Source: Capitulum mitella (Eukaryota > Arthropoda > Thecostraca > Pollicipedomorpha > Pollicipedidae). Taken from it: a stretch of 64,000 nt of DNA. Made by a program: the position numbers and the translations under genes. The DNA lies in assembly GCA_030062745.1 (NCBI GenBank), contig CP099853.1, positions 1,364,001 to 1,428,000 on the forward strand, written 5' to 3'. Below the pieces are notes generated by a model. That model was not told the DNA's origin. It saw only the letters and a program-made list of their open reading frames with translations, and ran no database searches. Of the stretch, positions 1-64,000 are shown piece by piece (position 1 is the stretch's first letter; each line of letters starts with the position of its first letter).

Positions 1-344
1 TTCGATGAATGCAACTGGATGCCATGGGTGTGGCAGCCCAGAGGACGGGAAGGGTGTCGGCCGTACCCACTCTAAAGAATTAAATGTTACGCCTGCGGCG
101 TGGTATTGAAGGGAAATACCCAAAGACGACTCAGCCAAATTTGAAGACTGCTACGTTAGTCGGGGATACTTCCGGCTCCGCCTGCCGCGGGCGACGCGGC
201 CAGGCCGGCGCGCCGTCACGTCGATATCGGCGGCCGACGACGCCTACGTCAGGCAGGCGGCCGGGCCGACGACAAAGACGCGACGAGGCGGGCGGCCGGC
301 GCCGTCAATGGGCAGCGCGCCTTTGCCGACGGCTGAATACGCCG

Positions 345-345
<1 letters not shown>

Positions 346-379
<34 letters not shown>

Positions 380-380
380 C
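346..380. repeat. (GCC)n trinucleotide microsatellite
   Basis: About eleven uninterrupted GCC/CCG triplets at the left edge of a very GC-rich block. It reads as poly-Pro/Ala/Arg in spurious frames. I see no coding context for it. Confidence 0.9.
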
Positions 381-412
381 GACGGACAGGCCGATGCCGG
401 CGCTGCGCAGAG

Positions 413-718
413 GCGGGCCCAGGAGCCCGCTGTGGCGTGCGCTGAGACGGGTCCGGAGGTTTCCGTTTGGGTGTGCAGAGGCGAGCCCAGGAGCCCGCTG
501 TGGCGTGCGCTGAGACGGGTCCGGAGGTTTCCGTTTGGGTGTGCAGAGGCGAGCCCAGTAACTCACGTTTGGGTGTGCAGAGGCGGGCGCAGGAGCCCGC
601 TGTGGCGTGCGCTGAGACGGGTCCGGAGGTTTCCGTTTGGGTGTGCAGAGGCGAGCCCAGTAACTCACGTTTGGGTGTGCAGAGGCGAGCCCAGTAACTC
701 ACGTTTGAGTGTGCAGAG
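413..718. repeat. Composite 34/68-bp minisatellite
   Basis: Unit starts fall at 413, 481, 549, 583, 651 and 685, giving spacings of 68, 68, 34, 68, 34 and 34. All units share GAGCCCAG near the start and TTTGGGTGTGCAGAG at the end. The 68-bp version carries an extra GC-rich centre. Because the longer unit is exactly twice the shorter, the array looks like mixed monomers and dimers. The array decays after 718. Frames stay open on both strands because the repeat lacks stops, not because it is a gene. Confidence 0.85.
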
Positions 719-2439
719 GCGCGTCCAGGCGCCCTGTGGGATGTTGCAGAGGCGAGTTCAGGGTGTCATCGTGGGTTGCGCAGAGGAGTGCCCAGTGGTT
801 TACAGTAGAATGCGCAGGGCCGGGTTCCGCGGAGAGCGACCGGAGGATGACCTGAATTCTGAGGTCGAGGTCGATTAGTCCACGGCAGAAGCGACATTAC
901 TTGCTTTTTAATGTTGCTCCATCTCCCAGTTGCATTGTCACATCTGGGCGTGGTTTCTTGTCAGATGGTCCAATACGCGATTTTAGTACTGGCTTGTAAC
1001 ACCCAGATTACGAGAAACTTTCGCGTTTTTTTTTTGTAAAAGCGTTCTTTAGATGCTTTCTGTTCCGAAAACGTTTCAAAATTCTGAAGTTTTTCCCAGA
1101 CGACGTTTGGTCTGTTCATGCCAGTTACTGGCGTCGTCCGTAAAAATCCGTTTTTGACTTGATGCAAAAATTATACTACCGTAGGTTTATTTATACTGCC
1201 TTAAATCCGTGTGATTTTAAAAGTCTTGGGTGTGAATGCAGTAAATTAAACACAGTACCTGAGTATCTTCAGACCCATTCATGGAACATTCATACATTCA
1301 TACCGTTCGTACATTTCTATCCCGAAGTCCCTGGTACAGTGGCTACGCTTGATGCATTGTCCAGAAACAGTGACCAATAAAATTCACAAAATGTGCAAAA
1401 TACTAATAGCTGCGCCATGTGTGGAGAGGACGACAAAAAGTCCCCTCAAAGGCCGTGAGCAATTTCTATATTGGCCTGGTCTTCGATGTGAATTCGTGCA
1501 TGGAAAGAAACGGCTGGTTTAATAACTGTGACGCCCCGTCCGCGGTTCCTTACAGTTTCCGCTGCTCTGGCAGGGAACAACGGGAACAGACTCTGTCACT
1601 GATTTGCAATTTCAGACTCGTGAGCTGTCGGTCCGAGCCCGATGGAGAGCGCAAACAGTACCGGCATCTCGGCTAACGGCGTCGTCTCCAGCATCGTCTC
1701 CAACAGCGTGTCCGGCAGCGCCACGCCATGGAGACTCCGCCGGCGACGGCCGTGGACACCGTGCTCCGGTCAGGGAGAGCAGTGACGTCGTTGGCCGTCT
1801 GCGGTTCACCACGCTCTTCAGAACGCAGTGCTTCTGCCGGGCTGGGCGTCGGGTCTTGTCGTGATTGCGGTATCGGTGGCGTTGTTGACGCTGGCCCGAG
1901 CATCGTACGCGTTCCGCCAGCCGTGAAGACGATTTCAGTGGAGCGTGTTCGGCGGCCTCGCGAGCAAGGAATGCTTAAAACGTAATCCGCGGCCGTTTGG
2001 CGGCCGCGCGGAAAATGACGTCACTGTCCGACTGCGGAATCGTCTTTCACCGCCGAATGTCGCTGGACTGTTGCTGCGGCTCCGATGGGGATAATCTTGA
2101 AACCTTGTGCCTATCGGCCCAGGCGGGTGAGATGATTTGGAGAGCGATGGCCTCGCGGGCAGAAGTTGCGTCTTGTCAGTTGGCGCTAATCCGAAGGGTC
2201 GCACACGAACTCTACCTAGGAATGTTGCTGCTGCTCTTACTATGTGATTGCTTCTTTTGTTGCGAATTTATCGGCCTGCTGAGGAAGTTGTTTATTAACC
2301 GGTTTTGCAAAGTGTTTACTAACAAACTCAATAAATATTCAAAAAGCGGTACTTCTGTTCCTACCAGTTGTTACGACCGAGCTCTTGTAGGGCTCACAAC
2401 TTTATGAGGGTCATTGGACTGTTCCCTTATGACCCTTAT
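719..2439. other. Intergenic sequence, no gene recognised
   Basis: Short open frames only, none resembling a known family. The base composition drifts from GC-rich near 200-850 and 1600-2200 to more AT-rich elsewhere. No repeat boundary is clear. Confidence 0.5.
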
Positions 2440-2720
2440 GAGACCCTTATGCAACCCTAAGGACCCTCAGAGCTTTTTTCAGTCCTTCATGGAGGTCATC
2501 AGATCTTTCAAAGCCGTTTAAAGTCGGGCAAGGCCTTATTGGGTCTCCGCGATTTTTAAACCACCATAGGCCCTTCAGAACCTTTGGAAGTATCTCAGAC
2601 TTTCAAAAGGATCCTCATGTCTTTCGGAAGTCTCTTGAATTTTCTCGGGAACACGCTCAGATTTCTATACCGGCTCTAAGATGGCTATAGCTCTCACGGC
2701 CCCTTGTGGTGTTCCCCAGG
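2440..2720. repeat. Degenerate pyrimidine-rich repeat region
   Basis: Loose recurrences of CCCTTATG, CTTTCAAA and CCTTCAGA with TTTGGAAG at intervals of about 20-30 bp suggest an old, strongly diverged tandem array. A similar texture recurs at about 6480-6670. No exact unit can be fixed by eye. Confidence 0.3.
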
Positions 2721-4550
2721 TCGGGTGGAGAGGCGGGACGACCAAAACCCCCCAGTACACAATGAAATGCCCCCCCCCCCCAGCAGCTCACGCCCGAACA
2801 GGTTTTTGACACGCTTCAAGCAGAGACTGTGATTGGCATGTATCTGTGGTGAGGCAGCTATTCGTAAATGAAAAGAATAGAATGGAAAATGGGCGCACGG
2901 TTATTTTTAAGAAAAAAACGCCAGGCAAGTTCCAAATTCCGTCAGTTGGAATTTGACTGGCGTAGATGAGCGCAAATGATATTAACAATAAGTGGCCTTC
3001 ATTCTTGGGACGATTCTTCTTCATTCTGCTCTAAATAGTTCAATTCCATGAACTGCTGCGGTCGCAAACGAGGTGAAACAGATCGCGTAAAAATACGGCG
3101 AATCCGGCTGGCGGGCCCACAGATGTAGAAGCGGCAGCCGACGGTCTTTGACCGGCTTGTCCCCTTCCGTCCATGTAACCCCCAAAACGCGACCCCGAGG
3201 TCACCATGTACGTCACAAGGCGCATGCGTTTCACGGACGCGCCGACCGCTCTTTTGGCCGTTTGCCATACCGAGCATTCAAAGCTCTTTGCGCGTACGTA
3301 TTTTGCATTGGAATCAAGTTCCGGCCGAAAAGGCAATCGAATGGGCATTGAGACCGCCCCAGGACTGCACTGGACGCTTTATCACCAACAAATGGAGGAC
3401 CAACCATCTACGAAGGAGCACGGCCTAGGCTCAAGGTTTTGACGGGTGTCAATGAGAAAATGAAAAAGTGCGCTAATTTTCTACAAGCCTCCCAGTTTGG
3501 GCAAAACTGAGCCCAAACCGGGTTGTTGGCTGGCTGCGCCTGCCGGACCCTACTTCTGCCATCGCCAGTGTAGACTGCTGTAGACCATTTGACTCAGGAG
3601 AGTGGTTACGTTCCCTCCCGAATCTTATGCATGGGTGGAAGATAAGTGTCAAAATCAGGACCCGGCAGGCCCAGCAAAAAGCCCGCTTTGGGCTCGGCCG
3701 ACCCCAGACCAAGCCGGCTGCCGGAAATTTGTCCATAACGCTTCATTTTCCCATTGATGCTGCTCAAAAAGGTGGGCCTGGACCAGGCCTTGCCGTGAGA
3801 TGGTTGGTCCCCGATCCCCACCGGTCCCGGAAATTCCTTAAGGCTGACACTTTTGTGGGCGGCTTCAAGAGTTCAGTGGACTCCCAATGACCGAGCACTG
3901 GGCGAAGACCAGACAGCCTGAACGGCATCAGTTTAAACCTATAGATAACGGCTCAGTATGGCGCCATACGCTGGGCGTGCTCCGAGCCGGCGCTGACCTC
4001 TTTAAGTGGCCACCTGGGAGGCCGTCTGAGGCACCCTGGACGAGAACGCAGACGTCCCTGCCGCTCAGTCGGAGGCGTGCAGCACCGCCGCGAGCGAATT
4101 TCTCGCAAGACTTCGACTTCTGGTGCTCGTTCAACCTGGCTATGCTTGTGTTCTGAATCACCATACCGATGGTTACAGCTACCTAGACCGAACAGCAGAC
4201 AGGGCCGGCCAGCCTGGACCAAGTGAAGGTTCTGCGGCGAGCAGTGAGCGGCCATTGCCATTGCTTCAAGAAGTTTTAATGAGACGCGAAGGAAAGCCGA
4301 AAAACTGCAAATAGGCAAGGCAATGCGTATCAATGCAAATAGGCAAGGAGAACACACCCTCAGCGTGACTGGATGAAGGCGCCGAGCCTCACCACACGGC
4401 GGTACTAGTGTGGCACATGTATCTCAAAACCATGGACAGCCTTGGAAGTGCTCGGATGAAAGGTATTTTGTCGGTGACGACAAGATCCTGGCTGAATCCT
4501 AGCTGGTACTGACCACTGGCTATCTTGTTGCTACCGAAAGCACCGCTGCC
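2721..4550. other. Intergenic sequence with one poly-C run
   Basis: A C-tract lies near 2770. The rest has only short ORFs without recognisable domains. Part of 3.9-4.5 kb may be upstream hAT sequence too decayed to read, since the hAT C-terminal region starts at 4551. Confidence 0.4.
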
Positions 4551-4920
4551 CACTTCAACCTGGACTCGGACCAGCTGAAGCTCCACGTCCAGATAATGCA
4601 GGATCATTGCTGTGGACCGGATGCCTTCAAAACGCTTCACGACGTCGCCCCAGTGTTCAAGGAGTCAAAGAGTCGGCGGGCCATGCTGACGGAATGCTCA
4701 AAACTTCCTTGCCTCCGATTCGCCATTCTGGCTACCGCGTGCAATGCACCGCGGAGAGAAACTTCAGCATACTGCGTCGCCTAAAATCATACCTCAAATC
4801 AACCATGATCCAGCTACGTCTCAACGCCATTGCTATCTGAGTGACCTACGGTGAGGACGTCTTGGTGCTCGATAGGATGGCGTTCCTCCGGGAGTTTGCT
4901 GAAGCGGCTCAACACCGAGT
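4551..4920 (+). pseudogene. hAT-superfamily transposase, C-terminal fragment (dead)
   Basis: The translation matches the C-terminal dimerisation region of hAT transposases. One frame gives LKLHVQIMQDHCCGPDAF, then a VFKESKSRRAMLTECSKL segment. After a frameshift near 4740 a second frame gives TAERNFSILRRLKSYLKSTM and QLRLNAIAI. This corresponds to the conserved SERSFSALRRLKTYLRSTM-type hATC core of the family. An in-frame TGA at 4838-4840 cuts the last stretch, which continues as VLVLDRMAFLREFAEAAQHR. The upstream catalytic region was not recognised. A hAT copy decayed by a frameshift and a stop is the best reading. I infer that it is non-functional. Confidence 0.8.
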
Positions 4921-5061
4921 GAGCGCGTTCGGCATTTTTTTAGTGCGTTTTAGGGCATGGGAACGAAGCCGTGTGCGGCCCCTACCCCTGTTCATGCAAT
5001 GTGCCGTTCTTGCGGCAGTCGCCGCCTCTTTCACGCGGCTGTACTGTTTTCTTGACTGCCT

Positions 5062-5300
5062 GCTGATCCAAACTTCGGCGACACTGCTGTGGCTGTCTCC
5101 TGATCCAAACCTTGGCCCCGCTCCTGTGACTGCCGCCTGATCCAGATCTGGGCACCGCCCCTGTGACTGCTGCCTGATCCAGACCTGGGCACCGCTCCTG
5201 TGACTGCTGCCTGATCCAGACCTGGGCACCGCTCCTGTGACTGCTACCTGACCCAGACATGGGCACCGCTCCTGTGACTGCCAGTGCTGCCTGATCCAGC
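5062..5300. repeat. 37-bp minisatellite
   Basis: The unit contains CCTGTGACTGCTGCCTGATC followed by CAGACCTGGGCACCGCT. Copies start at 5123, 5160, 5197, 5234 and 5271, exactly 37 bp apart, and more diverged copies lie upstream from about 5062. No CDS is supported here. Confidence 0.9.
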
Positions 5301-6679
5301 CCTCTTCACCGATCTGTGATGTTGCCGTTCCTGTTTCCCAGCGGCTCAGTCGCTGAATCTATCCCGGTTTTGCGGTTGATGGCCCCATGGGACAGTGGCG
5401 GATAGGAGTCTCAGACTTACGGCCCTTGCAGGTCAGTAGTGCCTGTGGCCAAAACACTGCGTCTAAGACCACGAGCAAAGCGTCTCCAAAACCACTTCCA
5501 TGGCACAGACATATTTTAAGTGACTTAACGTGAACTAGTGCGCACCATCACATACCTGATGTTACCTCTGAAATTGATTTTGGGTCAATGGTCTTCAGAA
5601 AGGTGTACGAAGCTGCGCCTATGTGAAAGACAATACTGGAATGGAAATACTACAGTGTATCCAGTTTGTTACCCAATCTTCTTCTTTAGTAGTCTCTGAT
5701 GCCTTTCACTAGTCCTTAACTTTGGGACTGTGTAGCCATGAAAGGGCAGATGCATCGCGCCACTGTGCCCAATATTGTGTCTTGGGCCGAATGTACCTGA
5801 AATGTTCATTTTCCTATGCCTGCCAGCAGGGTATATTGGGCCCAACACTGAGCACCCGACACTGGCCTGTCGACTGGGTTTGACGTTCACCAGCACTGAC
5901 ACCTCTGATGTCTTTCGTGCCCATGCAAATTCTCCGCCCCCTGCATAAATAATTAGATCCAGAACATTAGCTTCGAATTCAACTGAAGTTGGCGTCCCGT
6001 TTCGCACCTAACAGTGTGATGGCTATGTGTTGTGTTGCTTCATGTGATGGCTAACGAGGGTCATGATCATTCAATCCCTTGAGGATGAAGAGGAGATATA
6101 ATGAATAGGCTACACGGCATCACTAAAAAATTAAGTGTAGATCAAACTGTAGATGTACATGTAGATCAAACTGCTTGACTTTGGAAAGTGAAGTGGCCTA
6201 AATCCGATGAGTTTTTTTTTGGGGGGGGGGGATTAGGGCGTATTCTCAAAATGGCACCACCCGAGATTTTTCAAAAAACTAGGCCTATGGATGTAGGGCG
6301 GCGAAAAACCAAAATGGCCCCTTATCCATCCAAATGGTCCTTGAACTTTGAAAAAAGGCTACTCTGGGGTGTGAAAAGCATGCTGAGGTTTTAAAATTCC
6401 CTTGAGAGGAACAATTTGAGCCTGAGTAGCCCGCACGGGTCTGTCGAAATGAAGTAATATTAAAATAGGGCCTGGGGTGCTTCCGATCTGTCCAAAAGTC
6501 CCTGGTCGATGAAAGCCGGTTGTAAGCTAGTCGAATAGCCCATGGTCAAGGATTGCTGATCTTGAAGAGATCCCTAGCTTGCACAGGACTCCTGGCGTTT
6601 CAGAAGGACTTCGGGCTTTCAAAACGGCCCCAGCTAAGCTTTTGAAAGAGGCAATGCCTTTAAAACTGTTTCTGAGCCT
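5301..6679. other. Intergenic sequence with T/G homopolymer run
   Basis: No gene is recognised. A T-run followed by a G-run lies near 6212-6230, and 6480-6670 has the same loose CTTTCAAAA/CCC texture as 2440-2720. Confidence 0.4.
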
Positions 6680-7892
6680 TTAACCCTATTTCCGGCAGGG
6701 GGAGGCTGAATCCGCCCCCTCGGGTTTTCTGGTTGCCAGTTCCAGGATTTTTGACGTAGCTTCGCGAAACTTGGTCACTTTTCCTAGCTATTCTTTCTTC
6801 GTACCGTGACAAAATTTCAAAATTCTGTTCTGCTCAGGGGCGGAGCCAGGCAACGTTTTTGGGAGGACCTCAGGCCATTTTTGGCCCTGTTCAGGGTAAA
6901 AGGAAAATGACTGCCAACACTAGCGTTTTTAAGATAGAAATTTTAAATGGACGTATAGCTAAATGGCAGGGCAACGTGCAAACACAATTTTTTCCATCTG
7001 AGGTCCCTTTACAAGGCCAAGTCAAGGTCAAAAGTCAAAATTTGCTTTTATAGTAACAATTTCGGCGCCATTTCCTTAAATGCCAAACCCGAAATACATG
7101 TGACGTATAAGGGTGCCCTCTACTTGTGTATCAAGTTTTAGCCTGATATTAGGTCGGGCCACAGAGCTGTGACCTACAATGTCAGCGCACATACCCTATA
7201 TCACAATAGCCGTAAAATGGAATTATTGAAATAGAATGAATTCAGATGATTGAAAAGGTTTACAGATAATATTAAATGCACACGAGATCATTCCAAGTGA
7301 CTCCAAGGTCCATGGAGGTCATTTAAGGTCAAAGGTCACGAGTTGATCTCACGAACATATGGCCATGGCAGTTCCACTTTTTTTCATTTCCCTGGCACCG
7401 CCTGTGCTGACATCTTACAAACATTGTCATGCAATTTGTGCTTTTTTAGCATACCATGGCTAGCAGAAGACCAAAAAGTGTTTTTGCCTTTTTTGTTCAT
7501 CGAGTTGTTAAAAAACTAATCCTCCCGTTTTTAAACTCTGTAAACGCCTATGAGTTTCCTCAAAATTTCAAAAGTTTGTACAAATTTGTAAAAGTCCCAT
7601 CTATAATCTCTCGATTCATGCCAATTTCATCGAAATCGGTTCGTAAACAACGGAGTTATAAAAAGCCCAAAAGTACTCCCATTCTGACGTTTTTGCCACC
7701 CTATATCCACCCCTTTCAAAATTTTGAAAAATTTATTTTTTCGAAGTGTAGTTTATGTCATGGCAAATCGATTGCCGTTTGTTGCGATGAAATCAAATGT
7801 GTAGTTCTTGAGATCTCAGGGGGGCCGAATCCGCCACCTCGCCCCCTGCCGGGGATCGACCTTACCGTCTAGCCCTCCGGGAACAGGGTTAA
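6680..7892 (+). mobile_element. piggyBac-type non-autonomous element, family 1, copy A (complete)
   Basis: The element is flanked by TTAA at 6680-6683 and 7889-7892 and spans 6684-7888 (1205 bp). The left end reads CCCTATTTCCGG; the right end, reverse-complemented, reads CCCTGTTCCCGG. Next to each terminus is a G-tract palindrome with core GGCTGAATCC or GGCGGATTCGG, starting 12 bp in on the left but 40 bp in on the right. Copy B (44731-45949) aligns along its whole length by eye. TTAA target sites, CCC termini and a 28-bp left/right spacing difference are piggyBac hallmarks. No transposase is present: a 138-residue frame at 7456-7872 is not conserved in copy B, where an early TAA breaks it. 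Confidence 0.8.
7326..7338 (+). promoter_or_regulatory. DR1 nuclear-receptor-like motif inside copy A
   Basis: Two perfect AGGTCA half-sites are separated by one A, with a third AGGTCA about 10 bp upstream and a TCAAGGTCA at 7022-7030. The DR1 is identical in copy B at 45389-45401. The motif is visible; binding by an HNF4/RXR-type or FTZ-F1/ERR-type receptor is inference only. Confidence 0.4.
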
Positions 7893-8694
7893 AAGAACCC
7901 TGAGTTTTCAAGATGGTTGCGTGTCTCGTCTGAACCCCTGCGTGAAAATCCTGGGTACGCCAATGAAGAGCTGACGTTCTTTAACAAACTACTGCGATTC
8001 CTCCGACATATGAAGAACACCAAACCTTAACGTAACATTTAATTCGGAATTGCACACTAGTACATAAAAAAAATAGTTGTTTGATCAATTAAGGTTGACA
8101 GTGTTGTTGTTTTTCGCATTCATTTTGTTTTTTATTTGTTCCCATTTATTGTTTCCTTGGTAGTAGGTACATTTGTCCTTACAAAGCAGGCCACTATAGC
8201 ATGACACGAATTTGGGTGGAGTCGCTTTCCTTTCTCATTCGGTACTATTGCGTTAAAATGCATGCATTATATTGCTTCCTTCACTTTGCACGGTCTTGCC
8301 TTTCCTATTGCGCCTTGAAACTTCTGCTGGGAAATGAACACCGAAAAAACAAGGACCAAGTGGACGTTAAGAATTGGGCGCATATCATCCTTCTATCCTT
8401 TTCCAGTCTCGTCAGATCTGTCTCAATGAACTAGGCTAATATCTGACAATCCCGACAAACCCAGCACTGTGAGCACCGCCTCTCTCGTTTCCTGGCTACG
8501 CTGCTGCTACTCCGACCTTGAAAGTCAGCTGTCTTCAAAAGGCGTGCGCGCGACGGTTCTAACGCAGATCGTTCGTGACTTGCCGGCCGGCTTGGGTGCG
8601 GCGGCCCGGTTCTGGTTCTCTGACGCTAAATCCGGAAATTCCGATCCAAATTGTGCGCTGCATTTGACTTGCTGCAGGCATACATTCCTTGACA
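7893..8694. other. 5' flank and probable 5' UTR of the elongase gene
   Basis: No separate gene is seen. The last 250 bp before the start codon become GC-rich. A possible 3' splice site (GACTTGCTGCAG) ends at 8677, so an upstream non-coding exon may exist. The transcription start is not identifiable. Confidence 0.4.
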
Positions 8695-9017
8695 ATGGAG
8701 GCCGTTGCCATGAGCATGCCAAATTATTCGTACGTCTTTAAATTCGAGGAAGATTTCGCCGAAAAAGAAAGGCGTCAGTGGATGCATGAGAATTGGTACA
8801 TATCCATTTATTACATCGGCGCTTACATGGTTTTCATTGTGGTGGGCCAGCACTACATGCAGTCACGTCCCAGGTTCGAGCTCCGCAATACTCTGGCACT
8901 GTGGAATTTCTTCCTGGCCGTGTTCAGCATCATCGGCACCATGAGGACCCTTCCTGAAACGCTGTTCGTCGTGAGACATTTTGGATTGCACCACTCCTGC
9001 TGTGTTGCTGGTCCCAG
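8695..9017 (+). CDS. ELOVL6: ELOVL6-like coding exon 1
   Basis: Encodes residues 1-107 and two bases of codon 108 (Ser). It covers the cytosolic N-terminus and the first two hydrophobic segments. The donor is AG|GTAAGT at 9018. Alternative in-frame Met codons 6 and 8 exist, but the first ATG has the best context. Confidence 0.95.
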
Positions 9018-12000
9018 GTAAGTCAATTGGTGTATTTTCTGGGACCCTGGATCGGTTACTGAGCTTAATATTTAGCTTAACTGAAGGGCATCCATTGTTC
9101 TTGTTGGGTCATGTTCAGCTCAAACCATAAATTTTAGACCTAAGCTCAGGGGTCATTTTGCATGAAGCCAGGGGTGTCCCTTTCTCTATAACTTTGTGAT
9201 GTTCTGCTGCTAGCCTCATTGTAAGTCCAAGAATTCATTTTCCTGGAGGTGCCAGTTATTGCCACCAGTAAAAGTAAACTTGACCAGTCTGAGACTCCTT
9301 TTGTTGATAATGAGCAACACAAGGCAAATCAGTTATATGTATTTCTTCAGCATTTCTGTTCACAAATAGTTTGGTATCTGCACTTCCTGCAGGATGCTGA
9401 TAACTGTAACTAATAGATATGGGACATTTAAGGGTTGTCATGAGCCTTTGTGCTCCTGCTCAGTTTATGTTCCTCAAATGCCCCATGCTTAAGTCTTGTC
9501 ACTATCTCGATTTCAGTCTTGTCTAGTACTTTCTGCTTGTCCAGTTTTTGTCCTGCCTTGATTTTAAGGATAAGATTGTCAGTGCTGAGACAATGTGGCT
9601 AAGAAGACCATCCCACCACTGATGATTATTGCTGAGAAATATAGCTGTCTGGAAAGTAACATAGCCATCTTGAAAAAACACAGACAAGGCTAACCTTCCT
9701 TTGGTGATAATGAGCAAGATGAGTCAGGATGTTATCCACAGTTGTTTTGTAATGGACTTTGATACTTCTGCCTTGATTAAGAGTGGCACAAATAAATCCA
9801 GATATGGCTGTTTTAGTTTGCAATGACAGTGATGGAGAAAAGCTAGTGCAAAAATTTCATGTGCTTGTGTTGCAGTCCCCTTTCTTGTGACTTATTTTCA
9901 TGCTCAAAATAAAAATAATTGCCATGTGGCAATGCCAGTATTGTCTGCATTTTATGTATTGCCTCTCAGTAGTGTGATTTTATTGAAACTACTTTGTCTT
10001 GTTAAAGGCTTTCCATGTGTATCCAGAATATGTTGCAGAATTAAGTGCATGTTACAGTTATTACACAACTTTCCTGTCACAAGACTAAAGCTATGACACA
10101 TTCCATGGAAATAAACCAGGAGGGAGCAAATGAGCTCATTACAAGCCTTAAATGTCCTGAACCTATTATAGTTAAAGTGAAATTATAGTTAGCAGCATCC
10201 TGCAGCATGTGCTGGTATCATAGTTTAGGAACAAAAATGCCAAAGAAATGCATCTAGCTGACTTGCCTCATCCTGCTCATTAGCACCAAAGGGAATGTCA
10301 CCCCTGTCAGGTTTACAAGTTGTGTGGAATGCAACCACTGTACTGACAGAACCCTTGTAAATGATGAGCACCTTTGGTATCTTTGTAAGTGATGCAACTG
10401 CAGGACATTCCTGATCATTTTAAAAGAGTGGCATGAATGTTTGGAATGATAGTGCCTCATCATTTTAAAAGGGATGTTGTTAACATGATGTATTGTGTAG
10501 TGACATTATGTTAAAACAGGATTAGATTTCTTGAGGGGAATTGTGATGGCTTGTAAACCAAATGTGGGTATTAAATTGTAAAGACATTTTTGGCAGAAAA
10601 CATGAATTGAAGCATTTGATGTATTTGGTTGTCATGCAGATGAGCTTTTGTTAATAGACTGCATGTACAAATGTGGCAATAGTTCTTATTTTGTGAATCA
10701 CTGTTCCTTTTGGTAAACTGTGAGCAGATACACTGCTCATTATTTCTGTAGCATTGAACATATAATTGTAGTAGTCAAACAAAAATATGTGTTGCACTTT
10801 CATGTCTCTTCTTTTAAACTTTCTAATGCACATTAGAGGTAAAGTCATGCCTGCTATATATGTAATGTATGTAGTAAATCAAATAACAGACTCAAAATGA
10901 TAACCAGTCACCCTTCTGTTTCTTTCAGTTTTGTGCAGAACAATACAGTGTCTGCTTTTTGGAGCTACCTCTTCACCATGTCCAAGGTGCCTGAGCTTGG
11001 TGATACTGTCTTCATTGTGCTGAGGAAACAGCCCCTGATCTTTCTGCACTGGTATCACCATGTCACGGTGCTCATCTTTACATGGTACAGGTCAGTCATG
11101 TGCGTTTTCTTCTCCTACTTTCATTGCAAATCATTGTCATTTACATTGTCACTGTATGCCAGTCATTGTTTTTATAGACTGGTGATAATTCCTGCCAAAA
11201 GGTGGGCAAATGTTTTTGGACACATTGCTTTCAGGTCAGTCACAAAATTGACCATTGTGCTGATCGTGAGTAGCAATTAAAGCAGGCAGCCTGCTAAGTT
11301 CCTCCTGAAAATCTTGTAATACGGCCAAGCGATGTTGTGCAGAATGTGATTTTTTGGCGGTTCCCCTTTTTCCTCAGTACAGCAGTGCGTTGGGGTAATA
11401 CAATTTCACTGTTCACCTTATGCATTCCAGTTGCGGTACACCATTCATATTTTCAGTTCCATAGTCTATGAATTGCTGAGCCGACTGGATTGCACAATGT
11501 CGTCGCTCGTAAGCTCCTCCTCTCTGTCCAGAGCTAGTAAAACCACCGTAGTACCGTGAGCATGAATGGATCAGCTTTCCACGAGCAAAAACTGGTTTTC
11601 GTTTACGCGTCGTAATCTGATAACACTTGTAACGTGATGTTTTGTGGGTGGGCGATAGGATTTCAGGCGATTCCGCGATAAGCGTTTTTAAGCTCAGATA
11701 CCGCTACTGATTGCCTGTTAGGCGATGTTCGGACATTGGTGCATCATCGTAGTGCGTAATGATAATAATTTATTGCGCACTGTGCAATTTATTATATGAG
11801 CGTTACATTAGCTGGAGATACAACATGGTTCTACCAGAAAAAAAACATTTATATCTGATCGTTTGTATGAAGCGATGATACGTTTGTATCTGAGACATTA
11901 TACTCAGTTTGAATCCTCGTCTGAAAAATCAGCTGTTTCAGTTTTTACCTTTGCCTCTTTTTTATTCGGTGATGTCAAGAGTCAGTTTACAAATCCAGGG

Positions 12001-15000
12001 GCCGGAGGCAGTCGGAACTGGGCAGATGTCTGCTTTTTCTTCTTGGTGTTGTTGCCGTAGGCAGTGTAGTTGACACCAGAGCAGCTTTTTTAGCGGGTTT
12101 AATTCACTTGGCATGTCGTTGAAATAGCAAACTGACGTCTAGATTGACGTCTAGCGACATCGTTGTCGATGCCCTGTGAATATTGTAGCGCTGGGCAATG
12201 TATTGTCATTGGTCGTTCGGTTTTAGCCCTTTTGCTAAATTTCAGTGCGTAATGAACAATTGACTGTACCACTTTAAGCGACCACTTTGACAATAACTAA
12301 TCCACGGGCTTGGAATCAGCGATGCTCGCCTTGTAGCTGTGTAACGATGTGCTCATGTATCTGAAACTGAACGCGGCACTGAGCTCAGGATTCTCAGTTG
12401 AAGCCATCGATTTCTAGTAAAATCGCCTGATGTATCGACCGGCTACGGCGGCGGCGACTCTTCTGGGAATTGTGGACAGCGTCAGACGGCGGTCGATCGC
12501 CGTTAAATACGTTTGTCAAGCGGCCATCTGGGCAGCCATTCATAATTGATTTTGGGTATCGGGAGTTGAATTAAGCCAGCTGCTGAGCCAGACTGTGGAA
12601 AGATATCCAGTGTGATATCTGCTCCGTGACTCGGATACCCAGTTCAGGCGACTTTGCTCGGGAAATTGGTATTTCTGAACGTAATCGGTTGAGACATTTT
12701 TTCAGTCAGAATGAATTTGCGGAGGCTTTCGTGTAAGAGAAGGTGCCTTCTTGAAAGATGAGCAGCTTCGACTGGCGCGGACCCCACCCTCTTCCCATCG
12801 AGCACCGTGACGAACCAGATTACGAAGTTCGCTGATAAGGCTGTAATTTAACCGCGCCGCTATTATCGGATGCTTTTTATAGTGGTGTGCTCATCAGCGG
12901 GCGCTGGACATCGATTGCCGTCCCGGTCTTATCACAAAAGCCAGCCGGGGCGCGCGGCGAGTGCCGGCGTGGCCCGATGGAGACCCGTGAATAGTGCAAC
13001 TCAGCATTTCACTGCTGCATGGGAGACACGGGCCCATTTGGCATGTGTTTACGGTCATGGTGGTCGGAACACTCGAATTCAAGCCTGGCTGCAGCTCATG
13101 GTCTTTCACGCGTGTTCTCTCGAAATAGCTACATTTCAAGACGGAGACTGGTAAGATTGTGTGGGCATTGGTGTGGGTTAAAAAGTTTGCTTCCTTTGAG
13201 AGGACTTACCCTGTCTGAAACGCCGGGGGACATGGGGGACATGTTGACACGTAGGGAACATGTAGACATCACGCTTCGCGAGAAAGCAACACGATGTTTC
13301 CATGCGTACCACGAAACAGCTTATGGAAACTATGCGGCGTTAAATTACTTCGGGAAATGAAAGAGGCTTAATGACAGGATCATGCAGTTCAGTTTAGTAA
13401 GTGTACCGCAGGTCGTTGGATTGTTAAAGAGTGATTAAATCTACGGTCGTCTTCAGTCATAACGTTTGCGTCAAAACGTACCGGCCGAAAACGTTTCCTG
13501 AGTTTCTCAGGAGTTCTTCCGTCGCTGCCGCCCGAGGCGAAATAAGGAGGACGTATCTTACTGTCGGATGTGACGCAACTATCCATGTTGTGTGGCGTCA
13601 TGTGCTGTCCAGATGTGGTTCGCACGTGGGATCAAACAAAAACCCGACCACCTGAAACACCCTGCCCCACCCCACCCCCACCCGCCGCCCAGCACCCCCG
13701 CGATAAATATGAAAAGCTGCGTCGTTGGGCGGGAAGGGTTGCATGTGTTTGAGGCTTGTAGCTCGTAAACTTACATTTGTTTTAGGTTTTGTCATTGGTG
13801 ACGACGTCCTCATACCAATTTTGAAATCGCCCCGTTGTCTTTGTTCTATGCGTTGCCTATCCATTGTTTGTTCATTAAGTGGTTCAGGAATGCAACTAGC
13901 GAGGTGTCGACTATGTGTTACGTCGTAGCGCAGTTTTGGCATCAGCTTCCGATGTCACTCAGCCGACCGGTGCGCTCTGGTGCTGAGCTGGACTTCGCTT
14001 AGTGACTGAATAGATTTCTCCAGTGGCGTCCCGCTGGTCCTCGTATGGTCGACCGCAGTATGCAGAACAAAGGTAACGAATCTTTTACGCCAGACATGAA
14101 CCAGTCACTTCTAGACGTGTGCCGGGATCCCGATGGAATGCGGGTTGTCGTCGTTTTCCATCCGATTCCCAGTTCACCATGAAACTGTTTCCTCACGTAG
14201 GAGGTTTTGCTCTAACAGCACACGGCCTTTCCGAGATGACGTGATGACGTACTCAGGTCTGCGAAGGTTTCAACGCAGAACGGAGTTAAACGTGCGCTCG
14301 TTCGCGGTCAGTGCATATGTCTGGTCACAGCACCGTCGACAGGACGTTATTCTGGTGCCGGTAGCGATTTTTACCCCACGTTTCCGCATCACGTGCGCTG
14401 CTGCCCAGGAAACCCGGCGAACCCGCCCCCTGCCAGTAAGCGGGGTTTCTGACGGGTTTCGGTTCCCAAACGGACCGCGTATGGCGTCTGTGAACCGCCG
14501 CCGAGGCTGGATCAGCCCTTCTGGTCCGAATCCGGTCCGAATCTGGTCCGAATGTGGTCCAGATCTGGTCGCCACGGCCTACAGGGGCTCCGCGGCACCT
14601 TGCCAGGGACCAACGGCCGGCGGCGGCCGCGGCTGCGGGCTTCTCGTTCGAGGGCGTTGTTCCGGTTTGGTTTTCTCGGTTGAGGGACGGCGTTCCTGTT
14701 CGGAGTTCCGCCACTGGAGGGCGCCGGTCCGGTTTGGTTTTCTCGGTTGAGGGACGGCGTTCCTGTTCGGAGTTCCGCCACTGGAGGGCGCCGGTCCGGT
14801 TTGGTTTTCTCGGTTGAGGGACGGCGTTCCTGTTCGGAGTTCCGCCACTGGAGCGCTGGTCTGGTTTGGTTTTCTCGGTTGAGGGACGGCGTTCCTGTTC
14901 GGAGTTCCGCCACTGGAGGGCGCTGGTCCGGTCGGGAGTGTCTCGATGGGGAACGATGCGCCTGATCGAGCGCTGCCGGTCCGACCGAAGGTACGGCTGG

Positions 15001-18000
15001 CGCCCGAACGGACGGCGAAACTGGTCAGGAGTAGGACATCGTGCCTTTCCGCCGGTTCTCGGAAAGCAGCCGCGCGGCCTGGTTTGGACCGCGGATTTCC
15101 GGCGGTGCGTGACGTCCTCGCTCCAGGCGGACCGGCGTGGTGATCAGTCACTACGATCAGCGAAATCGGCAGTTACATTCTGCACTTGTAACCGAGGGAC
15201 AGTTTCGAAGTGAGGACGCCGTTCTTAAGGTTGTTTTTGCGTACCGGCCATTTAGGTATCGCGAAGAGCACTTGTTTGTACAGCGACCCATGACAGTTGT
15301 CCTCGCGCATTACTCGAATAATAGCCGACTGGAGGCGTGCTAAACGGATCATTACGTCGCCACGCGGTGCCCAGATGTGCCCGTTCACACCTGGGGCGGG
15401 TGTCTCGGAAACCGTTTACGGCTCGTTTGCCCGGCTCCCCGTCGGCCGTCCTTGACCTCGCCGAGGCGCGCACCACCTCCCGCCAGGTGCGTCCAGGACG
15501 ACCTGCGGACGGCTGGCCTGCCCCCCCCCCCGCTGCTTCGCAGGTCAGCGCCGGGCGAGCGTATCTGCGAATCTGCGAATACGCAGATATACGAATAGTT
15601 GTGCGAATCTGCGAATACGCTGGCGCCGCACGGCGACAGGTTTCAGCGCCCGGCCGTGTGGCACGCAAGTGTCGGGCCGTGCCGGCGGCCTCCGGGACTT
15701 CTCTGCTGAGCTGGAGTTGGACTCAGCTCAGAGGGGCGGAGCGGCAACGTACTGCACCGTCCTCTGGTCGCTGGCCGGGCCTCTGTTCTCCGTCCTCTGG
15801 CTGCTGGCCTCTGGTCCCCGGCCGCTGGCCGCTGACCGCTGGCCTCTGGTCGCTGATCGCTGGCCTCTGGTCGCTGTCCGCTGGCCTCTGGTCGCTGTCC
15901 GCTGGCCTCTGGTCGCTGGCTGTTGCCTCTGGTCGCTGTCCGCTGGCCTCTGGTCGCCGGTCGCTGTCCGCTGGCCGCTGCCTGTTGGTCGCTGGGCGCT
16001 GGCGTCTGGTCGCTGGTCGCCGTCCGCCGGCCAGTTGATTAGGCGGCGCGCTGGCCGGGCCGATATCGACGCGGCGGCCGGCAGCCGGCGGCCGCTCCGC
16101 TCCTGGAAGCGAGTCGCCTCCTAGATGCCACGCCTCGCCTCGCCTCGCCGGGGTCGATGTGGCGTCGAGCTCGGTGGTCGCCGGGCCGCTGCCGTCGGAC
16201 GGGCACCCGGAACGCCGCCTTGGCGGGACGGAGCGGACCGGAACGCGTCCGGAACAGCCGGGGCCCCGGCCCCAGAGCCTCTGCCAGGGGCAGGACCAGA
16301 ACGGACTGGAGCGTGTCCGGACCCGGCGGGACGTTCCGTGAGGTGTTCCGGTTTGAACGCGCTGCGAGGCCGCCGGATCGGGCGGCAGCGTGCCGGGACG
16401 CGTCCTGTGGCGACCGGACGCGGCAGTGACCGCAGAGACGGGTGTGGGCGGAACGGAGGCGCCTGAGATGGGGAGGGGTCGTGAGGGGCCTGAACCGCTA
16501 TAGGCCCGGGAGGGTACCACTTACGGGACCAGCATCGCGTTGATAAATCATCTCGGTTTGAAGCCTGTTTCTAACGATGCTTAAAAGTGTCGTGGTCGGT
16601 GGCGATCTTGCTTACAAACCTTAACTGGTCAGCTTTCGCTTTTTGCGGCGGCGTCCAGACCCCTTTCCCCCCCCCCCCCGTCTTGCAGCCTGTGCCACGT
16701 TCGCCTGTCGTCAGGCGGGCGCCGCGCCACGTCCGTGTCTCAGACGGGCCGCGTCGCGTTCGTCTCGTGTGCACCGGGACCGTCGTCGGACGCTTTCTCC
16801 GCCGGCGCCCGCAGAGCGAAACCGGGCCGCTCGCCGCCGCCGCCGCCGCCGACGCGCCAACGACAGCCGGCCGGGACGACCGCTCGATTACGTCACAGGG
16901 GGGAGGCACATCCGGGGGCGAGGGGTGGACGCTGATGGATTGTCGCTTGCGAGCCGCCGGCGGCCGCGCCAAGCGCGGGCCGACGACTTGTGTCTCGTTT
17001 TTGCGAATGAGTTTGATTCCAGGTGGCGGTTCGCGATTTCTGGGCATGTGGGTCGTCAGGCCGGTCCTAGAATGGAAACCAGCCTGGGTGATGAAGGAAC
17101 CGTGGAAGAATTGCGATGGCGTCTGTTGCCAGACCAGCTGCGACTCGCTCCTAACTTGCAGCTAAATTGCTCCTTTGTGGTAACTCGTTCCTTGGCCCAG
17201 CGTGTCTTAGGCTGGTTGTTGGATGTGTTTCGCACACCCCGATGTCGGTGTGCGAAATGTCGGTGTGGGTGTCGGTGATGTCGGTGCTGCTAGTTTTGCA
17301 TAGCTCTCGTCGTGCAGTGGCCCAGTAAGATTCATATGGCTCGCCAAGTATGGTTGCTAACCGGCAGTTACGTTCACAGGCATAAGAACGTTTAGGAAGT
17401 TTGTTTTCCCAGGTTTAGGCCTTTTTCATGGACGTCCATAGAGCCAATTTTTTTCAGACCTAGTGTGGTTGCCGCCCTACCAACCCAAAAACCCGCCACG
17501 CGGATGCTGTTTGCACGCAGCTCAAACCCGTGGGAGCGTTGGATGAGTGGTCAAACCCCGTAACCTTTCAGAGTCACAGTTGTTTTCGCATTTGGCATTC
17601 ATCATTTTTCCGACTTCCGAGCACCACTATGGTGACCCAGTCTTAAATCATTCTGGAGCTCTTCTTCGGCCCCGGATGACGGGAGCCCGACTCCAGTGGG
17701 TGGACTTGTATGCGACGGCGGCGGCTCTGAAATAGACGCCCTGGGGGATAGGTCAATCGGCCGGCGCCGACCTGTGACGTCACGACAGACCGGTCGCCAT
17801 GGTTACCGGATGCCGCCACTTTCATTCCTGAGGGTGTGTTGGGTGTGGGTCACCGCTGGCCTGACGCCCAACGCTCATAGAATTCATGTTAAATCTCTGC
17901 AGCTGGTGGTGGGGGGGGGGGGCACGTGTCCTTCCAAAATACTTTCAAGGCCCATCCCTGCTTCCGAGCTATTTTGTTCCATCTAACACGGTTCGCGTGA

Positions 18001-21000
18001 GATTGTCTGGATGAAGTATGCAACGCTGTCCTGCAAAATGTTGACAGAACTCCCGGTATTGTCAAACGCCGGTAACATGCAGCTTCTAAATTATTTCAGT
18101 TGTAAAACAGTGGCGGAACGGGTCATTACTGCTCCTGCTGTCTCCTTGCGTGCCTCTGGGAAGTGCTGGTCGTGCAAAACATCCGCAGCGGCTTTACTGG
18201 GCAACCGTTTGCGATTTCAGATCGGCAAACCATTTGGTTGTGATACTTTACGGCATACTTCTGTAATTTTGCGCGTTTTGTGGCAGCCTTTACTTCTAGC
18301 CAAGCGTAATTTCTAGTCCTTCAAGTGTTTCTAGCAATAATAAGTCGTCGCTTTCTGTACAGTCACTGTTGTGTTTTCCTGGGCTGGGAATGCGACTTAC
18401 AATAATAATGTTACAATCACCGGCGCTGCCCGTGATTGTAATATTGCCTTGCGTCTGGATACAGGACGTGGTTACCCGAACCAGCGGCTGATTCATTTCA
18501 GCTGCCACACAGACCGGCTGCAGGTCTTGGAATTCGTCAGCGTGGTGAGCGTGAACTGTGCGTTATGGGCCGCGGACGGTTTCCATTTGTAATTCGTGCG
18601 CCAGTCGAGCACCGGTTATCTGACGCTGTCGATATTTCGGCAAGCACGTGGTTTGGGATTGCCAGCGACCGTTGCGGGACAGGTGATTTCTGTTCTGAGG
18701 TATGCCGAAATACCTGCGTGATCTCGCCATGGACCGGACATTGGGCTGAATGCGTTATGAACGCGATGGCTTGTCGTGCGGGTGCAGGAACGAGGAACTT
18801 CGCCTCCCACTGTTCTGTTTATTGGGTCGGCGAGATTTTAGAAAAATAATTCCTTCAGAGTCGTTCGTGTTACCACCACCACCATCACGTATACGTATCT
18901 TGTTCTTGAGCTGGAGTTTTTAAAAACGTAGGCGGTATACCACATTGCGCTATATGGTATAGCAGAGCCAGGTAATGGCATACTGTTAATATCGAACCCC
19001 ACGACATGCGCGTCCCAAATCCCCCGTGCTGTGCGAGCCGAGTTCCGTGCGCGAGCTCGATCCTGAGGTCGGGGAGGTCGTATCAGCCGCGGACCGGGGC
19101 GGGGATTCCCTGCTCTTCTGTTTCCGAGATGATAACTGCACGGATCTGGACACAGTGGCCCCGCCAACAATGAACGGAAGCCAGCGCAGGCCGGGTCGGC
19201 TGGACTCCTGTTGGGTGAGGACAGCAAGTAACTTGGGTTTGATTTGTACGGCTGTTGTTATTCCCTGTGTTAATATATCCTTGTTCATTAGAAGACCAGC
19301 TCGACATTGGCGAAAGCCGCGTGTCTGCGAGTTGTCGGCTTGTGGTGGTCTAAGGTTTCTGTCGTTGGCAATGTCCGGCAGCGGTTCCCAGAAGGTCTGC
19401 GATGGGTGATCTGCCGGCGATCGCGGGACGATGTCTGTGTTTGTTGCACCTCGGGCGGTCAGGTCGTCAAGTCCACCTGTGTTTGTTGCACCTCGGGCGG
19501 TCAGGTCGTCAAGTCCACCTGTGTTTGTTGCACCTCGGGCGGTCAGGTCGTCAAGTCCACCTGTGTTTGTTGCACCTCGGGCGGTCAGGTCGTCAAGTCC
19601 ACCTGTGTTTGTTGCACCTCGGGCGGTCAGGTCGTCAAGTCCACCTGTGTTTGTTGCACCTCGGGCGGTCAGGTCGTCAAGTCCACCGGAACAATTTGAA
19701 GGGCGCCGTACGTTGTGGGGCAGGCTAAAGCGCATGGTGCTCTTTCAGTTCGCATTCTTGGAGGGGAACCGGAACCGTCGATGAAGCATAGTTAATGGGT
19801 CTTGAAGACGAATGCCTTCAGCCTGAAATCCGGTTCGCCGATGATATTGACGTTGGGATGAAATATCTTGGACGGAGGGAATTGAACTGATGACAGCCAG
19901 CTATTTTATGGAACGCGTAACCTATTTGGCCTGACGTATGATTCCAATAAACCCCCGAAGTCGGAGTGCGTGATGGCCCGTGTACGACTGCCGCTGCGAG
20001 AAGTATGTGATTCTGCTGGACTCCTCGCTCAGATGATGCACGGCCGTGCTGCTCGGGGACGACTCTGCTACGCTCTGTGACAGTCGAGTCATAAAAACGT
20101 GTTCTGTCGGTGTCGGTCGTCACGTCTCGAGCTCTGAGACCATCCGTCGCTGCTGCCGGCCACTTACGGAACTCGTTCGCCTTTCGCACGAGCTGAGCGC
20201 TCTCCAGAACTGGAGCCTTGAAGCGCACCAGCATGGCCCCGGTATGCCATGGCTCGCGGGAAGAATTGTCGGCAGAACGTCATCGCGTCGGTAGTCATGG
20301 TCGGAACGGTGCGGATCGGCGCGCGGTGTAGAATTCCGAGACGGAAATAAGGGCAGGCAGCAGTGCTGTAGTCACACTCGTCCGCTGTTGCGCTACGCAC
20401 ACTGTATGAACCACAACAGCGACGAAGGCAAAACTTCTGGGTAGGCGTGGACTCCAAGGGGATCTTTTCAGATCGGACGGTAAAAAACGTAGCAGTCTTA
20501 ATAGTTCCTGTAGAATACATACTTCAAGTTTTGGAGACAAAAATGGAAAACTCGGAAAATTGGAAAACTGGTCGAGTGCTAGCCGAGCCGGCTGAACTCG
20601 GGCTGCCCTTCGCTGCCCCCGGCTCCGGGTCAGCAGCCTCCGTGCCGGCCCGGCCACGGCTGGGTCGTCACGACCGCGGCGGACCGCTTGCCACAGACGG
20701 AAATCGCCTCCGACTCCGTCTGGCCGCGGCGGAGCTCGGCAGGCGTCCGCGGCCGCGGCCGCAATGAACGGCGCGGCGAGTCCACGGTACGCAGACGCGT
20801 CCGCTGACGGGGGAGGGGGAGGAAGCAATGGTGGTGTGACACCACGGAGTGCCACCTGATGTCTTTGAGCCCGGGGGGGATGATTCAGCTCTCCGAGTGC
20901 CGGTGGTGGACTTTGGAGCGCAGTGGTGCCGGTGGTTGGCGGTTGGACCCTGCCCCGTTGTGCGACGCCGGTGACTGGGTCCGTGTTGGCGGCTTAGGTC

Positions 21001-24000
21001 TGAGGGCTTGCAGAAGTGGCCTGCTTGAGTGGCGTCGCAATTTGGTTATGCGTCACGCTGTTCCAAGAGGAGTTCTGCTTCTGGCAACCAAATGTTTTAT
21101 GGTGTTTTTTTCTGTTATGGAAACGTTAATCTGGTATCCCTTTATTGTTTACAGATGATTTCTCATCGTACATATGCCGTAAATTACCCCATTTTAACTA
21201 CGAAAGATCAAGAAAACATCACAGGAATAACGAATTGGTTGATAAAGTGACAGATTTATTGGCATTTCACGCATATTGTCGAGAGGAAATTCGAAGATAC
21301 AACTTGGACCTAGTATGATGTCCCAACATGATACCATTGCCCTTGCCGCTGGCCTCGGCTGGCTGGGCATCAGACCTAACGTCATCGGAACCTGAACCTT
21401 GCTTGACGCAAGCGAGCACTGTCCGGACCTGACGTTTTGACCCCACCCTTGAGATGCGTCGTGATATCAGGTCTGACTTCACGTCAACGCAGTCTGACTT
21501 TTCACCGTTCCTTGTGATGTGTGACGACGTCAGCTCTGATCAAACGGGCCGGCCTCCGTGCTCGTGATGACGTCACAGCCCGGGTTGGTCTGTTTGCCGG
21601 CGCTGATTGGCCATGTCAACATCCGTGAGGTGATCCTGGAGCATGGCCGTCCGGCGTCACCAACACTGCCGTCACCACAGGCACCACAGTCATCACAGAC
21701 ACCACTCCTGTAGTGAGGTGTGTCCATTGGCCTAGCAGCCATTGAGACAGATAGGGCGGGGAGCGTACCGTCTTTGGACTAACTTAGCGTGCGGTCAAGA
21801 GTGATTGCATGAAATTGCCACAAGATGGTTTTGGCCTGTGCACTTTAGAAGCGGTCCTGATGCGGTCACCGAGACAGTGAGCTTTCGCCACTCTGGCATT
21901 CTGTCGCTGTGACGGCGAACTGTGTCCCCCCCCCCTCCCGGTCGGCGCTAGCTCTGACACCCTCACAAAGGTCTGACAGTGACCTTCGCCACCCAGCAGT
22001 GAGTTCGCCCAGAGCGGTGAGCTCTGATGGTTTGCTCTGCCCTCTCCCTGTGAGCTCTGCCATTGAGCTTTGACGGCCGGCGGTGAGCTGTGGCATGCCC
22101 CGGGGGGCCGCCGAGCGGAGCTGCGGCCCCACAGTCGGTGCGGCCGCGGTGAAAGCCTGGTTCCGGCTGCCCGGTGCCGTCCGGCGGACGCGCTGATCAA
22201 GACACGGAGAGCCATGGCTCAGCGGAGTATGTCAGCCTGCTCTGACGATGCGGAAAATTCGCGGCCGCCCTTTGTGACGGGAAGTTCTCCAGTAATGGTC
22301 CGTGTTATATTTAAACCCATTCTTTGTGCATGGTTCCGTTTCAGTTTCATTCTAGCGAAGAATCGAGTGGAGATGCATTTGACGTGTGCATATGCCTATG
22401 CGTATTGCTTTTCCAGACCGGTTGAAATAGCAGCAGTCATAGACAAACGGCAAGGGTTTTGATGAGCGCTTTGAATGGCAGCGTCACCGGAAACCCCGCC
22501 CCTTGGCGCGGCGTAGGAGCATGTGATAGGCCACTGGACGCCTCGTCCGACCCGACCCCGGACGTTGCGCAATCGACTGGCGTCTTTCCGTTGACAGTGT
22601 CGGTTGACCCCCTCCGATCTTGATCCAAACGATCCAGACGGTCCCGGGGCGGTGAGAGGTCTAGGCGATGTGTCGTATCGTGGTGCGGGATGGTGGACCA
22701 CACGTGACAAGGGGTCAGTGACACTTTCGCGAAGTTAAACAGGAGAAAGGACGATTCATTCAGTGATATGTCCGGCATGTGTCGTTAAAATTTTCGAATG
22801 CATATCGCTGTGCAGTGTCGCTAGAGCTGAGCAGCGATTGATATTTTGTCATTTGTGATTCACTCTTCATAGCTCTTTTGCTCATGTCATCAAAACCCAG
22901 CAGATGCCACCTGGCGCATGATAGCCACACTTCTTGCGGAAGGGCATTGCAGCCGCGAAAATGGATAAACTAAAAGCGTTGGTTTGCGCACATCACGTAC
23001 TGACTGCACTTTGACCCTTGCTGGCACGATCCCCCTTCCCCCTCCTCGCAGTGACGCCTGGACTAGCCTCGATCTGTCAAACCGTTGCTGTCTCCGTACT
23101 GGGGGAAGGGATGGGGGATCCGGAGTTTGGACCGGGGTTGGACGCTGCACCGTGCCGCGTTACAGAGGCGTGGCAGCGGACACGTGGCAGTGTTGTGCTC
23201 GGGTCCGCGTCCCTTCCGGCCTTTGTTCTGGGGTGTCGCAAGCGGCCGTCGGGCTCTGTTAGCGCCGCGGAGCGGGAGGAATGTTGCTGTTTGTTCACGG
23301 CTCGGCCTGTTTCACTTTCTCCCGGCCGGCGCAGGCGCCGCGGCGGGTAATGGCTCGGTCAGGCTGCGAAGCGTGAGCGCTGGGCGGTCTCTCTGTTTCA
23401 GAGGTGGCGGCTGTTTTTGGGTCATTGTTGACGCTGTGGGTCGGGTTGTGTCGCGGCCGTTCGGCGGTTTTCGTGGGAAAAATGTCGTCGCTGGCCGGAT
23501 TCGAACCGCGGCCCTCCGGCCCGGGCCTCACGAGTAAGATCGAACCGACTCCGAGAGGCGGCCCTGCGTCAGACTCAGACTCGGACTCAGCCTGTTATTG
23601 AGACCGTCCAACATGAACGGTGCCTTTTGAAGCCGCTCTTCATTGTCGAAAACAACGAAAAACAGTGGAAAGGTCATCGTGAGTAAACGTAAGAGGAGTA
23701 TTCACACTGTCAGTCTACAGCCTTGTCTGTCAGCTTGTATTTTGCACGTCACCTTCGTAGGAATCTCTGTCGGCGTTTGGCGTGACCCGAAGGGTTTTGA
23801 GATCTGTTTCCAGGTGTCAGTATCCGTGTCATGGCGTAGCTGAGTCAAGTGGCTCTCCGTAAACCGACCCTCAGAACGGTTCCAGCCGCGCGCCGGCGCC
23901 GAACGCCGGGCCCCTAGGCGACCCCAGCCGCCGAGCGCCCCCAGGCCCCAGGTGTCAGACGGCAGAGAGGCGGTCTCGCTGAATGACGGCAGGGTTCTGC

Positions 24001-27000
24001 GGCCTGCCGTTTGAGAGATTGCGACGCTATCGGACCAGTGCACGCTGCCGGATCCAAATTTTGCGCTGAGCGAGGGGCACAGGTCTCCAACCGTGTAAAC
24101 GAACCTGCCCCCAGATGTTTTGCTTTCTTCTCGAACACGGGCATCTTTGTTCCGTCATTTTCCAAGGGTGGCATACATGTGATCTTTTTTCTTGAAAACA
24201 AAATATCCGCAACGTCCGTCCAAAGCGGGATAAAAGCCACGTCGGTCCGGGTTTTCTGCAAAAGGGGACGATGGCCTCCACTCCTTCCGGGTGCGCCCCT
24301 GCCGTCGTGTTTGAACGCGTCGCTTGGCGGCCAGCGGTATCTGGTTTTCCCGCGCCGCTCGGTCGGCCATGAGGCGGCAGGTGACGGCCGCCGTTAGTCA
24401 CGTCGGGCGCCGTCGGCGACGGCGTCCGACAGACGGGCGCCGCCGGCGTGATCGTTGGCAGCGGACGGTGCCGGACTGGGATCGTCCGTGGACCGCGTGG
24501 CCCACGGATGAAGGTCTGGGGAAGCGGCGAAACATACGTGGGGCTGATGCGTGGTGGCGGCGCTCTTTGCACTTGGACCGGTGTCTCGACGCGCGTTAAC
24601 GTTCGCCACGATATCGGAGCTCTACTGCGAATATGGTATGAACTCTGAACCCTGCCCATGAACTCCATAAGCCCTGCTGCGCAGGTGTTTACAGGAGTGG
24701 ATAGGCCTCCCCAGCCGCCGAACCGGGCAACGCCGGAGGGTGTTTGTCGTGTTGTACAGTGCCACGGCACGGCCGCCTCGTGACCTGCTGGCCCCTTTGG
24801 CTGCGGGCTTCATACTGGCGTCAGTCCTGGGAATCGAACCCAGTACCTGCACCACACCGGACTCCGTCCCCCGAACCCCGCCCAAGCGGACTATGGTCGT
24901 TCGATTCTGACGTGTTCGAAGACGGTTTGCGTCGTCATCGCAGGGCTCGGGACGCCGAAATTGAGCTGGTTTCTCTCGATCCGCCGCGGACCGGAATGCC
25001 GAAATCTGTCCTCACGTCTGCGACGGGCCGCCAGGACAAAGGTTGTTTGCAGTCGGTTCCGGCTCCTTTGTGATGCGAGGACAGTTTTCTCGCTGCAGAG
25101 TGCGCAACGCCGGGCTGTTGGGGACTGGAGCCAGCTGGTTTGCTGGCTCTGTGTCGCCCGCTGGTCTCGAATATAGTTGCTGTTGGTGCTATTGCTGGGA
25201 ACACTTCTCATAGTACTTGCCGTATGACCTTGCGTTCATGGCAAGCCCAGTCGCAAACCACCAAACAGCCAAACTCGCAGTTGACCTAGAATAAGCAGCC
25301 GAACATCAACAAACCTCAGATTGTGCCGGAGGTGAGGCTGCTGCCAGGCATGTGATGTGGTGGCGTCATACGGACCATAACGCCATCTGTCCCGGCGGTA
25401 AACCGAGAAGCCAATCTGATTCGGGCGGTGGCCGCACTGATTGTTGTTTACGAACACGCCGCGCTTTCGTAAGAGGGCTGCTGCGTTCCGGACGGAGGAA
25501 GTTGCTATTGTGTCACGTAAGTGACGGCCATTGTGCCGGAGACGTCTGTGGTGCAGTTTCCCTCCTGCGCGCCACTTTGCGTGCGATGCTGCTGCGCGTG
25601 ACTGCGTCTGCGCTGCGCCGGAATTCCCGCTCACCTCGGAGCTCGATTGGCTGGTCCTCATGCTCATGGTCGTCATGAGGTGCCGGCTTCAGGGTCTCAG
25701 GTGGCTCGAGCGGCCGTAACCTGTCCGTTGAAGCACTCGTGTCGAGTTCGACTTGTCAGCTTTATTGGAGCCTGGGCGCCGGATCTCCAGGCGGATGTGC
25801 GCCCTAACACATATCAGCTCTCGAATTAGATGTGTTTCAGGAGGCAGCGGCACTCGGCGATGTCTGAAATATGGGATGGTGAAGACTAACGTAGATATGT
25901 CTCTAGGACATATTTTGAAGAAATCGCTTATCGAGGCGTTGATGCGGGAGGGTGCGCACGTTTAATCCGGTAACGACCTCGCGTTTAATTTGATTTCTCA
26001 CTAGAGGTCCAGATCGTTACACGGGGTTGATTTAAGCCAGTCCGACATGTCCCCCGGGAATCGAACATGATCCGAGTGTTCAGCTACTGCGAGGATCATT
26101 CAGGCGTGTGCCTCGTTTCGAGACACTGTGCTGCCGGTCTCGACTGTGACAGTGTGAAGACCTCGCCGTCGGAATCGTTTGTCCAGGACTGACTTCAGGC
26201 CGCCGCTGGCCGGTCCGCGCCCGGCCGGTGCGCGATTGATGGGGGCCTGGCGTGCCCTCTGCTCAGGTGGTATCGCTCAGGGGCTTGTTTGTGTGCTGCT
26301 TTAATGGCGTGCGTGCGCTACTCCTGCGATTTGGCCGGCATGGCCGCAGGATACCGCGGCCATTTCGGGAGCTGCCGTGGGCCATTACGGCCCGGCGTTG
26401 ATATTGCGTGGAAGTATCTCCTCGCATCGCTCGGAAATTGCTCTCAGAACGCCGCATAGTAACGCAGTCGGACCACTCTGCCTCGGCAATCCATCTTCAT
26501 CGCGCGTGCTCTTATCACGCGGCAGGCGCGCCGCGTGACAACCGCTCTCTGCCGGCAGAAATCAACGCACCCGTAGTCCGGAGCCTTGAGCAATCCAGCC
26601 GGTCATCCTGGGGGAGGCCGTGGTACATGATAACCCCCTCCGGCGCGGGGGGGGGCGGATACCGTGAACGCTAAAGGCACATCAAACAGCCGTATCCTTG
26701 TGTGTTTGCTGGTTGTGCATTATTGTTTTCGGTACACAAATGTAAACATTTATCTCTTAAAGCGGAAAAAACATGTGTTGCTTTGGTCGACCTTGTGGCG
26801 ATGGGGATACCCAGCCGCTTCGTCCCCTCCCTTGGACCCGCCCCTGGTCCGTAGTCGTAAAATGGGGACGCAGTCGGACAAGACATCGCCGCCGGGCAGG
26901 CTGTCTGATTCTTCAGCCGCAGCTTAGGGATGGAGCTCTTGCAACTTCCGCTAACGAAGCACCCAGTCAGCAGCGATGAGAGGTGCGTTCTTTGATATGG

Positions 27001-30000
27001 ATTGCTAGCTGGCTGTATCTTTTGCTTTGCCGGGTTTCAGGCTGCGGCTGGATGAGCTCTAGTCCTGTCGCTTTTTGACCGGGACACGCCGTAATGCAGT
27101 TGTTTTGCCAAAGGAAGTGTGTGTTCTTTGGACGGACGTGGCGCAGCGGACGACTGCGTGCCGTCGGCTGCGTAAGGTATAAATAGTCGTCGATTGAACT
27201 GCGGAGATATCGACCTCCGGAGCCGTGCAGCGCGTTGCTGGATCCTTGTTTGTCCGGCGTGGTGTGCGGCATCGGTTTCCAGTACCCGACCTGGTCACAG
27301 GTCACGTTTGTTGAACAGCGGCTGTCAGGGGCCAGGCTAAGGCTGCCAATGGACAAGCGAGACAGAGTTACGAGTACATCATTCGATCCGTCGAAAAATC
27401 GTCGAGTTTCTGTGAAATATTTTCTGGAACGGCGTTGTACGGTATATTTTTCTGCTCATGTCAGTTAACGTTACGATATTTTTTATAACTAACTTGTAAT
27501 CTAGGGATATCTGTATGTCCTAGCGCAGAACAATTCCAAAACGAAATCATAGATGATGCAGCCTTATACAGCTGAGTTATATTCTCTTCTTGCCGCAGTT
27601 TGAAAATGCAAAAATCCGCAATTTGGAAAGACACCATTTTACTGCATTCTAGCATCACTGTAACAGGGATTTTTCAAGAACGTCTGGTAGTTGCCATGGA
27701 AACCAGGGTGAACCTAGCTGGCGACGTCACCATTGCGAAGCGAACAGACTAACAGGGAACCTCGATGAATGCCGGCCGGGCCTGGCCAGTGTTTCGGGAC
27801 AGTGAGAAGTCCCCTCCCCACTCGCCGGCTGCCGGCCTGGCTGCGCTCGCCGAAGTTCGATCCGCCGCTGTTGCCAGGCGGACCGGCTGGCGCCTGACCT
27901 TGACCGTCTGCGGCCGGTGACCTCGGCTCGTTTGCGTTATCGAAGCTGTCGTGAGGTGCGCGGCGGCGTCTCAGTCGTCTGCGGGATGCGGGGCTGTCGT
28001 TTTGGGTACCAGAAGCTCAGCTCGTGCAGTCGATAGCCGGGACTTTTGGAGTCGATCCTGTCGTGAATCCTAGGAATATTGCGCGTCACATATTTCCGGA
28101 TTTTGTGTACCTTTTTCACCTCAACATTCAGGTATCTTTAGCTGTTCATTTTCCTTCTCCAGACTTAGGCGCATTTAGCCAAGATATTAATCCGAAATGG
28201 CCCTTTTCTTCAGCTTTCACGGACTCGTCTGCTTTCGGAACGGTCGAATCATGGCATATACCCCGATATATTACGGTTATTGGAAAATGCGTCGTCCTGG
28301 GGCACTTTGTGCCGACAGCTGTTTGCTTTTGTCGTTGGCATTGAGTCGACCTCAGCTCGTTCGCCGGTGTTCGTTATTACGAACGGAGACGTAGAAGCAC
28401 GGATCGCTGCACGTTCCGTGGCGTAGTGCGCGGTTCTGACGACTGCGGTTGTTGCGAACCTGTTGTTTTCCTGCTTTTGTGCCGTATAATTGAGGACGTG
28501 AGGCATCCGGTGTTCTTGGGCTGTTTTAGGATGTTTTCTTCACAGCCGCAGCGCTTCCATTTATCCATGCGTGAGCTTGCGGTAGCATGTTTCGGTAATT
28601 TTTCAAAGCTGGTTTTACCAGACTGAGTTATATTTGGCCCTGCCTCACTTTCTATTGAACTCCGTAGTCTTCACCAACGGAGCCGTTAAGACGAGAGCCA
28701 GTTTCTTTCGATATCCGCACCGCCTTCTCATATACTACTCCTACACAGCTTGAAAATCCGCCTGTTTAGTTGCGTTGTATACCGGTCTCCGGTTTGCATC
28801 TATCCTTTCGGCCGTTGTGCCGACGTCCCCGTCTTAGCATGTCGCATCGTCTGGCTAACAAGAGACGATGGTCTCGTCGGCGGCCGCCGCCGGCCGATTG
28901 GCCGTGCACGTGCCTGTGCAGTGACGATCGTGCACCATGCAGGCGCGGCCTGACCTCTGGCTGGTGAGGTTTGACCTTTGATGCCAGGGTTGAGGGGTCA
29001 CCTCTGACCGGACGGTATTGACGCAAGGGCCAGACCTAGACTTAACCTCCCGTGGTGCGGTCATCGGGTGGCTTTTGGGAATGTGATGCGCGTTTATACT
29101 GCGACAGGACTTTCACTGATGGAGGGAAGAGGTTTGAAGTCTCAATTTCGTCGGGAACCTTCCCACAAACGAAGCGAGAATGCGTTGCCGGTAGTGGAGG
29201 CTTTCAAGTTGGTGTCGTGGTTTTGGCAGAATGACGCTTTAACACACCTGAGATGATTTTTCCTCTGGTCCCGATTATTGTTATTGCTTTCTACATTATC
29301 TGCAGTATAATACGCAGATGGCAAATGTTGCCCATTGGAATGTCAGCTCCGCCATAGTGCAATAGCGTACGATGCAACGATGTGCTGATCCCTGCTGCAT
29401 GAATACAAAGCTGCAAATGTACATCTTAGTTAAACTGAAACACGCCTGCCTTATGGGGGGGGGGGAATCCATGCGGCCGGGCGTGTGGAGAACGAGGCAG
29501 GTTCTCCAAGATGCGGCTGCATTATTTCACCGACTCTCAGTACCTCGAATTCTGTGCAGGCTTCGCGCGTCGCTGTTACCTGGGAATCGAACACGACGTG
29601 TCAGAGGCTGCACCTATGACGCGGACGTTGTGTCGGAGGCTGTCGCGCCTCCGCACTGTGCTGGCCGGTTGTACGCATGCGCGCGCATGGCCTGGCATCG
29701 GATATCCTGTCGCCATGGCAACCGCCTGACCTCGGCCCGGTCGTACGATGGGTCCAATGACGTCGATTGGTACACGCCGGAGGACGTTGCCGTGGGCTGC
29801 GCATGGAATTGGGCCGTCAGCGGCTGGTGTGCAATGCGTTGGGGGTTACCGTTGTCGTCCTTGGTGCCTCTTTCAAGCAGCAATGTTTTTTGTAGATGAA
29901 TTGCATTTCATGGTTACGGCTCATTTCACGAAGAGTGAAACCTACAGCTGTGGTAGTTTAGGTTCTGTGCAACGAATTGGTCAACGCCTTGCGAAAACTG

Positions 30001-31999
30001 GACGGTCGTGGGCCATAAACATTGTAGTTTGCTCCATGTGGCGTGGAAATGGTTGAGAATGGTTGCTAGTTGTGGTCGGCCAGACGGTCCCACCGTTGCT
30101 ACACCGTCCAGAATCCTTCGAGCGAAGAACGGAATATCCAAGCCGAGTCATGTGACGAGCCGTTGCGACAGCTCGCTCGGGTGGAGTGCTGCTGGCGACA
30201 GCTGGTGATCGCTGTCGGTTTTTACGACCGGCGTCTGGCCATGGTCTGTTGCTGTTGAAGAACCTCCGTGCCAGGCGAGATGAGAATTTCGTGCGCGGCG
30301 CGCGCCTTCGCTTTCTGGGGTATCTCCGAAAGTGTTTTGTGCCTTGCCAGCTGTTTAGTCTTACGTCAACTCAGATTTTTCCAGACTGTCACCGTGTTCG
30401 GGAGACGTTTGTGCATGTTTTGGGGCCTAGTTGTTAGAAAAGGCGGGATTATTGACGTCACATGGTCCGAGATTAGACTTTATGACGATGGCCAGACGTG
30501 AAGAAAATGTTCCACCGTGGTCGGCTTTTCACAAATGGACTTGGCTGACATGAAAAAGTCATTGATCAAGTTTCCGTCGCTCATTTTTCTTCAGAATGGC
30601 TAGAAGCTTAGAAACTGTAACCAATCATCTGTCATATTCTTCACTCGTCGTGTGATATGATGTAATACCGGTCAATGAACTCGTGCCGTCCCCAAGCGCT
30701 CCAGAGCACCCGGTCGTGGCGCCACGGAACAGCTGTAAACAGAACACGACTGAATACGATGTACAGGACAACAACGGGAAATCAGTTTGGGCCTTCGCAA
30801 GCGTAAAGTTTGGAGATAAATATATTACGTATTCGTTTTCACAACTAGAGGAAACAGCATGGCTGTCGCGGCACGCTGTACGTGGTAATGTGGACTGTGG
30901 AGCCTCCCCTGTAGGGATAACCAGACAGGGCTACACTGATGCTTTGTGTCTTCTGCCACAGCTACTCGGACTACATCACGACGGCTCGCTGGTTCGTCAA
31001 CATGAACTACTTCGTCCACTCGTTGATGTACAGCTACTACGCGTTCAAGGCGCTGCGCTACAAGGTGCCCAGGTGAGGAGATCGTCAACTTGATGGCGTC
31101 GCGGAGTTTAGTGATCAGATGAGGACACGTTTTTGTGGGGGAGCTAGAATGCCAGGCGTTGAAAGGTGCGCTGTTGGCAAGTTGGGAATGCACTGTGGCC
31201 AGGATGGGGAGCCTTGTGTTCAGGTGAGTGATGGCTGGTTACATTCTGCACCAGTGGTAAGCGTAGGTTAGAATTTCCGAGTTGCTGTGATTGAATAGTT
31301 CACGGTAATGACCGTGTTTGGCAGTTCTGAGTATTTCGTCCCGTCCACTGCCTTCAGTCCGGTATTTCGTGCCAGCAAACTTCTCTGTAGCCCCGTGCGC
31401 GTGCGTCGTGGGGTCATCAAGTATGAGCGCTCGTAAATCCGAACACTCAGCTTTATTCACCGCGTGTCGGCGTTGTTCGCCGTATGTTTGTCTCCGTTTT
31501 TTGGTTCGACTACTGGAAGCATACTGGTCGCCATCTCTGTTGACCTTATTGATCCACAGAATATGTGTTGAAGGTGGCAGCTTACTACAACGGACAAAAG
31601 AGGAAATGTCTCTGAAGTGGTTTCGAAGTGGTTGAATTTGTCGGTGCTTTCAGCGACGCGCAAGATACGCGATGTAAACGATCGTTCCTTCTAGATGGCA
31701 ATGGATATATGCTGTTTGACCTGGTTGGCCTGTTTACTCGCGCCCTTCGCAGGTGGATTTCGGTGGCCATCACCGCTTGCCAGCTGGCTCAGATGGTCGT
31801 CGGGTGCATCATCAACTTCTACGCCTACCACGTCAAGACCAGCGGCGGCGAGTGCGATGTCTCCTTCCTCAACATCAAACTGTCGCTCATCATGTACTTC
31901 AGCTACTTCGCGCTCTTCTCGCACTTCTTCCATAAAGCCTACTTGGCCAAGAAGCCCGACCGCAGCGCCACCAACGGCGCCGTGAAGAAGGTCGAGTGA
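8695..31999 (+). CDS. ELOVL6: ELOVL6/Baldspot-like very-long-chain fatty acid elongase (4 coding exons, full span)
   Basis: Join 8695-9017, 10929-11090, 30962-31072, 31753-31999: 843 bp, 280 residues plus TGA, close to the usual 265-320 for the family. The enzyme is a 3-ketoacyl-CoA synthase that performs the condensing step in elongating saturated and monounsaturated acyl-CoAs in the ER membrane. Visible family motifs are KVPELGDT (127-134), the catalytic histidine box HWYHH (148-152), and [13 protein letters not shown] (176-188). The N-terminal [12 protein letters not shown] resembles insect Baldspot. Hydrophobic segments include residues 35-51 and 67-82. The protein ends in KKVE, a canonical KKxx ER-retrieval signal. 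The start ATG has A at -3 and G at +4. All introns are GT-AG and phase 2. FLHWYHH, rather than the PUFA-elongase version of the box, supports the ELOVL6/3 branch. The orthology call within ELOVL3/6 is inference. Confidence 0.95.
9018..10928. other. Intron 1 (AT-rich)
   Basis: 1.9 kb, GTAAGT to TTTCTTTCAG. It is clearly more AT-rich than intron 2. Only short chance ORFs and loose recurrences of TGATAATGAGCA are visible, with no nested gene. Confidence 0.8.
10929..11090 (+). CDS. ELOVL6: ELOVL6-like coding exon 2 (catalytic histidine box)
   Basis: Encodes codon 108 (part) to 161 and two bases of codon 162. It contains ELGDT, LRKQ and HWYHH, the catalytic heart of the family. The acceptor is TTTCAG and the donor AG|GTCAGT at 11091. 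Confidence 0.95.
14523..14566. repeat. 11-bp tandem repeat
   Basis: Four near-copies of GGTCCGAATCT in a row. Confidence 0.8.
14662..14935. repeat. 67-bp minisatellite
   Basis: Units start at 14662, 14729, 14796, 14861 and 14928 (one unit is 65 bp). The shared core contains TTTTCTCGGTTGAGGGACGG and CGGAGTTCCGCCACTGG. Copies are nearly identical, suggesting recent homogenisation. The 67-bp period cycles the reading frames, producing open frames on both strands that are not genes. Confidence 0.95.
15764..16025. repeat. About 21-bp GC-rich tandem repeat
   Basis: Repeats of GCTGGCCTCTGGTCGCTGTC with variants, degenerating at both ends. Flanking 15.3-16.5 kb is CpG-dense. A 265-residue minus-strand frame across it is driven by the repeat (QRPADSD peptides). 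Confidence 0.9.
17228..17257. other. Perfect 11-bp hairpin
   Basis: TTTCGCACACC and its exact complement GGTGTGCGAAA are separated by 8 nt. No terminator or RNA gene is implied. It may be a relic of a small inverted duplication. Confidence 0.6.
19436..19687. repeat. 42-bp minisatellite, six near-identical copies
   Basis: Units start every 42 bp (19436, 19478, 19520, 19562, 19604, 19646) and begin TGTGTTTGTTGCACCTCGGG. Since 42 is a multiple of 3, open frames appear in several phases on both strands as 14-residue peptide repeats. No homology supports a gene. Confidence 0.97.
21880..22100. repeat. Degenerate GTGAGCTCTG-type repeat
   Basis: Recurrent GTGAGCTCTG or GTGAGCTTTG blocks spaced about 25-40 bp apart, with a C-run near 21927. 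Probably an aged minisatellite. The unit length is not fixed. Confidence 0.4.
24820..24911 (-). repeat. tRNA-like fragment (possible SINE head)
   Basis: On the minus strand the 3' half forms a perfect T-arm (CTGGG, TTCGATT loop, CCCAG) followed by GACTGAC. The candidate 5' end GTCAGAA pairs with five of those seven bases. The D and anticodon arms are poor, so a working tRNA is unlikely. A decayed tRNA-derived repeat is more plausible. Confidence 0.35.
30962..31072 (+). CDS. ELOVL6: ELOVL6-like coding exon 3
   Basis: Encodes residue 162 (part) to 198 and two bases of 199. It includes the [13 protein letters not shown] motif. The acceptor is CTGCCACAG and the donor AG|GTGAGG at 31073. Confidence 0.95.
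31073..31752. other. Intron 3 (680 bp)
   Basis: GTGAGG to CGCCCTTCGCAG, phase 2. No feature was recognised inside it. Confidence 0.85.
31753..31999 (+). CDS. ELOVL6: ELOVL6-like coding exon 4 and stop
   Basis: Encodes the rest of Arg199 to Glu280, then TGA at 31997-31999. It covers the last hydrophobic segments (about 200-218 and 237-258) and the lysine-rich tail ending KKVE. Confidence 0.95.
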
Positions 32000-33974
32000 T
32001 GGCGGCGCCCGCTGGATGACAGTAGTATCGGCATGGGGCGGGTTTCGACCTTGTGCTCGCTGGCCTTCAGGTCAGGTCTGCCTCTGGAGTTCTCCTTAGA
32101 CCGCGTCGTCATCCGCCTTTCCTCAGCTGGCCCGAAGCCGCTGCTGAACTTTTTTGTTTTTGTTTTATTGAATTTGACTCATCCACACCGCAGACCAAAG
32201 ATAATGTATTTCCTCTTTTTGATACGTTGTTAAATTGTGGTCATTTTTCGTTCGCTCAGGACTTCCTCAATGCCTGTCTTTCACGTCCTGATTACTCTTA
32301 AGTTTTTTTTGTGCTCTGTCTGTTCCCATCGGGATCCTGTTTCACCATAGTGCTTCTCGTTTTTCTATTTGGGTTGCACAGCTGCTCATAGCCTTCTACT
32401 TAAGTTTGCATAGCCGTTTGGCGCATGCTCTGGACCCTCCTGGTAACAAAAGGTTCTTGATGTCCGTTTAGGAATATTGGGTAATTGTTAGACCTATCAA
32501 GTCAGCTTTGGCCAGATAGTCTGTTAATCGACAGTAGGTGTGATTTTGGTTGCGACGTCAGCGTATTGGCTCCTTCAAAACTCACGTGCCTTATAAATTT
32601 GGCTGAGCTGGCTACGCGCAGAATTTAAAACACTCTTACTGGTAGCGGGTTTTGTTGGTCAGTCGTTGGAGAAGACAGAAACCGATTGCTGTTTGGCAGA
32701 AGCTGTTTTGAGTTGTTTCATCTCCGTCAAATTTCTTTCAAACAAACGTTGTGGCCGAAAGTCGGCGAATGCTTCTTGAGCTTATGCGGCTGTCAGAGCT
32801 TTGGTACATTGTGTTGTCTGCCAGCTAAAAATCTGAAAGACATTCCTCTTAAGCATTCCTCCGAATGAAACGTCAAAAGCATTCCTCGGACGTGATTCCA
32901 GTGCAGAATGTGATAACACCAGCTGCACGCCTTTAAGAAGTTACGAGCAGCAATCGGCAAAGATAGGTGTGTGAGCGTGAATCGCCTGGAAATGCCGCTT
33001 CTTGACCTCCTGGTACCCCCGGGAGATTAGATAGGCACTCCTTGTGAAGGGTTCGCGCCAGTTCTGCGCGGATGGCGCCAAATGCGAAGTTGCGCGCGCA
33101 GCTGTCGCGGCGGCGAATTCTTTGTTGTTGAGCTGTTCGTGGTTAGGTGCACGCCTGCGTCTTTTCTGTTGCGCCGCCCTCGCCGGCGGGTGGTTTGGCC
33201 AGTCTAGGACCCCGCGTCAGACCGTCTGTGATGCACAATTTCCGGCTGTCCGGCCGCTATCGCAACGCTCGTCCGCTTCAGGTGTGCTTAGCGAGGGTGA
33301 TTCGGAGGGTGTGCAGGAGCTTGTGTAATGCGAGCTTTTACCGTGAGGCTTAATGGCAGGTTAGAGGTTTCTGCCAGTTGTAGGGAAATTAGTCGCACTG
33401 TGTGGACAGCGGTACGTGAAATCCGCCATCCCTTCATAGTTTCCGCGCCGGCCTGGTGGAGTGCCCACTGGCCCCCCGAAAGAAAGACAACTTCTCGCCG
33501 CGGTGGACAGATGGCAGCACCGGTTTTCCACCCCATGTCACGGTCCGAGCCATAACAGAACATCTGGATTTCGCGAAGGCTGATTGAAGACCACGGCCTG
33601 CCACTCTTTGCCGTGGATTCCCGAGTCTGCCGCTGCGAATCAGCTGACTGTCCCCACTGTGCTTGGCGCTGGGTGTGCGGCCGGTGTGGAACTGGCCGGC
33701 GGTGCTCGGCATGGCGCCGCGGTGCCAGTGCCGCTGGCTGACGGCGCGGAGCACCACGCGTTGCTGAGGTGTTCGCGATGCTGGGCGACGTGCGGAGGAT
33801 CGTGAATAAATTGTACTGCGGGCGGCATGGTGCACCGAACGTCGGCGTTTTCTTCGTGAGCAGGCGGGTCGTGCTGGCAGGCTGGACTCTGGACGCGCTG
33901 CCGTGAGAGCTGGAGGCAGAGGCCGTTGTTAACAACCACCCCGCGGATCGGGCGAGATCCCAAACTTCAATAAA
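32000..33974 (+). other. Probable 3' UTR and downstream flank of the elongase gene
   Basis: No coding sequence is recognised. The first AATAAA hexamers on the + strand are at 33805-33810 and 33969-33974, so the 3' UTR could be nearly 2 kb. A shorter transcript using a variant signal is equally possible. The 215-residue minus-strand frame at 33288-33935 has no family resemblance. Confidence 0.35.
33969..33974 (+). terminator. Candidate poly(A) signal AATAAA
   Basis: Canonical hexamer after the elongase stop. A second lies at 33805-33810. Use of either is unproven. Confidence 0.25.
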
Positions 33975-34373
33975 ACTACAAACGATTAAAGGTTTAACGA
34001 CCGTGGAATGATCTCAAACTTGTGAGTGGGATTATGGGATTCTTATTTGATTCTTATTTGAATTTTGAAACTAAGAAGCCCCTTCGGGGCCCCTCTCGTC
34101 GGTCTATTCAGGCCCGGAGGGCATCGATCTCATGCCCCCTCCGTAGGTCCGCATCTGTTTCAAAAAGGTGATCTTGTAAACATGACCCAAACTTGGCTCC
34201 TCCAATTTTTGTCGAAAATTAAAAATGATAACTTTCATGCCATGCATAATCAAAGCGTCCTAAAAACGTTCGTGTGTTTCAGGTTACAACGCTGTAAATT
34301 GTTAGATAAAACGTATGTAGGGTCACATGTGGAATTCCACCATTCTGAAAACGGTTGCAAGACTAACTGTCGC

Positions 34374-34452
34374 GGCCGTGGCCTGATGGATAAGCAGCCG
34401 GACAGCAGAGTCCGGTGCATGACAGGCACTAGGTTCGAGTCCCACTACGGTC
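34374..34452 (+). repeat. tRNA-Arg-like SINE head
   Basis: The 79-nt segment has an A-box-like TGGCCTGATGGATAAG and a perfect B-box GGTTCGAGTCC (34432-34442). Seven acceptor positions pair (GGCCGTG with TACGGTC, two wobbles). The anticodon stem CCGGA/TCCGG is perfect, but its loop is 8 nt. The T-stem has two mismatches, so this is probably a tRNA-derived SINE or tRNA pseudogene. It resembles tRNA-Arg at its 5' end. The GC-rich 34453-34680 may be the SINE body. Confidence 0.5.
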
Positions 34453-34680
34453 ATCTGCATTCGATCCAGACTCAATGGGTCAGCCACGGGTCATGGCGCG
34501 GCCGTGTCATGGGGTCTTTGCAGCTTCGATCCTCCCTTCGTAGGTCGCGATACGGAACAAACGCAGTACGGACTCGCAGGAGAAGACCGCACTGAACCGG
34601 GGCCCCTCCCCTCCTCAGTCGAAAACCTAGTCCGCTCTGTTCCCTCTTAGGCAAATACCGCGGCTAGCTGCGAGACAAAA

Positions 34681-35989
34681 GCAATTCATACTGCCGAGTG
34701 AGAGGTGCCCCTGAAGTTGGAAGTCCCGGCTCAAGGCCTAGACCACGCCCAGGAAAATTCTGAGTGCGTCCCTGCTCTGGCGGCGCCTGAGGTAAAATTA
34801 CTCCATATTTTGGGACACTAGTAGCCTGTCGAGATGTTTTGCTTTGGCATGAACTCCATCCCAGTTGCACGAATACAAAACGTTCGGGCTGAATCCGCTA
34901 AAAAAACCAAGATGTTCTAGAAATTTGCACTTTTAGGTGGCTTGGCTCTTGATTCGGGAAACCTTCTCATTTGATGACATGCAATTTCAGCCAACTTGCC
35001 CTATGTTGCATATTTTCATGGAATGCTGCACGACGTTCCAAAGACCGATGTGTCCACATCGGCCATCCGATTTACTCGCTGAGCTGAAATATGCATAAAA
35101 TCGCCAAAGACCAAACTACAGATAAATGCACACTGTTGTAAGATGCTGCAGTGTAGGCTGTACGTGCATTATGTTGCAAGAGAACTCAATGATCCATCTG
35201 CTCGTATAAAAAATCAGTTGATTTAGTTCCTTTTATAAAATGCATTCACGCACAATCGGAAAGTGCAAAATACATATCTGACCTAGGATGACCTAGCATG
35301 AGATTAGGTATGCTCCATATCAGGTTATATTGTTATGTAATATAAGTCACAGTCACTAAACGTTGTAAAAGCACCAGCCATATAGCAACAAAGTAAAACT
35401 GGACGTCTTATGGCAAACTATGGTTGTCGACATGACCGTGTGACCTCGTTTCCAAATTTTCGTCGGTATGTGCACAATTGATGCAAACAAATGTACTGCA
35501 AGTTTCAGGATGCTGTGTTTATTCATTCCTAAGAAATAAGCGGAGGTAAACACTCTCAAATCAATGGTGGGTTAAGGTCACCAAAAGTCATGTTAGATCA
35601 TAGACAAAGTGGTTTCCGTTTGCTAATGTTCTCATTTGAACCTGAACTGATCTGTAACCAGCTCAGACGTTTGGGACTTAGTCCTTAGTTGTCCGAAGAT
35701 GTTTTCAGTCTCAGGTCACAAAGCCATAGATCGTATAGGTGGAATATATATGTGGACTCATTTGGCGACTGACTGACGCCCACCAGTCAGTATTACGAGT
35801 GCGTCATCACATTCGACGGATCATAGTGGTTCCTGTGAAATATTTTCTGGAGTGCCATGTTGCGCATACCTGCAACCCATGCCACTCGCAGGCATGCGGT
35901 CTGCATGTCAGCGACTGGCATGAGGACCCGACCCGACACGACCTTGTTGACCCGACGCGACCCCATCCCTGCACTACGGTAGGGGCCTT
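34681..35989. other. AT-rich intergenic sequence, possibly old repeats
   Basis: No gene is recognised. Scattered TGACCT/AGGTCA half-sites (for example near 35280 and 35575) and a GCGGAGGTAAACACTCTC motif near 35540 hint at decayed transposons. No termini can be defined. Confidence 0.3.
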
Positions 35990-36044
35990 TTGTCTTGACA
36001 GGACGGGAGACCAGCGCTCTATCAACTAAACTACCAGTCACAGT
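35990..36044 (-). repeat. tRNA-like 5' half (possible SINE head)
   Basis: The minus strand reads TAGTTTAGTTGATAGAGCG followed by CTGGTCTCCCGTCC, very like the D-arm and anticodon region of a tRNA (A box). No B box follows, so it is a truncated or decayed tRNA-derived sequence. Confidence 0.4.
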
Positions 36045-39000
36045 TTCAAACGTATTTCAGTATTCAAAATTTTCTGTCGATAACCCTCCGATATTTTTTA
36101 CAATCTGGGAAGCAGCATGGAAGAAACCGTTTCAATTTACATACGAATCATGTGGCAAAGCCGCAAAAATTGGAAAATTGACCAACTGATTCCAGAATAA
36201 CGATGGGAAATGTTCAATGTCGAAATCGCAATCTTCCAGTTCCCAAACGAAGTTGGACGTAATATTTCTGAGGCCAGCTGATCGCAAAACCAAATGCGTA
36301 GAATGTTTACAAAAAACCAACACGGCAGTTGAAAGCTTTTTAAGAAATCGTTTCCACATATTTCAAAGGGTTTATGTCACATCTGGGAAACTGAGGAAAA
36401 ATATCATCCATGCACGGCATCGTCTAGCATGTTACCTAGGGGCGGGGGGTTCAACCCCCGCACTGAAATCGCCAACACCCTCCCCCCTCCCCCCTCCAGT
36501 GAAGGCAAAACTGTAGCTGGGGAGGGAGGCAGAGGACTGCTCGGAATGATAAAATGCAATACAGGGTTTTCTCCGGAGAAGCAACATTTTTTTCAAACGC
36601 GGATTCACTGGAAAAATTCCTAGTCCATTCATTTTTCGGCGACGCTTGTGTACCATCAGTGTATAAAAGCACAGGAATGTGTATGCTATTGAAATAATTG
36701 GGCAGAATAAATCTTTACGTTTGTACAATGAATATAGTGTTTTCTGTGGGCACAATATTTTCTAGATCAGAAGTTTGCTGTTGCAGGCAGAGCAGCAAGC
36801 CATACTGAGCAAACTCGAGGTGTGATGGCCGTATCTTTCGGAAGGATAGAGAATATCAAGAGAGGCTTGTTTGCGAGGATCCCAAAATATGTTAATGGCT
36901 TCACATTCAAATGTCTAGACGCAGATGTCTTTTATAAAACTGCCGGCGAGTTTTCAGCACAAGATGTGACTTTCGTTGAACAGCTGCAGCATCTGCACTG
37001 TACTGATAGCTTTTAGTATTTAGTTGTTACTCTTTCCTGCCATATTGTTCAACGACTGGTCAGATTAACAGTGGAACACTATTGTTACTTTGTATGCATT
37101 TATGCATATACGATTTGACACACATGACTTCAGCTGTTAATGGAATATGTACCTGTTTCCCACTAAATGAAATAAACTAGTTAAATAGACAAAGAAACCA
37201 GTCAGTCAATAAATAAGTTACTGCAAAAATGCTTCGTCTATCACGTACTTTGTAAACTTGAATCACCAGTGGTGGTGTATGCGGATGACGCATGCTGATA
37301 ATACTTTTTACGCTGCGATAACACCGAAAAGGGAAAGTCCAGAACAATGCGTTCGATATATGAGGGAACAAGGCAGAGTAGATAATCGGTTGCAGGCAAA
37401 GAAAAACTAGGCCTAGACAAAAAACAGTTATCTTTCATGCGTCCATACCCTGGAAACCAGGACTACCCTATTTCTATGTGGTCTGCTGCCGAAGAATTAC
37501 CGTCTTTTGGACCACGCATTTTTGCCTTGAAAATGACCGTTTTGACAGCTGCTTGGCTTCCCGTGAGGCATAAACTAGTTTTAGCGACATCAACCCAATA
37601 TACTGAGTGCTCACCGAAACGCAAACTGATCTGGTATTTAACACCTCATGGCCTATAACAGCTCTTGGTGCAAATTTTAAGTCATAATAGTCCCAAACCA
37701 GCCGTTATCCATAGAGGTGGTACCAAATTTGTTGGCATGCGTCGTTCGATTAGAGGACGTAATACCGTAGTAATATTCGATTAGAGGAACTATGAAACTA
37801 TGGCGGAAATAAACTTACCTATGGTATCAAATGGAAAAATGTTGAAAGCAAGCCAAAGTACACAAAATACTGAACAAGGTAAATGACGATGGGCGTAAAT
37901 CTGGAACGGGAACATATGAAATGTACACATCGATCTGGGGATTCCAAATTTTGTGACATGCCGCTGGCATATGACGAAATTCATAGCAAAAAGTAGCAAT
38001 GTCATGCAACTGACGTCATATTTAACCCATAGGAATACACATAACGTTTGATTTTGGAGCATCTATGTGATCACTAGTCCGTATTCGTGCGAAATCGCTA
38101 TATATCTAGTGTAGACCGCTTGGCTCGGGGGGAAGGGCATGGCCCCATGGCCCTTCTTGGTTACGTCTATGTGGGGATTAATGTTAAAAAGCAGTAAGTC
38201 CGTCGAACAAAACATGGACAGAGATGGCATGAACAAAACAAACAAAACATGACATCAAATGCAAATTGTTCAGCAGAAATATCAAAGCAGCACAACAATG
38301 AAGCGTCTAAGAAACAAATGATAGACGACTGAAGGGCAAAAATATCGGAGCAGGGATCAGTACTGTTAAGCGTACCGGATAAATATTTCAGTTACAAATA
38401 CCGCAAGACAACTAGTAACGGAACCCGCTATAGATTTCTCCTAAAACTTGTACGGGGACATTCAAACAGGAACGTCGCGAAAATTTTGCCGATGTTTACA
38501 CATAATTTCCTAGATGTTTTCGCTACTTTCCTTAAGAAGAATATTCCGATTGTTCCAAGGGATTGCTCAAGTGAACCCACCAGGCCAATATCCTGGTTGC
38601 ACCACTGGACCTGATGGTTTGATTGCAAAAATACTGGCATTTTATGTCATATGGTATGATGGGTTCGAGTCATGGGCTTGAAAAATTCCTTTCTTCTTCT
38701 CCTCGTGGTCTTTTGAGGATAAGTTGTAATTCCTGTTGCCGGAGCTCTTCCACCTGGCAACAACGCATAACAATGGGTTGGAATATGTTTTTCCTAAGCG
38801 TCTCGGATACAAGAACCGTAGAGCATGTTCCTGGTTCTACGGTGACGACCCGCCCTGATTGCTGCCTCTGCCAACAATAGGCACAATTTTGGAAGAAGAG
38901 AAGGGAAAACTCCATAAAGGACAACTGCAGAGACTTGACAACTGCAGAGACAACTGCAGAGACTGCAGAGACTGCAGAGACAGACAACTGAGCGACCAGG

Positions 39001-41329
39001 ACTTGAATACCGTGGTCGTATATCGTATGACTTCGTATATCGAGGTCCTTATTTTTCAGTTCTTTGTGTTGCGTCGATTAATTTTTCATCTAATATTTTG
39101 TCCCGTAACATTTTTGCATAATGATGAATATTGCAATTATATATTTATTCATATTCGGCATGTTGTTCTTCGATGTCCCCAGTTTTATGTTTACCTCTCT
39201 TGCCATTTATCATGTTTGATGCGTTACTTTTCACATTTTGTTTTCAGCATTTTTTGTATTCGATATTCCGCCATACGGCATTTTGGGGTCCAACCATGTC
39301 GTTCACAGCTCCGTAGACAAATGCGGGACAGAAACCAATTGGTGGTTAGATGCGTGGCAAGACGCACGTATTAAACACATGCAGCGTGAAAGAAATACAG
39401 TTAGTTTGCGAAATGTCTTATCCTAACCAGTACTGATTTTTTACTGCAGTTGTCCTTATGCTGCGTGGTTAAATTTATTGGTTATGATACAGACTATATA
39501 TGTCTAGTCTTCTCCTTGCAAGTGCCGTTCGTTCGTTCTGTGGCTCCTCCTGACCATTATTGGTTTTTCCTGCCATTGTTTCAATATTTCACATGTAAGT
39601 TCATTGGTCATCACCCGAAGTGTTGATGTTAATAATCTCTTTCTTGCAAGTAGCAATGTTCCGTATCCCCTTTGCATCTCACAATGCCATCATTTTAAGA
39701 GATCCCTGTCTTTCACGAAACCGCTTCTACCCTCGTAATCATCCACATATTACTTTGCAGACACAAATGACTTGGGAAACTAGGAACACCCATCGGACCA
39801 TAGTCTCGTCTCGATATACGCCAATGAAAGCAAAAGCGAAGGTAGTACGCTTCTTGTAACATCTTGAAAAAATGTCGGTGACGATCCTATCAGGAAGTTC
39901 CCACCCCCTATACGGCACGCAGTCGCTACTCACTACACAGGTAATAAAGTTTATAGAATGAAGTAAAGAAGGACTGCATGAAACCATATGGGCCGTAGAA
40001 ATGATAGCAGAAGGCCTAAAATGGCCCCTGTGAATCATTAAGGTGTTCCTAGCCTGACTAACTAGACCTAACCTGACTAGCCTGACAGCCAGTCAAGCAC
40101 GGCAGCAAAGTACTGACATGTGTCATTGGCTTAACTAGACCTTGATGCATTCCTCAGAGTTTTGCGGAAGTTAACTTCATGACTGTAGTGTTGCTCGAAA
40201 AAGATGTGGTAACGCAAAACACGATAAAGTCGAGCAAAGTTATTGGGTCTGGTTTTGTGAAGAAATTACATCATGTTAAATGATGTCCTTACACGGCATC
40301 CCTTGCTTCGTGCTGCATGCGACTGTCATATGTGTTATATAGCAGCACATCGTTACCTAGTCCATATTTGTCTCCCGAACGGAGCATTAAGGACATGCTC
40401 CAACCGATCCTGCTCTGGTTCTTTAAAAATGTTTTCATGGTACATCTATGATCCGAAAAACGCACCTAAACGTCCTCATGGCAAAAGTATAATCAAGCAA
40501 AAGGGGCTTCAATGGTCGACCACTTCTCTCAACGCATTCAAGTGCCATTTTTTCTTCGATATATAGCACGCACAGAGCGAAGCATAACTTATTTTCTACT
40601 GGACTCAGAGTTACGGATTATATGGAAGCAGAGTTGAATGGAGTGGCGATGCATCAGTTCAAATAGCTAAGCACCAGATCCAGTCGCCCCTTACGCCAGC
40701 TCGGAGCGATTCCTTTAGACCAAGCCACTTGCTCGTATTGCAGCAAATATCTTTGGATAGGATTAGAGCGTTTAAGTCTTCCCAAAATGACATTTTAAAC
40801 CTGGGCGGTTGTGATACTGTTAATTTTTTATAATCTTATCGTATATACATTATAAATATAATATATGCTGTAAATATATTAAAACATAATATGATTCCAG
40901 CGAGTTGTAGCAAGTTCCAATTTCTTTAGAAAATCTTAAGCTTTCATCCACTGGAAGCCCGGAGGAGAGAAGCTGATAGGGCCTGGATCCCCTATTCTTC
41001 AAGTATTTTACCATTATGTCTACGACTGGCATGACCATATGACAATGGCTGGAAAAACTGCCTGAAATCCTATGCAGACGCCCCCCCCCCCCCCTCCAAT
41101 AATTTCCAGAAAACTCCAGCCATAGCTTAAATAAACCCTAGATCGCCGAGCCCAAAAAAGCCTAGGCTCATGCTCATGCCTCAAAGCCTAATGACTCGTT
41201 AGGCCTTTCATGCCACGCCAGTGCACTGCAATAGACGCATTACCAACACTTGTAACAGGCACCTGCTGTTCATTTCTTCCGTGCCGGTATTACGCGTGCA
41301 GCGCAGAGCGGCCACTCATCACGGTCCAT
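36045..41329. other. AT-rich intergenic sequence
   Basis: No gene is recognised. Visible oddities are a 20-bp G/C palindrome next to a C-run around 36440-36500, a short GACTGCAGA microsatellite near 38930-38985, repeated CCTGACTAG motifs near 40050-40085, and a C-run near 41082. Confidence 0.4.
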
Positions 41330-41950
41330 CACCCGTCACTGGCCGGCGCAGTGGAACCGCTGCCCGCCGATGAAGTCATATCAGCGGCGCTGATCGACAA
41401 ATCGCCACAGCCCACCACTTCCGGTCTGGATCCGCGTCCTCCCGCTCCAGTCCATCCCGGACACTTCCGGTCACTTCCGGTGGCCGTCCGCGGACCGGCC
41501 GCCTCAGAGATCGGCGCCGGCACTCCGGAGTGCGGAGTTCCCGGCGCCAACTCCTCCGCCGGCTGATCAGCATAATGGCCGCTCTCGGCCAATTTGTCCG
41601 CTGGTTTGTCGTCGCCGCCACCGCCGCTCCAGCGCCGCCGTTTGCAAAAACACGTCGCGGCCGAATATTGGCCCAATCGGCCGCGAATAAACCGAATAAC
41701 GCAGAAGAAAAACAGCCGGCGCCGACTGCGGCCGGCCGCTGTCGCCTTTGGCAGCGGAATATATGATGGCCGGTTTCCAAACCGATTGGCGAGGCGTTCT
41801 GATAGCTGGCGAGAGACGCGCGATCCCTGCGCCAACAATGCGCCCGGAAAGGTGATCGTCCGGGAAACGCCCGGCGAACAAGACGCAGGAATATTCGCTG
41901 GATACGTATTGTGTTCAGTCGAAGATTCTGCGGCCAAATAGGTTGCAGGG
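41330..41950. other. GC- and CpG-rich block
   Basis: Sharp local rise in GC and CpG inside AT-rich surroundings. It has repeated CACTTCCGG motifs at 41415-41480 and many CCGGCG/CGCCGG palindromes. A 248-residue minus-strand frame spans it but looks like chance. It could be a CpG-island-like regulatory block or a transposon fragment; neither is shown. Confidence 0.35.
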
Positions 41951-42687
41951 CCATTTGAGCTCCATTGAGCTCCTGGTTTGTCCATTCCCCACTGTTCGTT
42001 TTCTGACCATTTTGGGTTCATCGCGATCAAGAGCCTGTCCAAGTTGTTCCTTGTAAAGGCCTGCGAGTAGATCACCTATCGGATTGGCGATCGACGATCG
42101 CATTTTCTATGGCGCATCGTTGGGCGAGCAATGGATAAATCCAGTAAGGGAAATTTTAACGTCAGACTGATGTCACGAACATTTATCCAAATCCGTGAAA
42201 TGTCTTGTGCACAGACAGACATGAAACAATAAAGACATCGGCGGCAATATGATGAGTGCAATGTTGAAAGAACGAGGTAAAAAGATAGGGTAACATTAAA
42301 AAGGACGGGTGCAACCCGGGAATAATTTCTGAAATGTCTGCCACTTTCAAAGCCCCGGTGCCACCTCTGAAGCTTATCCGGCTGCTGAAAACTTGTCCCA
42401 AATTAGTTTGGTTTGCGCCAACTTTCAGTTTTCAGTGCGCTTTAGGAGCATTACAGAAGTGCAAACCCAGAAATCACTGCATGATTAAACGAAATACTGA
42501 AAACGCATCGAGTAAAGTCCCATGTAAGAACACAGCCCAAGCAATGTGGACGAAACGGCGTCCTGCACATGGACAAAACTTGGTCTAGCCAGACAGCAGC
42601 CATTCTTGAGTGCAGTGCGATCCGCTGCCAACAGATGGCAGCAGATGTTATCAGAGGCACTTCTCACGCCATCGGCCGCAAATCGGA

Positions 42688-42791
42688 AACAGCTACAGCT
42701 GCGGACCACACAAAGCTGTGATGGCTGTGGACCATACAGAGCTGTGGTGGCTGCGGACTATATAGAGCTGTGATGGCTGTTTGGTCGGACA
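42688..42791. repeat. 26-bp minisatellite, four copies
   Basis: AGCTGTGATGGCTGTGGAC-type units start at about 42688, 42714, 42740 and 42766, each 26 bp apart. Confidence 0.8.
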
Positions 42792-44083
42792 GGGCTAGCC
42801 GACCCGTTCGTATAAGTCGAACCTGCTGGAACCCAGAAAGAGGCTCGATCGCCTGACCTCTCCGCGGCGTACCCAACTGCAAGCAGTCATGAAATGCAAT
42901 TAACCTGCTCAGGTCGTGCCTTGTCTTCGGCCTTCACCACCGAAGAAGGTTGCCCCTTGCGACACGCATCGCCGGCTTGAGGGACTTTTGGCCCATAGAG
43001 GTAGCATGTAAAACGAGATTCGCAAATAGCGTCGAACATCGTCTCGGTTCCGGCGAGTTTGCTCATCAACCACGGAACGGATCGGCTCGAAATGCGCCAC
43101 TTAAGAAAGAGAAATTTGACGGGCAAGAGCGGCGCATGGTGCGTTTCGCGCAATGCGCAAAGAGAAACTAAAAGAGTGGCGCATTGTGCGTTTCAGTGTG
43201 CGCGACATGTGGCAATATGAGACAGCTATTCATGAGCGATTTCATGGACTGGTTGTGGTACTGGCCATCCAGAGACTGCAACGAATTGAAAAACACCACG
43301 GTGTAGCTCAGCTTACCCCTGGTCGTTTCTACCAAGAATCAAACTCCTCAGGCCCACGATTTAGGAGCCACACCACCTGGAAAGGCATCGTCCACCTGTT
43401 CTCAAACCCCGCATAAAACTGTCTACATTACCATAGAGGCGATAGCTGCTTTGTAACATGAATTGCACCGACGCACAGCTTACATGAATATAAAAAAGCA
43501 GAAATTGCAATCACAATTTTAGGACTGTCCCAAAACTGGGCAGACCACAAAAACAGTTGCTTTTCCGCCAAGGGTAAAAACAAAAACAAAAAATTGACCC
43601 GGACGACAGTATTTTCGGCGGCGAATCGTCCACCGATATCAGAATATGCCAAATCAGCCGTAACTTAGAGCGGATTACATTGACAACGTCACCGTCTGAA
43701 CAGCCTCGGTGACGTGGAACTTACAACTCAGAGGGATATCGCAAATGCTTTGAGAGACAGGGACTGAAAAACGAAACACGACGATTCCGATACAAAACTA
43801 AGATACAGAATCACTAATGGCGATGATCCAGATGGGATTCAGTGACGATTAGGAGTTTACAATCACCACGCCCTTCACATCATCTCCTTCGTCGAACACT
43901 CTCCCTGTACCTTTCGAATCGTCCGTGGCTCCTACAGGGTAACCCAACTCTCTTCGCTAATGCTGATTCTCGTCAGATTTCTGCCGCCTTACTTTACGAT
44001 TTTGATTCCAATAGAGCTAAATGGCCAAAACTGAAAAAAGCAAAAACAGCAGAGGGCAGGGATGGAGCTGTGCCAAAAACCTC
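42792..44083. other. Intergenic sequence, nothing recognised
   Basis: Short ORFs only. The last few hundred bases may be the decayed 5' part of the mariner-like element that becomes readable at 44084. Confidence 0.35.
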
Positions 44084-44523
44084 AAGAACTGGAGTAACGA
44101 TGACTTCAAGGGAGTCATTTGGCGCGAGAGTCTGTTTTCGAGCTCACACAGCCCTTAAACCCCCAAAACGACCGCGTATGGGCGAAAGGCAGGGTGGAAG
44201 AACCACCTTTCCGCCTTGACAAGAGGTTCCAGAACGTGGCGGTCTAGGATGTAATGAGTGCTGCGGGCTTCACAGTGCTGCACATGGTGCCGCAAAAGCA
44301 CACAGTCAACACAGACCACTTTGTCAAGGAGATTTTACCAGGGTCTCTCGCTGAAGCCATGGGAAGAATGGCGAGCATGTGCCCGCAAATCAGAGGAACA
44401 TGGTGCGTGCGCGACGTGTCGGCCGCCACCGTCATGAAAAACGGCGCGCCCGCTGACACGGTGCCGGGAGGCCAAGGGTGTTGCCAAGCCCACCTTTCGG
44501 CGTGCCGGGGCAAGAAAACATGA

Positions 44524-44553
44524 TTATCGTGAGGGGAACTCCCCTCACGATAA
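44524..44553. other. Perfect 13-bp inverted repeat
   Basis: TTATCGTGAGGGG and its exact complement are separated by AACT. It lies inside the mariner pseudogene, next to a frameshift and just before the NSPHDNPIGNL block. Confidence 0.8.
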
Positions 44554-44730
44554 CCCCATCGGGAATCTGCGGGGAATCCTGAAGACGCGCCTCAGCGAGA
44601 TGGATCTCTGCGTGAGCATCGCAATGAAAAAACTGGAGACATTGTTGCAGAGGAAGTGGCGAGCATCTCGCCCTTTATGCCCTGCGAACTGGTGGATGAC
44701 TTGTCAGACAGGATTGCCGGTTGTTTGGAT

Positions 44731-45949
44731 TTAACCCTGTTCCCGGCAGGGGGGGGGGGCGGAATCCGCCCCCCCTCGGGTTTTTTGCTTGCCAATTCCA
44801 GGCTTTTTAACGCAGCTTCATGAAACTTGATGACTTTTCCTAGATATTCCTTCTACGCGCCGTGACAAAATTTCGAAACTCTTATTTTGCTCAGGGGCGG
44901 AGCCAGGCAACGTTTTTGGGAGGCACCTCAGGCCATTTTTGGCCATGTTGAGGGTAAAAGGAAAATGTCTGCCAAAAACGGAGTTTTTAAGATAGAACTT
45001 AAAACTTTATATGAATGTATAGCTTAATAGTTGGGCAATGTGCATATGTAATTTTGTTTATCTGAAGTCATTTTACAAGGTCAGGTCAAGGTCAAAAGTC
45101 AAAATTTGTTTTTTTGCTATAATTTCGGCGCCGTTTTTTCAAATACCAAACTCGGAATATATATGACGTAAAAGGGTGCCCTCTACTTGTGTACCAAGTT
45201 CTAACTCGATATCAGGTCGGGTCACGGAGCTATGACCTAAAATGTTAGTGCGCGTACCCTATAACGCAAAAGCCAAAAAATGAATTTTTTGGAATAGAGT
45301 GAATTCAATCGATTAAAAACGTTTACAGACACTATTGAATGCACACGAGATCATTCCAGGTGACCCCAAGTTCACTGGAGGTCATTTAAGGTCAAAGGTC
45401 ACAAGTTGATCTGAAGAACGTTTGACCATGGCAGTTCCCCCTTTTTTATGTCCCTGGCACCGCCTATGCTAACATTATACAAACATTGTAATGCGATTTG
45501 TACTTCTTTAGCATAACATGACTAGCAGAAGCTAAAAAAGTGTTTTGGCCTCTTTTGTTCATTCAGTTATTAGAAAACTAATCCCCCTATTTTTGAAACC
45601 CTGTGAACGCCTATGAATTTTCTCAAAATTTCAAATTTGCACACCCATGGTAAAAGCCCTATCCATGATCTTTCGATTGATGCCAGTTTCATCGAAATCG
45701 GTCAATAAACAACGGATTTATAAGAAGTCAAAAAGTACCCCCATTTTGACATTTTTGCCCCCCTGTATCCACAAATTTCAAAAGTTTTAAAATCTCTTTT
45801 TATAAAAATGCAGTTCACGTCACGGCAAATCGATTGCCGTTTGTTGCGATGAAATCGGATAAGTAGTTCTCGAGATCTCAGGGGGGGCCGAATCCGCCCC
45901 CCCTGCCGGGAATCGGCCATACCGTCTAGCCCTCCGGGAATAGGGTTAA
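44731..45949 (+). mobile_element. piggyBac-type non-autonomous element, family 1, copy B (complete)
   Basis: TTAA at 44731-44734 and 45946-45949; element 44735-45945 (1211 bp), same orientation as copy A. Termini are CCCTGTTCCCGG and, on the other strand, CCCTATTCCCGG. The subterminal palindrome here is nearly perfect (GGGGGGCGGA and TCCGCCCCCC around one A). It starts 12 bp from the left terminus and 40 bp from the right. It lies within the mariner transposase reading frame, whose protein context continues on the far side, so the insertion postdates that gene. No transposase is encoded. Confidence 0.85.
45389..45401 (+). promoter_or_regulatory. DR1 nuclear-receptor-like motif inside copy B
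   Basis: AGGTCA-A-AGGTCA, identical to the motif in copy A. A TCAAGGTCA lies at 45086-45094. Function is not shown. Confidence 0.4.
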
Positions 45950-45985
45950 AGGGCAGTATATCAGTGTGCGAAAAGAATGCCACAC

Positions 45986-46992
45986 GAATATCATGTGTTT
46001 TACAGGTGGTGGAAAGGTGAGAACGAACTTTTCTCGACCGGGCGGCTGTAACATCTCGACGACTTCTGCAGACCACTTCCCACGGATACCTGTCCGTCCT
46101 CATAGACGACGTTTCCCAGTTACCTCTCATTTACGTGACCAAGTCGACCTGATCACGCCTAGTGACTCCGCTGCCCGGTAATGTGCTTACAACATTCGAC
46201 GCATCCAAGATTTTGCGAACAGACAACGACCCACCTTTCAGCGGACGAGACTTCCGCGACCCCTCGATTCGTCTCAGGCCTGGGCAAAGAAAGACCACAC
46301 CAGACGACACCGAAGCGAGGGCAAGCTGAACGTCTTGCTGACCTCAGCCCGGTCACAATCGGATTTCCAGTCGGACCTCGGCTGTTGCTATCGCCAGAAG
46401 ACGGACGTGAGCGTGGGCAACTCTGAGACCGGCCGGTCTTCAGATCTCGTCCCAGGGCGAGGTCAGAGGTCGCTGCTGGCGGCGGGCCGCTAACACTAGC
46501 CGCAGTTACATGGACACCTGAAAAGTTGCCAGATTCCCGGCCTGGTAGGCCAGTAGCCATCCGTGAGGTTCCGTATTGCTTTCGTGTTTCCTTCGCTTGT
46601 TGTTAGGCATGGCTGCTTGAAAAGCGCAGAAGTGGCGAAAGTGACGCAGAAGTTGTGCCTGACTCTGATTTACAGCTCATCCTGCTTCTACGGCCTTGCT
46701 TAGTGATACAGATCACTGGTATCTTGCCGTGAGGTTATTTTGCCAATGTAGGTCAGAATACCCACCCATTTACATTTTTAACGTGTCGGAAATGACAAGT
46801 TCAGACAAAAACTACAGTTCGTGGTAGTACCGTGAGTTCACGTCCCCCTAGTCCGACCCGCGTGTAGCCAGGCGGGTGAAGGCGTGAAGTGACACGCCTT
46901 CTCGCCCGCCCGTCTCGCACGCGTTCTCGCTGCTCAACGCTTTATTCCCGACTGACGAGACGACCCCGCATATCGGTGGTCGAAACCTGACC
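45986..46992. other. Intergenic sequence, nothing recognised
   Basis: Short, moderately GC-rich ORFs on both strands, without recognisable domains. Confidence 0.4.
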
Positions 46993-47304
46993 TGAGCTCG
47001 GGGTCGGCTCCTCAGCCCTGAGATATGAAGCACTGCACTGTTCTGAGCTCGGGGTCGGCTCCTCAGCCCTGAGATATGAAGCACTGCACTGTTCTGAGCT
47101 CGGGGTCGGCTCCTCAGCCCTGAGATATGAAGCACTGCACTGTTCTGAGCTCGGGGTCGGCTCCTCAGCCCTGAGATATGAAGCACTGCACTGTTCTGAG
47201 CTCGGGGTCGGCTCCTCAGCCCTGACATATGAAGCACTGCACTGTTCTGAGCTCGGGGTCGGCTCCTCAGCCCTGACATATGAAGCACTGCACTGTTCTG
47301 AGCG
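46993..47304. repeat. 51-bp minisatellite, six copies plus a partial
   Basis: Units start every 51 bp from 46993 (47044, 47095, 47146, 47197, 47248). They begin TGAGCTCGGGGTCGGCTCCT and contain ATATGAAGCACTGCACTG. Copies differ by single bases. The period is a multiple of 3, so minus-strand 17-residue peptide repeats look like ORFs. Confidence 0.97.
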
Positions 47305-49120
47305 GCGGGGGCGGCTCTGCTCACCAGCAAACAAACGATTCGAACAATAAATGCATACTTCCACGAACAATTATCATACATTCACTTACAAACACCAGAT
47401 ACCAGTACACTCTGTACACAAGAAGCGAAGGAATTGTTTTCCCCTCCCTCATCACTCTTGTTGCCCTTCCAGCTTATCAGCATTCGCCCAATCAGCGCCT
47501 TCGTTGCAAAACCTTTCAGTCTTGTCGAGGCACAGAGGCGTGCAGTTGAAATAGTCAGGACTAGGGTCCGGCATATTTGGGTCTCTAGCGTGCGTTAAAA
47601 CGCGCATTAGACAACAATCAACGTGCATTGTAAGCACATCAATGAGAGCGTCGATTCCATGTACCGCTCAGTAACTATCTTCCGGACCTCTGCAATATCG
47701 ACTGAATACTGGTCTTGACACTCCGCGGCGGGACAGGCAAACGTTACCCTGGCGTCGCCTCTGCAAATACGACCCTCCCGGCTGGCGATCAGGTCACGTG
47801 GTGACTACGTCTGCACCCAGCACTAAATAGCCCGAGGATATGAACACGGGAAAGCATGGAGCAGCGCGTGGGGGTGCCCATGACTGGAACGGTCAGCACA
47901 GCTGCCTCAGGCAGATAACACGGCTGAAAAAGTGAGATCATTGGCTGTGAGGTTTGGTTCAATGGTTTCATGCATTGCCACAATGCATGCATAAACAGCG
48001 TCAGGGTGGCCCATCAAACCTATGCTGGTCAATAACTATTAAGCTCCTATTTTCTCTGGTTCAAAAACGGCAAGTGATTTTCTTTTGAGCTTTGCGTTGC
48101 AGGCTGATTTCAGCATAACGGCCACGAGCATGGATACAACTTGATATGGAAATCACATTTCAGTCTTCATGAATTCAGAAGATCAGTGGCTCACGATGGA
48201 AACTGAAATTCCTATGAAATATAATCTCGCTGCAACCTTTTAAAATATTGCTCAAAAGTATAAAAGTTTGCTCTTGGAATACCAACCACGTTGCGCAGAC
48301 GCTAAATGCACGTAACCGCAAGTGGGAAGTCTTTGGATCAAGCCTGGCACGTGGCAGACTTTTCCTCGACTGGCTCCTACCCAGGAGATGGCAGCAAATG
48401 AGAGGTGTTCTCCTTGTCGCAGGGTGAACGTTGTACCGTCCAGCGCCCGCGGCAATTGGTACACGGGTGTGATCCGTCTTAAAATGATCCTTCGGTCCGG
48501 TGGCATTTGCTGAGGGCTCGGCCTCGCTTCATGTCACCGGAGCAGTCCTCTGATTCACCGGGCCCGAGGAATCGGGATAGCCCTTGTGTGTGCACAAGTG
48601 TCACCTGGGGAGCCTGACAACAAGCGTGTAGTCAAGGCTTTTCCGCAAGGGTGCCGACAAAAATGAAACCTCTGTCGTGTACATGGTGTGTGTGTGTGTG
48701 TGTGTGTGGCTAATTGTCGGAATGCATGCAGCTAACAAGAAAATACCTGGTGGGGCACCAGGAATATTTCCTTTTTTTAATCTGACAGTGCTTGGAACCC
48801 TAAGAGAGCCAATGTGTGACTGTTGATGGACACTCGAGGTACCCGTTTAGCAAATACAGTTTGTATTTACTGTACAAATACGTATATTGAATACCTATAC
48901 AAGTACGTAGACTAAAAGCAACGCTGCAAAGCAAGCGTTGCTGAACTGCAAATAATGCTAGCAAGGGCGTTGTTTTGTGGAAATAACAGGGGGGGAGCCC
49001 GTCAAGCTACCTTCCCCTGAATGTGGGTTTCTCATCAGATTTAGCCCTAGCGTTATTTTGACCGAGAGGAAATTTGTTAGTGTTCAAAAATAATGTTGAA
49101 ATTACGAATAAGAAAGTTAG
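47305..49120. other. Intergenic sequence
   Basis: No gene is recognised. It contains the TG microsatellite below, and near 48919-48942 a 9-bp inverted repeat (AGCAACGCT and AGCGTTGCT). Confidence 0.4.
48686..48708. repeat. (TG)n microsatellite
   Basis: About eleven perfect GT/TG dinucleotides. Confidence 0.95.
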
Positions 49121-49510
49121 CAGTCGATTGGAAACATTCGACACATTCGATACATTTGCCACATTGTAAAACTGACAGCCGATTCGGAACATTCGACTCT
49201 TTCATTATATTTATTGGGTATGGTCTGCAGCCGAATCAAGACATTCGACACATTCGATGTGTTCACCATGCATAGTCTGAAGCCAATTTGGGACGTTCGA
49301 CACATTCGATACATTCACCGTGTATAGTGCGCAGCCGACTTGGCACATTTGACGCATTCGATGCATTTACTGTGCATAGTTTGCAACCGATTGAAAACGT
49401 TGGACACGTTCAATACGTTCACGGCGTATAGTTGGCAGCTGCTTCGAAACATCTGCGACATTCGATACATTCACCACGTATTGCTTGCATCCGATTTTAA
49501 ATGTGCGACC
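49121..49510. repeat. 52-bp diverged tandem (satellite-like) array
   Basis: Seven to eight units with CAGCCGATT-type starts at 49121, 49176, 49228, 49280, 49332, 49384, 49436 and 49488. Spacing is exactly 52 bp after the first. Each unit contains a shorter direct repeat, ACATTCGACACATTCGATAC. Units are much more diverged than in the other arrays, yet the period is strictly kept. Confidence 0.9.
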
Positions 49511-49872
49511 TGGCGATGGTAAGTTGATATCAATTAAGGACTGGAAACACATGACACTTTTGTCCGCAACTCATACCGTAGTCGCGCTCACAGCCTGATC
49601 GTGTGGTTGCCGCACTGCAGATTCGGCGATTCTTTCATTTCGGCGCCAGTGACGAACCAATGCTCCTCCACAAATTGGATGATTCCCAGTTTTCTTGCGC
49701 GGCTTTGGACCGTGTGATGCCGCCGCCATGACGGCCTCGAAGGTCGCCTTCATCAACGTGGTGACGCAACCACCGGGCCGACGTCCTCGGTTCCCGACCA
49801 GCCTGTCCGGCTGCCGACCAACCTGTCCGGCTGCCGTCGCCGCGTTGTGTCCAGCCTCCATCAGGTGTGTGA

Positions 49873-50033
49873 CTGCGGCTCACTGTCACTGCGGCTCACT
49901 GTCACTGCGGCTCGCTGTCACTGCGGCTCACTGTCACTGCGGCTCCGGCTGTCCTGGTGTCACTGCGGCTCCGGCTGTCCTGGTTTGTTGAGCCGTCTGA
50001 CTGCGGCTCCGGCTGTCCTGGTTTGCTGAGCCG
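49873..50033. repeat. 16-bp minisatellite with longer derived units
   Basis: CTGCGGCTCACTGTCA repeats at 16-bp steps (49873, 49889, 49905, 49921). Larger variants containing CTGCGGCTCCGGCTGTCCTG follow at 49937, 49963 and 50001. Confidence 0.9.
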
Positions 50034-51365
50034 CCTTCCAAAACAAGTTTGGAAGGGCCTGTTGCTTACGAGATGTGGGACTTGAAAAGGCCTTTATCAT
50101 TGGCTTGCAGCGATGAGGTCGATTCTGGTTGGCCACCATCTCACCGGCCAAAGAAGCAAACGGTAATACGGACTGTATTAAGTTTCCAAGACTGAGTGAC
50201 AGGGTATTTCATGTGAAATGCGGCAAGGAACATACGCCGATCACGGTGAATGCTGTTACGGCGGCACGTTTCTTGCGTACAACATTCTGATGATCACATG
50301 CTCCAATGTGACTGTTGGTCGAAAATATTGCGATTTTGAATTTGCAAAGAGATGTGTGCCTGGCTTCCAAAATTTAATTTCGGGATTCGGATTTGTGAGT
50401 CCCGAGTCCTGGATCTTTCTGGATCCATGATCTGCTTTTGATTTCGTCGAAGAATCTCTCGATATCAGGTACTTATTTTCAAGTTGTACCAAACAATCTT
50501 TAAGCTTGTCACGTCTTTTGGGATCCAGAAACAATTTTCAAATTATGCCGAAATATCCTCCAAAATGCACCCTAACGCAACAGCATGGCAGTCCTTAAAA
50601 CTAATTCCACGCTAAACCACAGAAGCGGGTAGTTCCTCATTGCCCACATTTCGGTTCCTATAATAAAAGGCCGCCCAAAAGCCCAAAATCGTGGCCTCTG
50701 GCGCTCCTCTGCTCTTATTTGCCATGCGTTTGGGTTCCACTTCCCACGTAGGTGACCTGTCATCATATTCATGAGCCAGTGAGGTCCTGGTCTTCCTTGA
50801 TCCAGGAACCATTTGAAAATATTGCCAACAAAGCTAATAAATCTAAAAAAATCAACTTGGATATTTCCGGAAGGAATGTTCTGGCCTCCAGGGCCCTTCT
50901 TTATGTTCTTTTTTCAAGAATCCGTTGAGATCTTGGATACCTTTCTGCGGTCCCATATGAATTTGTTAGGATCCATACGCATATGTGCTTGGTAGAACAT
51001 CTACGGTTAGCCATTGACGCTTATATGTCATTTTCGCGTCGCTGGGAAATTTTTCAACATGGTACAAAACATTTTGTTCACAACAAGCAACCAGTGCAAG
51101 AGAAGGTTGAAATCGCCCGGACAGCCAGTTCGCCCGCAATTTACAATATTGTTTGTAGAAACAAAATGATTCAAATATTATTTCCACTGCAACAACGCTT
51201 CCTTCGCTGTGCTGCTTTCATTTTACGGTGAACTGACCTTTTGAATATCTGTCAACGGTCAGCCATTGGCTTTTAATGTTCCATCGCACTGTCAGCAAAC
51301 TTTCATACTGTTCAACAGTGTTCTAAAGGGAGGTTCCACGTCATTACCCTTACTGTCAATGCTGC
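50034..51365. other. AT-rich intergenic sequence
   Basis: Nothing is recognised except a weak duplication of a GGTTAGCCATTGACGCTT-like segment (about 51005 and 51262). Confidence 0.35.
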
Positions 51366-51600
51366 TCAATGACATTACTGCTTCGCGACGGTACTGTTAC
51401 CGACGGTCCTGTTAGCAGTAGTGTCCTGTCGTAGTGCTGTCGTCAGTAGTGGTGTCGTGTAACAGTACCGTGGTTAGCAATAGTGTCGTGCAGAGCTACC
51501 GTTGTCAGCAGTGGCGTCGTTAGCAGTTATGTCATTAGCAGTACTGTCGGAGCAGTAATGTCGTTAGCAGTACTGGAGTAGCAGTAATGTCATGCAACCG
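51366..51600. repeat. Degenerate short-period AGCAGTANTGTC repeat
   Basis: Many variants of GTTAGCAGTANTGTCGT at irregular 15-20 bp spacing. A low-complexity array. Confidence 0.6.
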
Positions 51601-52032
51601 GTCAGGCTGGCCAGGCGCTGCCAATGAACTGCAGAACACTTGAGGAAATCAGCACATATTACATGTCGTGCACAATACCAAGGCATCTCCTGTTGTTATT
51701 TCAAGCTTGCTTGCATCGTAAACCAGTCATTCGTTCTTTGACGTCAAGATACAACATTGCAGAACCAACTGTAGTTTTGAGCTGCAGTGTTTTAAAAGTT
51801 GGCCAATGTCATCAACCTGGCTGGGAATCTGGCAGCTTTTCAGTGCTTGTGTAAACGCGGCAACTACTCCTGTACCCATGACTTCGGAAGCATTCCTGTA
51901 TGAGGAGGAATGCCCATTCGGCTCCTCTTAAGATTTCGAGAACTACCGGTCCGATCTGATCGCAACAAACGGCAGTCGGTTAGCCATGATGTGAAAGACA
52001 TTGCATACACTCAATTAAAAAAACGACTTTCC

Positions 52033-52204
52033 ATATAGCAGGACGTACTGCATTGCTATATCAATCATTTCCAGTAAAAATACATTAGACTCATCGTTTC
52101 GGCCATCGGCCATCGGCAGGAGGGTCGATGGCCGAGGCGATGAGTCCAGTCTATTTTTGATTGGAACTGTTTTATATACCAATGTAGTGTGTCCTAGTAT
52201 ACTG
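52033..52204. mobile_element. Foldback (hairpin) MITE
   Basis: Two arms of about 75 bp form an imperfect inverted repeat around a small loop near 52115. The innermost part pairs perfectly (TCGGCCATCG with CGATGGCCGA), then ACTCATCG with CGATGAGT. The outer parts match with scattered differences (TAGCAGGAC left; TACTAGGAC on the complementary strand right). TA dinucleotides flank both ends, as expected for a Tc1/mariner-type MITE. That assignment is inference. Confidence 0.65.
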
Positions 52205-52215
52205 AAGGTTGTTTA

Positions 52216-53447
52216 TTAACCCGTCCCCGACTGGGGGGGGGGCAGTTGACTGCCCCCCCCTGAGGTTTTTCTGGGATTGCGAGAGAACCAACAAACACAG
52301 ATTCACGAAACTTTGTGTAGCTTTTGCTCCATCAATTTTACATCTTGTATCAAAATTTTGACCTCAGGTCACGTCAGGTGCCTAACCTAGGTCAGGTCAA
52401 ACAGACCTATGTCAAAAAAAGTTTAGCGCCCTCTAACTTTTTCGCAAAACAAGATATCTCAATAATACTTTCAGGGATTAGTGATCGTGATAGATGCAAC
52501 AAATCTCCTATCTCAGATTTTTCGGAATTTTTCGGGTCATTGACCTAAGGTCAAGCCCATTTTTAAGACATATCGCCATTTTTTTCGGAAATTGACGGAA
52601 CATTCCATAACATTTTTACTGTGGAATGAAGCAGACATCTGGTTACCGTCATTGGGCAAAATATCAGTGACTTCCAGGCATTGACCTGAGGTCAGGTCAC
52701 GAATAACTGTAGTGGGCCAAAATGTACCACCGTCAAAATCGACGATGAATTACTCAGAATGGGTAGAAAATGGCAGAACTAGCGTGCGCAGACGTAATTA
52801 ATACCAGGAACCTCAAAAAGTTTGAAAAAGTAGCATATTTTGGAAATAAACAGGCTCTCGCGAATAAAGCTCCGCCAACTTTGTACATTGACAACTAATA
52901 AATTTTTCCAAAATTTAAGCACGAGAAACCATCACAAGAACGACAAAGATCAATAAAATTGACATAGATTGTCTTTTTTCGCGAAAATAAAGGAACGCCA
53001 AAATTAGTTCCCGTCAATTTGGTACTGCATACGGCCGCGGCGCACACTTGACGGCTGACGGGAGAATTACGGTGTCTTTAACTCAACGTTTCGGCGTATA
53101 TATTGAACAAATCTGGGGGAATTAGACGTGTATCGGCATCCGCGGACATTTACTTGTGCGCTGGTGCCTTTACCTATGCGTTATTAGTCACAGTCCTTGA
53201 GATTCAGGCCATTTCTCGGTCTCATGCAGTCGGCTATGAGAAAACATATATAGGGCGTAAATTGGCTTAAATATTATCTAAAACTAAAAATGAGACCAGT
53301 TTCGAGCTCTACTCGTCACAGGCTTTCCAACGGTATGCTTATTTTTATCGTGCGACCAACCGTTCGCGAGTTAGAGGGGGGGGCAGTCAACTGCCCCCCC
53401 CCCAGTCGCCGGTGTTCGGGACGGACCGACGGTCGTGCGCGGGTTAA
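52216..53447 (+). mobile_element. piggyBac-type non-autonomous element, family 2, copy D (complete)
   Basis: TTAA at 52216-52219 and 53444-53447; element 52220-53443 (1224 bp). Termini are CCCGTCCC and, on the other strand, CCCGCGCA. A long G-tract palindrome (10 G, CAGTTGACTG, 8 C) lies at 52233-52260. Its reverse-complement partner is at 53376-53403. CGACTGGGG begins 8 bp in on the left but 35 bp in on the right, the same asymmetry as family 1. The interior is AT-rich, with four or more AGGTCA/TGACCT clusters, and differs from family 1 apart from the first 100 bp, which is faintly similar. No transposase ORF. Confidence 0.8.
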
Positions 53448-54140
53448 CTGAATGTACATATTGTCTGAAGACCAGGAGTATTTAAGAGCCATTCTTGAAA
53501 ATACTAAACAGTAAAGTGCATTTCTAGGGGAATTGATTTCTGAATTTCGTAGGGGGTGATTACAGTAAGGCCAAAAATGAAAACAACAAAAAGGAGCATT
53601 TTTACTGAACTCCATTGTTCATTGACCGACTTTGGTGCAACTGGCAAGAATTCGAGAGCTGATCGACGGGGCCCTACTCTCTGGCCCACACATTCATAAT
53701 TTTAGCAAAATGCATAGGCGTACACTGAGCTTAGAAAAATGACGTGTGTCTTTTTCGAAAACTGGATTGACGTAAAAAATAATAATTCATTTAGCTTGTA
53801 GAACAATAGGTCATCAACTTGACATGGCCATTTCTTTCCTTAAAGTACGAATCATATCATACTGTTCGCATAACGTTGGCATGGGTGGCACCAGAGACAT
53901 GAAAGAGGGGAGCTACCATGGTCGCATTTCCACCGGGATCAAATATGACATTTGACATCAAATGACCTTAAATTACCTCAGACACAGAAAATATCCTTGG
54001 GTTCATCTCGTAATGTTTTAAACCCTTCCAACCGCTGACGATATTCCTCAATATCCTGTTTATAGCCGTTGTGATAAAGGATACGTGCGCTGACGCTTTA
54101 AATCGAAGCTCCGTAACATGACTTGATATCTAAAATCACG

Positions 54141-57100
54141 ATTCAGAACCATTGCATTCCCCTACATTCCCCTACAGAACCATTCTGCCAATCAAGGAAT
54201 CTGCTTTCTTGGAAAATATGTGGTGCAGTGCTTTAGGGTGGAATTTGTGCTACCTTTCGGTGGATGTAGATGCACACCTTCGTGCTGCCATGAGCATTTT
54301 TCTTTGCTTGTACCGTTTCACGTCTTTCTTGACAGCCAATAAAATGCCCGATTATTTCAACGCCACTGAATATCCTAAACGAAATTAATTGGCCATTCAT
54401 GGCCGCTGTTCTCATCCAGGCCTATCAAATACACGGCCGTGATAAAGAACGCGCCTGCATCGTGCAAACAGCCGTAATCTCGTCCTCCGCCGCCAGATCC
54501 CCTGTCTTCCTTTGTCCGTCGCCCTCCACCCACGCTCTCTCCGCATTCAGCGGTCGCATCCCCTGGACGGAAGAGCGCCACTTCTGTTTGCATACGCAAA
54601 GTTGGCGCGCTTCCGGAGCGCGCGCTTCCCGGGGGGCGCGGCGGCCGGTTCGCGCGCTTTTGGCGGCGTGTTGGCGCGCCCTCAGCACATCCAGCAGTCG
54701 GGCCGGAAAAATCAGCGCTTGCGAATCGCATCAGCCGATATTGGGATAGCAGCGCTCGGAAACCCCCAGATAGATTGAAGAGGCTGCGCCGGAAATGCCG
54801 CCATCATTTCCGGGCGGCGATAATGGCGCGGCGGCGGCGCGCCGTGAACGCCTACCGCTCGCGCCATTTGGCCGCGTCGGCAGGCGGCGTTTTGTATGGA
54901 AATCGCGCGGCCGGACGTGGCGCGGAAATGTTTATGGCGCGTCTGCGTAAAACCGCCAAATGCGGCGAAAAACGCGCCAAACGACGTCTGTTTGGACATT
55001 ATGGTTAGCGCGGTGCGTTTGAATAAAGAGCGCAATCAGTGCGACGAGGCGGGGCGGCGGACGCCTGGACCATTAGTCACGTGGAGAGGGGTACATTGGC
55101 GAGACACGACCGCCGTCCGCCCGGGGAACAACGCACACCAGCAGCCGCCGACCACCCGAAATTTCTTGTCGTCAGTTCTTGCTTCATCACTGGAAAAATC
55201 GCCATTTAGAGGCAACTGGCAACTATGAAGTGGAAATGCGAGACAAATGCCGACAACCCCAAGTCCTAAAATAACTAGGATTCCAGATCAGTTCTTCCCT
55301 GTTGCAGTCACAGGCCTGATGTCCAAACCTGAAAACGAGGGGGGGAGGGGTCTGGATCCTTTCACACTCCTAGGACCCCAAGCTACGGCCAGTTATGAGA
55401 GCTAAGGTGGCCGAAGTTACCTGGGCCCCGCGGAGACCGTTCTCATGGCTGCCTTGACTCTCCCTGTCCCTTTCGGATAGGAGCACTTACTTGGCGATCG
55501 TTTTGCGCTGCTCCTCGACTATCGACTCTCTGAGGGGTTCACCCTGGATGACGTGAGGGTGATATGTCCCAGGAATGCTGAATTGACATCCCATTCCACT
55601 GGCTCAAGGTAGGGCTTTCTGGGCACTGTTTGGTCATCGCATTCATTATGGCTGTTTTCGGGCGAAAATAGGCTTGTGTTCTATCAAAAGCCCGAGGAAA
55701 AATGCTATCGTTGATTTGCGTTTTGGAATTTACAGTTCGTTTGGGAATGGTAGAAATGAATGTATGAAACCGTCATGCATAACTTTACGTATTGTTGGCA
55801 TGAAAGAAGCATGCAACAAAATTGCGTAGTCGTGACAAACTGGATCTAATGGCATGCACGAACAGCCTGTTCATGCATACTGTTGTCGGGCATTTAATAA
55901 CGGCACCTTGCACCTTTTTAACCAATGCGCCATTTGCTGTGGCTTTTCCAACGAAATGTCATTTCTTCCTTCCGTATTCAAGATGACCCTGCATACCAAC
56001 TTAAACCATACTTCCGGTGCCACCTACCGGGCCCGGTGGCATCGGAATCGTTTGCACAGTTTTGCATTTAGCACCATGTGCAGCAGATGCCATTATAGCA
56101 GACTTTGGTCACGCATATCAGAAACATGCTTTCGTCCCACACCACTAGTCGATTCACAGGACCTGTATGGAGAGTGCAAGGGTCCAGGTGGTGCCACCCG
56201 CAGGCTCCAGACCTGGGAGGAAATTTCTGCAAAAGGCGCAGGAGCTAGCCCTGGTGAAACCGGGCTGCACTGTCGAGCAGCTGAGAGGAAACGTCATTTA
56301 TTATGCAGTTGAAAAGACTCGTGGAAGAGAATTTCGTTCCATCCATGATTATGACACGGGTAAGGCATCTTTTATGGGCAATATTGGGAAAGGTTCCATT
56401 ATTCAGTGCAAACAACATGGACCCGAATTCAGATCAAAGAATTCCGAGGATCGAGGAAATAATATTGCTTATATTATCATCTGATGAGAGTTTTCTGAGG
56501 ATGACTTCACTGTTGACAAGCTCGTTTTGCTTCTGGAGTAGGTCGAAGTGGACTGGGCTCGGCTGGTGGCTGATACTGGCTGGATTTATTACGTATTATT
56601 AGTTATGTATCGACCCTGCGCCTTTCACAGACCGTCTCTGCCAAACCCAGAGAACCGGGCAGGGCCGCAGCAGCGACACCCAACGGTCTGACCTGGACCG
56701 TGTCGTTCATGACGTCATTGGTGAGGAAAAACGTTCATATCATTGCGGTAGTCCCATGTTATTTTCCATCTTACGAACGCCTTCACCCTTTCTGGGGTGA
56801 TGTTCATGAGTTTGTTTGTGTCAAGCCTTGTCCTTGAGGACCATTCAGGATGCTGATGTTTTCAGTGATTTTCACTGCTCGCCACTGCCGTTGCCGCCGA
56901 CGCCGACGCCACCGGCGCCGCCGCAGCCGCCGCCGCCGCCGATTTCGTCAATGCAACAGCCACACCGTTGCAGAACTAACGGTATCGTGCTGAGTGTTGC
57001 CCTCCGTTCTTTTTCTGACAGCCCCATTTCCATTTCCTTACGACACGAGACCGAGCTTCAGATGGTGGTGGTGGCTGGTGAGGCAAGCCTCCAGAACTGG

Positions 57101-59113
57101 ACCTCAGGCAGCCCCCAGAGGTCATCTTCCTAGTCCCTGGAAACATCCGGTGCCTCTTCGGACACTTCCAGAACAGGAGCCGTCGCCACGGCCATGCCCG
57201 CGCCATCGACAGCCACCACGAGCGTGACCCCCACCACCTTCCAAGGCAGGTCCGCCTCCCTCGGAACGTCCCTGCCGGCCCTCCTCGCCGGACCGAGAGG
57301 CGATAGGCGCCCGGAATCGAGCTCTGCTTGTCCTGAAGCCAGAAGAATTAACCGATGGTAAGGTCGTCACAAGAATTCTAAAGCTGAAGCTGCTGCGTCG
57401 CATGTGCGCGAGCGACAGCTTTATCTCTGCTAATATTAATGATGCCGTGTGAGTAACTGTAAACAGTAAATGTAAGTGACGGTCATTGATTCGTATCTCC
57501 TGAAGCTCAAGCGTATGCTGTACGGAAGACAGGATCATTTTACGCCATGTTTTATTTGGGTCATGTAATTAGCGGGCGTCACTCCCTTCGTTACAGCCGA
57601 CTAGACCCACCATCCCGCCTTCAGGCTAGAGAAACAGACTTTACGGACTTTACGGCAACAGCAGTTCATGCATCCACACGCGATTTAACACAACTTGACT
57701 TCACTATACAAGGAATGGAACGGACATCGGTGCTCCACTTGCGGCACGCCGCACAGGAACACCGTAGAACACAACTTTAGCCGAACAGGCGAATTACAGC
57801 CCGCTGGCGATCTTCACCGGCGCGACGCTCCATGCGCTCTGCCTGTTCGTAGGCGTGACGCGGCCGGTCGGGTCGCTCTGGAACAACGGGTGGCAGGGCG
57901 GGTGGCCAGGCGCCAACGTAGTCACCCAGAGCGCATGCATTACGCAAAACGGTGCAAACCCTGAAATACCGAAAAGCGATGAGCACCAGGAACATGCACT
58001 CTAAACAAACACCCGAGGACGGATCCAGGGGTGTTTTTAAGAAATCATCATCCGTGGCGACCCTCTGTGAGGTCAGGGACGGCTTTTTGGGGGTTATGGT
58101 TGGCCAACTGGACAGCCAGGACAGCTGTTGAGCGGGGGGAGGGCTTTCAGGAGGATAGTTTTCCCCTGAATCTTCCCACCCCCGGTTTGTGGCTCTACTA
58201 GTCTGGGGGCTGTCCATAACGGGACGGATGAGCGCTGTGTGGGGAGAGGGAGAGAAGGCAAAAGTAGGCGTTTTCGCCTTGTAGAGACACCACCTGGAAG
58301 ATGGCCACCTCGTGGGGGCTCCCGTTGGAGGTTGGGAGGTTCCTGCCCCCTTCGCCCCTGTCCAGCCCTTTGCCCCTGTCCTTGCGCGCACATGTATATA
58401 CTACATATTAGATAATATATATGAGACACAGTTGATGCCAAAAAGCAGTAGAATGCATGGTGGAAAATGGAAATCACACCAGTATCAACAGTAACAGCAG
58501 ACATTTTGGCTGCAATAGCTCAGCACTATCACATACTGCATGGTTTGGACGGAGGCTGCGATGCTCTTCAGGCGCAGCGTAACAAAGTTCACGTCATGGC
58601 TTTAAAGCTTCCTTGTCAGAAAACCTTCAAACTTCAATGTCTGCTTTTTTTTCCTAAATCGTAGGGTTTCCTTTTTTCTAATTTTTGGTGTTTTTTTTCT
58701 AATTGTTTCCGTTTAAAAGCCTTTGGTTTGTGAAGGCTGTCTAAGGCTACCAGATGTCCTTAAAACTCTACTTCTCATAGTCGGCACCGAAGGGAATCAG
58801 ACAAAGACGTCTGAGAACGCATTAACGCCTCAAGTATATCAATCGTACCGCAGTGCCGCTAGGTGAATCATATCCGAAATGTTAAACGATGCCTCCTTCT
58901 TCTAATTTTAAAATGGCTTATACCAGCGGAAACTTCTGAGCCCTTGCATCCGCCTTACATCAGCCAGTTCTTTGAATTCCGTGCGTTCTCACGTTCCTTC
59001 ATTGGCTAAAGCCTAGCCTCTCAAGAATACTCGGATTGCAATACGCCTTCTGATTGGCTGCATATGATATCATAATCGCCACATCCCCTTTCATCATTTC
59101 CGTTTGTAGGTAT
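54141..59113. other. Intergenic sequence with a GC-rich block at about 54480-55100
   Basis: No gene is recognised. 54480-55100 is dense in GCGC, GGCGGC and GCCGCCAT motifs and could be a CpG-island-like block or promoter region, but no exon follows that I can identify. 56880-56945 is (GCC)-like low complexity. The 105-residue frame at 56167-56484 and the 204-residue minus frame at 57777-58391 have no family resemblance. Confidence 0.35.
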
Positions 59114-59142
59114 TATATAAGCAGCGCCAGTTTTTGCTCAGT
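59114..59142 (+). promoter_or_regulatory. Possible core promoter (TATA plus initiator)
   Basis: TATATAAG at 59114-59121 is followed by the arthropod-type initiator TCAGT at 59138-59142, a spacing of about 26 bp from TATA to the putative +1 A. The downstream frame (59134-59394) shows no known domain, so no gene is assigned. Confidence 0.25.
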
Positions 59143-60030
59143 ATGTTAAGGCTCAAGCTCAGGCTCAGTGATTTCTGCGTGGAAGACTGTGGTGATGTTC
59201 GTGGTGTTAGCGTCAGGAGTGACGGTGCACATAGTGTTAGTGCGAGAGTGGCAAACTATCACGCCAGGCAGTTAGAAATATGCTGTAGTCGCACGGTGAA
59301 GCCCTGGAATTGTTTTTCCAGACTACAAACGCATAAAAGCGACATTTCGCCATCCCCCGCGACAACCGGCGAGAGAGGTTGCGATGCGAAATGACCCTGG
59401 CAGTCGACAGCGTCGTTAAATAACCCAATAACCAGCCATTCACTGTCACCCGTGTTCGGCAGTGACGGGCATCATCGATGCCAATGAATAACGTGGACTG
59501 TGGCACGTTCCATTACACTCAACTGCTTCTGTTCCACCCATTAACAGTCTAACATGGGCCAAAACGAGTATTTCAATGAGGTCGAATAATTCGAACAGCA
59601 GGCAACGGTTCTCGGCGATGTTGTAGCGTATTGAAACTCAAGCAATCCATACGCCCACCACTGTGAATGACTGAGAATTGCGCGATGGCGTCAGCTGCCA
59701 TGGCGACAGCGGATAAGTACTGTCGCCCACGAGCATGGACTGAGTTGTTTCTGGAGCTGAAGTGAATGAGAGCAAGAGCATGAACTGCGTGGACGTTAAA
59801 AAAAAGGAATGCGGAGAAGCACACAACACATTCTTTAGTACATAGGCAAGCAAAAGATCACATGCTGTGGCTCCAGCAAAGCCAATGTCTTCGTACATAT
59901 GGGGATGCCAACAAATTTTTGCCACCTGGAGTTTGGACACAACTTTTTGTTCCGAGAAACAAAGTGCATATCCCAAACCATTACTGCTGCATCACAGCAA
60001 TCTTGCTTCCACAGAGTACCGGGTCATTTG

Positions 60031-60286
60031 TGAGCCTCAGAGTCCCTGACTCCTCTCTTTTGTGAGCCACAAAGTCCCTGACTCCTCTCTTTTGTGAGCC
60101 ACAGAGTCCCTGACTCCTCTCTTTTGTGAGCCACAGAGTCCCTGACTCCTCTCTTTTGTGAGCCACAGAGTCCCTGACTCCTCTCATTTGTGAGCCACAG
60201 AGTCCCTGACTCCTCTCTTTTGTGAGCCACAGAGTCCCTGACTCCTCTCTTTTGTGAGCCACAGAGTCCCTGACTGCTCTCTCCTG
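60031..60286. repeat. 32-bp minisatellite, eight copies, inside the Harbinger pseudogene
   Basis: TGAGCCACAGAGTCCCTGAC recurs every 32 bp from 60031 to 60255, with only a few base changes among copies. It sits between the PGRVHGA and GDSTYP parts of the transposase remnant. The repeat has no stop in any minus frame, so an ORF runs through it while cycling three peptide phases. Confidence 0.97.
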
Positions 60287-60559
60287 GCCGAGTCCTGTGT
60301 GGCGCGACCTCGCGAAACACTTAGTATTCCGGTGGTGCCCGAATGGTTTCAGCACTCGGCGCCATGCACGCGCCCAGGGCAACGTAAACAGGCTGCCACA
60401 AACTGCAGGTCCGGCCCCTCCACACCCAGGATGTTGACGGCCGTCAAATCCTTCCGGCACACTCCGGCCCTTTGGTACCAGCAGCTTGACATATTGTGTG
60501 CCATCGATGCAGCCTACCGGTGAGCACCATGACCAAGGTATTCTCAGTATGGAGGCAGC

Positions 60560-60792
60560 GTTTTTTTGTTTTTGTTTTGTTTTGTTACCCTGCCAATGAT
60601 GGAGATGGAATGAAGAAAGGAAGGACAAAGTCAGGAAAAGGAAAAGATGGAGAACATGAGAGAGATGAAGGAAGAGAGAGAATGGGAGTGAACGGGCGAA
60701 CAATAGAGCACGGCAGAGCAGAGCACAGAGCATGTCAGCGCGGGGCAGGGCAAGGCAATGCATGGCAGAGCAAAGCAAGGCAGGCAGAATAG
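60560..60792. repeat. Low-complexity T-rich then polypurine tract
   Basis: TTTTTGTTTTG-type sequence, then about 190 bp of nearly pure purine on the + strand (GGAAGGACAAAG, GGAAAAGGAAAAGATGG), grading into GCAGAGCA repeats. It lies in the former intron of the Harbinger gene. Confidence 0.8.
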
Positions 60793-60852
60793 GGAAGGCC
60801 ACACCAACATCGATTTGAAGTCAGCTGTCAAGAATTGGGCTGATAATTACTG

Positions 60853-60996
60853 CCTCAGATTATATAGAGCATGACTTTGATATGGCAAATAAAGTCAGTG
60901 CCCTTCCTCAGATTATAAAGAGCATGACTCTCACATGGCAAATGAAGTCAGTGCCCTTCATCCTTCATATGGCAAATAAAGTCAGTGCCCTTCAAG
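60853..60996. repeat. About 53-bp tandem repeat, two and a half copies
   Basis: CCTCAGATTATAKAGAGCAT and ATGGCAAATAAAGTCAGTGC recur at about 60853 and 60906, with a third partial copy near 60965. Confidence 0.8.
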
Positions 60997-61282
60997 CGTT
61001 ATTTCAGTAACGTCAGAAACACAAGAGCGCAACCCAGCGTGCGCCACTCATTCCAACTTACAACATCTAGCAGACCAGCCTTCTCATGGAAGCGTGCCGC
61101 AATCTTCGCACCTCACCACCATGAGGCCAGCACACCACATCCGCAAAAACGTGCAGGATGGCTTCCGTGGCACGGCTGATTATCCTGCACGCTGCTGCCT
61201 TGAATGATCCGTGGTTATCTCCAGCCAACGAAAGGAAACTGCATGTGGCATAAAAGCTGTAAACATAAAAGTGGGAATACCA

Positions 61283-61453
61283 CCGGCGCAACCAAAGCGG
61301 GGGTCCAGGGGCCTGGCTCCCCTAAGGCTCGTATTTCCTTGTGAAAACTACTGCACATCGTCTTCCCAGCAGGCGGTTTTCCCACAATTTTAGTTCACAC
61401 TGAGCTTCGTCCCCCCCCCCCGGTCTCCCCCCACAAAATCATGGCTTCGCCCC
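61283..61453 (-). mobile_element. Short hAT-like MITE candidate
   Basis: On the minus strand it begins CAGGGGCGAAGCCATGATTT, a typical hAT-style terminus, and ends near GGACCCCCGCTTTGGTTGC with GCCGGTG. The outer bases form an imperfect terminal inverted repeat. An 8-bp target duplication is not evident. It sits in the first intron of the Harbinger remnant. Confidence 0.35.
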
Positions 61454-62010
61454 TGATCAGACCTGTTGGCTGATCATTGATAACACTAACGTGAAGCATG
61501 CAGTGCATGATGACCATGACCATGGCGACAGGTGACCAGCTGTGACAGCCACTATAATCGCTTTCATGGATGCTGAAAGAATGGAAAACAGGCAACGGAG
61601 CGCTCAAAACTGGAGCATCGCCATACTGTGAAAACACCTGTCAAAAGCAGAACCAGTTACTGGAAGGCAGGTCAATGCCCCAAGGACTGGTTCATGTTTC
61701 AAAGCCCAAGACACATGGGCATATGGCTGAAACTGTCCCAAAGGATCTTTAAGAATGCGAGCAGACTTGATAAGGATAAGAACTTCGACACCGGGGGTTG
61801 ATAATTTTCCCTATCCATACGATGGGCAATGAAACCGCATGTCACCCAGAGAGGCGTAATAACATTATCTCAGTGTCACAATCAACTGATCATGAGGCGC
61901 CAGAGCTATGTTGTGGTTGCTGCGATGTTGAAGGCAGAGACCAACAACATGTTCTATGACATTTACCGTCCCAGGCAAGAGACGGAAACGCTCTCTGAAA
62001 ACAAACCAAG

Positions 62011-63882
62011 TGCACCTCACACTGCTGAAAAGGGTAACATACTGTTGCACAACAAAAAGTTTTTGAACGTATTTACACCTATTTCTATTCTATGGAATTA
62101 GAATGAATTACATTACGTTCCTTGCTGGTTTCATGGCACAGGATATAAAAAATCAAACGTACAGCACAAAATCAACAGAGCCAGCACTACACCTTTTGGA
62201 TAGTAGTGCTCACCTTTTGCCAGAACTACACCTTTTGCAGTTATCAATGAATGCATTGTGAGTGTGACAGCGTATGTGGTGTACATAATATTTGTTGTCA
62301 CCAAGGAAGAAAAACGTAGGTGAACCACAGAAATGGCATGATATCAAGAAGATATGACACAGAACATCGCAAAACATAACACATGATGCACATTCCCACC
62401 CACTTTAACATTTTGATGAACCTTGATGTCATGCATGTCGCCAAAGTGAACTGTCTGCTATGTGGTGTTGTACAATCAGTAAACAGGTCTTGATTAAAAG
62501 AGCATGTAATCTATATATTTCAGTGCAAAGTGCCCTGGGAGAAAAAACTCCTTATGTTCATCAAATTAACATTTATCATGTACGAACCAATGAATTCATT
62601 TTCTGAACTGACAACTTACCTAAATTGTCTAGGTATCGTCTACTCCGTGTTATTACGCGGCCTACAAACTCTTCACCTTCTGTCATCCATGTGCTCAGGG
62701 TTGCAGGTACCACCATCTCCATAGTCCTCTTCATCGAAGGGAAGACCTAAGAAGACGTCCATCACTTTACTCTGTAGCCTCACCGTTACCAGCAATGCGT
62801 TACGCAGGGGTTCAGCGGTTTCAGAAGCCCTGGGAAGTCTAATTTTGTTGTAGAGTAATTTGGTCTTTCGACGGCTGCGGGGCGTGCGGGCGTGCAAAAA
62901 AAAAATTCGTTGACGCGGAGGTTGGTGAAACACATTCAGTACAATAAGGGTTGGCAAAATGGATGCACGTTTACCTTTTGGGGGCTGCAGATCCTTTACC
63001 TTTTATATGATTTTTTCTTATCTCCCATGTTTCTATCATGATTTTGGGAAACTTATCATGATTTTATGAAACAGTCTTTTACAAAAAAGTGTTTTATTTG
63101 CTGCGAGGGTACTCAGAAACTGACGACACAGGGTCTCCACATAAGTCTTGGCAGCAATATTCTAGACTGTGCCGTTCCAGTAGAAGAATTCGGAGCAATC
63201 TCACTTACCAGTTTCTTGGGAAGCAGAGTGCATACGAAAACCGTCCACTGGCTATGTTCGGACCTTACTCAGCGACGGCAGTGCCGTCTCGGCTGGTAGG
63301 GACACGACTGCGGTGGCGAGCAATGTTTGTTGTTACGTAGTCATCAAGCCAGTAATTATGTTATCTTAAATAAATTCTGTTTCTATTTCGGAGACACCAA
63401 GGTCACTGCGTGAAGAATCCGTCAAGGTTCTGCTGGCAGGCTGCAGTGAGAGACGATGGCTGCCTCCGAATGGCCCCTGAATGCATTTTTATGTTCATTT
63501 ATTTTTCTATTATGTTTGTCTGTGTGAGCGTGCATGCGACCTAATGTTTCAACTGTCATTTTATTTTAACAACGGCATTTTACGGAAGAGCCACGACGTG
63601 GAGGTGACACTAATACAAAACGGGCGGCGGGCGGAGCGGCAGCGTCATCCGCTGGCCGACCCTGTTCTCGCCGCCTCGCCTCGCCGCCTCGCTGCGGTCC
63701 GACCGCCCCCGAGAGTCAGACCGCAGCGGCCGACAGCCACCACGTCCGAGACGGCTGCGCCCCGTCAACTCAGACGATCGCCTCAGACGTCGGTGTCGAC
63801 GAATTAACTCGTACTGAGCGCCGCCACTGTGAGAAGGAAAGCCATGCGACGACTGCCTTACCTAATTATGACGCGATGTTGT
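62011..63882. other. Intergenic sequence
   Basis: No gene is confirmed. A minus frame at 62673-62957 ending in LPFDEEDYGDGG looks slightly coding-like but is unassigned. 63600-63800 is GC-rich and low-complexity. Confidence 0.35.
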
Positions 63883-64000
63883 TTAACCCTATTCCCGGCA
63901 GGGGAGGGGCTGAATCCGCCCCCCTTCGGGTTTTTTGCTTGCCAATTCCAGGCTTTTTAAAGCAGCTTCACGACACTTGGTGAATGTTCCTAGCTATTCT
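63883..64000 (+). mobile_element. piggyBac-type non-autonomous element, family 1, copy C (cut by window end)
   Basis: TTAA at 63883-63886, then CCCTATTCCCGGCAGG, the subterminal GCTGAATCCGCC palindrome, and TTGCTTGCCAATTCCAGGC, matching the left end of copy B almost exactly. Same orientation as A and B. The rest lies beyond the window. Confidence 0.8.

Follow-up and report, generated by a model that had tools for sequence, protein, structure and literature searches.

The 64-kb window, as we term the whole stretch of DNA analysed here, is part of contig 15 of an assembly of 477 Mb in 16 contigs, taken to be eukaryotic from its size and content. It carries copies of a TTAA-flanked repeat family, F1, that is very probably a non-autonomous element of the piggyBac superfamily, with ends of the type found in Trichoplusia ni piggyBac and moved in trans. 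One 1.2-kb form of F1 is amplified to about ten thousand copies. F1 is a new family of a kind already known; a search of the literature gave no paper on it and no such title among those listed. What makes it of interest is that the T. ni-type geometry is retained with new palindromes while the mover is missing.

T. ni piggyBac is a standard tool. Two families in the window, F1 and a second one, F2, have different palindrome cores in the same two slots, and one of the two families is present at about ten thousand copies. Together they provide natural data on the end positions that a transposase requires and on the bases that may change.

F1 copies in the window

Three copies of F1, termed A, B and C, lie in the window. 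Their features are as follows.

6680-6683, no strand: left-hand TTAA of F1 copy A (target duplication)
6684-7888, plus strand: F1 copy A, non-autonomous element of 1205 bp
6684-6695, plus strand: left terminal repeat of copy A, CCCTATTTCCGG
6698-6719 (element bp 15-36), no strand: left subterminal G-run/C-run palindrome of copy A
7819-7846, no strand: right subterminal palindrome of copy A, starting 43 bp from the right tip
7877-7888, minus strand: right terminal repeat of copy A, CCCTGTTCCCGG
7889-7892, no strand: right-hand TTAA of copy A (target duplication)
44731-45949, plus strand: F1 copy B, 1211 bp (44735-45945), with TTAA on each side
63887-64000, plus strand: F1 copy C, left end only, running off the window end (TTAA at 63883-63886)

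The two TTAA of copy B, which is complete, are at 44731-44734 and 45946-45949, so that both copies for which the original prediction had claimed TTAA on both sides do have it. The terminal repeats of copy A are 12 bp long and differ from each other at 2 positions. The right palindrome is interrupted in copy A and uninterrupted in copy B.

No transposase frame was recognised inside F1. The longest frame in copy A has 138 amino acids, and the longest touching copy B has 142 and extends beyond the copy; these two and four shorter ones, six frames of about 46-141 amino acids in or overlapping copies A and B, matched no Pfam family. Rfam gave no match at 6500-8100, around copy A, phage records gave no match, and no tRNA was found in the 64-kb window.

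The window also has many tandem arrays, whose units measure about 14-67 bp:

336-728, 5016-5311, 14587-14968, 15746-16044, 19393-19728, 46936-47343 and 59992-60311: tandem arrays

Asymmetric ends of F1

The 28-bp asymmetry of the F1 ends is real. In copy A the block CCGGCAGGGGG starts at bp 9 of the left end and at bp 37 of the right end, a shift of 28. The same shift separates the two occurrences of the block ATTCCCGGCAGGGGGG in the F1 majority sequence and those of a 16-bp block in copy B.

The majority sequence was taken from nine aligned copies, namely A, B and the seven best other matches to A (L002-L008), among which L003 is without most of its left end. The nine diverge from it by 6-9%, a figure that does not describe a random sample, since seven of the copies were chosen as the best matches to A. 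A script could measure the shift in 7 of these nine copies and gave 28 for 5 of them; L004 gave 29 and L002 27, the latter because BLAST trimmed the right edge one base short. For the palindrome, the script located the start of the G-run in six of the nine left ends, always at bp 15, and in eight of the nine right ends, where it is bp 43 in seven and, with the same missing base, bp 42 in L002. The 28-bp offset originally reported for the complete copies is thus correct, at bp 15 on the left against bp 43 on the right. The position of the palindrome centre depends on the length of the G-run and ranges over 24-30 in the left ends and 50.5-62.5 in the right ends.

Chance occurrence of shifted blocks was assessed with 1000 dinucleotide shuffles of the two 80-bp ends. 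An equally good shifted block arose in 8 of the 1000 shuffles for copy A and in none of 1000 for each of copy B, the F1 majority sequence and F2. The best block of copy B in this test lies at shift 24, because the left G-run of this copy is longer.

In T. ni piggyBac, according to PMC2532691, the 13-bp and 19-bp repeats stand 3 bp apart at one end and 31 bp apart at the other, in agreement with the spacers and the 28-bp difference given in the original prediction. Passages of the T. ni piggyBac structure paper (PMC7351741) place a dimer of the transposase cysteine-rich domain (CRD) on a left-end palindrome at bp 17-33, with its minor groove centre at about bp 25; they also state that asymmetric ends are needed in cells, and call these ends enigmatic. 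F1 resembles this system in its TTAA target, in its short terminal repeats and in a subterminal palindrome lying 28 bp further in on the right (the left palindrome of T. ni piggyBac being the one described at bp 17-33). It differs in carrying no transposase gene, in its roughly 10,000 copies, in a palindrome made of a G-run and a C-run with arms of variable length, and in a terminal repeat that is directly continuous with the subterminal repeat.

Genome-wide abundance and length

Patterns for the F1 ends with TTAA, allowing up to two mismatches, match 10,069 left ends (4989 + 5080) and 10,790 right ends (5458 + 5332) genome-wide, which bears out the high copy number expected from three copies in the window. 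The reversed patterns of both ends, used as a control at the same tolerance, gave 0 matches. At 1.21 kb for each left end the family would occupy about 12 Mb, or 2.6% of the assembly, an estimate that assumes each end to be a full copy. A genome search with copy A, in which 40 of 11,314 first-look candidates were scored, gave matches on both genome strands and on 15 of the 16 contigs among the 41 listed.

Ends were paired along roughly the first 10.5 Mb of contig 1, which takes in 84 left and 98 right ends out of 100 listed for each side. Of these 84 exact left ends, 59 have an exact right end in the correct orientation within 15 kb, and 56 of the 59 pairs are spaced 1,164-1,238 bp; F1 therefore exists mainly as one short form and not as a spread of deletion products. 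One further left end was paired to an abutting neighbour (-4), its own partner lying, by coordinates, at 1,205 bp. The two longer pairs, of 6,364 and 12,318 bp, may be spurious, since the same 84 left ends also yielded 9 wrong-side pairs, at distances of 0.7-15 kb. Both the 6,364-bp pair (C1:5823368-5829739) and the 12,318-bp pair were considered as long forms of F1 and rejected; none of the listed transposase match places falls inside the 6.4-kb interval.

Insertion sites

Insertion of F1 at TTAA, with a 4-bp target duplication, is supported by counts over the genome and by one empty site. TTAA precedes 4,964 of the 5,502 exact left termini genome-wide (90.2%), and with the empty site described below this upholds the earlier expectation that genome copies would have TTAA duplications in common.

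The copy at L005 sits inside another repeat, F3; the four bases beside it are TTGA at its left end and TCAA at its right end, each one change from TTAA. When its two flanks are joined, the alignment with L066 runs across the junction. In a genome search with the joined flanks (40 of 1,085 first-look candidates scored) 38 of the scored places match them unbroken, and the remaining two are the halves at the home site. A 21-base pattern laid over the empty site matches 136 + 149 places with up to two mismatches, against 0 and 1 for the reversed control. Among the 44 mismatch-free matches, whose membership in F3 is presumed and whose first TT is fixed by the pattern, the empty site reads TTAA in 32, TTTA in 4, TTGA in 3, TTCA in 2, TTAG in 2 and TTAC in 1.

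F3 is itself a further repeat family, known here from the L005 flanks and from L066, with the 1,085 first-look candidates just mentioned and as the host of one F1 insertion. Nesting was also seen in F2 inside an F1 relative, where TTAT flanks both sides.

The F2 family and old fragments

F2 is a second TTAA-flanked non-autonomous family. The window holds one uninterrupted element, with F1-related fragments on either side of it:

52216-53447, plus strand: F2 element (52220-53443) with TTAA on both sides, a different palindrome core and a shift of 27
51916-51995, minus strand: fragment related to F1 positions 1080-1159 (81%)
53843-53968, minus strand: fragment related to F1 positions 645-771 (73%)

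F2 has the palindrome GGGGGGCAGTTGACTGCCCCCC at each end, and a perfect 34-bp block recurs between its ends at a 27-bp shift. The palindromes of F1 and F2 have G-run/C-run arms in common and different cores. The interiors of the two families gave no alignment at E below 0.001. Their left ends are weakly alike: copy B and F2 align in register at 75% over 52 bp (E 0.001), and F1 74-95 aligns with F2 76-97 at 86% over 22 bp (E 0.015). Because of this likeness the shifts of 28 and 27 bp may represent a single inherited layout, and the end layouts of F1 and F2 may go back to one ancestor and not be two independent cases. The arrangement of the two fragments suggests an old F1 relative split by the insertion of F2.

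Families X and Y

A genome search with the piggyBac transposase profile PF13843 gave at least 118 matches (116 of 267 candidates scored). Among 31 piggyBac transposase loci typed by tblastn, 14 belong to a family X (90-100% identity to the X protein) and 15 to a family Y (84-100% to that of Y); the remaining two are L027, with 48% identity to X, and L059, with about 30% to each family. Elements of family X measure about 2.9 kb and have 15-bp terminal repeats, CCCATTAACGCCCAG; those of family Y measure about 2.7 kb and have the ends CCCATTAGTGCCCA and CCCTTTAGTGCCCA. Compared with solved structures, the transposases of both match piggyBat best and T. ni piggyBac second. X and Y are autonomous piggyBat-like families, as at L043 and L039, and their transposases are in better condition than those of T. 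ni type.

Two pairs of places, L017/L039 and L011/L040, seemed to be autonomous parents because F1 or F2 halves flank the transposase gene. They were rejected as such: a wider reading shows whole elements of families Y and X, each bounded by ends of its own kind, nested in F1- or F2-type copies.

T. ni-type transposase sequences

Six loci of T. ni type were read in their gene or flank (L060 with L066, L061, L062, L063, L064 with L067, and L065), and among them T. ni-type transposases are present only as partial sequences. The best structure match of P0003, from L060, is 6x67 (3.2e-26, against 3.9e-6 for piggyBat), and for P0004, from L061, 6x67 is the only match at E <= 0.001. Of the 39 genome matches to P0003 among those listed, 25 have an internal stop and many are short; the weakest may fall outside the T. 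ni-type group. L060 has S aligned at T. ni residue D346, the second of the four residues (D268, D346, D447 and D450) that we take to be catalytic in T. ni piggyBac. A QAGPSQQ-like repeat stands ahead of the cysteine-rich domain at L060.

No case of a T. ni-type transposase tied to F1 was found among the six loci read. The flanks of L060 and L061 showed no TTAACC ends, and the 3' flanks of five T. ni-type places (L062-L066) no F1 ends; matches to F1 or F2 in the flanks of L062, L065 and L066 are of 11-30 bp only (best E 0.004).

L063 and L064 have a stretch that is 73% identical to F2 1020-1152 (about 135 bp, 1e-16). About 460 bp separate it from the T. ni-type gene upstream, whose orientation it shares, and it stops where the right palindrome of F2 begins. 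The two loci, both on C13, are duplicates with 96% identity, and therefore count as one event. Among 40 scored places the 3' flank of the gene and the F2-like stretch occur together only at these two; C14 has the first 236 bp of this flank without the F2-like stretch. No F1 or F2 match was found in 701 bp at the estimated 5' side of the gene. A tie between a T. ni-type transposase and F2 is suggestive only, since it comes from a single event and the 5' side is without an F1 or F2 match.

Nature of the F1 family

Termini in the piggyBac superfamily follow the rule CCY, and the terminus of T. ni piggyBac is CCC. F1 termini start with CC, and not with RR, in keeping with this rule, and have the CCC terminus in common with T. 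ni piggyBac. To judge by its CC...GG tips, the duplication of TTAA and an end geometry of T. ni type, F1 would work like a piggyBac element moved in trans. Its membership in the superfamily is well supported; it is incomplete in that a transposase gene with F1 ends was not seen. We infer from the form of the ends that the mover is probably a transposase of the T. ni type. Supplied in trans, its core would bind the short terminal repeats of F1 and its CRD the subterminal palindromes, the latter as in T. ni piggyBac. F1 would then be cut out through TTAA hairpins, a step likewise carried over from T. ni piggyBac, and would insert at a new TTAA with four bases duplicated.

The original prediction, a non-autonomous piggyBac-type element moved in trans, holds as to the TTAA duplication, the lack of a recognised transposase frame and the end geometry, and is not supported as to a parent with F1 ends. 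A candidate parent would be an autonomous element with CCCTRTTCCCGG ends and the F1 palindromes; none was seen among the transposase places read, where X and Y have different ends.

The transposases of X or Y could have moved F1 if they recognised the tip only. Systems of this kind, piggyBat of Myotis together with X and Y, have a PF13843-type transposase (shown here for X and Y), and frames open across the whole query stand at one X and three Y places. X and Y elements resemble F1 in TTAA and in beginning with CCC beside it, and an X element has inserted into an F2 copy, where TTAA is found on both sides of it and only once at this site in the uninterrupted F2 of the window. However, X and Y ends have just CCC in common with F1 (CCCT at one Y end); their terminal repeats are of 14-15 bp, and a search for a shifted subterminal repeat or asymmetric palindromes at their ends found none (826 and 112 of 1000 shuffles were as good). 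The part of PMC11707139 that deals with piggyBat likewise reports it without the piggyBac pattern of subterminal motifs. We regard movement of F1 by X or Y as unlikely.

The TTAA duplication would also agree with a MITE of Kolobok, the other TTAA-targeting superfamily, and the T2-MITEs of Xenopus, which resemble F1 in being non-autonomous and in their TTAA target, are presumed in a passage of PMC6004289 to be Kolobok MITEs. Kolobok termini, however, are given as 5'-RR...YY-3' in the relevant lines of PMC9587614, whereas F1 starts with CC and ends with GG, and the Kolobok reading is on this ground already disfavoured and very improbable. Spread by segmental duplication, or in the manner of a satellite, would explain why a few F1 copies abut: one TTAA is common to two exact ends, head to tail, at C1:5435283-5435286, and two copies at C11:4247980-4250401 leave room for a single 4-base spacer. 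But the flanks of the tested F1 copies gave no match to one another, the listed matches to copy A are dispersed over strands and contigs as given above, and the copy at L005 has an empty site with a 4-bp duplication. For the copies examined such spread without transposition is refuted, and for the family we give it almost no credence. A piggyBac-superfamily element with T. ni-type ends, moved in trans, is the explanation that we retain.

AGGTCA clusters

F1 and F2 carry clusters of AGGTCA, which we take to be a nuclear-receptor half-site. One such stretch lies in copy A:

7025-7338, plus strand: stretch in which copy A has its five AGGTCA, at positions 342, 487 (reverse), 633, 643 and 650 of the element

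The F1 majority sequence has 9 AGGTCA, against a mean of 0.50 and a maximum of 3 in 300 shuffles. Copy A has 5, copy B 7, F2 9, F2b 6 and L066, an F3-like flank of a T. ni-type gene, 10; the F1 majority sequence, F2 and L066 thus have 9-10 per about 1.2 kb, as against 0.5 in shuffles. Counts are 1 in X and 2 in Y (about 1.6 expected), 2 in L065 and 1 in L062, and the remaining 60.2 kb of the window contain 46. Over the nine aligned F1 copies AGGTCA is intact at 0.68, compared with 0.60 for all 6-mers, a difference that is not convincing as extra conservation.

These clusters raise a separate question, that of how such elements get switched on. It is conceivable, though doubtful, that a T. ni-type lineage was switched on via a host nuclear receptor and in this way spread tens of thousands of receptor sites. 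The layout of the sites consists of direct repeats in F1 and of TGACCTnAGGTCA in F2, and the cluster of the F2 element in the window lies at 52359-52699.
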